NCBI GenBank assembly: GCA_950295325.1
Contig: OX485808.1
Coordinates: 24,634,527-24,698,526, forward strand
Reading direction: 5' to 3'
DNA: 64,000 bases
Source of the DNA: Polytrichum commune
Lineage: Eukaryota; Streptophyta; Polytrichopsida; Polytrichales; Polytrichaceae
The notes beneath the pieces are model-generated. The model was not told the origin of the DNA and searched no databases. It saw nothing but the letters and a program-made list of their open reading frames with translations. The translations under genes were made by a program, and so were the position numbers. Positions 1 through 64,000 of this stretch are shown here, in pieces; the stretch's first letter is position 1; the number at the start of each line of letters is the position of its first letter.

Positions 1-335
1 GTGAAGATTCTCTTACGTTTATTCAACGATCATGTAGGTCTACCTCCACATATTGTATGTTGGTCCATTGGGCTTAGATAGATTAACAAATGTTGAGAGC
101 AAAGAGTCCGATGCTTTTCTAGACACATGTCTTCTTGGTCCACACCTAACCACACTATCACTCGAATATAAGTTTAGTAACGTTTAATATAATCAACCAA
201 TTAAGGCCCACTTGCCTACCTTATGAGGCGAGAATCGGAGCTCGATTCAAGTGGATCATTGGGTGGCCAAAGATTCTCATGGGCATCAAATTATTCCCTT
301 CTCCGTTTTCCAAGGGCCGGGCAATGAGACGTCGC

Positions 336-400
336 CACGTGGATCATTGGATGCACCGCATTGTCGAATCGGTTCTATCTTATCACGTGAAAGGCGGGAC
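336..400. promoter_or_regulatory. Two CACGTG G-boxes and a GGCGGGAC motif
   Basis: CACGTG occurs at 336-341 and 384-389, followed by GGCGGGAC at 393-400, in a stretch richer in GC than its surroundings. G-boxes bind bZIP and bHLH factors in plants, and GGCGGGA-like motifs resemble E2F sites. No adjacent gene is visible, so a promoter role is only a guess. It could belong to a gene left of the window. Confidence 0.2.
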
Positions 401-852
401 CCACACGCCAGCTCAGTGTCTAAATAATGGAGGACCCCTACTACGACCAGGTTTCCAGAGTACGTTCGTTAATTAACCAGTTGTGCTTTTTGACAGGTTA
501 AGGAACGAAACCGGAATGGAGGGAGCTGGAAGAAAAAGCATGAGAAATTCTCCATGTGGCACGAGTGCGGCTGACAAAATTTCTGAACAATTTTGAACAA
601 GAAAACGGTAAAACCGTGAGGCTCTGTCCTTTGCTATGAAAGACTATAATTGTAGTTGTCCACTTTGCTCATGCCAATCCATGGTTATTCACTATACCAA
701 ACCTTTCTTGGATTTTGGGCACCTTCTTCTCAAATGCGGGTCAAGAATTGAAGCTACTCATTTATCACTCGAAATTTTTAAAATGAATAATCAAGAACTG
801 CCGAAATAACTATAGTTAACTAGATTTCTTTCAATACATTTTAGGGAGCAAT

Positions 853-853
<1 letters not shown>

Positions 854-895
<42 letters not shown>
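854..895. repeat. (AG)n microsatellite
   Basis: An uninterrupted run of about 21 AG dinucleotides. Opposite-strand open frames through it are artefacts of the repeat. Confidence 0.95.
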
Positions 896-897
<2 letters not shown>

Positions 898-2008
898 CAC
901 ATTAAATAAGGTGGACCAAAAACAACAAGAACAAGTAACGTCCAAGTGTGAACGCAAAGTGGTTAGGAAATTTGCTCTTGAAATGAAGAAGTTGATGCAT
1001 AGTCTTTGTCCTACAGACAGAGCCAATAAACGCAAACGTCACAGCTATGATGAAATCGAATGAACAAGGGCCGGTTTACATTATGGACCGTGAAGTCGGA
1101 CCAGGGCGTTGTAAGAGCGTTGATTGGCTGCTGAACTCGTCCCGGGACCACTTCGGTTTACACTAAGAAGGAAATGGCAGAAGGACCGTGGAGGTCGAGG
1201 TCCTCGAAATACAATTTTCAAGGCCTAGTGAATGCACTGACACGGTCCAACGGATTTTGCGGTGAGAGAGGCAAAAAGGGTGGTCTGGTAGGAAAAGCCA
1301 GGGGCCCGTGGGGTGAGAAATACCGATTATAGCGACAATTCCGTGATCTTGGTCATGTTTGGGGTTGGAAATTGAGAATACTGTGACTTTGGAATGAAGA
1401 TGGTTCTTCGTAATAAGTTACTGTATAAGTGTCGGATGTGGTTATGGAGAAGAAGTGGAGTCAGTAAACAAGATCGTCACAGCAGTCAGGGCGGCTGCCT
1501 GCCTACCTGCCAGTAAAGTGAGGGTGCTTTAGAATAAATTAACACAGTATTTTACAATGCGGAACTAGCTTCGGTTGATTCATGCTGAGCTCCATGTCCA
1601 GATGATGTCACTGCCAAAGCTTTTGGGATCACAACGTGCGACAGAGTCAACAGAAGCGCTGTGGAGTTCATTAGTGCCATGGTGGATAGAAACGGTGTGA
1701 GGGCCATGGGTTAATATCCAATGTGAATGCACCCAGGTGGCAAATCCATCTTATCCTACGTTATTCAAATTCGGGAGCCATCAAAAGGGGAACTCTCTGT
1801 TGTGCTCGTGTTAGTCACAACTACAGTCATATAATAATATCCAGCTGTAGACCTAGTACTAGAACTGCATGGTCAGTGACTACCGATGATGTCTGTACTC
1901 TGGAATCCAGAGTCTCGGGAGATTTTTGGGCATAATCGGTTGAGATCCTAGTGTTTGCAAGTCCAACATGTTGACATCCTTTGGGTTTCCTTTACTGAAT
2001 TGGGGGGA

Positions 2009-2107
2009 TATTCAATAGATTCCTCTAAAATGATCGGTAATTTTCCTGCAGTCTTGAAGATCAACCGCTTATTTCTCAAACTCAACCGGGTCATCTGTAA
2101 CTAACTG
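2009..2107 (+). repeat. Dispersed repeat, pair of 34384-34480
   Basis: About 100 bases match 34384-34480 in the same orientation; both contain TCCTCTAAAATGATCGGTAA and then CTTGAAG and CAACTCAACC blocks. At both places an inverted-repeat element of the 2702 family lies downstream, so the two may be parts of one larger composite element. Confidence 0.7.
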
Positions 2108-2389
2108 CCAGAGCTATCCTCGATCATAGCTCTGGATACTCTTGAGTTCTCAATTGACATGATATAGATCTAAGAACATGACATCGTTGGAGGGAAGTAG
2201 AGAGTGAGTCGATCTCCTTTTGGCACTTCCCTTCAGCCTGAGTAAATATTGATGAAGCAAAGCAAGCCTACCCAAAACCAACACTTAACCTGGAACCAAC
2301 AGTGTGGAAGTACCATTATCGTTCATTTGAAGGGAATTGTTAAATTGACCACACAATTTGTTCATTAAACAATCATAAAGGTGTGTCAC

Positions 2390-2580
2390 GCGGTCACATT
2401 ATCTATCAAATTTTGACCTTTCATCGCACACATGAAGGGGAGCAAGGTATTAGCTGTATGTTAGAGTTAATGAACTTGGCCAACTTGGATGGCAAGGCAA
2501 AGCCTAGTCGACACCTTACATATTGATTGTGGTGGTTTAAACCGGTGTGTGGTCAATTTAACAATCCCCTACTTGAAACC
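2390..2580 (+). repeat. Dispersed repeat, pair of 53110-53280
   Basis: Shares the blocks GCACACATGAAG, GAGCAAGGTATT, CCAACTTGGATG and AACAATCCCCT in the same order with 53110-53280. No open frame in it resembles a known protein. Confidence 0.7.
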
Positions 2581-2701
2581 ACCAAATGTATCACTATGGT
2601 ACGTAATGTTGGTTTAGGGAACACATACCTTAATTTGTGTTACATGAGAGCGCTCCTTTGTAAATGTACATGTGGACACATACAACTACATTGTTTTTGT
2701 G

Positions 2702-2895
2702 ATATTTAGTGTCACTTACTATTTGGAGTTATGCAATGGTATAACTTTTTGCCAAGAATGTAATCTTTTACCATGTAAAGTCATTTATATTGTAAATTGT
2801 CTGTATAGCCTATTTAATCTTTGTTGGTAACAAATGATATCTATAGCAAGAAGTTAAGCCTTGCGTAGCTCCAAATGGTAAGTGACACTAAATAC
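2702..2895. mobile_element. MITE, family M copy 1
   Basis: The two ends form an inverted repeat of about 35 bases. The left end reads TTTAGTGTCACTTACTATTT and the right end is its near reverse complement. The element is about 190 bp with an AT-rich, non-coding middle. Related copies with the TTTGGAGTTACGCA end motif lie at 34485-34697, 34798-35630 and 53847-54035. Non-autonomous DNA transposons have this form; the superfamily was not determined. Confidence 0.75.
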
Positions 2896-4778
2896 CATAC
2901 ACCATGTACTGGAGTCTGCATTCAATCTTCAGTCAGTGGAGGTGGGCACCGTTTTTACTGGAATTCAGTCCTAGCGTTTGTATTGGTGCATTAAAATTTA
3001 TAATCTGAATCCATTTGATTGGCCAGAACTCCAATTGCTTCAGGCAAAGACTCATTGTGGCCAAAAAATCTAAAACAAGCTACATCAAAACACAGCAACA
3101 GAATTGCTAAACATCATTTGTGATTTTTTCCAGACGGGATCACAAGTCAGTTAAGCCAATGTGAAACTGTAATGAGCATGAGGAATGCCCAAGGAATGTT
3201 TCTGAAACCTAGAACAAACTCCAAGAGAAATCTCAAGACCAGTTGTTGACCCGTGAGCAAAAGAGGCTTAGAAACAAGCTCACTTTACAAAGTACAATCC
3301 CCCTCATATAATTAATACTTACAGAAATTCACTTTCATATTTGATCATAATCACAAGTCCTTCCTCACCAGAAATACTAACATCAGCACTAATCTAAAAT
3401 CATGTATCAAGTTGCACTGCGTTCAGAAGATCTTGAGACAAAGGACAATGATATGCCTCCACAAGTAAAGAGCAGACGCAAATGGTATTATCTATCCACA
3501 ATCACATGATGCATTATGCCAACAATCATTAAGACCACAAATTTAAGTATACAATGAAAAGAATCTCTGTATCTCCAAACCGCTACAGAAAACAGATCTT
3601 CGTTCAGTTGGTGTGATTTCCAGAGGCACTATCAGTCATGTGAGTCCTACCTGTCATTTGAGTCATCAACGTTAACGTTAAGCATTCAGAGATTGCTAGT
3701 GATTTGGGTGGTCTTGAAATATGTCTACTAACCATGTGTGACACAATTTGACTGGGAGTTCCTTCACTACCTGGAACTTCAAGCATGTACTTCCATTCTA
3801 GATGGCAATCCGAATTTAAGCAGAGTTTGATAATGTCCAACATAGAGACTCATTGTCCTACACACAAGGTCTTTACCTTATAATATGGTCATTGAAAACA
3901 CAACCACAAAATCCCCTTAGCTTACAGTCATTACAAATGCCTACTTTACTAGGCAGAACAAGCGGAAGTCATGGAAATGATTACCTACTCCACCTATCAG
4001 GAACACCAGGACATCAATACCAACCTCAACCACTGTCACGCAAACTGAAGTGATGCTAGACGAAATTTTGGTACATCAAAGCAAGCCACTCCCAGTAGTA
4101 GTATATTAGGAACATGCAAGAAAGGAAATTGCCCGTAGCTGACGTGGATCAGAACCTGAATTCAAGAGAGTCTGTTGCCGAAACAGACACCTGCATCACT
4201 AAGTTAACTAGACGAAAGACTCAAATTGTAGAGACTGACAAATAGTCCAACTCAAGCATGTCCCAGGCTCAGAAGGAAATTCGAATTGCGCAACCTTCAC
4301 ATGACGAGGCTTGAAACATACGTCTTTTCTGAGACTACGACACTAAGCGTCCCAGACTTGCAACACCAGGCAATCTCTTAAACCTGGCTACTCTCCGATT
4401 ATGTCAAATGCTCTCTCCCTTCGTGTGCAGTTCCCATAGCGAGGAAGGAAGATCCTCCTAAATGAAATTCCAGACCAATCAATTAAAGGCACACCAGCTA
4501 ATGGCTCTCAGGTACAAAGATTAAAAGTAACCGAGGAATCAATAATGAAAAATTTAACACACCTTAGGTTCAACAGTCTCACAAGCTGCACAGTTGTTCG
4601 AGGTTCACTGCCTACCAAAAGAGCCTTTTTGATATCGATACACTACTTAGCACTCGTCCATCCTCGGGATCAGCATGTGGGAGCGGAATTCGACACGTCG
4701 GAAATCCAAAAATATTGAGAGCGCCTACATCTTTCCAGCACAAAATTGTTGAGGCCAACTCCCAGAGAGAGAGCTACC

Positions 4779-6497
4779 TTAGCAGATTCTAGGTTTCCGA
4801 TGTCTTCTATATGTGAGCACCATTAGGAAGTCCTTCGGAGTGGGAGGCCCTGCAGGGGCGCTCCCGTTTGCGGAAGGAGCCGACGTCTCCCCTTGTCCTT
4901 GTCCTTGTGCTTGGATTTGTGTTTGTACTTGTGTTTGCGGCTGTGATTGCGATTGGTCTGGGACGGATGCACTAAACCAGATGTCGCGAATGCTTTCTAA
5001 TGGGAGACTGGACACCACGGGCTGGCCTCTGCAGGTGATCTCCACCTCCATTTCACTTTTCACCTTCTGACAAAATTTCTGCGCCAGGTACTTCTTCACT
5101 TGGTACACGGGCAGCTTCCCGTCTTTGATTCGGACGAAAGGAGAGGTCAGCGGTGGAAGTGCGTCCTCGTTGGTCTGAACATCCCCTGCTTCCAGATGGA
5201 ACCATATGCCGTTTGCAGGGGTTCTGGAAGGAGGGTTCAAAACCACGGGCCCGGCGACCGCTCGGCCAGGATTTCGTATTATGGATGGCCGATCTTGAAT
5301 GCCATTTGCGCTGTGGCGTATCCGCACTTGCAAGGCTTGGCCGTTGGAAGTTCCTGGAGTTTCGTCCTTGGGAGTTGCAGCAACTTTCGCTTCCCCTGCC
5401 TCCTTCTGTCCGGGCACAATGTCGCTCGCAGATCGCACCAGCGTATGCCGGACTGCCAGGGAAGGGGAAGCGGGCTCCGATTCTGCACCGGTTCCCTCCC
5501 TCGCCGCATCGGCATTGGCAGCTTGCGCCAGGGCATCCAGGGGGGATAAAAATTGCTCTACATTTTTGCCAGCCCTAGCCGAGGAAGAATAAACATTCAT
5601 TTTCCTGGATCCTCGATTGCTCTTCGGATTCTCCCTCTGTCCTGCCGATGAGCTGGACGGCTTTCCTCCGTTGCTTGCATTGGATTTGCTGCTTTGCACG
5701 AGTCGCTGGCCCACCTTCGACACGGTCCAAGGTCTCGCCTGGTACGTCCTGTACTCGCGATCGCCGCCGCTCGGGCTTGCCGCTGGATCCTCCTTCCTAC
5801 CTCTAGGTTCCGATTGGGGATACACCTTCGCATCCGCTGTCCATTCTGCCACAGACTTTCTGGATCCCTTGACCTGGGCCTCTGCTGCTCCATTTTGGAA
5901 ACCGTTCCGTGAATCTGCCTTTCGGACGACGGCTGCCACCTGCTCATCCTCATCCTCCTCTTCCTCTTCCTCCTCTTCCGTTGTTCTCGATTCCTCTTCG
6001 TCCTCCTCAACCTCCTCCTCGTCGATGCTACTGGGCTCACTGCTCACATGACCTCCCGCCGGTGCCCTAGGTTTGCGATTGGCCAACCCTGGGTACACGG
6101 GAGGCGATCCCTTCACCCCGAGCGAGTAGAGAGACTTCTCCTTGCGCCTGGTGGGCACGGAAGAGCCCGGACTCTCAATTGCCACCCCTAGCTTCCTCTT
6201 CTTCACATTGCTGGGGAATAGCTTCTCCTTCAAATCATTCAACTGGTGGTCTACCCTCAATTTCTCCAAGGGGACAGTGCCTAGAGCAACCTGGCACATA
6301 GGGCAGCAGTCGGCTGAGTCCTCATTGCTGAGCTCCGCAGTAATGCAATCCTTGCAAAATGTGTGCAGGCACTCGGATATGGTGGTTGCTTCCCGAACCA
6401 AATAGCTGCAGAGAGGGCACGTGAGACATGCCAACAAGGGTGCTTTCGGCACTCTCACCTCTGCGTAAGCCACGCTCTTCCTCCCGCTGTAGGGCAT
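4779..6497 (-). CDS. DRIP: DRIP-like RING/RAWUL E3 ubiquitin ligase
   Basis: Encodes about 572 residues from the ATG at 6495-6497. A C3HC4 RING finger is at residues 27-68 (C27, C30, C43, H45, C48, C51, C65, C68), with TTISECLHTFC at its centre as in Polycomb-type RINGs. Near 154-186 is an almost pure Glu/Asp tract. A C-terminal RAWUL ubiquitin-like domain spans about 431-565, beginning near GIWFHLEA, with VEITCRGQPV inside and FLMVLTYRR at the end. This order matches Arabidopsis DRIP1/DRIP2, nuclear ligases that ubiquitinate DREB2A in drought responses; that function here is inferred. The coding part is one exon. An in-frame ATG at 6645-6647 would add 50 residues, but the extension is low-complexity (a TATATA run codes Tyr-Ile repeats) and unlike the family, so I chose the later start. 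The 5' untranslated region may hold an intron ending near CCAACCAG, about 14 bases before the ATG. The family assignment is strong; the exact target is unknown. Confidence 0.93.
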   Translation of the reverse strand: MPYSGRKSVAYAEVRVPKAPLLACLTCPLCSYLVREATTISECLHTFCKDCITAELSNEDSADCCPMCQVALGTVPLEKLRVDHQLNDLKEKLFPSNVKKRKLGVAIESPGSSVPTRRKEKSLYSLGVKGSPPVYPGLANRKPRAPAGGHVSSEPSSIDEEEVEEDEEESRTTEEEEEEEEDEDEQVAAVVRKADSRNGFQNGAAEAQVKGSRKSVAEWTADAKVYPQSEPRGRKEDPAASPSGGDREYRTYQARPWTVSKVGQRLVQSSKSNASNGGKPSSSSAGQRENPKSNRGSRKMNVYSSSARAGKNVEQFLSPLDALAQAANADAAREGTGAESEPASPSLAVRHTLVRSASDIVPGQKEAGEAKVAATPKDETPGTSNGQALQVRIRHSANGIQDRPSIIRNPGRAVAGPVVLNPPSRTPANGIWFHLEAGDVQTNEDALPPLTSPFVRIKDGKLPVYQVKKYLAQKFCQKVKSEMEVEITCRGQPVVSSLPLESIRDIWFSASVPDQSQSQPQTQVQTQIQAQGQGQGETSAPSANGSAPAGPPTPKDFLMVLTYRRHRKPRIC

Positions 6498-7368
6498 TGT
6501 GCCTTCCAACTGGTTGGAGATTCCAATCCAATAAATATATATATATGTATGTTTACATGCAATATAATAGACGGCCACCGTTCCTTCCCCACGCTCGGGA
6601 TCTTTATGATTTAGGCTGCATGCACACGAAATCGCATCCGAGGACACGCATTAGTGATGATTGTAGCCATGACATGACATGGCTGCTAGCTTGGAAACAG
6701 CGGACGTGCGAGTTGGAGAATCTAACTCCACGCGAATGAAGCTGCTAGACTGCCTTTTAAGCAACATCTAGCGGAGCTTCAATCGATAGAACTCGAACAG
6801 CGCCCTTTTGCCCGTTCGATCACTCAGCCACTCCTCCGCCATGGGGGAGTTCATCCCTCACTAATCGACGTAGATAATCCACACGGACAAAAGCTAATAA
6901 TCATGCCTTCGAGTAGAACCTAATCTTACCGACCATGTACTCCATGACATAGCACATGCGATAAGCAATTTCACGTACAATCCTCTCTCTAGACTCTCCG
7001 GTTCAATTTGCACGTGCCACACGTGCAGGTCAGCAATCGCGACGCTAATCTAATGCTCGCCTCAGCTGACAAAATCAAAAGCGACGCAAAACCTTTCAAG
7101 ATGAAGTTCACCTCAGGCAATTCGACGTGCGATTTCAACCTAGGGCACGATTGCCCGGCACCCCGTCGCACGTAATCTCGACGTCAGATCATCATCTTGA
7201 GCTCGCCTCAGCTTCGCACTACCCAATCGCAATGCCCGAGATCCTCACTCCCGCGCGAAACTTGAATCGCCACACCTGGATCATTAACGGGCTGGATTGC
7301 AGCCACAGTATGCACCCCATGCCACGTCCATGCCTACGTGGGCTCCCCCACCCTCCATAGCCTCCCTT
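6498..7368 (-). promoter_or_regulatory. Upstream region of the DRIP-like gene
   Basis: This is the 5' flank of the minus-strand gene. It is richer in GC and CpG than the rest of the window, as expected for an unmethylated promoter zone. It includes a TATATATAT run at about 6533-6548, which could lie in the 5' untranslated region or at an intron end, and a pair of G-boxes listed separately. No transcription start could be fixed from sequence. Confidence 0.4.
7011..7025. promoter_or_regulatory. Twin G-boxes (CACGTG) 9 bp apart
   Basis: CACGTG is present at 7011-7016 and 7020-7025, in the arrangement CACGTG-CCA-CACGTG, about 510 bp upstream of the DRIP-like start codon. Closely paired ACGT cores are typical of ABA- and light-responsive plant promoters bound by bZIP/bHLH factors. 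That would fit a stress-related ligase, but regulation here is inferred. Confidence 0.5.
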
Positions 7369-8160
7369 TTATTTCCCCTGTTTCACGTCTGCCACTGCAA
7401 GCTCAACGCTCCTCCCTTCCCCAACTCCTCTCGTTCCATGGCCTCCGCGCGTCACTGTTGCTCCGGATTCCAATAAATTAAAACATTCACGTGGAACCAA
7501 GAAAATTTCGCCCCCCGCACGTCGACGCCAGCATGCCCTGCTTTTGGACGTCAAAACCTACACGACTTACTGGCCACCAATCATGCACAACCGCCCCTCA
7601 CCCGGCCTCCTCCTCGCCAGCCAGAGTGGGTTCGGCATCCGCCAGCATCCGCGCGTGCCCCCGCGCCCGCGTCGTGCCTACCCTCCGGGAATGAGTCGCC
7701 CTCGGTGCTCTTCCTTCCATTGCTCGTCTCGTCTCGTCTCGTCTCGTGGCTTCTCTTTGCGTGGTGTGTCTCTCTGTGTCTGTTCCTGCCTGCCTGCCTG
7801 CCTTCCTTTCCTTTCCCTTCCCTTTCCTTTGCCTGGGCCTTCCTTCCTCCCGAAGAACGGTGCTCCCTTCCACGGCTGCGTGTCAGGCCCGCCGTACGAT
7901 CCTCCCTCCGACGCATCCCCGCCGTCGGCTTCGAAAGAAACAGCATTTTCCTATCGCAGCTAGCGTCGCTAACCATCGGACGGCCCAGCCCACGTCATGT
8001 GCATCGAACGGCTGTGGGGAGCGCGGCTAGGGTGGCAAGTTGGCATCCCGCTGTGGCATTGGCCGAGGTATCCTACTCCTCGGCAAAAGCACTTGCCCTC
8101 AATCAATCTCATCAGCCTTCCCTCAATCCTCCCTGCTGCACCCAATGAAGAACCACACCG
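7369..8160. other. GC-rich, pyrimidine-rich non-coding stretch
   Basis: On the plus strand this stretch is C/T-rich, with GTCTC repeats near 7730, CCTGC repeats near 7785 and CCTTTCC runs near 7805-7835. Several overlapping open frames run through it on both strands, but they are Arg/Ser/Pro-rich products of base composition without domains. It may be a distal promoter, an untranslated exon of the DRIP-like gene or the start of a divergent transcript. I could not decide between these. Confidence 0.4.
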
Positions 8161-8350
8161 GAATATTCATTTATTCATTCATTTATATATTCATTCTATA
8201 TAATATTGTGTTTAAGCAGGAGCTGCATCTGCATGATTTTAAAAAGGGGAGTGCACCTACTGTGGCCGATGTCAAGGATTTCAGCATACGTGCTAGGAGA
8301 GGAGGCCAGGCGAGGCGGCGTTTTAAGAAGAAAAGGAAAATTTACAGGAT

Positions 8351-8574
8351 CACACCAGCAGTTTCATTTTTTATTTTTTATTTTTGAGATAGAAGGCCGA
8401 CATGGCATCGTCAAAGCACAGGTGGAAGTTGACCACCTGGCAGGTAGAGTCAAGTAGAGAGGAGATTTCACAGCCGGGAATTGAACCACCAACCTCTTCC
8501 TTGAGATTTGGGTATCTCTCCACCATCACCCAGTGGTTTAGGGTCATCTCTGACTAACACACCAACAGTTTCAA
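8351..8574 (-). mobile_element. tRNA-derived SINE, copy 1, with target duplication
   Basis: Read on the minus strand, the body (about 8367-8558) starts near 8558 and contains a pol III B-box-like GGTTCAATTCCCGG, then an A-rich tail made of AAAAAT units. Flanking direct repeats CACACCAGCAGTTTCA (8351-8366) and CACACCAACAGTTTCA (8559-8574) differ by one base and are the target-site duplication. The body matches 46473-46739 and 47171-47300. Such elements are moved by LINE machinery. Confidence 0.82.
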
Positions 8575-8639
8575 AATGAGGAGTATGCTAGAATCTTGTA
8601 AGTGTCAGCCATAATTTGCCCATAATGTGTTATTTCTTT

Positions 8640-8800
8640 TTGGTGTGGTCCTACCTCTTTAATATGACACGTTTCGGAAATGAGGAAAATATCGTATTAT
8701 TGAGGTGTCACATGTTCAATAATATGACAACTTGGACCTCTTTGTCATAATTATGAGGTACTTCATGAAAACACACAATATATACTTTTCCACATATACA
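8640..8800 (+). repeat. Dispersed repeat family E, copy 1
   Basis: Shares CTACCTCTTTA, TATGACACGTTT, GTCACAT and ATGAGGTA/ACGAGGTA blocks with 43640-43800 in the same order. It is non-coding and its class is unknown. Confidence 0.6.
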
Positions 8801-11800
8801 AAAAAAAAGAAAAAAAGAAAATCAATCAAATCAAATCAAATGTCTTACATACATGCAAATGTCAATAGTTTTTCAACAATGTGTAGGTGAGGAAGATTGG
8901 ATCATAGTTGACCTCAAGCTCTGCAAAAGTAGATCGTTGTCTAGAAATCAACCGCAAAAACTTGACATGTCCTCAAATGCTAATAACTTTGCCAACACAA
9001 CTTGGAATGCGACAAAAATACCACCAAAAGAAGCAAAAGTCCAAGAGCTTTCCAACAACATGCAAATCAAAGAAATATGATAAATATTGAGTTCAAAATG
9101 CTCAAGAACATATGGTGTGCCTTGGTATAGGGTTTAGGTGAGAAAACTAATGCGAATGAGAGAAAAACTAATGAGCCTATCGATTAGGTTTTGAGATAGA
9201 GAACCTAATCCTCTTGCTTCTCATGTTGTAACATCATTTTACATTAAAATGTCTTTTATCCAGATTTTATATGTGGAAGTAAAAAGTAAGTTTTCTAGAC
9301 CTCAATTTCATTATAGCTAAAAGAAAAGTTGTTGCTAATGATTTTAAGATCATACAATCCAAATGCAATATTTAGTACATTTCATCATTTGTTTATATTC
9401 GATGTAGAATTATTAAACTTCGAGAAATTGTGATACATATATGCAATAAAATAATAGTCCAAATTTTCAAGATAATGTTTAGAATGTATATACACTTTGA
9501 GGTAAGAAAAAGAGTCCATAGATTTTCAATTTACAGTCAAAATAAAATTTCCAATCAAAATAATTTGTTTCAATTGCTATTTATAATAATATATCAACAA
9601 TGGGAAAAATTAGTTCATTCTTAACCTTTCAAATTTATTGTGAACAACCATGTATTCGTATTTGAATGGGATCATCACCATTGACGATGACATCTAATGA
9701 GGAACACAATGATACCTATTGTGACCTTCCTAGCACCTTCCTTTGGGATGAATTTGACTTCAAGAGTCACTCACAAGTTGAAAATGGGCCCTCTCATGAA
9801 GTGAAGGGTTTAAAGAGATTGGGCTACATTTTAAAGTCCTATGAACTATTTCATACTCAATCATGAACACGACTAAGAAGGCATATGTATGGGATTATAG
9901 AATCAACAAACATGCACTTCTGATACTCCCAACTAAATAAAGAATGTCTGATTTTCAATATGATTTTTGTTGATGGAACAAAAAATTTGAAAATGTGAAT
10001 TTGATCAAAAGAAGAAGATGGAGAGCGAGAGAAACGAACAAATTAACATTCACATACTTTAGACTCTTCATGGATTCCAACATTTGTTGAGGTTTGATAA
10101 CTAAAATAAAGGTTATATGATCACATTGGCAAATCCAATCGAGGCACATGAGAGTTGGAACTCATTGTTATTTAATGTTCATATGTATATCTTTTGAAGC
10201 CTTGAAGTGGAAGTCATATACAACTTATAATATGTTTCCTCAATCGTTTTCATTAGGCTTCCTTCCTACACCCAATTAGCACCCATGAATTTCAATGAAG
10301 TCCCATGTGGGTATTTTCAACTCCACATATGATGATTTGGTAGGTTGCCACTAGCAATGTCTAAGTCGGGTAGCAATTGCAAACCACGAAGAATGTCATC
10401 ATAAGTTTCACATTCGGAGTATAGGTATTATAAGAGGTCAAAGTGAGTATCGTTTTTTTCTTCAACTAATCATATAAGTCTTTCCATTTGCAACGTTCAT
10501 TGTTGAGCTTAGATGTTTGATACATTGTTGAGCTCAGACTTCCGGTGCATTGTTGAGCATGTGGTTCGATTTAGCGTAACACGTGTCAGCTTGGTGTTGC
10601 GTATTATAAACAAGACATGACATTTACTACATAAAATATGCATGTCCAATCAAGAAGAGTGGCCACATAAGGCCTGATCATATGCACAATTGTAAACCTA
10701 GTATCTTTTCAAAAAAGATGATCAACTTATCACGACTCCCCATGACAAACATGTAACAGTTGTTATCTTCCCCACACTATTAGCTTCAACTCGAGTAAAG
10801 GAAAATCCTAGTGCATTCTTCTTATTTGATATAAGAATTTCTTAAGTTCCTCATTTCTGACGAGCCCACAAAAAAGCTACACTAACCATGTCATGCAATG
10901 TGGTGTGTCGTGTATATTATAGTGGACTTCATGACTTGTCACAAAGTGCCAAGTGTCATATGACAACCCTTTGTAGTTGTCACACAACAACTGGAAGGCA
11001 ATGAATGTGGTAACGCTAAATTAGATGTTTCTAGTGTACTTGCAAGTGAGTGATGTTATGAACTCAAAAGTTAGTGATGAAATACTCAAAAGATGAACAT
11101 TTCCCACTCCGAGATGTACTAAAAGTCTTCCCTCGTAATTGTGTTATTTCTTCTCTTTGGCATATGTATGTAAACAAAGTGCCATCAAAGTGGGGTGGGC
11201 ATTGGACAACTTTGATAATAGGAATTTTGTGAGGATGCATGCAAATTACTTTCTTTAGCTGATTGGAACACCCTCAACTATGATACATAGTTGATGAAGT
11301 AAGACCAAGGCCACTTGCACATGCAACCCCATCTAGAGAAACGTAATGAATGCATGAGAGCTTATCATGTGGATTATTCATGATGGTAAGACAAAGACAA
11401 GCATGTCGGCCATTTGAAAAATGCACATGCAAATTGGCTAGAGTATTTCTTCTCTTTGGTGTGGGCTTTGTTATTTCAAATTTTTGTTGCTAATTTAATT
11501 AGCTCTCTTTAATGTGGTTCACATCATGGTAGAATATTACATTATTTTATATATGTAATTTGCATGTGCTCGTTTGCAAGATGGGGGATGATTAGCTTTG
11601 TTCTAACTTGTTGATCCACATCAACAACCTCATCACACTAAGGTAAGTGATCCTAATTTAGTTACTTGTCTTAAATGTCACTTGTAGAAGAGTGGTGTGT
11701 GGTTAGACGTGGAGCTAAGAACATACATAAAAAGGAAACATGCTTAGAAAATATTGGATTATGTGCACATGTTTTGTTATTAAGTGAAAATTCAGTATAT

Positions 11801-14240
11801 TTGGACAAACCACTTGACCAAAAATAATAAGGGATGTGCACTTGTGGGGACAAAAACATCAAATGACAACAACAGAAGCAACGACATCACAATCATAAAC
11901 TTCAAATGCTTGTATTCCATACCACTAAATTTTTGTAGTTTTGTGATCTAGTGTACATCATATTGGCGGTTGGGATTGTCCAAAACTCATGCATAAATTT
12001 AAATAAATTTAAATTATAGTCTAATCATTATAGATTCAAGAATCAATATAAAATTTGGGGACTTATATGATCGTTTAAAAAGAAAGAAAATATATCATTT
12101 TGACAATGATCAACACATTTGAATGAGCTCCAAAATGTACAAGGGAAATGACCATATACACAATGTGGATCTGCTAACTATTGTCTCATACTACCATCCT
12201 ACTTGGGCGGCTTCAAAGAGAACTTATGATATTTCATAAAATAACATAATTTTATGGAAACTACATTTTAGATAAAGAAGATTGAACAATGCACATATTG
12301 AAAAATGTCAATACTCAAGTCTATCATAATCTATTTTGGAAACAAATCAAGTATTTGATTCTTAAATTCATAACCACCCAGGTAGGACAATAAATTTGTG
12401 TGATTCATATCCTACAAGAATTGGGTGTACACTACAAAGTGCTAAAAGTCATACAACATAGGGACAACATTCTAAGAGTGTAAGACATGTGCATCAACAA
12501 GGGTTGCTTACCCAAAACCTCCTCTCATTGTTGCAGTTGTGGTTTGTGGCCACCTTCAATCTAAGAACTCCAATTTCTTGTGTATACACTCAATGATGTA
12601 ATTATATTTTAGGAATGGAATTGACTTGGTTTAATCTCTATCTTAATGGTGCAATGAATGGAATGGTGACAAAAAGATTATATACATTCTAATGCATCAT
12701 CAAAAGCAACCTTGACTCAAAAGCGATATCTACATGTTGACTTAATTTTTTTTGAAACTTAGATATTGATGGCAAAGATTTCCACTATCAGCATATTTTC
12801 CTTACCAGTCTGGCTATGGTTACACCTATAGGCTACACTTTGGAAATTCACAACGTGTTCATTTGGTATTCAAATATTGCACATTGGGATGCGTTGAGGT
12901 CCCGTTTCAATTCCTAACATGATCATATATTTATATGTTCTTCTTTCAATATTAGGAACTATGTTTAGGTCGTTGCTTAATAGGATGATTGTAGACTTGT
13001 TTCTACGTAGTGTTCATTATGTTTAAGGGAAAATGCCTCTTACAATTCATCTCCCATGCTATGATCTTGAAGTTCTTTCCTAGTGGTGGGCATCGGGTTA
13101 TTGGCATTACGAATGGACACTTTATTCACGCCGGCCCCTACCCCAGGGACCGGAGTTTCTATCTATCTATCTATCTATCTTCTTTCCTAGTGCTTTCATT
13201 TTAGGTGAAATTGGTGGGTCCATATCAAAGAGCAAGACATTTGCGAATCCTCACATTGCGAAATCCACTAAGTATTGTATGCTAGTCGTATACATTCTTT
13301 ATTACCATTGTTAATATATTGATGTGTATTCTTACCATACGTTCAAGTAACCGAGGGCAAGATTTTGCTCAAGATATTTGTTTCTCGAGACTTAGATGAG
13401 TTACTTAGCATCCTATTTCACATATCCAGAACTTTAGGCATGTGAGTTTGTACATATAATGTAATATCAACACTTTAGACATTTGTTGAAAATGTTGAAA
13501 TCTTGGGCACAATGAACATGTGGATTCATAGTGTGTGAATTGATTCAAGACAAGTTTGCTAGTATCTTATATGTACTTATTAGATGGCACATATTGCCTG
13601 AGAATTACAATGTTTTGCACATTGTATGGGTCCCGAGGGTAAGTAGGCTTACTTTGGTTACTCATCTTAAATGGACACCTATATGTGAATGATGCATCGT
13701 GAGGCGTGGATCTAAGAACATACACCAAAAGACATGCACTTAAAAGTGATTGGGCTACACATTCAAAATTTGTTAACTATTCTAGACTTTATTGTCAACA
13801 AAGATGGGAGGGGGTGATTATGTAACTGACTTACGGCATGATGACCACTGTCACCTTGGAGAATTCATATCAGTTCCAATCCATACTCCGAATTTTTATG
13901 TGATCGAAACTGACTTCTCCATCCACATTCGCACATCAACCAAAATCAAGAGTTCATAAATTGAAGTAGTGTTTCATAGAAAAAAAATACCACTTACGAT
14001 CCGTCTACCCTCCAAACTTGTCACTCATTGTCCTCAAAATTAGGCTAAGTTAATAGCTTCTTCTAAAGTGTCTTCAAGTATTCAAGATGAGCTTCCTCAA
14101 AAGACTCATTCCGAAACTAAACAATAAATAGAGTACGCTTAAACGTGAACCACGTGTGCCCTAAGTAATATGTACACATATACTAAGAAGCTACAGTAAG
14201 TTGACCGCCTTTCCAGTCACCATTGGTAAGAATGGTGGAC
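8801..14240. other. Intergenic AT-rich region
   Basis: I see no supportable gene. Frames are short and without domains. Small features are three CATTGTTGAGC direct repeats at about 10498-10560 and a TCTA microsatellite near 13158. Segments such as 10600-10730 and 13640-13780 look like degenerate copies of the dispersed families found further right. Confidence 0.55.
13158..13180. repeat. (TCTA)n microsatellite
   Basis: About six TCTA/ATCT tetranucleotide units in a row. Confidence 0.85.
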
Positions 14241-14244
14241 CCCA

Positions 14245-14288
14245 GTGGGCCCCATGCTAAGAACAAAGACATCTAGCCCCTGGCCCAT
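14245..14288 (+). promoter_or_regulatory. TCP-type and GGCCCAT motifs upstream of the CBM20 gene
   Basis: GTGGGCCC at 14245-14252 fits the class II TCP consensus GTGGGNCC. GGCCCAT at 14282-14288 matches the UP1/Site II-type core common in plant housekeeping promoters. They lie 300-340 bp before the start codon. Function is inferred from position and motif only. Confidence 0.3.
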
Positions 14289-14585
14289 CGTTCGGCTTCG
14301 ATCGCTCCCAACACTTGGCCAAATCGGACGAAGACTTCATCAGATTTCGATCCATATTGTGATTCGGAAGCCGTGGTGGTTGGTTGCATTCAGATATTTT
14401 GCTCCTGGCCGCTCGAAGAGTTATTAATCGGCGAACATAGTGGAAGCAAAGGTGGCGGAAGAATCGTTTCGAAGAATCTTGAACAAGCGGAGAGAGGAGG
14501 GGAGGTGCCAAATCGCATCAACACAAACAGCGAGAAAGGCTTTCTTGCTTGCGTTTGAGGAGGAAGTGGGAAACGGAAGAGAGAA

Positions 14586-14798
14586 ATGCAGGCCGTTGTG
14601 GCGGGCAGGTTCTTCGGCCCGCAGAATGTTACGTGCATGCAGCAGCGCAAGGGTTCGGGGCGGGAGATCGTCAATGGTGTGCATACTTTGAGGTTCAATG
14701 GTGGCAACAAGCGCTTCTTCGTATCCGGTGATCTGCGGTTGGCGAGAGCCTCCTCCTCCGAAGACTCTCGTCAGCACAGGATATTGGCATTTTCTGAG
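14586..14798 (+). CDS. CBM20 gene exon 1 (transit peptide)
   Basis: The ATG at 14586 is the first after an in-frame TGA just upstream. The exon has 71 codons and ends FSE before the donor GAG|GTGGCT. Continuing past this donor meets a TAA at about 14820, so a splice is required. A stronger-looking donor, GTGAGT near 14827, lies after that stop and cannot be used in this frame. The sequence is Arg/Ser-rich, as in stromal transit peptides. Confidence 0.7.
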
Positions 14799-17700
14799 GT
14801 GGCTCATCGACCTTCGCCCTAAATTATGTGAGTTTGATGTGATGTGTTGGGATGGGATCGGATGTATGCATGTGTAGAAGTTCGTATACCATGGAGTTAT
14901 CATCCCACCGTCTGCATTTTGTGCATTTTGTGCATTTTGGGGTGAAGAATTCTTCTGATTGCCACAGAAGAAGGGTTGAAGGCGTGAGCTGGAACAAGGT
15001 AACTCTCAAATAAAGAGGCAGTGATTACGGGAATCTATCCTCTGTTTTGGAATCAACTCGGGTTATTGAGATTTAAACAACAGCAGCAATGGATGAAGCA
15101 TAATATGTGCTTCGATAGTAATGCATATTTGGAATCCTGAGTTTAAATTCTAGATGTGCATCGAGTGTATGTGTTCGCCTTAAATTATATGAATTTGAGT
15201 GATGTGTTGGGATTGGTTGCATGTATGTGTAGATCGTTTGACGTGCAGCCTTGCCTGCCCTACCTTCGGCATTTTTGCATTTTGTGCAATTGTAGTGAAT
15301 TTGGAGATATTTTTGGTGTGTAGAATTCTTCTGAGGTCTTCAGCTTCTTGTTTCGTACATAATAAGTGCATCACACAGTACTGCATACTTGGAACCCCGA
15401 GTGTACATTTCACTCTGAACAGATGTGTATCGAGCGTATGTGTTGTGCCCTGGTTTGTCAAATCAAATGACTTTGGGTATTGAGATTTGAACATCAGCAA
15501 CAGACGTAACATCATAACTGCAAAATACTGATGCATATTTGAAAGCGTGACTGTCAATTTAACCTTGAATAGATGTGTATCGAGCAAGTGTGCAGGAAGG
15601 TGTAATCCACTTTTTTCCCTCTATTTATTGAGTCAAATGATTCTGGGTATTGAGATTTGAATAACCGCAGCAGATATAATATAAGTGCGGCAAAAAATTA
15701 TGCAATTTGAAATTGTGAATGTAAAAGTCACCCTGAAGAGATATGTATTGATTGATCGTGAGTGCAGGAAGGCGTAATGTGTGTTCATCCCTCTGTTTTT
15801 GAGTCCAACAGTTTTGAGTATAGAATTGAACAACAGCAACAAACTAAACAATATAAGTGCATTGAACGTGATGCATTTTTGAAAGCCTGAGTGTAAATTT
15901 ACCCTGAACTTATGTGTATTGAGTGTGCGCACTTGCAGGAAGGCGGAAGGCCTCTGTGTTTTTATATTGAAGGATTTTAATTGCTGAGACTTGATCAACA
16001 GCAATGGATGTAACATAAGTGCATCAAACACAATGTATATTTGGAAGAAAGCCTGAGTGCAAACTTCACTCTGAACAGTTATGTATCAATTGAGTGTGTG
16101 TGCAGGAAGGCTTAACCGTGGAGGAGGATCTTGTGACAGCAGAAGGAAGCGTGCCAGAAGAGCAGACAGAAACTATTCCCCAAGGTATGCAATGTAACTT
16201 CTGTGACCCTATTGCTTTTGTTGACGATGCAGATCGTTATGGGTATATTATCTATGGAAAACTCGAAATGGAAAATGGGAATTGGAAAAATCTAGGAGGC
16301 TTGTGCTGGTTGAGTTCTTACATATGAAGGGTCGGCCAAAATGAGATAAAGCAGGAAATGTGGGCAATTTCTTGTCTGTTCCAAATTGTCATATTTTGAA
16401 AGCACATGCATGGACCAACAGCATTCTCCCATTCACTCTCTTCTCACATTTCTGGAAGAGGCTGATCAATGCACAGGTTTGACAGTAGTTTTTACTGTCA
16501 AATCTGTGACATGAACCAGGAAATATGGCAATTTCCTGTATATTGCAAATTGTCATAGTGTAAAAGCATATGCCTGGACCTACAACATGCTCCGGTATAC
16601 TCTCCTCACATTTCTGGAAGAGGTTGATTAATGCGCAGGTTTGGCAGTAGGTTTTGAAGTAAGAAATGTGGCCAATTTTCTGTATCTTGTATCTGTCATA
16701 ATGTATAAGAAATTCATGGATGGACAACATTCTCCCATTTACTCTTTCTTATATTTCTGGAAGAGGCTGATCAATATAAAAGTTTGACAGTAGGTTTCAG
16801 TGCCATATCTGTGAATTGATGCAGGAAATGTTGTCAACTTCCTCTATGTCGTACTTTGTCTTAATGTCAGAGTAGTGTACATGTGTGGAAGAGGCCGAGT
16901 AAGGCAAGGTTTGAGGGTAGATTTTACTGCCAAATCTGCGAATAGAAGCAGGAAAAGTAGGCAATTTCCTGTATATTGTGAATTGTCAGAATGCCCCTGT
17001 TCTAAACTTTTACGGTCATGATGTTGTGTGTGAGATGACCAAAGTTCATGTGTGTCCTCCCCAACTTTTTGAGGTTCACCCATGTATATCTATTTTTTAC
17101 CTGTTGTGGGTAGCCTCAGGTCCTACAGTGAAGGTGAAGTTTGAGCTGCACAAGGAGTGCCACTATGGGCAACAGTTCAATGTCGTTGGTGCTGACCCTC
17201 AACTTGGTGACTGGGAGCCAAGTGCAGCCCTGCCTTTGAATTGGACTGAAGGTCATGTGTGGACCACTGAAGTGGTGAGTTGTGACCGTCACAGTGTTGA
17301 GATTTATGCGCTAGACACAGAAAATTAAAACACCAAAACTAAATTAAATAACAAAGCATTTACTTCACAGTCCTTTGGGAGACCAAAGTCCCCCTTTATA
17401 CCAGAGCTCAAGTTGAGAGCTTAAATGTGCACTTTTGGTGAGTTTGATACCTGGAGTTGACATGCTCATCCAAGGCTCAATCTATTAGGAGCTTGACCAA
17501 TCCTCAAGCCCTCGATAGTTTGAGCAAGTGTGAAGTGGCCATGCTAAAGTTGAGATGTGAAGGGGTTTTTGATACTAAACAAGGGAGCATTCATGACAAG
17601 CAAAAGAATGCTTGAAAGCCAGTCGGCTTGGGGCCCACAAATTGAGAGCTTGAGCTCTTGACATGCCGAAGCTTAGGAGTTTGACCAAGAGCTTGTCATA

Positions 17701-19933
17701 AGTGTTTCACATGGGATCTATTAAGGTGCCAATCAAATGTTGTAAGCCCAGTAAAAAGTTCAAGCTCTTAAGTTGAAGGCTCAAGTGTAAAGTGGACTTG
17801 AGTGAACAAGCATGCGTAAAAGGCTCCTTCCCATCAATGAGAAGGCTCCCTTCTTTGAGCTCTCAATCTTCAAGCTCTCAAACTCTCTAGTGCGAAGGGG
17901 GCCTTCGATATCAGGGCATCTGTGGTGCTTTGCTATTATAATGAATGGCAGTTTGTGAATTACATGCAGAGAATTTTGGCTTGGTTGAGTGCTACAAATC
18001 TAAGGCATCCTCAAGTGTTGTTGCTAGGCAGTGGTCTGTTTCAGATGTCTACATGTGATCTGTATGAATTAGACACTCAGAAGTTCGGTTTTGATACTAT
18101 GTGATGGCATGCATGTCACTTTCTAACTTTGCCAAGAACCTTGAACAGATAGTGATCAGAGAACATACATATGCAACAGTTGTTATTTTGTATGTTGATA
18201 TCAAGGTATTTCTGATACTTCTACATAAATGTAGTATTACCTGTAGATAGAAACAATCGTAAATAAGTGATGGTATGGATAACGTTGAACAACAATGCTG
18301 TCCATGAACACAGTTGCATGTGTACATTCAGGTGTAAGGCATATTATGTCTAAAAAAGCTATTGGCTTCGATTATTCACAGAAGATGTAATTCAGTAGAG
18401 GTCAAAAGCAGATAGGGTCTGCTGAAAACCACATTCACTTCCTTGATCTTTAACATACAAATAGATCAGCGACAATGTAAGCTGTTTCCACTTTATCCCC
18501 AACGAGTGTGTGACAATGCTTTCAGTTGTCTTTGATTTGGTGGATTTGCCAGGCTCTTGACAGTAGAGTTATACTTCAATGGGAATTTTTTTTGGGAGTT
18601 GGTCCCCATGATTTTGCACTGGCTGTTTTGCATACAAAATCAACAATATTTCCACTTGTGGTGTATGCTTGGAGGTAGTGTTTGAATTTGAATGAAGAGC
18701 AACCTATTTAGGTTCATTGAGGGCCAAACTCCTTATAGCACCTCTTGGCATGCCAACATGAGTTTGACCCTCAATGGACCAATCAAGAATGTTCTTCTTT
18801 CAACCCTCCACACTACCTCCAAGCATGAGCCCAAAACATCCTGAACATGGAAGGTGTTGTATGCAAAACAACTGACTCCCGACCAGAATTCATGTTGGTG
18901 GTTTTGGTTTCTGTGTTGAACTTGAGAATAACATGGCCTCTGTGTTTGTGTGCAGGATCTTCCTGAAGGCAAGAAGATTGAATTTAAATATATATTAATC
19001 AGCGACAGTGACGTTGCAGCTGAATGGCAACCAGGACCCAATTATGTTTTAGAGACAGTGCCTGGACACCATTCTCTGCTAGTGTCTGAACCATGGGAGA
19101 AGCCGCTACAATCGGAGACAACAACAAATGACTCTCTGATAGAGCCTGCTGATGAAGATGAAGTTGAAGTTTCTGAAGATGAGAAGAAATCTGTTGCCAA
19201 TGATGAAGAAGAGGAAGTAAGTTCTCCACTTGATGCCGTGGCTGATGCTGCAGCCTCTGCCACTGTGGGTGCACTCAATGCAAGTGTTAAAGCCGCAACA
19301 GCTCTTGAGGAAGGGATAGCTGCTACACCTCTGAGAGATATTCTTAGCAAAGAAAGTAATGAGAATGAAAACGTAGTTTCCAGGGACGAAGAGGGAATTC
19401 CAACTGCAACTGCTGTTGAAATTCCTGTCATTGACGCAGCCCTTGCTTCGACTGCTGAGGAGGTGAGAGGAGAGAGCAAAGAGACGGAAGAGACAACCTC
19501 CAATGATGCGTCAACTGCTGTTGAGATTCCTGCCATTGATGCAGCCCTTTCTGCAACTGCTGAGGAGGTGAGAGGAGAGATCCAAGAGACGGAGGAGACA
19601 ACCTCCTATGATGAGTTAACTGCTGTTGGAATTCCTGTCATTGACACAGCCCTTCCTGCGACTGCTGAGGAGGTGAGAGGAGAGAGCAAAGAGACGGAAG
19701 AGACAACCTCCAAGGATGCGGCAACTGCTGTTGAAATTCCTGTCATTGACGCAGCCCTTGCTCCAACTGCTGAGGAGATGAGAGGAGTGAGCACAGAGAT
19801 GGAGGAGACGACCTCCAATGATGCGCCAACTGCTGTTGAAATTCCTGTCAATCACGCAGCCCTTGCTGCGACTGCTGAGGAGGTGAGAGAAGAGAGCAAA
19901 GAGACGGAAGAGACGACCTCCAATGATGCATAG
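14586..19933 (+). CDS. Plastid-type CBM20 (starch-binding) protein, split gene
   Basis: Proposed exons: 14586-14798, 16106-16184, 17120-17274 and 18956-19933. All junctions are GT-AG and phases agree (0, 1, 0), giving about 474 residues. Residues 1-71 look like a chloroplast transit peptide: basic, Ser-rich and poor in acidic residues at the start. Residues 98-196 form a CBM20 fold, with LGDWEPSAALPL, GHVWTTEV, IEFKYI and AEWQPGPN. W129, W145, K160, W173 and N178 are at positions expected for starch binding. The remainder is acidic and ends in five 35-residue repeats (301-474). The best family match I recall is the small plant group of plastid proteins with one CBM20 and no catalytic domain, such as Arabidopsis At5g01260. 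A role in binding starch or glucan is inferred. Other CBM20 proteins (DPE2, GWD3) are excluded because no catalytic domain follows. The last exon may be partly spliced to a fifth exon (see 20587-20709). Confidence 0.8.
14830..16113 (+). repeat. Tandem duplications filling intron 1
   Basis: Two layers are visible. About 130 bases at 14815-14950 recur at 15177-15300, sharing AAATTATGTGAGTTT-like and GTGATGTGTTGGGAT blocks. A unit of about 170 bases then repeats up to exon 2, with the common blocks GGGTATTGAGATTTGA, CAGCAACAGA, ATGCATATTTGAAAGC, GATGTGTATCGAG and TGCAGGAAGG. TGCAGGAAGG occurs at 15591, 15763, 15934 and 16101, spaced 172, 171 and 167. The last one is the exon-2 acceptor. Confidence 0.88.
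16106..16184 (+). CDS. CBM20 gene exon 2
   Basis: 79 bases between TGTGTGTGCAG|GAAGGC and CCCCAAG|GTATGC. It codes for an acidic linker, starting EGLTVEEDLVTAEG and ending TETIPQ plus the first base of a Gly codon. Phase 0 in and phase 1 out join exactly to exons 1 and 3. The linker separates the transit peptide from the carbohydrate-binding domain. Confidence 0.75.
16330..17000 (+). repeat. Tandem repeats in intron 2
   Basis: At least four diverged units of about 130-160 bases. Markers are CATTTCTGGAAGAGGCTGAT (near 16448, 16610, 16753 and, degenerate, 16884), GCAGGAAATGTGG-like and CTGTATATTG blocks. They are unrelated by eye to the intron 1 units. Opposite-strand open frames here are products of the repeat. 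Confidence 0.8.
17120..17274 (+). CDS. CBM20 gene exon 3 (first half of CBM20)
   Basis: Runs from TAGCCTCAG|GTCCTACAG to GAAGTG|GTGAGT, both good consensus sites. It codes for PTVKVKFELHKECHYGQQ and continues to GHVWTTEV, the N-terminal strands of the CBM20 beta-sandwich with the conserved LGDW motif. Confidence 0.88.
17275..18955 (+). other. CBM20 gene intron 3
   Basis: A 1.68-kb GT-AG intron. Its 3' end is pyrimidine-poor but has GTGTTTGTGTGCAG. It contains several TTGAGAGCTTGAGCTC-like direct repeats around 17410-17890 and a palindromic foldback element at 18576-18893. No coding exon is apparent inside it. Confidence 0.7.
18576..18893. mobile_element. Foldback MITE, family D copy 1, in intron 3
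   Basis: The two halves are reverse complements over about 140-150 bases, with a loop of about 25 bases (around TAGCACCTCTTGGCATGCC). The arms include TTTTGCATACAAAATC on the left and TTGTATGCAAAACAAC on the right, and CTTGGAGGTAGTG on the left against CACTACCTCCAAG on the right. A second, interrupted copy lies at 55401-56565. If the pre-mRNA is transcribed through it, it would form a long hairpin. Confidence 0.82.
18956..19933 (+). CDS. CBM20 gene exon 4 (end of CBM20, acidic repeats)
   Basis: Begins after GTGTGCAG with DLPEGKKIEFKYI, completes the CBM20 domain at about PWEKPL, then becomes acidic (EEEE tracts) and ends at TAG 19931-19933. In-frame sequences GAA|GTAAGT at 19216/19217 and GAG|GTGAGA at 19462/19463, 19567/19568, 19672/19673 and 19882/19883 resemble 5' splice sites, so this exon may have several alternative ends. 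The simple reading to TAG is supported by AATAAA at 20018-20023. Confidence 0.78.
   Translation, partial: DLPEGKKIEFKYILISDSDVAAEWQPGPNYVLETVPGHHSLLVSEPWEKPLQSETTTNDSLIEPADEDEVEVSEDEKKSVANDEEEEVSSPLDAVADAAASATVGALNASVKAATALEEGIAATPLRDILSKESNENENVVSRDEEGIPTATAVEIPVIDAALASTAEEVRGESKETEETTSNDASTAVEIPAIDAALSATAEEVRGEIQETEETTSYDELTAVGIPVIDTALPATAEEVRGESKETEETTSKDAATAVEIPVIDAALAPTAEEMRGVSTEMEETTSNDAPTAVEIPVNHAALAATAEEVREESKETEETTSNDA
19409..19930 (+). repeat. Five 105-bp coding repeats in exon 4
   Basis: Units start at 19409, 19514, 19619, 19724 and 19829. Each is 105 bases except the last (102), because the stop codon replaces the final residue. Each codes for 35 residues beginning TAVEIPVIDAAL and containing TAEEVRGESKETEETTS. 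They differ at few positions, so the expansion is recent. Repeat length is a multiple of three, so copy number can change without a frameshift. Confidence 0.95.
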
Positions 19934-20017
19934 AGGTGATCCATGCTTGATAAGGTGGAAGAGTTTTTCTGAACGTTGGGTTTATACATCAGAGGACATT
20001 CTTGTGGTTCTGATTGT

Positions 20018-20023
20018 AATAAA
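20018..20023 (+). terminator. Candidate polyadenylation signal AATAAA
   Basis: AATAAA lies 85 bases after the TAG of exon 4, a normal distance for a plant near-upstream element. It supports a transcript ending in exon 4. Confidence 0.45.
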
Positions 20024-20586
20024 CAGCATCGAGCAGTTTTGATCTAAGAATCTCATTTAGATGTCATACCCCACTAAATGTGTCCTTTGAATTTATCAAG
20101 GACCCTCATAGGCTTTCTCCAGGTTACAGCTATCAATCAAAACTGAGCCATTCGCAAACCACATAGATCACAGAGTTTGCAATTATGCAATTTTAATGAA
20201 CACTTCCGAGTGTTCATTGACTGAGTTTTATTACACCTGTTCAATGTATAATTTTGAATCGGAAGGTATTCCCTTAGATTGCAGAAAGTGGCATGAACTA
20301 CTTGTATATATTCCTCGTTTTTGAAAATTATCTTTAATTCCATAGTTAAGTGTTTCTGCTGTTCGTATGAAGACTTTTCCCCATTCTTATTGCATCCAAG
20401 TGATGTATTTCTTTCTTCCATCAGAGTTGCTTCAAGTAGTACTTTTGATAATCTCTTCATGTAGTGGTGACATTTTGGGCAACTGCATGAATATGGTCCA
20501 TATACTGATTAATTCCACCTGCAGGATCTGAAACTGGGTTGAAATGTGTGGATTGGCTTATCATTGCATGATATTGTTGTCAGCAG

Positions 20587-20709
20587 GTAAGTGACAAAGG
20601 CGTACCATCTGCTTCATCAACTGGGGAAGAACAGAATCAATTATCGCCTGTGAATCCCTTCCAAAAAGATATAGAGTGGTTGACGAAGATTCTCTTTGGT
20701 AGCAATTGA
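20587..20709 (+). CDS. Candidate alternative last exon of the CBM20 gene
   Basis: After TTGTTGTCAGCAG an open frame of 40 codons runs to TGA at 20707-20709. It starts VSDKGVPSASSTGEEQ and ends PFQKDIEWLTKILFGSN, an acidic/Ser-rich linker followed by a likely amphipathic helix. Its phase (0) matches the donor-like GTs in exon 4. A helix of this kind at the C-terminus would suit the family, but I cannot verify conservation. Using the donor at 19883 gives about 498 residues; using that at 19217 gives about 276 and removes all the repeats. The alternative is that it is a chance open frame in the 3' flank. Confidence 0.45.
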   Translation, partial: VSDKGVPSASSTGEEQNQLSPVNPFQKDIEWLTKILFGSN

Positions 20710-23700
20710 TAAGGTGGGACCCATATTTCTCTATAGAAGCTTTGATGTTCTTTGATGTTGTAAGCAAGCAAGAAACGAAATCTTAAAGGTCCTTGTAAAT
20801 CATGTGATGTAAGAGATCGAGTTTTTTTTGCCGCGTGGCTAAAATGAGGCCTTTGCTCCCCTTGTACATCTTTGCCTTTCAGGGTAGTCTCATAAGGAAG
20901 ATGGTGAGGATTCTTGCTTGTGCCATAAAACAACTAAAAGGCCATAGTGGTGATGTATTAGCTAACTTACCCAATTAGCACTGGATTGAGATGAAAGAGC
21001 TTGTATGTAGATGGTGAATGAAAGTAGCATAACTATAGGTAAGGGAAATGTCATTCAGCTGTTGTATTTATACTCTGTCTATCCAGCAATTGATGAAGAA
21101 ATTAACTACAGTGCTTATAGGCTATGAATCCTGTCATTTCCCAGTATTTAGGCATTTCAAGAGGACTTCATAGCAGCATAGTATGCAGGTCATTATGTTC
21201 AAGATGCATGTACCTCATGGAATTTCACTTACTACCTAGGGTTGTGTCAAAAACTCCACCCAAATCCATCTGCTGGTGGATAAGGCATAACGCAAATGAA
21301 CAAAAACATAACTATGAGGATGACAATGATTAGGCTTATGTTATCCACAATCCCCAAGGTATTTCGGACTGTTAACCACCCCTAACTTCTTGGAGGCAAC
21401 TGTTGGTTTATTTGGAGATTGGTCTTGAAGATGTTGGGTAGCCTAAAGATAGGGTTCTTGGGCTTTGCTACTCATTTGTTGATAGAATTTTGTGTTCTGG
21501 TGGAGATCTTGTAGTAGGTAACTTGTATTCTGTGGCAACCTGGTCTTACAAAATTTGGCCAAGTCACACAGGAAGGCTATTTCCAAGAGGAAGTGCAAAC
21601 TTAGTCAATCTTGGCCAAGTCATGAGAGCCCATTGATTTAATCCAGTATCTTTGATATTAGTGATCAGAGTATATGGGTCAGTGCGTACCTTGTCTTAGC
21701 TTTGCACGAAATGGCACAAATGTTCTTCAAAGTAGGTGGCTATCCATCCATCCAAAAATGCTGCCATTTAAAATCATTTAACCACTCTGGTCACATGTCC
21801 ATTTCTAAGTGAATCATATTAATCTCCCTAGAATTAATTTGGTGGGTTTGCTTACAATCTGCATGAAAGCATTGACATAGTGTGTGTTGTGTCCCACACT
21901 TTATCTAAGATCTGCTGCAGGCTTTTTGAATTGTACTGACTACATATATTACTGCATTGTATTCCTCAGAAGATAGTTGGGAGAGTTGATTTAAAGTCAA
22001 CATGTAAAAGATAGTTGTGAAGGTGAATTGTAGAGTGCATTAGAACACAGAATACAACCATCAATCCTGACCCTCTAATCAAATCAGTTTACAACATTCT
22101 CCTCTGCATAACGATGTACTTGAAACATCACAAGTCACTTTGAAATTGGATCAAACAGCAAAGGCATATGTTTCAGTGTGCTGTTCAATGGAAATAATCA
22201 TCAAATTACTTGTCACTCACATTAATCTAGCAGACGGACCTAAGTGAGGTGAATCACTCCAAGGTCTAGTACATATATGCGGGATTCGATATATGGATGA
22301 ACCACCTTGATGTGTGTCGTAAAACTAGGATAAGCCAATTATTCCTTGGACATGGTAGTAATGTATAATTTCCTAGTTGATGTGTTCCACGTGTAGTCTT
22401 CACTAAGCTGAAATGTGTCGTTGTGTAGCCTCGAACTTGAGCAATGTAGAGCTTGCTGGGTCAAATGTACACAAATGAGAATCTTGCATTGCTTTGCTTA
22501 GCTTAGAAGCTAATTTAGCTTTCCTTTTCCTCGAAGAAAGGAATAACAACTTGTGACTGGACGTTTAAGGATTATAACCCTAATGTTCCAAATGAACTGA
22601 GTTTCCTGGATTTCGTTGCAACACCTGAGGTGATACATCCATTCAAATTTCTTCTGACCATCCTTTCCTTTCGGAGGAGAAAATAGAAGTTACTCCTAAT
22701 CATGGTCACATCATGGTTTGAGGAATGTAGAAAACTGAAACTCTCTGGGGATGTGAATTTTATGATATCGCATCATAGATTCTGACAGTATGCTTGGAAT
22801 GCCAACACAGGTTGCAAAAAGATGTGGAAAGTGGAAGTGAAATTGTAGGTTAAGAGGAAATGAATGACGTGTGATAATAGATGATACGAACGCATCAAAA
22901 TCGTGGGTCGATTAGAAAGATGCTGGATTGAACCATAAGTGATTGAAATGAGGTGACAATGTACAAAGTTCAAGGGAAGAATAAGGCCGACTTTGTTGAC
23001 GATATGACCTCAAGTTAGGGTTTGTTTGCCTGAACATGCAATTCTAACCTACTGTGACAATGTCATATACGCTGTCTGTGAATGTAACAAGAATAATATT
23101 AATAAAATGCATTGATTTCTGAGTCAGAATCTAAGAGACAGTCTGCTTTATGAAGCTTGCTGTGTTTTGTCAAAAGCTTTGTACACCCTTTGCAGAAGCC
23201 TGCACTTGCGACGCAAACTTGAAAAAAATCCTGTTTACGAAGACATCCTAGGTAGTTGGAAATTGGACTCTTCTGCAAGGTTGAGCGCAGCAGAGTGTAC
23301 AGGGATGCAAAGGTACCTCCAAAATAGTCTCTCATAGCTGTACTCATGCTTGCGCTTCTCTTTCAGCGACTGCGCGATAAAGTTTTCTATATACATTCAG
23401 ACTTTTCAATACATGTTTCAAACAAAGTAATCTAAGATGGTGTTTACCTCCAAGTTTTGGTACATGCTGCCTTTGAATAAAAAACACAAACTCATGCAAC
23501 TTTCACCAACATTCAAACTTGACAATCAACATCCAAGGGAGTCTATGATATACTAATCCCTGAAGGACATTTTTTGTGCAGTTCCCATGTAGCATGTGGC
23601 TTGCTTTATGGGTCGTCCCTGGGAGTCCTTCAAGTGTTAATTAAGTTGTAATTTTATCCTCTGACTATATTTGAACATACACATTGTGATTGCTCATTCG

Positions 23701-24980
23701 ATGGGGGTAATGATGTTTGTAAATCATGTGTTTGGGATTAGGGCACATCACTAAATTCTGCCTCCCAAGTACATGTGAGCATATATAGATATATATATAT
23801 ATATATATAGATATATATATCCTTACACAAGGGTCCACAAGTTTCCTTCATTGAGCTACTACAAATATGAAGGCCACCACTCACTTAGTGCATAATACAA
23901 TGCAATAAAAAACCATTCTTGGGGTTGTTGGTCCTTTAGGGGCTAATGTATACAACCCTGTTGTGGGCACTCTTAACTCCACAAATGTTTTTTGGCCTTT
24001 GGATCAACTTGCTAATTAGTTAGCAATTTTGAAACATGAAGCCTCAACATGTTAGGTTTTAGATGTAGAGTTTCACAAGATGTAGAAGTTGTAAAAGGTC
24101 AAAATGAACAATTTGTTCTCCTTGAGTGATCACAGTGGCTCTCCCAATTGTGTCCATTATTGAACCTAGAGTGGTGTCTATATTTTGAGCACATGACCCA
24201 ACCTCATTATACCATGTGTCTTTTTGACGTCTGTTCTTTACTACAAGCCTTGCCACATACCACTCAATAAAAGATGCCCAATTTAGAAGAGTGATCACAT
24301 AAGGCCCACATATCTTTATAGGGTGGATTTACATTAGGGTTGGGTCCAAGAAACGTGGGGTCCAAAACACCCCTTAATGAACCTTGCTTTCGTACTCAAA
24401 GGTTGGACTCAAACTTGAAACTTGGTCTCCCAAATTAGGAGTCTCTTCTTGGGTAGGGACTGTTGAGATCCGGCGGGAAAGTGATGCCATATTCAACAAT
24501 CATTGCTTCTTCTTTTATAAAAATGTCAAGAATGCCAATATGGCGACAATGATTGGAGTGGTGAGGCCAACTATGAATTTACATGTTTTCATCCAAATAT
24601 GGACATATTCTTCCAAAAATTAACAAGTTCATCCGAATTACATTTCCAAGGATTGTATCCATGGAAAAATTGTATATTTGTATTCTATTTTTAGTATATA
24701 CAATGTCGCCTTGTTTTTCCTTTAAAAAGAATGATTGTTAACAACTTGCTTCATTTTTTCATGCGTTTGACCTGGACCCTAGTATGAACTCTCAATTGGG
24801 GTCCAAAATTTAACCCTCAACCAATAGGAATGCTCAATTTTGGAGTTCCTTTGGTCCAAGACACTAATAACACGATATTCAATATTTTGAGAGAGTGGGA
24901 TCCTCTCAAAATAATATTGGCCATTTGGACACCTAAAAGTCATGTTAGGTTCATAAATATTAGATTATACCTCAGACGTG
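20710..24980. other. Intergenic region downstream of the CBM20 gene
   Basis: No supportable coding sequence. The piece at 24080-24310 belongs to the dispersed family with CATGTGTCTTTTTG and CCCAATTGTGTCCATTATTG. A TA-rich microsatellite is at 23781-23820. The remainder looks unique but featureless by eye. Confidence 0.5.
23781..23820. repeat. (TA)n microsatellite
   Basis: ATATATAGATATATAT-type run of about 40 bases with two GA interruptions. Confidence 0.9.
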
Positions 24981-25345
24981 TAGTTTCCATTAAAATGAGA
25001 GTATGTTAAGCTGGGAAATCAACTCATTTAGGTTGAGTCGACCTAAACGAGGACAATATTTTGTCAATTTAGGTTGAGTCGACCTAAATGAGGACAATAT
25101 TTTGTCAATTTAGGTTGAGTCGACCTAAATGAGGACATTATATTGTCAATTTAGGTTGAGTCGACCTAAATGAGGACAATATTTTGTTAATTTAGGTTGA
25201 GTCGACCTAAATGAGGACAATTATGTTAGTCAATTTAGGTTGAGTCGACCTAAATGAGGACAATATGTTGTCAATTTAGGTTGAGTCGACCTAAATGAGT
25301 CGATTTCCCAGCTTAAATACTCTCATTTTAATGGAAACTACGGCA
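24981..25345. mobile_element. Foldback element with seven 41-bp internal repeats
   Basis: The ends are inverted repeats of about 60 bases. The left end starts TAGTTTCCATTAAAATGAGA and includes AGCTGGGAAATC; the right end is the reverse complement with one indel and one mismatch in the part compared. Between them a unit containing TTTAGGTTGAGTCGACCTAA starts at 25027, 25068, 25109, 25150, 25191, 25234 and 25275, i.e. a 41-bp period with one 43. Each unit is itself a near-palindrome (TTTAGGT and ACCTAAA arms). There is no coding capacity. Confidence 0.9.
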
Positions 25346-26380
25346 GAAAATCAAATGTTATTTTTTTACTTGTACTCTACAACTTTCCAGTGGTTTTCAT
25401 TTCATTCTTGGATTGATAGTTTGCTTTATGTACTCTCAATTCACTGGAAAACTCTCATTTTAATGAATATTGTGTTTAATGTAAACCCACCCTTACAATG
25501 TGGTTGGCGCAAGACAAATAAAGGAGTTTTCTACGATTTTGATTTCTCTTTAAACAACATATTAGTTAGAGTTGTAGGTTGGTCACACAAATGCATAAAG
25601 TACTTACAAATATAAAGTACTTCACATTTGTGACATGCAAGAGTGATGATGGTAGGTGCTATGACCATTGTGTCACAACCACCCTTACCTTTAAGGTACC
25701 ATAGATACAATGAGCCTTGAAGATTGTCACGTGCGAAGTCATTGCTAAGTTCCAAAAATACGAAAACTTGCAAAATCTTAGAGTCATGAGGATGAAGTGA
25801 TGGAAACTTGAATCTTTATTGTAAGAAGAGGCAACAAAATAAAATGCCATGTTGTGTTCTCTTTGTTTGTTCTATGGAGCATTGCGTGTTTTCGATGTAC
25901 TATTGAGCTTGTGATGAAATTCCACGAGAACAATGAATATAATTGTCTAGAAAAGTGAGGTTATGGAATTTAAGTTTGAAGATTGTGTTCATATTCTATA
26001 ATTTTGACAAGCCTTGCTATGGAAACTTGACATTTGTTGGATCAAATCCCAAACTTTTGATAAAAGTACATCATTGTGGACCTCAAAAGTAAAATCCCAA
26101 CTATAGATGTGATATAGATTGTATAGTAATAATCCAAAAAAAATCTATGCATAAGTTCAAATATAGAGAGTGAGACATGCCCCCCCGATAATTAACACCC
26201 TAAATGCTCTAACATAATGGGTGTAAGTTTTTTTTTTTAAAAACCCAGGTCACATATCTTGTTCGATTTGCACCAAAATTGCACCTAACACATTAATCAA
26301 TAGAATTGTAGATAAAATTCAATTAACAAAACCCACAAAAAAAACATGCATTTTGACACACTTGGACTTTGTGGGCATTT
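25346..26380. other. Intergenic AT-rich region
   Basis: No gene seen. CTCTCATTTTAATG of the foldback ends recurs at about 25457, suggesting an older partial copy next to it. Confidence 0.5.
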
Positions 26381-28010
26381 AGGGATTAAGGCCTAGATAA
26401 GGTATATGGGCCTTATTTGGTCACTCTTCCTAGTTGGACATCTATAGATTGAGTGGTTTATGACAAGGTTCATAGCTAGAAATACTCATCACAAAAAGAC
26501 ACATGTCATAATTAGATTGAACTATGTGCTCAAAATAGAAGTACCGTTTTAAAGTCAATTTGTAACATAATTGGCGGGGCCTATGTAATCACCGAAAAAG
26601 AAAGAGAATCTTTACTTTGACCTTCTAGTATAATCCCTTTACCTCAATTTTGGTTTTGGGACTCAAAACATGTGTGATTCACAATTGCTAACCAACTAAG
26701 ACAAGTTAGAATCCAATGCAATAATCATACCTAATTATAAAATGGTTGCCTGACATCATCTACTTTTGAAATCTTTCATGAATTACCAAAAAATACATGT
26801 GTTATGATGAGATTGTACTATGTGCTCAAATTATAAACATTGTTTTGATTCAATTGGCAACACAACTAGAAGCATGCATGTAATTACTCAAAGAAAATAG
26901 AAGAGTAGGAAAACTCCTCACTTTGACATTCTATAATCCATTTATCTCAACCTTGATTTTGAGACCCAAAATTGTATAATAATATGCGTGATTTGTGATT
27001 GCCAACCAATTGAGACAATTGCAATTTATATTCAACAATCATAATTGTTAAAAAAGAAAAAGCTCAACTGTGACATATGGTTTTGGATTGTTCCACGAAT
27101 CACTAAGAAGACACATGTCATAATGAGATTGAACGATGTGCTCAAAATATAAACACCGTTCTAAGTTCAACTAGCAAAAATAGTGAGCATCTATGTAGTC
27201 ATTGTAAACCAATAAATTTTTTTACCACTTTGACCATCTATAACCCCTTTATTTTCAACCCCCCATTTCAAGACCCCGATTCGCAATCGCTAACCAAATG
27301 AGATAATTTCAAAGTCAATCCAACGGTCATACCTACTTATAAAAGGAGTGCTTGGCGGTGGTATCTAATTTGGAAGTCTTCCATGAGTCACCAAAAACAC
27401 ACATACTACAATAAAATCAAACGACGCGCTTAGAATATAATTAAACACACCCTTCTAAGTTCACTTACCGACACAAAATGGGAGGGTACATGTAATCACT
27501 TTGTGAAAACAAATTCATCCTTCCTTCAACCTTCTATAACCCCTATCTCCCAACCCCATTTTCGAGACTCCAAAAGATAGTACACGTGATTCACGGTCAC
27601 GAATCATCCAAATAAAACAACACGAGATCCAATCCAACGGTCATACTTAACTTATAGAATGGGTGGGTACTTGGCAACATGCATCTAGTTTTGAAGTCTT
27701 TCATAAAACAACCAAAACGACATGTGTCACGATAAGACGAACAATGCTCTAAACCCAATTGACGACACGTTTGGGAGGATTTATACAACCACCTCCCACC
27801 AACAAATAAACAAACAAACAAACAAACAAACAAATGGAATCCTCACTTTGACCTCCTATTATCCATTTATTGTCAAAGCGGATTTTGATGCTCAAAATGC
27901 TACATTATATGCGTGATTCCTCCACAATTGCTCACTCAATGAGACAATCCCCAAATTCCATCTCATGGTGGCACTGTAGGTGGCATCATCTAGTTTCGAA
28001 GACTTTCATG
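26381..28010 (+). repeat. Diverged tandem array, ~300-bp unit, about five copies
   Basis: The marker block (ACACATGTCATAATGAGATT followed by GAACTATGTGCTCAAAAT, with variants) occurs near 26503, 26795, 27111, 27400 and 27720. Between markers the same order recurs: GTAATCAC, CTTTGACC, CTATAACCCC, TTGAGACC, GCAATTGCTAACCAA, CCAACGGTCATACCTA and GAAGTCTTTCATGA. Spacing varies from about 290 to 320. It is non-coding and satellite-like, and shares blocks with the dispersed family at 28313-28690. Confidence 0.8.
27804..27833. repeat. (AAAC)n microsatellite
   Basis: About seven ACAA/AAAC units inside the last copy of the ~300-bp array. Confidence 0.85.
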
Positions 28011-28312
28011 AGTTTTTGAAGAACGAGGACTTTGACTCCCTTTACGTTTCAAAGGTCAATGGCCGGACCTTGTGTTTTAGGTTTACATGTGACCGTGGTA
28101 GGCTTATATGTCCAAGGAAAGACTAAAGAATGGACGAATGAATGTGTTCGGGAACGATGCTTTCCTCGTGAGCTTCCTTGTGAAGGATGGAGACTCGGAT
28201 CTAACATTAGTAAGGGAGTGGGTAAGCTAACTTATTCAATAAGATTCCCGGCTTGAGCCTTCCGAAGACGGTGGCCTATTATAAGTGGACTTATAATAAC
28301 ACCCACTTACGG

Positions 28313-28690
28313 TATGTGGGTGTTATTAGGTTCGCTTTCTCATGGTCTCCAACTTCTACCGAGTAGATTTACACACAACAAAGCTCGTGTTGCATCGGCA
28401 AATCTACAACGAAACATCTGCAAAAACCGGATTGAAAATCGGGCTTCTTTTGATTTAGTTATGGTTGTCAGAAGTGCGTGTTTGTTGATTTCTTAGCTGG
28501 ATACATGGGTCCTCCCGATTGTGTTCATTATTGAGTGTAGAGTAGTTTTTGATATTTGAAGACGTAGTTCAATCTCTTTTGAACATGCGTTGTTATGGTG
28601 CTTGCTCTTTGATCCTCACTGAATCGCTTACTAATCAAATCTAGGAGTCTGATCATGAGAATGAGCCACTTAAGACCCATCTACCTTAAG
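28313..28690 (+). repeat. Dispersed repeat family G, copy 1
   Basis: Matches 47570-47910 in the same orientation and 42760-43110 in reverse. Shared blocks include GTGGGTGTTATA, TTGCAT-GGCAAATC-like, ACATCTGCAAAAACCGGATT, AGTGCGTGTTTGTTGATT and GATCCTCACTGAA. It has no open frame and is probably a remnant of a non-autonomous element. Confidence 0.75.
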
Positions 28691-28784
28691 GGTTGTGGGT
28701 GTTATATGGTTTGTCATTTATGCTCTCGAACTTCTAACGATTAGGTTTACACAATGAAACTTTTGGCACTTATGACATATTAGA

Positions 28785-29340
28785 AAAATGGACTTGTGTA
28801 TTTATACTGAGTTTTTTCAGTTTAATATGATAAATGTCTCCACTATATAAACAAACTATAATTCATGAATCAAATAAGTCTTTATTACGCAATGAGAACT
28901 TAGTCATTGAACATTTATTCATCCATAGCATGTAGCTCGTGATTCTATCAGGTAAACAAAGACAAGAGCACATTGATTTAGCCACAATCTAAAGAGAAAA
29001 AACTTAAGGAAGCCCATGAGCGCTCCAAGAGCCTTTAGCTTGTAAAACCTAGAACCCAAACACAAACCCTAACAAGAACATACATGGTTTATCAAATAGG
29101 GATGGAAACATGAAATGGATAAAATTAACAAATCTTTTGTCAACCTTAGGGTCCCCTTTGGTACATCTACCTTTACTTCAAAAAAAAATCAATAGCCTTT
29201 CTAGATGTACACACTAGGAATAAATAAATAAATAAATAAATAAATCTCTCCTTTATGTATACCATGTATGCCATACCTCAAATAATACCCCTTCTTACAC
29301 TCACATTAGTGCATACATGCTACGAAGAGTCCACCCAAGG
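28785..29340 (+). mobile_element. TIR-type element, family B copy 1
   Basis: About 550 bases closely match 62330-62916. From CAAAGACAAGA through TTAGCCACAATCT, CCCATGAGCGCTCCAAGAGC and AACCCTAACAAGAACATACA the two copies are nearly identical. The right end GAAGAGTCCACCC fits the family terminus CCCAGGGGGTGGACTCTTCA read in reverse. Its left end is not clear. Confidence 0.72.
29217..29244. repeat. (AAAT)n microsatellite
   Basis: Seven TAAA/AATA units within family B copy 1. Confidence 0.85.
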
Positions 29341-29713
29341 CACTAAACCACATACCAATTGAATATATGTTCCCTAAAAAGAAAAGTAGCCAAATAAGGG
29401 TTGTCTACCTTATATATGGCAAGGTTTGTAGTAAAGGATGCACACTGAAAAGACATGTGTTACCTTGAGAATGGACTACATGCTCGGCTTTTAGACACCA
29501 TTCTAGATTCAATGAACTAAATACGTGATTTAGTGTGGCATTAAATCTGGAGTGCCAGGTTAATTAGGGTGGTCTTGTTGCTTGTCATGGAACACCAAGT
29601 GTCATGTTTCACTCTCTCTAGTTGTCGCACAATGATTGCAAGGCAACCAATGCATGTTGATGATAAATAATGTGGGCCATACTAAGCTAGGTGCTTAGGT
29701 TGGTTTATATTGG

Positions 29714-30447
29714 TAGTGGAGTCTTTAGTGGAAACCTAAATGACATGCATGGGTAACTATTAGATAAAGAAACCCCATGTATAAGATTTTTTTAGAGATC
29801 AACAAATGTATATGTACTAATGGGAGGTTAGGAAATGGATTCATGTACTTATATTGAGATTTCAACTTTAGTATGATAAATGTCTCCACTCTATACACAA
29901 AAGTATATATCATGAAATAAATAGGCCTTTATTACATATACAAGCAACTTTCACTTTCCAATGAGAAAGTTATTGAAGATTTTTCCATCCCAAGGCGTAA
30001 CTTACAGTTATATGACCCTAAAACACATGTTATTGGAGTTAGGGAAATAATAGCATTTAAATCCTTCATCATATGATCAATTAAATCATACGTCCAATTT
30101 GACCCAATATGGAAATACCCAGAACCAAAATGCAAACCCTGACTATAATAGATAGGGTAGTCATTGGGGACGATTATTGTATGACAACAATGGATGGACT
30201 CATACATAAATTGGATGAAACTAGCACATCTATCATCAATTTTTCTCAAAATCTTTAGGTCCCCATTTGCACATCAACCTTTTCTTCAAAATAAAATAAA
30301 ATAAAAATAAAAATAAAAATTTAATTGCAAAGAATTCTAAAACAAAAACCTCGCACTTATGTATACAATGCAAGCTAATGCATCAAATAATACCCCTTTC
30401 TAAACTCACGTTATTTCATACATGGTATGAAGAGTTCGCTCCCTGGG
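29714..30447 (+). mobile_element. TIR-type element, family B copy 2
   Basis: Left end GTGGAGTCTTTAGTGGAAAC and right end ATGAAGAGTTCGCTCCCTGG are inverted relatives. Inner blocks TTTATTACATATACA, CTTTCCAATGAGAAAGT and CACTCACGTTA-like are shared with copies 3 to 5. Non-coding. Confidence 0.7.
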
Positions 30448-30972
30448 AGTTTATACAATTGGGGAGAGTCCATGTAGTTCCTTGAAGGATGAGTATCTTC
30501 AATTTTGATCTCTTTACAAACTTTTGCATTTCAACTCCATTTCTAAAACTTCAAATGACAACATGCATGATTTGCAATTGCTAACCAGACGAGACAAATC
30601 CATAAACTGATCCAATGGCCCAAATTGTTTGTGGAGTTGGACTTGCCACAATGGAGCCACATGATACCTTGCACCAAGCACAAACACCAAGGGTTACTTT
30701 AAGTCATAGTAACTTTACTTTAGAAGAAGGTAGTAACTCTAAGGTGGTTAGACCTAATATGGATAGTGCGATATAATGGTATCTATTGTATAGGTACAAA
30801 TTCAAAGTAGGAATTCAAAAATTTGAAAACAATCCGTTACATGTCAATTATGAGGTTTTGATTCCAAAAATTTGTAAGAAATACTTATGAATTCCAATTA
30901 TAGCAAGATCAACTTTCTTGTTCTCTTTTGAATATGTTAACGTTTACTATGTATTTTCATACCCTTGTTTAT

Positions 30973-31662
30973 CCCTGGGACTCTTCATACCATGTATGAA
31001 TTAACGTGAGTGTAAGAAGGGGTAGTATTTGAGGCATCAACATACATAAGAGAGCAATATTATTTTTCTCTAGTGTGTACATTTAAAAAGGTTGTTAAGA
31101 ATGTTTAAGTAAAGGTAGATGTACAAAATTGGCCCCTAGGGTTTCGAGAAAAAATTGACAGTAGATGTGTTTGTTTCATTCAATTCAAGTTTCCATTCAT
31201 TGTTGTCATGTGGTAATAGTCCTCAATGACTACCTCGTTCATTCTTGTTGGGGCTTGCATGTGAGTTCTTAGTTTTGAAAACTAGAGGCTCTTGGGGTAC
31301 TCATGGACTCCCTTGAGTTTGTCTCTTTGGATTGTGGCTGAGTTATTATGCTTTTGTCTTTGTTTCTTCATGCCATTGTGAAGTTACATGCTATGGATGA
31401 AAATTTTCATTGGAAAGCAAAGTAGATTTTATATGTAATAAATGCTTATTTAATTTGAGATTTATAATTTGTATATATAGTGGAGGCATTTATTACATTA
31501 CAATAAAAAGCTTAGTATAAATACAGGGGTCCATTTTCTAACCTGCCATTAGTACATATATATTTGTTTGTTTTTCTACAAGCTTCTCATATATAGGGAA
31601 CTTAAGTCCATAGTGACCCACACACGTCATTTATGTTTCCAATGAAGAGTCCACCCCCTGGG
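30973..31662 (-). mobile_element. TIR-type element, family B copy 3
   Basis: Begins CCCTGGGACTCTTCATACCA and ends CAATGAAGAGTCCACCCCCT then GGG, so both ends carry the family terminus CCC(A/T)GGG...GACTCTTCAT. It lies in the opposite orientation to copy 2. The clearest boundaries of the family are here; no convincing target duplication was found. Confidence 0.75.
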
Positions 31663-34383
31663 TACTAATCTCAAAATGCCTAAAGTGTCCGCAACATGTG
31701 CACTCACCTTATATGGTCCACACTTTCACAAGCTATATATGAGCACTTTAAACTGAGGGTCCAAATTTTTAAGTAATACATTACAATGCATGGGCAATGC
31801 ACAAGACTCTACATAGAAGAAATAGAGGCTGAAATTGTGATCAAAGACTTGTAGAAATTGATAAGGAATAGGGTGCTTAAGCTATTGCACATACATATGG
31901 CTATGTGGTTCATATATATATATATATATATAACATCATATTAGCCTTTGGGCTAAACTTAGATATAAAGGGAATTTTTATTTTTATCCTCAATATTGAG
32001 TATTTGATGAATATTTAAAGTCATGACCACTAGCTTCCTTAAACTAATCCCTACGCCCCATGTATATGATGAGGATCCCCCACCTTCATTGCTTAGATTC
32101 AACACAAGCATGCCTAGAACCAACACAACACAGTTGGTTACTAGACCTAAGCTAGCTCAAGGCCCAACATGGCCACCTCCATGATCCCACATAGCCATAT
32201 GTAGAATTGTCTCCTTGCATCCTAGGTATCAACCCCCTTGCTGCCCAGATCCGAACCTCATGTGCCCATAACCAACCCCTGGGCTTTGTGGGCTTGGACC
32301 TCCCCCCCCCCCCCAACATCTCTTGGTGAATAGAATGGCTAGAATAGGCATTGGTGCCACTAATGACACCTAAACTTGTCATTCCATGGGCCTGGGCATT
32401 TTTTTCCATGGGGAACAGTTGAAGGTAGTAGAGTGTTGGTGACTGGGAGGCGTTTATAGGTGTGGCCTTTGGGTTGGGTGTTGGTTTTAGCACCCTCTAC
32501 CTTAAGGGAGTTGAAACTCTTAGGCTGCTATATGTTGTGTATTTAAAGGAGCAGAAGAGTTTAAAATAGAAGAGATCTAGAGCATTTCTATTTGAGTGGA
32601 AATAAGAACATGTTTGTAACACGCGTGAGGTTGCTCGGGGGGTGGACTCTTTATACCACATATTATGAACTAAATGTAGAGGTACAAAGAAACCAAGAAT
32701 TAGGACATGTGGAGGAGCCGAGGAGTGAGGAGCTTGCGTATAGGAGCTGTTGAGGAAGTGAGAGGGAGAGGGACATAGTTCCTAGAGCCGAGGAACGCTA
32801 GACCCCCATAAAATACTACGTTATTGCACATGTGTACTTATTCTAAGAGGAAGTGACCTCCCCAAGAATTTTGGGTTGATTTTCCACCCTTCCACCTAGA
32901 CTTATGCATAATTCTGGACATAATGAGTTTGTATACACTACAATTCTATTGACAACTTGTATATATGGTGCCCTCAACAGTTTGACAATGTTCAATTCCT
33001 ATAACCATCTCTAGGCCAAAGTCAAACAACTCCGATTTATTTTTACCATAGTTAAGGGTTCCAAAAACACTTGAACACTCCTTAGACATTAACAATGTCA
33101 ATAGTGAGGTGAAACCCCTACCCAAAGATGAGTTTTTGTGAGACTTCAAGGATACCTCTGTTGCATTATAAAATATTCAGGCCACTTTACAATTGTTGTT
33201 CATCTTTGGTCCACATATCTTGCCTACTTGGAGAAGGTGGCACCAAGGTGGCAACATCATTCACTTTCTCTTTGCAACTAAAATGAATTGTAAGGTAGAA
33301 GCACCCAGTTCCGTCAGTGACCCCAATTTCGACACTTATATGTTATCCTCAAGTCAAGCTATGTATTTCAACACAACCACTAATTATAATATTGCAGGAA
33401 CCAAAAACGTAACTCATTGATTGAAAGAGACATTGTATCACCGTTATTATCCACTCTTTTCTTTGGGGGAAGGGTAATGTAATTTGCATTAGAGAAGAAT
33501 CTAAATTTATTGATCATGTCTAAAATTATCGTACAATGTCAAAATTTGACACTAAATTGATGCCGAATTTGTCAAATTTCATGTCAAAATTTGGCTTTAC
33601 AAAATGTGATGACCCCCCCCCCCCCCCACCCCCAATATATTTTCCCAAGTAGTGAAATAATTACAGAAATGTTTGACATGTTAACCCCTGAAGGCCAAGG
33701 TACCCATTTTCAGCTAGGTAGTCACTGCTACCCAACAATATCATCATACACATTTACGTTTATAACCTTCTTATTGTGGACACACGAATGGCTAATTTTT
33801 TTTTGGTGAAAGAATCTTAACTCTACAAAGCTTCAATCAATATGATCAAATCTATCATAAGACGTGCCAATGTTCTTAACCCTTAAAGGACACATTGTCT
33901 TAATCAAATGCCATAAACATAACTTATACAAGCCTCACAAAGTTTAGAATTCACGTTTTATATGTTTGAGGGTTTGAAACCTTGTTTTAATGTATTGTCT
34001 TTTGCCAAGGAAACAATAGAAATATACTCATGATTGACATTGATTGACATATACGTATGTATTTGCATCCAAGGGCACCCATGCTACATATTCAAACCAA
34101 AATCTTCAATATCAATCAAGGTATGCAGCCAATTCAAAAAGTGCACTTGAAGAATAAGTCAATCTTAGATTGGCCGCCTTTGACAAAATTGGCTCAAATG
34201 AAATTATGTAGCTAAAGTACACACTCTTGTGCATGGAGAGACCCATTATGGACCACTTGAACTAAGTGAGCTTCTTGATAGGACGGATTTCTTTTAGATG
34301 ATTTTGGTTTGGACTTTAGGGGTTAAGGGTCTCAAGTGCTTAGTTAAGAACTTAGAAAGAGTTTTTTTTCATTAGTTTGAGGT
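31663..34383. other. Intergenic AT-rich region with poly-C tracts
   Basis: No supportable gene. It contains a TA microsatellite near 31914-31932, C-tracts of 13 (32302-32314) and 15 (33613-33627), and a family B terminus fragment at about 32636-32690 (GGGGGGTGGACTCTTTATAC). Confidence 0.5.
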
Positions 34384-34480
34384 GTATTCTATAGATTCCT
34401 CTAAAATGATCGGTAATTGTCCTGAAGTCTTGAAGTTCAATCAATTATCCTTCAACTCAACCACTTCATTTGTAACTATA
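34384..34480 (+). repeat. Dispersed repeat, pair of 2009-2107
   Basis: Contains TCCTCTAAAATGATCGGTAA as at 2022, followed by CCTGAAGTCTTGAAG. It is located immediately left of a family M element. Confidence 0.7.
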
Positions 34481-34484
34481 TTTT

Positions 34485-34697
34485 TTGTATAATTAGTGTG
34501 GGTTACCATTTTGGAGTTACGCATTCCTATGACATTGTATTGAGAGCATCATTTTGCACCCAAATAACATAAGTAGTTAGTATGCACACTGAAGAATATG
34601 ATATAACTTGGTTGGTTTAAAATGATTATCATAGTAATTTAAATGTTATACCAATGCGTATCTCCAAATGGTAACCCACACTAATTATACAAAAAGG
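34485..34697. mobile_element. MITE, family M copy 2
   Basis: Ends are long inverted repeats: TTTTTGTATAATTAGTGTGG on the left and its reverse complement on the right. The next block, GTTACCATTTTGGAGTTACG, pairs with CGTATCTCCAAATGGTAAC. About 210 bp, non-coding. Confidence 0.82.
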
Positions 34698-34797
34698 TGT
34701 AGTGGTCGATTATCCCCGTTTGTTGGGGCACACACCTAGAAATGGGGGTTAGATGGGCACTTGTGTTGGCTTAGCATCCAAGGTAGTATGTACACTA

Positions 34798-35630
34798 AAT
34801 TGTCTAATTAGTGTGGGTTATCATTCAGATTTATGTGTTTAGGGTTGTCTATCCCGACGTCATGACGGTGTCGTGTCGTGACGGACCCCTCCGTCACGAC
34901 ACAATAGGGTCCACGTAGGGTCAACCTAGGGGGCAGCTAGTAGGGTGGGTAAAATACTTACCTTCTTGCCAAGGTGGCGTCCTATGTGGCAGAAAAGGCC
35001 GACGTGGACGTGGATATGCCTAGCGCTAGGTAAACCATTTTGTCATTATGTTATCATTCTGTTAAAATCAAAGTAGTAAAATATGACTAAGGAGTGTGTG
35101 GGGCGGACAGGGGCGGACGGGGGGGGGGGGGGGACGGACGGGGAGGGAGGGGGGGCGGACGGGGGAGGGGGGAGGGGGGGGGTGGGAACGGGGCGGGAAC
35201 GGGGGCGGACGGGGGCTAGTAATTTTTTCCCCACTTTACCTCTACTTTGCTGACATGTCATCACACGTGGACATCTTACATCCTACGTGTCCGAAATGGG
35301 GTAATGTAATTACACACAGAATTCGGTAAAATTCAAGTCCGTCAGGATAAAGACAGCATCCGGCATAATGTCGTGACGGATACGTGTCGTGACGGCACGA
35401 CATTATGCCGAGATTAGCCTCCGTCACGACACAATAGACAACCCTGTATGTGTTGTTATAACGTCTTACCTATATTATTATTTTAAACCAACTAAGTAAC
35501 ATCGTATTCTTCGGTGTGCATACTAACTACTTATGTTATTTGGGGTGCAAAATGATACTCTCAGTAAAATGTTATAGCAATGCGTAACTCCAAATGGTAA
35601 CTCACACTATTTAGACGACAAAAAAATGTA
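34798..35630. mobile_element. MITE, family M copy 3, split by an hAT-like insertion
   Basis: Left part 34798-34839 (AATTAGTGTGGGTTATCATT) and right part 35447-35630 (ending ATGCGTAACTCCAAATGGTA then ACTCACACTA) together equal one family M element. They are separated by the 607-bp insertion at 34840-35446. Confidence 0.78.
34840..35446. mobile_element. hAT-like non-autonomous element with 8-bp duplication
   Basis: Starts TAGGGTTGTCTAT and ends ATAGACAACCCTG, i.e. inverted ends of the hAT type. It is flanked by TATGTGTT at 34832-34839 and again at 35447-35454, the 8-bp duplication expected for hAT. Subterminal GTCGTGACGG/CCGTCACGAC motifs occur several times near each end (34850-34905 and 35365-35437), as transposase-binding repeats do. 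The centre holds a G-rich tract on the plus strand (35100-35216) made of GGGGCGGACGG-like units. No transposase is encoded. Confidence 0.88.
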
Positions 35631-35960
35631 GTGGTTGAATAGGTGGTCACATTTCCTTGGCCAATATCATATTTCTAAGGCATGATTTGAGAGTCAAATA
35701 TGGATGTGAACTCTCTTTCGTTCTTCCTTTTTTCATTTTCCATTTTTTGAAACAAAAGGTCAAAAAGTAAACACCAACAATGAGTTGAGAAACGAGATGA
35801 CACACTTACTTGGAGGGTTGTGAACTTTGTATACTGGAGACATCTAATGAATTTTGAGAATCCATCTATCAAAAAGATTAAAACAAAATAAACAATTGTA
35901 TAACATCACTCAATCTCGTTGCGATGCTCCCTATCATCAAAAAAAAGAAAAGAAAAAAGG
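35631..35960. other. Short non-coding spacer
   Basis: AT-rich; no feature recognised between the family M element and the transposase relic. Confidence 0.5.
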
Positions 35961-36038
35961 ATTGGATAGTGAGGAAGTCAACCTCAACTTATTATAGTTG
36001 GGAATAATGGGTCGCGAGTTATTACATAGCATAACTCA

Positions 36039-37799
36039 TTAATTATGTCCATAATAAGAACATGCAGCTTCTTCCCAGCCATCCTCTAGGGTTTCGTATG
36101 TTGGGATGTCCTCCATCACAGCCTCTGGTGCTTCGACTCCAGTTTCTTGGGCACATTGAATCATTTCCTCTTCTTCTTGAGCCAACTGCTCATCTTGCTC
36201 GGCCTCGGTTGCCATTTTCATTCACTCCAACCTGGTGAAAGCCGTGTTGGATGGTAGTGGCGGTGACTTCAATCCGGCTTTGAGAGATCCATTGAAAGGC
36301 GTGCCTGACATTGATCTTTTTTAACGCATCGTCCAACGCTGCCAAGTTTTCATGGGAGAGGAGAAACTCATGAAATCACTATATTCGTTAATCGGAGACT
36401 TTGGAGAATCTCAAAATAAATGCAAATGGTTTAAAATTTGGTGCAATTTCTTATTGTGATGACATGTATTTGTGCCAAATTGGTTAGTGTTGTCCATGCG
36501 AATCAATATAATAAGTTACATTGAATATATATGTGTGTTTTCCATGTTCTTTATTTGAAAACCATGTCGGAAGCGTCTTTTGATATTTGATCTTGAAGTT
36601 TTGGAGGATACCAGAGTCCAAGGGGTTGGGTTGTTGCAGTCGTGTTTGGTGGCAGGAAAACAAGCTTGACATTGGAGAGCTCCATCTCTGGATGGCAAGG
36701 GGCATTGTCGAGAAGAACGAGGGGTTTTCGGTTCTCAATCTGCATCTTGTTGTTGAACTGCTGTAGGTACTCTAGAAATATCGCTTCAGTCATCCAAGAC
36801 TTGGCGTTTGCCTTCCACATGACTTGCCGAGGAAGTTGTTTGTTGAAAGCTCGTGGCATCTGAGATTTGCCAATCACCAGAGGCTTGAACTTTTCAATCA
36901 CTGCTGAAGAGAGAAATGTGACGGTAAGGCGTTCCTTGGCAAGCTTGCCTCCTTTGCATCTTTCTCCATGGGACACTAAGTTGCGGTTGGGCACACCTTT
37001 CCAAAAAATCCCACTCTCGTCCACGTTCCAGATGTCCTTCTTGTCGTAGCCCTAAATGATGCTAGGTAAGTTTTGCTTCTCGTTGGCGACAATTTGCTGG
37101 TCCATGCCTGCGTTTTCACCTGACAACATGCGGAATCGGATGTTGTGGCACTCGCAAAATGCTTCCAACCAGCCATTGGATGCCTTAAAATCATTCATCT
37201 CAATGCCTTCAACCCCTTCAAGGCTTTCTCCTGCAAGATACGGCCAGAGACATGATTGTTTCGAGAGCGAGCACCAACAAACCACTCGTAGACTTGCTCA
37301 TCGACGAGCTTACCATCACCAATGACCCAGGTTGATCGTTTTTGGAGCTTGGTTTTGAGAGATCGATGCGATAATCTTATCATTGTTCTTGTTCCAGTTG
37401 ACAACGGTGCCAGGAGAGACACCATACTTGATCCCGCAAGCTCTCATAGCCATGCCATTGGACAAGTCTTGCAGTGCGTCAACCTTTTGTCCCAAGGTCT
37501 TCTCAACGTATTTCCTTTTTCCAATCATTGTTCAATCAAAGAGCAGCACGCACGCACGCGCATGCACGCACACACACACGTGCAGTGTGAATCTCAAGTC
37601 TGCATGCCGTGGCAGAGTACGGAAAGTGCACATGAAACTTTTGAGAGCAGTTTCAAAAAAAAATGTTCAATGTTCAAGGTCAGGGGTGTCTATTCAGAGG
37701 AGGTGCATTTGTATGCCAAAATTGAATGTACATCCACAAACTGTTCAAACTAAGGAGGTGTTCATTCATAGGAGATGTTCAATCTAACAGGTTTCACTG
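36039..37799 (-). pseudogene. Broken pogo/Tigger-like (Tc1/mariner) transposase and element
   Basis: Reading the minus strand from 37528, the parts come in the family order. First is an N-terminal helix-turn-helix (GIKYGVSPGTVVNWNKNN, about 37440-37380). Then comes a second DNA-binding region (YEWFVGARSRNN, then GWLEAFCECHNIRFRMLSG), then DDE catalytic motifs NVDESGIFWK, LLDNAPCHP and LDSGILQNFK, then KINVRHAFQWIS and an acidic tail (36221-36039). The second and third Asp are 29 residues apart. Damage includes frame changes near 37340 and 37200, a TAG at 37052-37054, a one-base change in a C-run (36622-36625) just before the third Asp, and decay after it. The right end reads, on the minus strand, TA|CAGTGAAACCTGTTAGATT, a typical Tigger-type terminus at a TA target (37800-37801). 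The left end is uncertain, perhaps near 35965. Arabidopsis Lemi1 is a known plant relative. Confidence 0.85.
37548..37580. repeat. CA/CG alternating purine-pyrimidine tract
   Basis: CACGCACGCACGCGCATGC and then CACACACACGTG, inside the 5' part of the transposon relic. Sequences like this can adopt Z-DNA. Confidence 0.7.
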
Positions 37800-38230
37800 T
37801 ATATAGATCTCCAACATCTGCAAACAAGCCAATGTATCACAAAGTACATCGATATAGATGAACCAAGAAAAAAAAAAAGAGAAAACATTCTCTACACTCA
37901 ACTTAAGAAGTTTGCATTTTGCATAACATCATTAATGGCCACTTCACACACGAGACTGAGAGCCCGTGTTCATTACACTTCAAGCACTCTCATTGGTGGG
38001 AGAGGCGGAGCCGGTCCAAGTTCACTTCACACTATGCTTGAGGGACCAATGGAGTATGTGAATGCAAGATGGATGGATGTAAAGTCTACATGGATTCCTA
38101 CATGGCATCGAATAGATCATGTTTCACGGTCACTTGGACTCTTTTCATTAATAACCTATAAGGTAACTAGAAATATTGATGGATGATTGAATATTCTAAT
38201 CACATGTGCCAGTGTGTAAGCAGAGGATGA

Positions 38231-38591
38231 TGGGAGCTGGACAACTCCCAATAGAAGATGGATGGATTGGAGTTAGACAACTCTAGATTGACAACATGTG
38301 CACTAGAGTTAGACAGCTCCGCATTTAGTGCATTGGAATTAGACTATTCCATATTGAGGACATGTGCACATGAGTTAGAGAGCTCTCGATGAGGTGCATT
38401 GGAGTTAGATCACTCCAGATTTGGAAAGATGAATGGTGCATTGGAGTTAGACAACTCTCAATGAATAGATAGATCTAGTTGGAATTAGACAGTTCCAACT
38501 AGAAGAATGGTTGGATGAACCAAGTTGGAATTAGACAATTCCAACTAGAAGGATGGATGGATGAATCCAGTTGGAATTAGACAGTTCCAAC
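38231..38591. repeat. Array of about ten short hairpins with a shared loop
   Basis: Near-palindromes of consensus GGARTTAGACARYTCC repeat every 30-46 bases. Clear ones are 38231-38250 (arms TGGGAG/CTCCCA), 38334-38351 (TGGAAT/ATTCCA), 38400-38417 (TGGAGT/ACTCCA), 38474-38503 (TCTAGTTGGAA/TTCCAACTAGA), 38523-38546 (AGTTGGAATT/AATTCCAACT) and 38570-38591 (GTTGGAA/TTCCAAC). Weaker ones begin near 38269, 38305, 38372 and 38443. Spacers are partly shared (GATGGATGGATGAA, ACATGTGCAC). No protein is coded. Confidence 0.9.
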
Positions 38592-41112
38592 ATGAAGAAT
38601 GAGATTGACTTAAAAGATGGAAGAAGGTTCTAGAGGAACCAAAGATAGAAGATTCATAGTAGGACTAAGAAATAGAGCTATGAATAAAATACTTATACTA
38701 TATGTGAAAATAGAAAGTAAAAGTAGTGTCTTTGACATAAGAAGAAGCTCGGGGGAGGAGAGAGGATCTTTTTGTCTCTCTCCTATGGTCGGGTGGTTGA
38801 GCTTAGACCAAGACCTACTTGGTCTACTTTTGTAATTTGACGTTACAAGGAAAATAAATTGAGTTCTTCAACTCGTCATTTGGATTGATAATTGCGATTG
38901 TGAAAGTAGCTGACAAACTTGTGAGAGGTTTGTTACACCACCTCTTGGATGTAGGGCTAACACAACACTAGGAGACCATGGCCCTCAGAAAGCTCACAAT
39001 CGTTGGTTTATTCTATTTTATCATGTGTGAGGACCCACATGAAGAGAAATTCTTTGAAGTAGCATTTGGTGAAAAGCCCGGTAACATATGACTTCACACT
39101 ACACTTGAGAATCCACGACCACACTACATGATTTTGGAGGTGTGTTGGGACGGCCTTTGGACACTTTCTTTGGGCTCTCACAATTTTGTGGTCACAACAT
39201 TGGCTCATGTATTCACTCCCTTTTCTAATTCTAGTATAATCACTCCAACATTGTAGTGCTACAATGCTTGATCACTTGTCATCATTGGATCTTCCCTTGA
39301 ACTATGGAGATACTCTACGTGAGCACTTCATTTTGAGATTCAACATGACACCTCAACATATCCAAAAAATTATCATAATGATTCCCAAATATTTAAGGGA
39401 AAATTTATTGTCACAGAGCCAAGTAATAATATGTGTAAATTTCCTAAGGACTAATAACAAATTTAAACTTGATAACTAAAATAATGTACATTTGCAGCCA
39501 ATCATGTGGGAACTTGGGGCTTGCCCTTGGGGGAGGGAGGTGCTAGCCGGCTTGTCCACACCTGTTCAAGATGTTCACCTTCAAAAGAAGGCGGTAGTGG
39601 TTGGGAGCCCTCTAATTCTTCTAATGTGTGCTTCATAGATACATCTAAGTTTGAGGCATTTATAACAGAGAAAATAAATTTAAAAAGTCATATGTCTAGG
39701 AGGAGTGATAGCGGTTTTCTTGCGTAGAGAAACTAATTCTACAAAGAATGCTAAAAATCAATTAATTGTTTTTGAAATTTCATGAATATGGAAATTGGTA
39801 CAATGTTCTAAAGCGGTAAAGTTAGGGTAAGACAAAGTCAATCTATAGGCTAACCTATAACCGCTCATCTAAATCCTAATGCTTGGCTATGGCAGTTGTC
39901 AAAACTCTGTTGAGGGTAATCAATCACAAGTCGCTGCCACATAAATCTTAACTCCGTTAACCTAAACAATATAGATCTCATCCATGTCGGCAGTACATGA
40001 CCCTAGTGAGTAGTTAAAATGGACTTGGTCAACCATGGATGCTTCCACCTTAGACTTAGACCAACACAAAATGAAGTGGCATGCTGGTGGGAACATTGGA
40101 GTTGTTGTTTGTATATAGTGATTGAAGTACATAAACCAACCAACATGATAAATAGCTAAAAAACAACTACTAAACATTTATAGGTATTTAATTTAAGCCA
40201 AATATTAATAAGGGTATGTGTATAGTAACATATATTGAACGTGGGCCAAAGATTCGTGGTATCTATTTTAAGCGACCCATGCCCGACTGCTTAAGCATTT
40301 TAGCATATGTACGGTTTAGGAAGAAAAAGTTCCCCGTGTAGAGAAATAGAAATAAGAAGCAATTCATCTTTTTTTCATAATTTGTTTCCCGATAACTAGT
40401 TTATTATGAACTTTCTAAGTGGATATTCTCTTTGACTTACACTCGTGATATAGGCTAACCTCTTTCCGAACATTGATTGGTTACAAAACTAAGAAGGTTT
40501 GATTCCCATTATTGATAATTATGACACCTAAATATGCTCGCAATCTGAACCTAGTTGTCAACTTAGCCGTTGACACATGTCTAAGTTGGATCTCAACCAC
40601 GACATGTTATTAATGATTAGATATTGTGATTGTGTTGCACGGACATAGGTTAACCTAAGCTTCAAGAATGGGGTGGTGGTCAGGAAAGGGTCGCTTAACT
40701 TACAAAAAATGCATTCATAAGGAAGGCGAATTCTATTCTATAGCACGAAATAGTTGTTTACATACAACTTTGGTTCCGAAAATGAGATCAAAGACTAGAA
40801 TTACTCTTGTGGGGTCTAGTTGGAATGAGTTGGCCCGGAAGTTGGACGAGACTTGTTTTTACTTCTCAAAACCCCTTCATCCATGATGAGTCCACAATGG
40901 ATGAGTTTACATAGATGCCATGAACTCCAAGCCCTGGACCCGAATGGTCGAATCCTTCAATGCATAATATCCACATCACGTTTGCACATGTTTCCAAAAT
41001 TCTATTGGAAATACCAACATATCCATGGAATTTTAATAATTCATGATATTGTCATTAGTCCCGCAAGATATCATATTTCGACTCCAATTCTTTCCATAAC
41101 ATTATTCACATT
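38592..41112. other. Intergenic AT-rich region
   Basis: No supportable gene. The 38640-38880 part ends in T-rich DNA and AAAATAAATTG and could be the rest of a solo LTR that includes the hairpin array, but no terminal duplication was found. Confidence 0.45.
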
Positions 41113-41222
41113 CATAACAGTGTTATGTGGGATTGACAATACTTCACGAAATATTCTCCAAAATCAAATTGAATGTGGGCATATTCTATGGAATGTTGTC
41201 AGTCCCACATAACATTGTTATG
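41113..41222. repeat. Inverted repeat with 27-base arms
   Basis: Left arm CATAACAGTGTTATGTGGGA followed by TTGACAA, and right arm TTGTCAGTCCCACATAACAT followed by TGTTATG, are reverse complements with two mismatches around a loop of about 56 bases. It could be a tiny foldback element. Confidence 0.8.
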
Positions 41223-41290
41223 GATCTCAATAATGTTATGTCAATACCCTTGCCCATTGATACTATATAAAAATGTTGATACCCGATAAC

Positions 41291-41538
41291 TACACCAAAT
41301 AAGGTCATTTGTGTGACACGCTTTTGAAAAGAGCGTCACTTTTACTTTTTAACACTTGGAGACATGTAGAGCCGTCACACATGTGGGTGTGACATCTTAC
41401 TTTATTTAATGCAATATTCTCTTCTCTCTAATAAATTTTGGTCCAATATTATAGTTCATAGTAAAATACATGTTATAGATAATAATGAAATGTTAGAGAA
41501 ATTAATTGCTAGTCACACTAATGACCCTATTTGGTGTA
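41291..41538. mobile_element. MITE with 27-base TIRs
   Basis: Left end TACACCAAATAAGGTCATTT and right end, read in reverse, TACACCAAATAGGGTCATTA. Each terminal TA may be a TA target duplication, as in Tc1/mariner-type MITEs. About 248 bp, AT-rich and non-coding. Confidence 0.8.
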
Positions 41539-41748
41539 CATACACCCATAGTTGTTCTTTAAAGCCTGTGAACATAGTCAATGTAACTACCTTCAATTTT
41601 ATTGGGTTTTAATAGTGATTGAAAGAGGATATAATCAACTCATCTTACCGCATTCTTATTGGTATTTTCATATTTTCATAGAGATGATTATAGTTGTGTC
41701 TAGAATTCACCCTAGGTTGTTTAGTTTAATGAACATGGCTTAGCTACT

Positions 41749-42119
41749 CCTTTCACACTTGTTATTGTGGCCCACTATAATTTGGCATATCGTGACGTTC
41801 TAGTCAATGTAATTTTTGTCGATCCATGTCAGTTTTTAAGTCAACATAGCAATTTATGTTCAAAATTTGGAACATAAAATTAACATTTTATATGTGAGCA
41901 TGAATGCAGTATCAAGAATATGGTAGAAGAATATTATATCAATACCAAATCAAGATTATACCAAAATAATTATTATTTTATATTTTATATTTAAAACATT
42001 AGTAAGGATTGTTTTTAAGTCTATATGCCACCTAATTTTTAACCTACACATAAATGCAATGGATCACAATAATTTGTACATGTGCTAACTTTTAGCTCAC
42101 TATAATAAGTGTGAAAGGT
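41749..42119. mobile_element. TIR element, family C copy 1
   Basis: Left CCTTTCACACTTGTTATTGT and right end TATAATAAGTGTGAAAGG are inverted. A second copy at 55478-56356 has the same termini and is interrupted by a family B element. Confidence 0.72.
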
Positions 42120-42759
42120 GCACATAGTTGATAATGGTCACAGTAAGGTCCATGTGCATTAGACACTTCTCATGTACTAGCAAAGCCAATGAAAACCATT
42201 AGATGACAAAAATTTGGACCCCCATTCACATGAAAGTGTGGACTAAAATTTCTTGGAAAATAAAGTCAATGGCCGACATGATTGTAAGGGATAGTCGAAG
42301 TTTGAGGAGGAGAATTTGACTACCTCTTTATTCCAGAACTCGATAATTGACTTTCATTTGAACAAGATAAAACTTGTGTATATGAACATGTTGGTATAAA
42401 CGTATGGACCCAAGATTTATTTTCAATTTATATCATCTCAAGATATAAAGTACAATCTGGCCATAATGCAACATTCAGAATGGGCAAGTGAATTCCAACT
42501 TGCATGCCAAACAAACAAGGAAATCTCTCTCTCCCTCTCATATGTCACACCCCCCCCCCCAAAGTCCACACGGAAGTGCTTGGCTGTCGGGATTGCTTGA
42601 AGATATTGGCGGAAGCTTTGTTGGTGTTGGCAAACTTCTATTTTACATTGCCGGAACGGCCAAGACAAGGAAGTGTGTCCTTAAATTAAGAAGGTGCTAG
42701 CCACAAAGCATTACATTCCATACCAATTTCACACATTATGACCCTCTTATGGGTCATCA
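42120..42759. other. Intergenic
   Basis: No gene recognised. A C-tract of about 11 is at 42550-42560. Confidence 0.45.
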
Positions 42760-43110
42760 GTCCTATAAGGTAGATGGGTCTTAAGTGGGCCGTTCTCTTA
42801 ATTGGACCCCCTAGATTTGATTGGTGCGTGGTTCGGTGAGGATCAAAGAGCAAACATCATAAACACACATGTTCAAAAGAGATTGGACTACGCTGTCAAA
42901 TATTAATAACTACTCTAAACTCAATAGTGAACACAATTGGGAGGACCTATGTATCCAATTTAAAAAATCAACCAACAAGCATTTCCGATAACCAAAACTG
43001 AATAAGTTTGTGCCAAAAGAAGTAAAGAAAGAAAAAAAGGTCCAATTTTCAATCCGGTTTTTGTAGATGTTTCATCGTAGAATTGCTAATGCAAACACAA
43101 TTTTGTTGTA
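42760..43110 (-). repeat. Dispersed repeat family G, copy 2
   Basis: Reverse-complement match to 28313-28690: TTCGGTGAGGATCAAAGAGC, AGAGATTGGACTAC, CCAATTTTCAATCCGGTTTT and GTAGATGTTTC are the complements of blocks in copy 1. Confidence 0.75.
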
Positions 43111-43639
43111 TAAATATAATCCGCAGGATTTGGAGAAAATGTAAAATGAACCACAGACCTTATCCCTTGACACTACTCAGTTGATGAGTTGTGTTTAACT
43201 ACCTTGACTTCAAATTCAGTATGAAGCAGTGAAACTCCAACATATGAAATCGTTATTCTCACATCTATTGTTAGACCCATGAACACAACTCAATATTGTC
43301 ATGAAGCCTAAACCAATGACCAAAACATTGAATGATCCCAACTTAATTACACAAAGGAGGTGCCGTCGAAGGCACCAAGAGGGTGGGGGAGATTTTTAAT
43401 CTTGTTTTTCCAAATAGGCTAAACTTACACCGCAAGATATCTCTCATGGATAGAAGAACAAATGAAGATAAACAAAGGACAAGGACGGCCCGGACTCTTC
43501 TCAAGGATAGAATAGTAATAAATAACGGTCAAGGGAGACGGTGGTGGTTCGGTTTAATTAGTTGCAAACATGGTGACAATCGTGTGCTTTTTAGCTGACA
43601 CATATATTGCACCATTTTCAACGGTGTCCCTAGCCCTCC

Positions 43640-43800
43640 TACAGTCCTACCTCTTTAGTATGACACGTTTGGGAAACGAGAAACCTGACGAATTTTCAAG
43701 GACGTCACATATTTAATGATATGACAAATTGGGCTTTTTGTGTGCGAGAATTACGAGGTATTCATGAAAAAACACACACGAGATATTTTGCCACACATGC
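43640..43800 (+). repeat. Dispersed repeat family E, copy 2
   Basis: Pair of 8640-8800. It is followed by two direct copies of TTTTAGTATTCCCAAATGAG plus GTATTTA, about 99 bases apart (43832 and 43931). Confidence 0.65.
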
Positions 43801-44439
43801 ATAATAAGTATTTTTCAAATGTTATTACATTTTAGTATTCCCAAATGAGGTATTTATTTTTTAGTATTTATATTTTTTCAAATGCAAGAAGATATTATTG
43901 AGCATATTAATGACAAGTTGAATGTTTTTACATTTTAGTATTCCCAAATGAGGTATTTAACCTTAGACTCATGCCATAGTTCATGATTAAACCTCTATCT
44001 ATTTACTCATTCAAATAGTCCAAGGAGTAATGCCACGAAGAAGGTGATCTTGTTGACAAACTTCTAAGGAATCTTTCCCCCAAAGAGAGTTTGTTTCCAA
44101 TGAAAACTTTCATAGTTGTTGTTCATGCATGATGAATGTAGCCCATCGCCAAGTTCTCTGGGCCTAGATGCAATCCCATAATTTGTGTTTGACCAATTCG
44201 CTAGTGTTCAGACGACAAAAGACACATTGTTGGGAGATAGATGCCAACATAATGTAGGCCCTCCACTCGGTAACTGCAACCGCCTTATGCCAAATGGACC
44301 ACATGAAAGTGGCTTCCTTACTAGATGGGAGCCAGTCCAAAACCTATGACCAATAAAACTTGTAATTCGATAGGAGGTAGCCTTGCCAATTGCCTACCAA
44401 CCTGGGGTTGTCCTAGGGACCCTGTTGATAACAAAGTCT

Positions 44440-44790
44440 CTCCCCCACTTTTCCTAGGATATGGAACACGCGATTAGCACAAGATGGTTAGCAAATCTAA
44501 ATCGAGGCAATAGCCACTTTCCTCATAATTTTTGGAGCTCATATTATCTCTTTCATTATCACAATGAAGATTCTCATACTCATTATGTGGTCACATAGGT
44601 CCCCCCCCCCCCCTCCCCCATTTTATGTTGACTATTGAACCCATAATGGTTATCACATCCTGAACACGTGGTTCAATCTCTTTTAAACACATGTCTTTTT
44701 GGTATGTGTTCTTTGAAGCACACATCTAATCACATACACCTCAAAGATAATTCAATTAAGAGAAGTGACCATATTAGGCATGTCTATCTT
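44440..44790 (+). repeat. Dispersed repeat family F, copy 1
   Basis: Shares with 52600-52990 and 59040-59400 the ordered blocks ACTT-TCCTAGG, AAACACACGATTA-like, GATGGTTAG, GGAGCTC, AGTGAAGATTCTCATG, GGTCATATAG, TTGTGCTGATTATTGA and CTCTTTTAAACACA. About 350 bases, non-coding. Degenerate shorter copies occur elsewhere, including both ends of the window. Confidence 0.75.
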
Positions 44791-44928
44791 ATATATTGTG
44801 TGCAATGCCACCTCCAACACATAATTTTGGTTGTTGGATTGGTTTAGGAATTCTCTTATTTGGTGAGCAATTGTGAATCACGGGATGTCATTTCAAGTTA
44901 GCATTGGAGTTAACTCAACACAAAGGTA

Positions 44929-45304
44929 TAAGGGCTAGTTCACACGGGGTCCCAAATCCCAAGTCCCAACATGGAGGCAAAGTCCCAACTTATGAGCCTC
45001 AAGAAATCACTGAAATATGGTTTAATATCATTAAATTCATATCTTGATTATTCCATGAAAAAATATTCACGGGACTTGGGTTGAGAGTTGGGTCGAGCAA
45101 AAAGCTAGACCCAACTCTCAACACAAGTCTTCAACGTCACTTCCAGAAAGTATTGCCATGTAGGCATCCATGTCATAGTTGGGACTTAGGACTTGGGACC
45201 CCTTGTGAAGTGATAAGTCCCAACTTCCATTCTCTCAATGGTTGAGATTGGATGGATTGACCTCATGTGACTTAAGACTTGGGACCCATGTGAACCGGCC
45301 CTAA
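44929..45304. mobile_element. hAT-like MITE with internal hairpin
   Basis: Left end TAAGGGCTAGTTCACACGGG then GTCCCAA; the right end is the reverse complement in form (TTGGGACCCATGTGAACCGG then CCCTAA). Flanks CAAAGGTA and AGAAGGTA agree in six of eight bases, compatible with an old 8-bp duplication. Inside, GTTGAGAGTTGGGTC (45080-45094) pairs with GACCCAACTCTCAAC (45108-45122). CCCAAGTCCCAAC-type direct repeats are frequent. Confidence 0.78.
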
Positions 45305-45997
45305 GAAGGTAGAAAAATGCATTTTTTTCTTATTTTAAAGTACAACCCCCCCCCCCTTTCAAGTGACCATAACATAAGTCCTCCAAATTGTGTTGACAAA
45401 TGAAGCTATGCTCATGTGGTCATATTGTGGACAATTCCAACTCTGCACACGATTTTGATTGTTGGATAGGGTCGCAAATTCATTTCACATAGTTAGCAAT
45501 TGTGAATTGCATAGAATGTCATTTCAAGTTTCAAAAAGGGAGTTGATTGATCTAAAAATCATGAATAAAAACGTAAAGCGAATTTTTTTTCCTTCTTTTA
45601 AGTGACCATGACATAGGCACTCCCGATTGTGTTTACAATTGGTTGTTGGAGTGGTCATAGGTATCTTTATTTTGAGCACATTGTCCAAATCCATATCATA
45701 ACATATGTCATTTTCGTTTCCAATCCCTAGAGCTAACAATATTGGGTCATTTTTACTTCCTAAACCGTTGTTGAGAAAGGTGGCACACTTTTATGTTGGA
45801 GTGTCCCTCTAAAACTCCAATAAAAACACGTTTCCTCTCCTATTTCAAAATGTAACACCAGACAATCTGAAATCTCTCTTCCAGTTGGACCATCAAAATT
45901 CACTTTAGCCTTTATCTTGCAAAGACCATTACACTCCGTTATTATAATAACTTACCTTTTTTTTGGTTTTTTTTTTTGGTTTTTTCCTAAACACCAT
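45305..45997. other. Intergenic with family F fragments
   Basis: Two partial family F copies (about 45360-45530 and 45600-45745) and a C-tract near 45348. No gene seen. Confidence 0.5.
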
Positions 45998-46045
45998 CTT
46001 GATGTACTTTTAGTCCTTTCTAGCTTCCCGGACTTCAAATTTGGT
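45998..46045 (+). mobile_element. LINE 3' end fragment
   Basis: CATCTTGATGTACTTTTAGT followed by CTTTCTAGCTTCC matches the sequence following the LINE relic at 61572-61620. A short 5'-truncated copy is the likely origin. Confidence 0.55.
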
Positions 46046-46453
46046 TTCTTTTTTTTATGAAGTCCTACAAGCCTTGTCATGTAGTACCACTCAACTATAG
46101 GCGTGTGATAAAGAAAAGAGTGTCCACAAAAGGTCCATCCAATGTATAGTACATTGGAAAATTTTGACACCAAACTTGAAGACTTGCTCAAAGATTTCAA
46201 CAAAGCACCGTTTTGTTTCAAAACTACTGTAGGTGTTTCGGACTCCACTTTTCTATCGACTTTTGTGGCATATTCTATAGTGGTTTTGGATGCCTTTTGG
46301 CCTTTCGCAGCCACTCCGACCTAGGCTGTAAACATTTAAGAATGTTTTCGGGATTCCCACCGTAATAACTGCCCTTGAAGTGGGATGTGCCTAGATTATG
46401 CCGCTTTTGCTCTTATGAAATGAGGCACACTTTCTAGTGATGGAGTGCCCCCT

Positions 46454-46758
46454 ATTCATATAACTTCACTAGGTCTGTGATGATCCTAAACTACTGGGTG
46501 ATAGTGGAGAGGTACCCATTTCCAGATGGAGTGGTTGGCAGTTCGATTCCCATTGTGAAATCTTCTCTCTACTTGATGGGGAAAAAAAACTAGCTAGTTA
46601 AGTAGGAAGCCAAGAGCCCACCCAGCACAAGGTAGGCAATAAATCCCACCCTGCACCAAGAGGATTCTTGAGGAGGATAGGACCAACAGGCTCAAGTTCA
46701 CATCGGATTGCCTGCCATTGGTTGTTTATTTATTTATTTATTCGTATAACTTCACTAG
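46454..46758 (+). mobile_element. tRNA-derived SINE, copy 2, with 19-bp target duplication
   Basis: The body 46473-46739 contains a B-box-like GGCAGTTCGATTCCCAT at about 46548 and A-box-like sequence upstream, and ends in TTTATTTATTTATT. It is flanked by ATTCATATAACTTCACTAG (46454-46472) and ATTCGTATAACTTCACTAG (46740-46758), one mismatch in 19. The head matches the copies at 8367-8558 and 47171-47300. Confidence 0.88.
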
Positions 46759-46847
46759 AGATAAGTTTCAATCACTTTTTGAGAATGTAGTAAATAAGTT
46801 AGGTTTTTTTTTCTTATTTGGAACATATGAGGCGCATAACCATTTAG

Positions 46848-47170
46848 CTACACTAAATAGGATATTTAGTGTTTGATTATATTTACTGTTGTTACCATTG
46901 TACCTTGCTCAACACTAATTTTCAATTCTTTGATAATTAGTGTAAGAAGATTTGCTAGAAGATATGTTGGAATCCTCCTTTTAGCATCGTTATTTTTTTT
47001 TCATATCCTTACTAACACTAAATTCAAACATGTAACTTTCACATATTACCATAGTTGATATTTAGTGTTTGAGTTTACATTTAATGTTACTTACTTTCAT
47101 AAGGTTAATGATATTTAGTGTATGCAATCGTATTTAGTGTATCGAACACTAAATATCCTATTTAGTGTAG
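46848..47170. mobile_element. MITE with perfect 26-bp TIRs and ATTTAGTGT motifs
   Basis: The left end CTACACTAAATAGGATATTT then AGTGTT and the right end are exact reverse complements over 26 bases. The motif ATTTAGTGT or its complement recurs several times inside (near 46863, 47070, 47112, 47131 and 47150). 323 bp, non-coding. SINE copy 3 abuts its right end. Confidence 0.85.
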
Positions 47171-47300
47171 TTTTTTTGTCAAGTAGAGAGAAGATTTCAT
47201 TGTTGGAAATCGAACCGCCAACCACTCCATTCGGTTTTGGGTACCTCTCCACTATCATCTGGTAGTCTAGGGTCATCTTGGACCTATAAGTTAGGGTATC
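47171..47300 (-). mobile_element. tRNA-derived SINE, copy 3 (truncated)
   Basis: On the minus strand it reads GATGATAGTGGAGAGGTACC, then GGTTGGCGGTTCGATTTCC (B-box), like copy 2, and ends in a short A-run against the MITE at 47170. No clear target duplication was found. Confidence 0.72.
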
Positions 47301-47319
47301 TCAAGGGTTTTTTTCAAGT

Positions 47320-47490
47320 GGGCCATCACTGAGTTGAGATTAGCCTCTATGTCACGGAGGCTATCACACTCCACCACTCTAGAGAAGTAGCCAGTCTAAC
47401 TCCATCATAATGTACTTTTAGTCCCATAAGCATTTTGGCTTCCTAACCCTTAAAATAGATTTCATTCATTTGGTAGTTTTGGTATCAGTA
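47320..47490 (+). mobile_element. LINE 3' end fragment
   Basis: ATAATGTACTTTTAGTCCCA, GGCTTCCTAACCCTTAAAAT and TTTCATTCATTT match the 3' flank of the LINE relic at 61580-61650. Confidence 0.6.
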
Positions 47491-47569
47491 AAGGAGCGAT
47501 CAATAGGTATGGCGGTCATGAGTCAATGATCATTGGGGTGAAGGAGCATGTTTTTCCTAGAAATAAGGT

Positions 47570-47910
47570 TTGTGTGGGTGTTATATGGTTCGTTTTTCAT
47601 GTTTCTCCAATTTCTACCCATTAGATTCACACAACAAATTTTGTGTTGCATTGATAAATCAACGATGAAGCATCGACAAAAATAATATTGAAAATCAAAC
47701 TTTTCATGATTTAGACTTTAGTTATGATTATCGGAAGTGCATGTTTGTTGATTGCTTGATTGCATACATAAGTCCTCCCAATTGTGTTCACTATTGAGTG
47801 TGGAGTAGTACATTAAATTTGAAGATGTAGTCCAATCCCTATATGGTGTTTGTTCTTCGATCCTCACTGAACCACATAGCAATCAAACATAGTGGTCTGA
47901 TTAAGAAGAG
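47570..47910 (+). repeat. Dispersed repeat family G, copy 3
   Basis: Same order of blocks as 28313-28690, including GTGGGTGTTATATGGTTCGT, AGTGCATGTTTGTTGATT and GATCCTCACTGAACC. Confidence 0.75.
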
Positions 47911-48266
47911 TACTTGAATAACACATGAATACATGGATGAAATCTTGTAAGCATCTACAACTGAGAGAGAGAGAGATTTATCGAATATGAGCATACTTCT
48001 CATCCATCCAACGTAGAAAATTGACTCCCTATAGGTTTGTGGCCAATTCATCTCAAACAACTTGGACTAAATTGATTCAAGGTCTTTAAAATTGATCCTA
48101 GTAGAAAAAAAAACTAGGAACGGTGACCTTTGGAACTTTGGGCTTCATACTATTTCAAAGGTTTTTATGTTGGATAAATGAGAGGTATGCCCATATGTGA
48201 TAATTTCCTCTTTGGACCATCTTCAATAATGTTTCAAATTAACATTTTTGGACATTTTCAGCCACC

Positions 48267-48297
<31 letters not shown>

Positions 48298-48304
48298 CTT
48301 CTTT
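48267..48304. repeat. (CTT)n microsatellite
   Basis: About twelve CTT units, next to ATTTTT repeats. Confidence 0.92.
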
Positions 48305-51300
48305 TATTTTTATTTTTATTTTTGTGGGTAGTGGTTGGGCCAAGCAATTTTGTTGACATGCCTATTTCTTGATTGGATACATGACCATTACCAATCAAAA
48401 TTTGGTAACCTTCCCATGAAATGATCACCACATCCGTTAACATCGTGCCATTTCTACACTCAAGATTTGAACCTCTATCATGCATACATAGTTCAAATTT
48501 CAACTACACCTATTATGGTAAATGTTGTGAGCATATGTATAGGTTGACTTATCATTTGCAACACTATATTGTGTCCCATAGTTTCCACCATCACGCATGA
48601 ATATAACGTGCAAAGCTAGTCATACTTGAATCTTCAACCATTCCCTATGTTTTGTATTCTTTCAATTTTTTAAAAGGCAAATTTTCTCTCATCATAGAAT
48701 ACTCTTGACACGCATTTTGAATGAGAGAAAGGTTAGATGAAGCATTTGTCACCTTCGATCATTTTGTTGTTGAAGATGTGCAACAAATTTTCATCAAGCA
48801 AATATTGTAATAGAAAGAATGAAGACAAAAATATGTATGTGTGTCATGACAAAGGGTGTGCCCTATTTTGGAGTTTTTACCCAATAAGCCATCTAATTAC
48901 CAAAATATCAATGACATGTTGCAACCTCAACATCTTGATGCCAATTTTATTTTTTTATTATGTCATATATTATGTCCACCTTGAGTGTTTTGTTTATAAG
49001 ATTGATAGGCACAAGGGGTGGAAAATTTGAATTTAAGAAAGAAAGGTGGTAGTTCAATATCACAACCCCTTTTGCCCATCAAGTTTATAAATAAAATAAG
49101 AGATACCACCAATAAAAAAATAAAAAATGAGATCGTATTTTTTGTACACCAATGTGAATGGGGAGCTCATTCTTTCTTACTCTGATCGTGTTTTTACCAA
49201 TAATGAAGCAACACGTATAAGATAATAATTTGTGGATTTACTTTTATTCAATGCAATGTCATGCATGGTAACTTCCTAAAGTTTCTTGAGGCTTTTATGA
49301 ATTGAAATCAGGTGTATGTGTATAGTGTGGTTAAATTTTGTTGAAATTTGACTCAAAGGTGTCAAATTGATTTTAAAATTCTTATAATAACATGTATGTA
49401 TATACATACGTTCACAACATTATTAACACAATGAGGAGCTCGCCTTTTGAGTTTAACTCTCCATACTACAAAGAGCACATGCCAACAAGAATGATTGGGC
49501 AATGTCTCATCCACCTGTTGCAAAATAACTAGTAAGTTACCTTCTCGGCCCCCATTGCCAGGTGGGTATGGGTAGAAGGTGGTGAATACACGTCGCACAT
49601 ATGTGTACTACTTTGATGTTCCTTGTTTTTTCTTTCCTTTTTGGATTGGGCAATGTCTACTAGAAGTTGGGACATCCATGTGCCATTAAATATCTTAATC
49701 ACTCAGAACACTCCCATGTATGGCCCACTACTTCAGGTGAAGTGGCCATTCATTCCTTGTCCATTGCCGATTGTCCCAAGGGCTAAATAATGCTATGTAG
49801 ACAATACACATGGACTTGATGATTCAATACTATGGTACATACCCTAAACCCTAAATCATTCAAGTGCATTATTTAACACTTCTAGTGCAAACAACATGGG
49901 TTTGGAGAAGATACACCAAACGTTAGACTATAAATTTAATGTAAACTTGAGGTTAGAAATACGGCGAGGGGTTCAAGTGGTTGGTACAAGCTACGGGCTT
50001 AATATTCTTGCACACCCACAAAAAGCATTGCATGGAATCGGCACACACATATCCATACGCTTTTAGGAAAGGTGAAGGATAAGGTGCCGTCCCTTTACCA
50101 AATGCATGTTCTTGGCCTTGTTGGAACCAAAGGCTCCTATTGCTTACTTGAGAAAATCTTGTATGTAACCAATAGCAACCTAGTAGGTCACCATAGTTGA
50201 AAAAACCTAAGAAACTTTACCACTAAGAGAACAAACACATGGAAACAATATTAGAGCAAAAGTAGAATTGTCCAATAATACCACCTTCTAAGCGGTTTTA
50301 ACTCCTGAAGGCCCAAGCCCAAATCTTTCCCAAATCATCAAAAATAGTTCAGTTGATTGCATAAGCATATTGAAGAAAATCAACACCTCTTATGATATAT
50401 CTGACCGTACGGATGGCATCTTCATGTAATCAGGATAGTTCACACACAATTGAAGTTGTTCGTGTGTTTAAAAATCATATGATTATTGTGTATACATGTA
50501 CACTAGTATTGTCAAGCAATGATGACTACTGGGACAAAAATGTCCACCTTGGCTTGTAGGGGGTAAACCCCCTAAAGTTTCCAAGTCCACACCTCCCCCA
50601 AAACATTTTAAAAATATCAACTTGATTCAACAACGTGATGAAGTTTTAAGTTTTTATTTTATTTTTATTTTATTTTCAAACCTCCAATGGTACAACTAAC
50701 TGTCCAATTGACATGTTTGTAAATTCATGTGCATAAATTCAAAAGATAATGGTGTAAAGGTGGTACTAGTATGGACATGCACCAGTGGTTTGCTTGGACA
50801 ATAATATCTTCCTTATCCTTTAGGGGCTAACTTTGACTAGGTTATAGTTACTTCGAGTTATATTAATGCAATGTAGAATACTAAGTTCTAATCTTACATG
50901 CTAATTATCAAGGTTGGAATATAGCATGCATCCACACTATTATATCCAAAGGGTTTATTGGATGAAAATAAGCTCAATTGCTTGGAGAGGCGGTAGTCTT
51001 GTGTATTTTTGGCAAACAAGATTGACACACACACAAAGATTGGTGCATCGGTGTTCCGGTGAGTTCAATTAACCAAAGGAGAAATTTCACCTCATGATGA
51101 GCTTCAAAAAGTGACAATCTTGTAAGCCTCCCTATTGGAAGGTCGGCAATAGCACTCAACCAACCCTTAGCACACGCGTTTTGACTTGGTTGTTGGTGAA
51201 TGGACTCCTTTCATGCTAAATGCACAAATGTCGACGTTCTTGTTTCTCATTCTTGAAGTATACATATCACGGGTGATTGCTGACTCAAATCATGAAGAAT

Positions 51301-52599
51301 GCATAAGCATTGTAGTTTTCTCTACATTCTTTTTGTTGTTGACATGTCACCCACCCATCCAATTTTTGTCTGCACATTTGAGTACGATGGATCCCTCAAT
51401 TTCAAACTATTGAGCATCACTTTCATTTGATGATAAGTTGATGATTGACATGTTATATGACTATCTAGACTTGTTTTACCATTTAAGGTCTATATGTCCC
51501 AAAATGAGACATTCAACTTCAAATGCACAGATCTTCTCAAAAAAAAACACATAGGTAATTATACATGGTTGTTGTCTGAACCTATCAAAATGTCTCGTGC
51601 AAAATCTTCCTTTCCAAAAACAATTTCACATGAATATAATGGAATTTTAAAGTTTGAAATACGAGACCCATTACAAGAAGACCAAAAGATTTTTTTACTT
51701 TTTATTTTATTTTACTTTGTATTCTAGATTGTATGGAGGTCTTCTGTTGATGGTGGCAACAACTTAGAGTCTGTAATAAAATTTCAAGAAACCCGTGGAC
51801 ATGTTATTTACTGCACATCTTTGAGAATGTTTTACCTCTCGGGTCATCATAACTATTTAGACTTATAAGCTGAAGATTACTTTCAATAATAAAATTTTCC
51901 AAAAAAAACTCTACTAATTTGGCATAATCTTATTTATTGGGCAAAATAAAAGGCCATATTGCAAATTTAAAAAAAAAATCAAATCTAATGTAGTTTTTCA
52001 TGGAAGAAATCGTCATTCATCACAAACAATCATAAAATTTGGATGAAATCATTGAGTATTAGTTGAATGTGTCCATGGATAGATGAAAATATACAATGTC
52101 ATTAATATATGGCTTCAATTGTACAATGATTGTGGGCATTTCGGCGTTCTTAAAAGTTTGGAAAAGAAAGAGACTCTTTGGTGCATACCAAAAGGAGGTG
52201 GAGAATATCGCCGCCTTAAGGTATTGATGGGTGAGTTTTGTAGTGCAAAACCATGTACCTATTCAATCCACGTAATAAATGCTATGTTTTAAACCTTGTC
52301 CCGTCATCGGAAGGCCTTCAATGACTCACCCAACCCCGCCAAGCTTTGCGCCCACATTGTCATTTACAAATTGGCTTTTCCATTATGACCCTTTACGGGC
52401 ATGATTGGTTTTTCCTACTAGTTTAATTCCATAGGGCATAAAAGGGAAGGATCCCGCCCTCCCTCCCTATAGGGATCTCCATTGAATGATAGGGCCCATG
52501 TATCACAAAGTAATAAGACATATGAAATCATGATGAGCATTGGTCAAGAAATGAACATGGTTTTTTAGAAAGTAACAATTTCATTCAAGATAGATGTGT
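48305..52599. other. Intergenic AT-rich region
   Basis: No gene supported. Open frames are short and low-complexity and no repeat family with clear ends was recognised. The stretch from about 51480 to 51730 has a 78-codon frame, but it lacks family features. Confidence 0.5.
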
Positions 52600-52990
52600 C
52601 TTAAATGGTTACTTTTCCGACTAGCGCACTTCTCCTAGGTTACGAAACACACGATTAAGTTAGTATGAGATGGTTAGTAATCCAAATCGTGGCTACAGCC
52701 ACTTTCCGCCTAATGTTTGGAGCTCGCACGACATCTTATTCATTATCAAAGTGAAGATTCTTATGTTCATTAACTGGTCATATATAAGTCACCACAATTA
52801 TGCTGATTGTTGAGTCTAGAATACTCATCATATTTCTAGCACGTAGTCTAACCTCATTTTGATATATGTTCCTGGAGCTTGATGACCTAACTACTTAACC
52901 CACCATTCAAATGTACGTGATTGATTAAAATAGATAGCCAAATCAGGCACGCCCATCTTACTTTTGTTTCTTTGATATGCATGCAAGCCT
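52600..52990 (+). repeat. Dispersed repeat family F, copy 2
   Basis: See 44440-44790. This copy has TTCTCCTAGGTTACGAAACA and AGTGAAGATTCTTATG, with the complete order of blocks. Confidence 0.75.
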
Positions 52991-53109
52991 TGTCTCAACG
53001 GTTTAGTCCACTATTTCTCAAGATTTAGGTGGGATGAAAGCTTAACAAATAGTGTTTGGATTGACTCATGAGTATAATTTAAATTGTTAAAACGACCACA
53101 AGTGCATTG

Positions 53110-53280
53110 TGTAATCACATGGCATGTCAAAATTTGATTTTTCATTGCACACATGAAGAGGAGCAAGGTATTGACTTTGTGTTAGAACTACTATACTTAG
53201 CCAACTTGGATGATAGTCAGAACATAGTTGACACCTGACATATTCATTGCGGTTGGTCTAACAATCCCCTTATTGTCTAT
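53110..53280 (+). repeat. Dispersed repeat, pair of 2390-2580
   Basis: Contains GCACACATGAAGAGGAGCAA, GGTATTGA, CCAACTTGGATGATAG and CTAACAATCCCCTTA, as at 2.4-2.6 kb. Confidence 0.7.
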
Positions 53281-53349
53281 GTAAGCATCATTATATTAAA
53301 AAACCATCATCTCTAAGAAACCGTAAAAATAAATAATTAAATTAAAATA

Positions 53350-53389
53350 GAAGAAGAAGAAGAAGAAGAAGAAGAAGAAGAAGAAGAAA
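53350..53389. repeat. (GAA)n microsatellite
   Basis: Thirteen GAA units. Confidence 0.92.
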
Positions 53390-53846
53390 GGAGTTTTCAC
53401 TGTTGTGTTTGATTTGCATTCCAAGTGTCCACCATGTGTTTGCCTATTCCTTTTCTTTTTCTTTTTTCTTTCTACTTTCCCCTTTCTTTTTGTTCCTTTT
53501 CAATCTAAAAACATTACATATGATGAGGTCATATGGTGAGGTATCATAACATTACTAAGCAACTGCATGGTGGTCTCTTGCTAAAGAAAGAGGTTGCATT
53601 TAGAAACCTTTGATAGTTTACAAATTTTGCTTGTCAGAAAGCTCACAATACACAACATGAGTGCTCCTCATAAACTAGGAAATCATAGAAAGATTATGCT
53701 CGTGTGATATCTGGTCCTAAGGAACACAACCAAAGAGATGTGCAATGTTATGGTAAGAAAAAAATTGTAAAAAATTGAAGTACATTGTCGTCGGACCAAC
53801 ACAACATGGGTACGATTTCTATTCTAATTACACCAAGTTATCTTAT

Positions 53847-54035
53847 TAGTGTCAATTTATCATTCGGAGTCACATGTTTCTACAACATTTGACCAACAAC
53901 TTCTATTTTTTACCCCCAATAACATAAACTCGATGTAAATAAAAGGTAACACACCAAGAATAGGAATTAACTTACATGGTGAAAATAAATGTTATAGCAA
54001 AGTGTGATTCCAAATGGTAACTCACACTAATCGGA
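53847..54035. mobile_element. MITE, family M copy 4
   Basis: Left ATTAGTGTCAATTTATCATT and right end ATTCCAAATGGTAACTCACA then CTAAT are degenerate inverted ends like those of family M. Non-coding, about 190 bp. Confidence 0.65.
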
Positions 54036-54120
54036 CAAATGAGCATAGTTGTTTGATTTTCAACGAAAATCTTATCCTTAGTTGACTACCCTCTTCGAGT
54101 TGAGAGGAAATTGTAGCACA

Positions 54121-54501
54121 TGACTAGCGCAGAGAGAGAAGAAACGCTGACCATGTGATCAGCGTGATTGGAATGCCCGTTCAACCCACCCTTGGTATTT
54201 ATACCCTCAGGGCATAATACCAGTGGTGCATGACTACTAACCCCTCTCGGGGTGGGCACTATAGTGACACACTATACTAGTTCCTAGCTAGCCACTAGTG
54301 CCTTGAGGATACCGGACATGGAATCCCCCCAAAGGGCTTTGAGGTACCCATACAACAAGGTCCAAGGACCCCCCACCATAGTTGGGTGGACTAAGGTGGT
54401 GAGCACTACGCCGGCATGGGATAGAACCCACAACCTCCTCATTGGGGGCCATGAGCCCTAACCACCAAGCCAAGGCCCGTGGTGCCCTCGTGACTAGCGC
54501 A
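54121..54501 (-). mobile_element. tRNA-derived SINE, second family, with 11-bp duplication
   Basis: On the minus strand the head reads GGCCTTGGCTTGGTGGTTAG (A-box region) and then GGTTGTGGGTTCTATCCCAT (B-box region), spaced as in a tRNA gene. The insertion 54132-54490 is flanked by TGACTAGCGCA at 54121-54131 and 54491-54501. The sequence differs from the copies at 8.4, 46.5 and 47.2 kb, so it is another family. A minus-strand open frame through it is a by-product. Confidence 0.85.
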
Positions 54502-55400
54502 CCTCTCGTTCATCCAACATACAAGCATCGAACGGGCATACACTCCAAGGGGGTCCAAAAGCTACCTTTTCTAATTCATTGACACCGAAATAGGCTCTAA
54601 GATCCAAAGATCCAAAGTCTTTTGAGATGAATTAGCCACAAATTTATAAGGGTGAAAGTTTCCATGGTAGTTGGATGAGACTCTACACTTGTGTGTGAAA
54701 AATCTCTCTTAACCCTTTACGGTAGTGCACTTAGTGCATCCCGAAGAACCAATACACTTTGTGGCTCTTATTTACGGAGGGATGTCCATATCCTTCTCAT
54801 TTAGGATGGTGTTAAAAAGCTTTTTGATGGCTCCCCTTCACCATGCAATGGTCGGGCATTGAAAGGTGAAGAATGAGGGAGAGAGAGAGAGAGTTTTTTC
54901 TCACTCTAACAATGTCTTCAAAGAGAAGGTTACCCTTATATTTTAAGGTTGATATATCACGTATGGTTAATTGGGGGTAGAAATGTTGTGGTATTTTTTA
55001 ATTTGTTTTTTTAATGATTTTTTTTTGGAGGAGGGGGGGGGGGTCAAACCTCACGTATAAAATGTCTACTATGGTGGGACTTCTTGGCCTTGAAGTAACT
55101 TACAAACAATAGAATTTGAAGGACCGAACATGCCACCATGAGGACTATGTACCGAGTGTGGGTCATGCCATGTTGGAGGTCATGGTGTCAACCGTTGCTC
55201 ATGTTCACTCTTTCCAACATGTGCTAAGGTGTGTATGGAAGTCGAAAAGGTGACGATGATGAAAACGTCTCTCTTTTCGCATCGGAGACTTTTTAAGTGC
55301 CACTCTTGCATTTACATATTTTCCACCCCCCGAATGTCGGTAGATTGTATGGGACATTAACAGTAGATTGAAGTTCAATATATGCTCGAACTCAATGTGA
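54502..55400. other. Intergenic
   Basis: No gene recognised. It contains a short GA run near 54873-54892 and a G-tract near 55034. Confidence 0.45.
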
Positions 55401-55477
55401 CTTTCATTGGGAATTGGTTGTTTTGCATACAAAACCTTCCATGATCAGTAATGTTTGGTGCACACCTAAAAGTATAT

Positions 55478-56356
55478 CTTTCACACCTATTATTGTGGTC
55501 CATTATAGATCTGACATGCCACAATAATTATGGTGAATGTGTTTTTTCTTTACCCATGTCATTTTGAAGCGCATAGAATCAATCTTTAAAAACCAATTGT
55601 TGCCATGGGTTGAAAAATATAAATTTGAAGTCAATGTTATACCATCGACAAGTTGATAGTTCATCATTTTGCATTTAAATCTTATTAGTTTCTTGAGTTA
55701 TAAGCCACCTTGAATAGTCAAATATGCGGGGTGGACTCTTCATTAATAGCCCAAAGGACGAACGTGGGTAACTATGAAATAAAACCCCCCAAATACAATA
55801 AATTTATAGATGAAACAAATGTATATGCATTGTTGGTAGGCTAGGAAATGGACTTGTATATTTTATACCAAGCTTTTCAAGCCAATGTGATAACTGGCTC
55901 CTCTATATACAACAAGTAAAGACTATGCAATAAACATGCCTTTGTTTTGTATCGCTTACATATATAATCTACTTTCATTTTCCAATGAGAAAGTCATTGA
56001 GCATTTTTCATCCACAAGATGTAACTCCAAATAATATGACCCTAAAACACACGTCATGGAAGCTAAGCAAAAATACCATTGGATGAAAAATGTGATGGGA
56101 TGAAACTAGCATATCTATTTTCAAACTTTGCACTAAACCTTGGGACCCCCATTTGTACATCCACCGTTACTTTAGATTTTTTATTAGCTCTTAAAAATAT
56201 ATACACCAGAGAAAAACAATACCTCTCCCCTTATGCATACTACGTACACTACTGCCCCCCCCTCACCGGGAAGTATTCAAACCACACATATAATATAATG
56301 GATCATGGTCTTTCTACCCATGCTAACTTTCAACTCACAATAATAGGCGTGAAAGG
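55478..56356. mobile_element. TIR element, family C copy 2, interrupted
   Basis: Left CTTTCACACCTATTATTGTG and right CACAATAATAGGCGTGAAAG are inverted ends equal to those of 41749-42119. A family B element lies inside. Confidence 0.72.
55726..56272 (+). mobile_element. TIR-type element, family B copy 4, nested
   Basis: Begins GCGGGGTGGACTCTTCATTA and carries GGTAACTATGAAATAAAACC, TTTTCAAGCCAATGTGATAA and TTTCCAATGAGAAAGTC blocks of the family. Its right end is decayed, near CCCCCCCCTCACCGGG. Confidence 0.7.
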
Positions 56357-56854
56357 TTTAATGTGTAGGTTTGTAAGAAAAACATCCCAAGAGGTGCTAA
56401 AATGAGTTTGGCTCTCAAATCAAAGGATTGACATAGGTTGCTCTTCATTCAAATTCAAACATAACCTCAAAGGATGAAGGTGGGAATGTTTTTGATGATA
56501 TTGTACGCAAAACAACCAATGGAGAATCATAGGGACCAACTCCCGACAAAAAGTCCCATTGAGCTCAAGGATAACTCCTAATCATATTGATATTTTTATT
56601 ATCATTTTAGATGATTCTCACGTTCATAAAGTGATATTATCTACTAACACCTAATTGTTCTCAAAGCATTTGAGCATAGTTGCTACTATAAGATAACCTT
56701 TTATCGTTGGGTCTTTGTTGGTAATTGACAGACGATACCAATGCATCTTGGCATGTAGTTTCCATACTTTGTATGAAAAATCCATAATTTTCAAAGCTTG
56801 CTTTACATTATTCTTGGAACACATGATATTCATAAATCTAGAACTTACCAGCCA

Positions 56855-56857
<3 letters not shown>

Positions 56858-56900
<43 letters not shown>
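56858..56900. repeat. (GA)n microsatellite
   Basis: Uninterrupted run of about 21 GA units. Confidence 0.95.
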
Positions 56901-56903
<3 letters not shown>

Positions 56904-59039
56904 TAGGCAAACATCATGTGTCGTAGAAAAATGTCTTGTGTTAATGAAAAATCTGTAATCTCTTATAATATTAGATTTGCATATTTCTTTCACCCACACA
57001 TGACGATTGCCTAGAACTCATAATGAAACAATGTTGGGGGTTGGGAAAGGGGAGGGGGGGGAGGTGTTAAGTCCCACTATTAGAGGAGGAGGTGAAATGA
57101 AATGAAGGTATAGTTGAGGTGCACTCTCTTTCATTTCGTTGAGCGACCTCTTCAAGCTTAGGTGGGGGGGAAACCAAGGGGAAAGAATTGATTCAAGCAA
57201 CCCACCCACCGGCATGCATAGGACTTTTATTACATTCCGGCGGTAGGGTTTTGAGTTGCTTGTGTGTGAGGGGTCCCGGATTGCACTTTCAAGACACTCT
57301 TTTTGGACTTAAACCTAGTGCGTACTCCTACTTTAACCGCGCCACGAATAAGGTGTGATTGATTTATTCCTTCGATGAGCCTACAATTCACAAACCCTTT
57401 TGACACATTCACGCCCAAGTCACTAGAAGTTTCCGGAAGTGTCCTTCCTCCGCGCCTGCCTTCACCTTCTAGAATGAATGAATGAATGAATGAATAGGCT
57501 CGGCTCGGCTCGGCGCAAGGAACTCTGAGCTTATGTGTTAAAAATTGGCCTCACCCTTGACCTAGAGTCTTCACCCACGGTGCGAATTCTATTAGCTTCG
57601 TATCTAGTTGAAGTACATAACATTATTAAAGCATGTGTGGGTCCTGGGAATATAACCATGGGACGTCGGGAGCTCAATCATAATTTGGAGCCTCCTTGCG
57701 AATAGTTTTGTGCATCTTATGGTCATATCTTCAAGGCCCACAAAACAAACCAACACTGCTCAGTAATGTTATGTAACCACAGTGAAATACCGAATTAAAG
57801 GGATAGGTTTTCACTGCCCATTTCAATGTTGTTGATTCAATCCGAGTCTATGATTCTTGTGTTTTGGGGTATTCATTTTTAAAGAAAGGGTGACACAAAT
57901 ATTTTGTTGACTGTGCATGCGCCTTGTGGTCAGGGTTTGCCATATTGGGCCAAATTCTACACACACAAAAAAACCAAACTAGTTAAGGTGTTGTTGACAC
58001 TGTGTGGAAATTGAATGTGTTGAAAATTGATTAGAAAACCTAGTTTTGGATGAACCTTAACCATTACAACAAAGCTCCTGGGTTGTTACCACTAAATCTT
58101 TGTCACGATGAGATAGATTTTAGGTATCCAACTCTCTCGCACTTGTGAAAAAATTTAAGAGCTTGTCACATCCCTCACTCTCAACCTTCCCCCTCCCCCC
58201 CCCTCCCCAATAAAAAAAAACCAAAAACTAATGATATTTTTTTGAGTTTAGTAACCATCAATTTTAGTTATAGTTATTTTTAGTTAATATATAGGCTTTG
58301 AATATTTGTACCGGTTTCTTGAGTCAAATATGGTGCCCAAGGAAATTGAGATACTCAATCCTTGTTGAATTTCTCTGAGTTATATCCTATACATCACATT
58401 CAACCTTTTGAATGACTTGACTTTAATAATAATAATAGACATTAATTAATAGCATTAACATCAATTAGGTTAATCTTAGGAATCGGAAATTGTTGAAAAG
58501 CTATTATGCAATACTTCAATCTAAACCAAGTGGCATGTTAATGGCATATCTAAGTGAATTTGGACATAGTTTCAAAATTTGGATTTCCTGGTTGCTTCGG
58601 TTCAATGGGTGGATCTTGATATAATTTTGATATACTTGAATTTTTATGGAAAGTATGTGAAATCTTAGTGATTTCTTGAAGGTTAAGTATACAAATATAA
58701 TGGGAAATTCAAATGTATTTTTTAATGTTAATCCTATATAGATAAATATTGAATAGCCAAACTATAATCAAAACAATTGCTATAATATTATCATAATAAA
58801 ATCTACATATTTGATCACATGATCTTACCATATGTCAATCTTATTGTAAGATCTTATGATAGAATTCAACAAGTTATAATTTTGGACTTGGACTTAGTCT
58901 AATTCTGCTTAAATGTCAATTGTTATGTCCGTGATTTAGGTATAAAGATATAAACATTGGTTCCCTCCATGTTTCCTAAGGAGCAACCATGAATGAAGAT
59001 CATGTTCGTTCATGGGCTTACTGCCCTCTTTCAAGGACA
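56901..59039. other. Intergenic region
   Basis: No gene supported. It includes a G-rich patch at 57040-57065, (GAAT)n and CTCGG repeats at 57474-57515, and a C-tract near 58190-58206. Confidence 0.5.
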
Positions 59040-59400
59040 TGTTCTATTTAAGGTAAATGGGTCTTACATGGTTAAATTTTTTCAACTAGCCCACTTCTCT
59101 TAGGATTTGAAACACATGATTGGTATAAGACAGTTAACGAATCCAAATCATAATCTCTGGAGCTCATATGAATATCTTATTTGTGATCAAAGTGAAGAAT
59201 CTCATGCTCATTAAATGGTCATATAGATCTCCCCATTGTGCTAATGATTGGACCCATACTAGTTATCATATTTTGAGTATGCAATCCATCTCTTTTAAAC
59301 ACACATCTTTTTGAAGTCGATTCTTGAAGCTACACAAAAACCACATACCACTCAAATGTAAGTGTCACAATAATAATAAAGTAACCAATTATAGTTTGTC
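59040..59400 (+). repeat. Dispersed repeat family F, copy 3
   Basis: See 44440-44790. This copy has CACTTCTCTTAGGATTTGAA, TCATGCTCATTAAATGGTCA and CATCTCTTTTAAACACACAT. Confidence 0.75.
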
Positions 59401-60374
59401 TACCGTAGAGGACCAGTGATCATGCGATGAAGAGAGCAAAAACATGTCATTTATTCTTAAATTTTTTTGGATGTGGAATCATTATAAGTATTTTACACCA
59501 AACAAAAATAGAGTTAACATATTGGACAACATATGTTTAATTATGATATACAATATTTTCTATTTTAAGCATGTGTTTGTGAACCAAAAGAACTATCTAG
59601 GTACAAGCATGTCTAAACCAATGTTGGACAAGTGTATAGGTAAACGCATGGTATCAATATACAATGTTGAATCTATCAAGAATGGTATCAAGAATCTATC
59701 ATATCAATATCAAACTTGCAATACCAATCAACTATTGATACTTGGTAAATATCAAAAGGTGTGAGAGTCTTTGTATACCCGAATCATTATTTGGGTCAAA
59801 ACCCATATTGAACCATATCGATTGTTAGGGTGATTTTATCTAGGTGTGAAGGTTCTTGACTGGTACGTAGACCCAAAATGATATATATACATAAGTGGTA
59901 TCAATAAAGGCGATACCCGTCCAACACTGGTGTTTTTAAGGGCAAGGATATTCATCAAGTCTTACACCTTAAAACTTGTTATGCACCTTGTGTATTGTAG
60001 CATTTAAACCCTAAGCCCAAAACCATTTACAAACTTGACATTGAAAATATCTCTAGCATACATATATAGTTTGTATCTTATTCCCACAATGAATACCTTC
60101 ATACTACACTCACTCCATTGCATTGGCTACACATAGATAACTTCCCATAGAGAGGACCACTTTTGGGCCTCACAACACCAGAAAGTATGCATAAATAACA
60201 TAGATCTATTTATGGTGTTTCATGTTTTTTTCGGCGCAAATTGAAAATTCAATTGCAAGAAAAAACCCAAAATGGTGGTTCATGTTAAAAGTGACATTGT
60301 GGACTGTTCAACACTTGTTCGGTAGAGATGGTGGTTATATATGTTATATATTGCATACTATCCACCATCCATGC

Positions 60375-61650
60375 TCTATGGCTCCGTTTTGGAAGAAACA
60401 AATTAGTCAATGGGTGGAATTGAAAGATTTCAGAGCAAGAGGACAAGCATGTTTTAGGGAAGGTAGACCTACTTTGAATCACATTCTTACATTACTTACT
60501 TTAATTCCACAAGAAGTATTTTGCAAGTCGGTGTCTTTATTCATGTTTTGTTGATTTCAAAGAAGCTTTCAACACCATTCCACATGACAAGCTTTGGGAA
60601 CGCCTCCAACAATTAGGCGTGGCAATACATTTACAACAACATGTAAAAGCAATGTCTTCTAGTCTTGACGCCAATTTATCTAAGACTAAAATCAAGATTT
60701 TTGGCCGCAACAAAAGGAGATTATACCAAGAAACATTAACTGAGATAACCCATTAATATAAATACCTTGGGATTGATTCTACTCACATGACCAGTTTGAA
60801 CAAAAAAGTAAAAGTCGAAGAATTGCAAGTATGAAAGCCTTGATGGGCACCTTAAGGAAAGAAGCATAGTTGAAGTCACATGTTGGGAACTCTAATCATA
60901 TCTATTCAAGGCTTTGGTGTTCCCAACTTTCACATATGGCACTAAAATTTGGGAGGTTACTTGAAAAACTCACACTAGAAAGGTTTTCAAGAAGGGCATG
61001 CAAATACGTATGATGTCTCATGTCAAAGTGCGCTCCTTGACAACCTATCATATTCTATTGGCTGACTTTGGAATACTTCACATAGAATTATATGCTCTTA
61101 AGCTAACTATAAGGTTTCAACAACGGCTTGCCCACCTATCCTCCTCCCGGTTATCGGTCAAGCATCATCTCACTCCCAACACCTTGATGAACAAGGGGCT
61201 AACACTTGGCACAAATTGACAATCATGTGGAAGGCATCATGAGATCTATCTCATTGAGAAACCCATGCCAACATCAAAAATCACATTTGATGATATCAAG
61301 GAGTTTTATCTTGCTAAAGAGTGTAACCCTTTCCATCTCTTGAGGAAGAAACTACATTACCTCCACCTCAAGGATCTTCTCAAGTACAAATATGAATCGT
61401 ACTTGAGGCAATCATTGACACCATCACAACACAAGATCATTGTTACTTATCGCACTTCAAATTATAGACTTGCCATCGAAATTGGACAGTGGTCAACTAT
61501 CCCTATCTCTAGAGATAATAGATTATGTCACTCTTGCTCTTATAATGTAGTTGAAAATGACCCAGTTTGGCATCATCTTGATGTACTTCTAGTCTAAGCC
61601 TTTCGGCTTCCTAGACTCTAAAATCTATTTAATTTCATTCATTTCAATGG
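60375..61650 (+). pseudogene. LINE reverse transcriptase relic
   Basis: Fragments in several frames follow the order of a LINE open frame 2. FRARGQACFREGRPTLNHIL (about 60430-60486) is followed by VDFKEAFNTIPHDKLWERL (about 60550-60607). Then come SLDANLSKTKIKIFGRNKRR with a YLGID motif, and a C-terminal part of two frames (60998-61219, 61265-61597) with LAIEIGQWSTIPISRDNRLC and CSYNVVEN, as in LINE C-terminal domains. The central part with the YxDD catalytic motif is missing, and there are many stops and frame changes. It cannot code for active enzyme. The 3' flank CTTGATGTACTTCTAGTC recurs at 46.0 and 47.4 kb. Confidence 0.85.
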
Positions 61651-62192
61651 GTTATAGTCACTCTAAATTTTTCTATGGTCAATACAATGGGTAACTATAG
61701 ACGTAATCGCATTCTTTAACACACACTCATTCTTCCCCTTGTCAACTTTGCCATCTTTGCAAAAATGATACATGGATACATCTCCTTTCATGTTGCACAA
61801 AATCCACACTTCAACAATCTCCACACCAACAGACATAACAAGGTAGTCCATGCCCTTGTCACCTCTATTCGCACCCACCCACACATTGTTTTACCCTTCT
61901 CCATGTTGGAATACACAATTCTACTCCTTTTGACAACATTGTTGCCCTCTTGGTACTCCCTTGCACATGTTATGCACCTCATTGCACAAACCTCACTTGT
62001 CTATGACCATATATCCTCATCATTTTTGGCACACACCCAAAAGACCACCCCCCCCCCCCTTTTCCTTCCCTCTCCCCATTCATGTATAGTTCCTCAAATT
62101 TACGTAATGTAATGATCATTACGTTGATACTACTATTGAATTCAAGAATCCCCTTCTAGAACACCTTAGACACCTTAGATGGGAAGTCAAAT
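61651..62192. other. Non-coding spacer
   Basis: No gene recognised. A C-tract is at about 62047-62058. Confidence 0.45.
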
Positions 62193-62916
62193 CCCTAGGG
62201 GGACGACTTTTCATTGGAAACTTGAATGACATACGTGGATCACTATGAAATTAAACCCCCTATATATGAGAAGAAGTTTATAGAGAGAAAAGAATCTATG
62301 TGTACGTATGGCATGCTAGAAACTATCTTGCTTGTTTATACTAAGCTTTTTAATTTAATGTGATAAATGCCTCCACTACATATTCAAAACATAAATCATG
62401 AATTGAATAAGCCTTTATAAACGCATAAATTCACTTTCACTTTCCAATGAAAACTTAGCCATTGAATGTTTTTTCATCCATAGCATGTAGCTCGTGATTG
62501 CATCAAATAAACAAAGACAAGAACACATTGATTTAGCCACAATCTGGAAAGAAAAACTCAAGGAAGCCCATGAGCGCTCCAAGAGCCTTTAGCTTGTAAA
62601 AACCTAGAACCCAAACACAAACCCTAACAAGAACATACATGGTAGTCATCAAGGACTATGACCATATGACACTAATGGGATGAGAATGTGAATTGGATAA
62701 AACTAACAAATCTATTGTCAAAATTTCCATAAACCTCAGGGGCCCCCTTTTGTACATGTATCTTTACTTTAAAGAAATTAATAGCCTTTATTGATTTACA
62801 CACTAGACAAAACATTATCTCCTCCTTATGTATACCATATATGCTAATGCCTCTAATAATATTCCTTCTTACACTCACGATAGTGTGTATGTGATATGAA
62901 GAGTCCACCCCCTGGG
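62193..62916 (+). mobile_element. TIR-type element, family B copy 5
   Basis: Left CCCTAGGGGGACGACTTTTC and right GAAGAGTCCACCCCCTGGG give matching inverted ends. It is the fullest copy and almost identical to 28785-29340 over the CAAAGACAAGA to CATACATGG segment. Frames inside have no domain. Confidence 0.78.
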
Positions 62917-64000
62917 ATCGGATCCCTCATTGTCAACGCGACTGGCATTAGAGGTGCCATGCACCACACTTTTATTGCTTCCCTTTAGTCCCTAAAAAAT
63001 CGTACCTCCAACATCAAAACACTTATGCAACATGTCCAACAACTTGCTATGAAATTCCTTGCCTTCTTGGTCCTCAATAAACTAAATAAGATAAACAACA
63101 AACCCCGATTCTCCCTCCTCCGGACTAGTCTTGCATTATTCACTTATCCCCCCCCTTCCTAAAATAGGCCCACCTACCAAAAAGGAGGCAATATATACCC
63201 CATGCAACCCCCAAGGCTTTGGTCTCAACATGTTTGACGACAAAGAATGAGCCCTTATCATGTTGCAATTGCACAACCTTTGTTTTTTGTCGCTTCATTT
63301 TTTCCTTCTTCACCATCTTTACCTCTTTATCTCCATGTTTTTTATCATAAAAAGAGTCCATTCTCTTTTCATTTGCATGTACTTCTTAATAGATTCGTAA
63401 TAACTTGTATGTATCTTTTCATGTAGCTATTTATTTATTTATTTATTTTCTTTTGGTGGGAGAGGATGTCAAGTGCAAAACATATATCAACCACCATGGT
63501 TGTTTTTCTTTCTAAAAGGGGAAATTATATTAAACCTACTATCCCAATGATTCATGTTTAGCCAAAGTGATGGGTTGATGGATCCAACCTCTGGTGCATG
63601 CCAATGTCTAAACAACGTTAAATCATAGTCTATTAGTGTCACTTAAAGACGCATTTGAAGAAATTTTCTTTGGCCATCTTCTCTCATCTCCATAACATAA
63701 ATCAACAAAGAGTCCATGTTCTCTTTCCATTTGCAGTTGCCCATTGTACAACTACATAACATATACAATTATGTATGATTGATTTTTCTTTTTTTGTTTC
63801 CTTTCCCTTTTCATTGACACTTTTTATGGGAGAGGTGGGTGGGGAAGAGAAGTGCTCATCTAACTGGTTATTCGTGGATCCAAGAATGGACACCAAAAAT
63901 GCATATGTTTAAAATAGATCGGACTACATGCTCAAAACACAATAACCAATGTATTTGGAAGACCCTATATGACCATCGAATGAACATAAGAATCTTCACT
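62917..64000. other. Intergenic right end
   Basis: No supportable gene. A C-tract at about 63148 and TTTA repeats near 63430 are present. The last ~120 bases are a reverse-oriented partial family F copy. Confidence 0.5.

What the first reader, a model, noticed from the sequence alone, without database searches (positions are those of the whole stretch)
38231..38591. Array of about ten hairpins whose arms covary around a constant loop
Ten short inverted repeats follow one another with 30-46 base spacing. The loop core TTAGAC is nearly constant, while the arms differ between units in a complementary way: TGGGAG/CTCCCA, TGGAAT/ATTCCA, TGGAGT/ACTCCA, AGTTGGAATT/AATTCCAACT. Six are perfect or nearly so. 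Paired substitution in tandem copies suggests the paired form was kept, either as RNA structure or as symmetric protein sites, or that copies were homogenised as palindromes. It matches no element class I know; a place within an LTR U3 is one possibility.
Basis: seen in the sequence. Interest (0 to 1): 0.75.

Follow-up and report, generated by a model that had tools for sequence, protein, structure and literature searches.

The report
Hairpin array in a retrotransposon LTR

Summary
The array is real: ten near-palindromic units (TTGGARTT-AGAC-ARYTCCAA type) at 38231-38591, spaced 30-46 bases. It lies in the U3 side of a solo LTR (38157-38937, sense strand +) inserted in an older repeat. One genome search scored 40 of 652 candidates, all matching (the window among them). 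One full-length relative has PBS, PPT, matching 5-bp flanks and gag/protease/RT/RNase H/integrase ORFs with a sub-threshold chromodomain: Ty3/gypsy, probably a chromovirus. The covariation claim is only partly right: own arms fit better than arms dealt at random (62 of 80 Watson-Crick pairs against 54.6, p=0.013), but most arm positions hardly vary, and co-changes on tree branches do not clearly exceed slid controls. Across 91 LTR copies, arms and loop are depleted of changes on internal branches; transversions in the inner six pairs are 2 internal: 67 terminal, against 199:444 in non-stem columns (p=2.5e-8). Outer pairs show no such depletion. Best reading: a repeated dyad-symmetric cis-regulatory site upstream of the LTR's TATA-like box, kept by selection. 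An RNA-hairpin role in the genomic RNA is not excluded.

The parts
38157..38937 (+). solo LTR (781 bp) of a Ty3/gypsy family, probably chromovirus; ends TATAAGG (TGTAAGG in most relatives read) and TTGTTACA
   Evidence: 20 fetched relatives: alignments begin at 38143-38159 in all 20; they reach 38937-38939 in 3 of 20 and stop at 38826 in the others, whose TTACA end was read by eye; a related repeat in L016 is continuous across this place; 5-bp flanks TAACC/CCACC agree at 3 of 5
38231..38591 (+). array of ten near-palindromic units in U3
38231..38250 (+). unit 1 (6-bp perfect arms, core GGAC)
38268..38285 (+). unit 2
38304..38321 (+). unit 3 (weak arms)
38334..38351 (+). unit 4 (6-bp perfect arms)
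38370..38387 (+). unit 5 (core AGAG, short stem)
38400..38417 (+). unit 6 (6-bp perfect arms, core AGAT)
38441..38460 (+). unit 7 (stem with one bulged base)
38474..38503 (+). unit 8 (11-bp perfect arms; first of three 46-bp repeats)
38523..38546 (+). unit 9
38570..38591 (+). unit 10
38698..38703 (+). TATA-like CTATAT, 107 bp downstream of the array (putative promoter; motif reading, not tested)
38853..38858 (+). AATAAA, putative polyadenylation signal of the LTR (another AATAAA lies at 38683; neither tested)

Best explanation
The array is a repeated cis-regulatory module in the U3 of a Ty3/gypsy (probably chromovirus) LTR. Each unit is a roughly 16-20-bp dyad-symmetric site (half-site TTGGARTT, AGAC centre), most likely bound by a host DNA-binding factor upstream of the LTR promoter; tandem copies raise or tune transcription of the element. 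Units multiplied by tandem duplication (the last three as 46-bp repeats) and were kept by selection on the elements that went on copying themselves. Shown: LTR identity, U3-side position by PBS and PPT, sequence constraint on inner arms and loop. Inferred: protein binding and effect on transcription.
For: Solo LTR with relatives; exact 5-bp target duplications in 12 of 17 relatives of the longer subfamily, one of the other five being the 3' LTR of a full-length element. Full-length relative with PBS TGGTATCAGAGC, PPT GGAAGGGGGAGAT and CCTTC on both outer sides, ORFs matching gag, RVP_2, RVT_1, RNase H and H2C2 integrase above cut-off, rve and Chromo below it. Constraint in 91 copies (tree of 90): internal/terminal changes over all stem columns 95/364 and in the loop 25/119, against 473/1168 in non-stem columns (p=4.5e-4 and 2.6e-3); inner six pairs 51/238. 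Core-stem transversions 2/67 against 199/444 (p=2.5e-8). Both arms alike at depths 1-6 (left 21/95, right 30/141). Array upstream of a TATA-like motif. Parallel: Tnt1 U3 BII boxes, described in PMC3316501 as known to bind defence-induced DNA-binding factors (passage), and varying in number (PMC2923131, passages).
Against: No factor, binding or expression data. The asymmetric AGAC centre changes as rarely on internal branches as the arms, which a plain symmetric dimer site does not require. Spacings of 30-46 bp show no helical phasing. Pair-keeping changes are relatively favoured on internal branches, which a DNA site does not by itself predict. I did not check whether the unit occurs outside this LTR family.
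Confidence: 0.5

Rival explanations
1. RNA-level function: U3 is transcribed at the 3' end of the genomic RNA, where about ten short stems with an AGAC loop would form; they could serve packaging, export, stability or reverse transcription.
For: From Watson-Crick parents, pair-keeping changes (G.U or double) were 38 of 53 on internal and 104 of 272 on terminal branches (p=8e-6; whole-LTR tree 32 of 56 and 98 of 257, p=0.011). G.U against A.C, both transitions, of which only G.U pairs in the sense RNA: 33/100 against 11/78 internal/terminal (p=0.026). States shared by 10 or more distinct arrays: 11 G.U, 3 A.C, 7 other mismatches; rare states 21, 32 and 82. Sense RNA folds 5.9 sd below shuffles.
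Against: The G.U excess is unstable: p=0.236 on the whole-LTR tree, 0.08 for depths 1-6, and the matched test G>A left against C>T right gives p=0.50. In the window's units both G.U (9 against 11.6) and A.C (3 against 5.0) lie below the dealt-arm mean, neither clearly. Antisense folds as far below its shuffles. Double changes do not clearly exceed slid controls. Outer stem pairs (depth 7 and more) are not depleted of changes: 44/126, transversions 20/47. No Rfam family reached its gathering score.
Confidence: 0.28
2. No function of its own: a palindrome duplicated in tandem, kept similar by unit exchange and template-switch correction during reverse transcription.
For: Units 8-10 are 46-bp repeats, and in the commonest variants of the young subfamily all three have T-A at depth 2 where other copies often have T.G. 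Unit number varies between copies. Paired differences in unit 10 may be whole-unit exchange.
Against: Inner-arm transversions are strongly depleted (odds ratio 0.067) on internal branches while terminal ones are common. Units 1-7 keep recognisable spacers across lineages, so wholesale homogenisation is limited.
Confidence: 0.2

Closest known systems
Ty3/gypsy chromovirus LTRs (Metaviridae)
   Same: TG..CA ends and 5-bp target duplication in relatives, tRNA-type PBS, PPT, PR-RT-RH-IN order, sub-threshold chromodomain match
   Different: a U3 array of about ten near-palindromes; I recall none described and the eight answered paper searches listed none by title or abstract
Tnt1 (Ty1/copia) U3 BI/BII repeats
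   Same: repeated short element in U3 whose number varies between elements; BII boxes stated to bind defence-induced factors (PMC2923131, PMC3316501, passages only)
   Different: copia, not gypsy; fewer repeats (recalled); no sequence comparison made
Retroviral 3' RNA hairpin elements such as the constitutive transport element
   Same: structured RNA near the 3' LTR (recalled)
   Different: no array of ten (recalled); no homology tested; function here not shown

Membership tests
LTR retrotransposon, solo LTR | single LTR with TG..CA ends and target site duplication, no internal region | tested here: met
   window copy: one LTR, flanks continuous in L016; its first dinucleotide reads TA and its 5-bp flanks agree at 3 of 5, so these two marks are decayed here; relatives have exact 5-bp duplications in 12 of 17
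Ty3/gypsy | domain order PR-RT-RH-IN | tested here: met
   three successive ORFs of L069: RVP_2 and RVT_1, then RNase H, then H2C2/SH3_Tf2-1 (rve below cut-off)
chromovirus | chromodomain at the integrase C-terminus | tested here: inconclusive
   PF00385 E=8.2e-4, 19.7 bits, cut-off 25.1, at 479-511 of 512 aa
LTR retrotransposon | tRNA PBS after the 5' LTR and PPT before the 3' LTR | tested here: met
   TTGGTATCAGAGC after the 5' LTR and GGAAGGGGGAGAT before the 3' LTR of one full-length relative; the match to tRNA-Met is recalled
U3 enhancer repeat (works like Tnt1 BII) | binds a host factor and activates transcription | not testable with these tools
   position and constraint only
conserved RNA hairpin | compensatory substitutions above control | tested here: inconclusive
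   own arms fit better than dealt arms, but double changes on branches do not clearly exceed slid partners

The most novel reading that the evidence does not exclude
A Ty3/gypsy element carries in each LTR an array of about ten selected RNA stem-loops with an AGAC loop, acting in its genomic RNA (for example as repeated Gag or export-factor sites) while the same DNA is its upstream promoter region: one array read twice, as DNA and as RNA.
Probability: 0.15. Interest if true: 0.75.

Novelty: new variant of a known kind. Interest (0 to 1): 0.4.

Why it matters
Repeats in U3 are known, but an array of about ten near-palindromes whose inner arms and loop are measurably constrained across 91 LTR copies is a good natural experiment. 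Dead copies (652 first-look candidates) give the neutral rate, shared changes give the selected rate, and G.U against A.C changes could separate RNA from DNA function once enough copies are read. If the RNA reading held, it would show a repeated hairpin signal in the RNA of such an element, about whose cis-signals little is known (recall).

Tried and rejected
Rejected: a stand-alone satellite or a new element class (boundaries coincide with an LTR). Rejected: the copia ORF beside L010 as part of the element (antisense to the LTR, and the stretch holding it is not shared by the other 19 fetched relatives). Rejected: a known RNA family (four hits, none near its gathering score). Rejected as evidence: low folding energy, because both strands show it. 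The loose unit finder also hits 143 places elsewhere in the window, so its unit counts per copy (5 to 14, commonest 11, 91 copies) are biased upwards. Dropped before the counts: hits shorter than 450 bases when copies were collected; one of 91 rows for the flank tree; units whose core was gapped in the alignment; changes from a Watson-Crick pair to a double non-pair in the tests. Not reached: more lineages, the chromovirus clade, the host's name (plant-like is my inference from the element type and assembly, not a test), and a check whether the unit occurs outside this LTR family (714 exact matches to a 20-base unit pattern genome-wide, 0 for the reversed control; 100 places listed, not inspected one by one). 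Papers: passages only of six (PMC3601003, PMC2923131, PMC3316501, PMC10794571, PMC4379980, PMC3485330); none read whole.

Full report
What is there. Seven of ten have the exact core TTAGAC, and six have perfect ungapped arms of 6 to 11 bp. Written outwards from the AGAC centre, the typical unit is TTGGARTT-AGAC-ARYTCCAA. Units 8-10 are 46-bp tandem repeats; units 1-7 have spacers of their own.

What it belongs to. A whole-genome search with 38200-38620 scored 40 of 652 candidates, and all 40 places matched, the window itself included. The other 39 are 89-93% identical, most over nearly the whole query. Comparison with 20 fetched relatives places the LTR ends at 38157 and 38937; by BLAST only 3 of 20 align to the right end, while the rest stop at 38826 and have a diverged stretch before the same TTACA end. 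A related repeat in L016 is continuous across this place, so the 781-bp stretch is an insertion. A longer subfamily (mostly 955 bp) has TGTAATG..TTACA ends with exact 5-bp target duplications in 12 of 17 copies; of the other five, L017 is a 3' LTR, two agree at 4 of 5 and two at 3 of 5. In the window copy the first dinucleotide is TA and the flanks agree at 3 of 5, so it is an old solo LTR.

Full-length relative. L017's LTR has a partner about 6.4 kb away on the same strand. The two align at 94.3% over 955 columns, the 5' one being about 46 bp shorter, and are 100% identical over their first 493 bases. Between them lie a PBS TGGTATCAGAGC and a PPT GGAAGGGGGAGAT, and the outer flanks are CCTTC on both sides. 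Separate ORFs match Retrotrans_gag, RVP_2, RVT_1, RT_RNaseH, Integrase_H2C2 and SH3_Tf2-1 above cut-off, and rve and Chromo below it. This is Ty3/gypsy, probably a chromovirus. The PPT and PBS fix the direction: the array's + strand is the sense strand. The array lies in the U3 side, 107 bp upstream of a TATA-like CTATAT; an AATAAA follows at 38853. These motif readings are not tested.

Do the arms covary? Between the window's ten units, own arms give more Watson-Crick pairs than arms dealt at random: 62 of 80 against 54.6, p=0.013. In 78 of 83 copies with eight or more units p<0.05, but the copies are related. Without two of the three 46-bp repeats the window's value is p=0.055. Paired differences exist at depth 3 (G-C in units 1, 2, 3, 5, 6, 7; A-T in 4, 8, 9, 10), depth 7 (T-A; G-C or G.T in unit 1), unit 1 depth 6 (G-C in 45 and A-T in 32 distinct arrays of 86), unit 10 depth 9 (A-T 36, G-C 32) and depth 11 (C-G 43, A-T 18, T.G 10). 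Against: depth 2 is T-A, T.G or C.A with no C-G among the common states. Depth 1 is T.C or T.T in unit 4 and T.C in unit 6. Unit 2 has A.A at depths 1 and 7 in about 33 arrays. Unit 5 has T.T at depth 6 in 53 of 57 copies. Double changes on tree branches were 6 of 137 internal, against 1 of 101, 1 of 117, 2 of 130, 3 of 144, 6 of 129 and 2 of 119 with slid partners; terminal 12 of 458 against 4 to 10 of 332-474.

Was it selected? 91 LTR copies (86 distinct arrays, window included) were aligned, and changes were placed by parsimony on a tree of 90 of them built from the LTR outside the array. Terminal branches are mostly mutations in dead copies; internal branches passed through elements that still copied themselves (inference). 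Internal/terminal changes: inner six pairs 51/238, loop 25/119, outer pairs 44/126, flanks of units 70/161, spacers 77/187, rest of the LTR 3' of the array 285/704, 5' of it 41/116. Core-stem transversions are 2/67 against 199/444 in non-stem columns, p=2.5e-8; all stem columns 22/114, p=3.6e-4; for the loop alone transversions are not depleted (9/34, p=0.23). So the inner arms, and by total changes the loop, were under purifying selection; the outer arms show little of it.

DNA or RNA? A change from a Watson-Crick pair to G.U keeps the pair in sense RNA, and one to A.C breaks it. Internal/terminal: G.U 33/100, A.C 11/78, other mismatch 4/90, double to Watson-Crick 5/4 (p=0.026 for G.U against A.C; p=8e-6 for kept against broken). 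On a tree from the whole LTR the same tests give p=0.236 and p=0.011. Eight stricter branch sets on the two trees give 0.022 to 0.63 for the first and 1.2e-6 to 0.30 for the second. The matched test in G-C pairs shows no difference (10/60 against 14/56, p=0.50), T-A pairs none (p=1.0), A-T pairs some (7/7 against 0/9, p=0.019). These p values are not corrected for the number of tests. The RNA reading is suggestive only. Base identity in the inner arms is kept more strictly than pairing requires, which is why a sequence-specific DNA site is my first choice.

Comparison. [quoted passage not shown] PMC3601003 (passages) links conservation in long R regions to stem-loops. In eight answered searches (listings, plus passages of six papers) I saw no paper on hairpin arrays in such a U3; the library holds open-licence PMC papers only, and listings were cut at 8 to 15 rows.

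On re-reading the calls I mended: the number of scored relatives, the LTR-to-LTR identity, the range of the stricter tests, the number of papers seen, the outer-pair result and several 'none' statements.

Verdict. An ordinary host (a solo LTR of a Ty3/gypsy element) for an unusually well-developed and constrained U3 repeat. New variant of a known kind; moderate interest.

Noticed in passing
window 24980-25341: A fold-back or MITE-like element: inverted ends (25 bp perfect, about 40 bp in all) around 6.6 copies of a 41-bp unit that itself holds two palindromes (ATTTAGGTTGAGTCGACCTAAAT and GACAATATTTTGTC). Five requests to search the genome for it did not complete.
   Followed up: partly
window 38201, 38295, 38361, 38367: Spacers of the array and the LTR start carry repeated CATGTG/CACATG motifs; the ACATGTGCAC stretches between units 2-3 and 4-5 pair with each other in the lowest-energy sense RNA fold.
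   Followed up: no
window 36551-37024 (-): ORF with a DDE_1 endonuclease match (E=1.4e-24), likely a DNA transposon remnant.
   Followed up: no
window 4779-6647 (-): 622-aa ORF with a RING-type zinc finger match.
   Followed up: no
L010 3738-4692 and relatives: The longer LTR subfamily has an extra 5' stretch of about 220 bp with imperfect repeats of the LTR start (TGTAATGTAAC / TGTAAAGTAAC / TGTAAGGTAA). Its copies are 94-99.9% identical to L010, so the family was recently active.
   Followed up: partly
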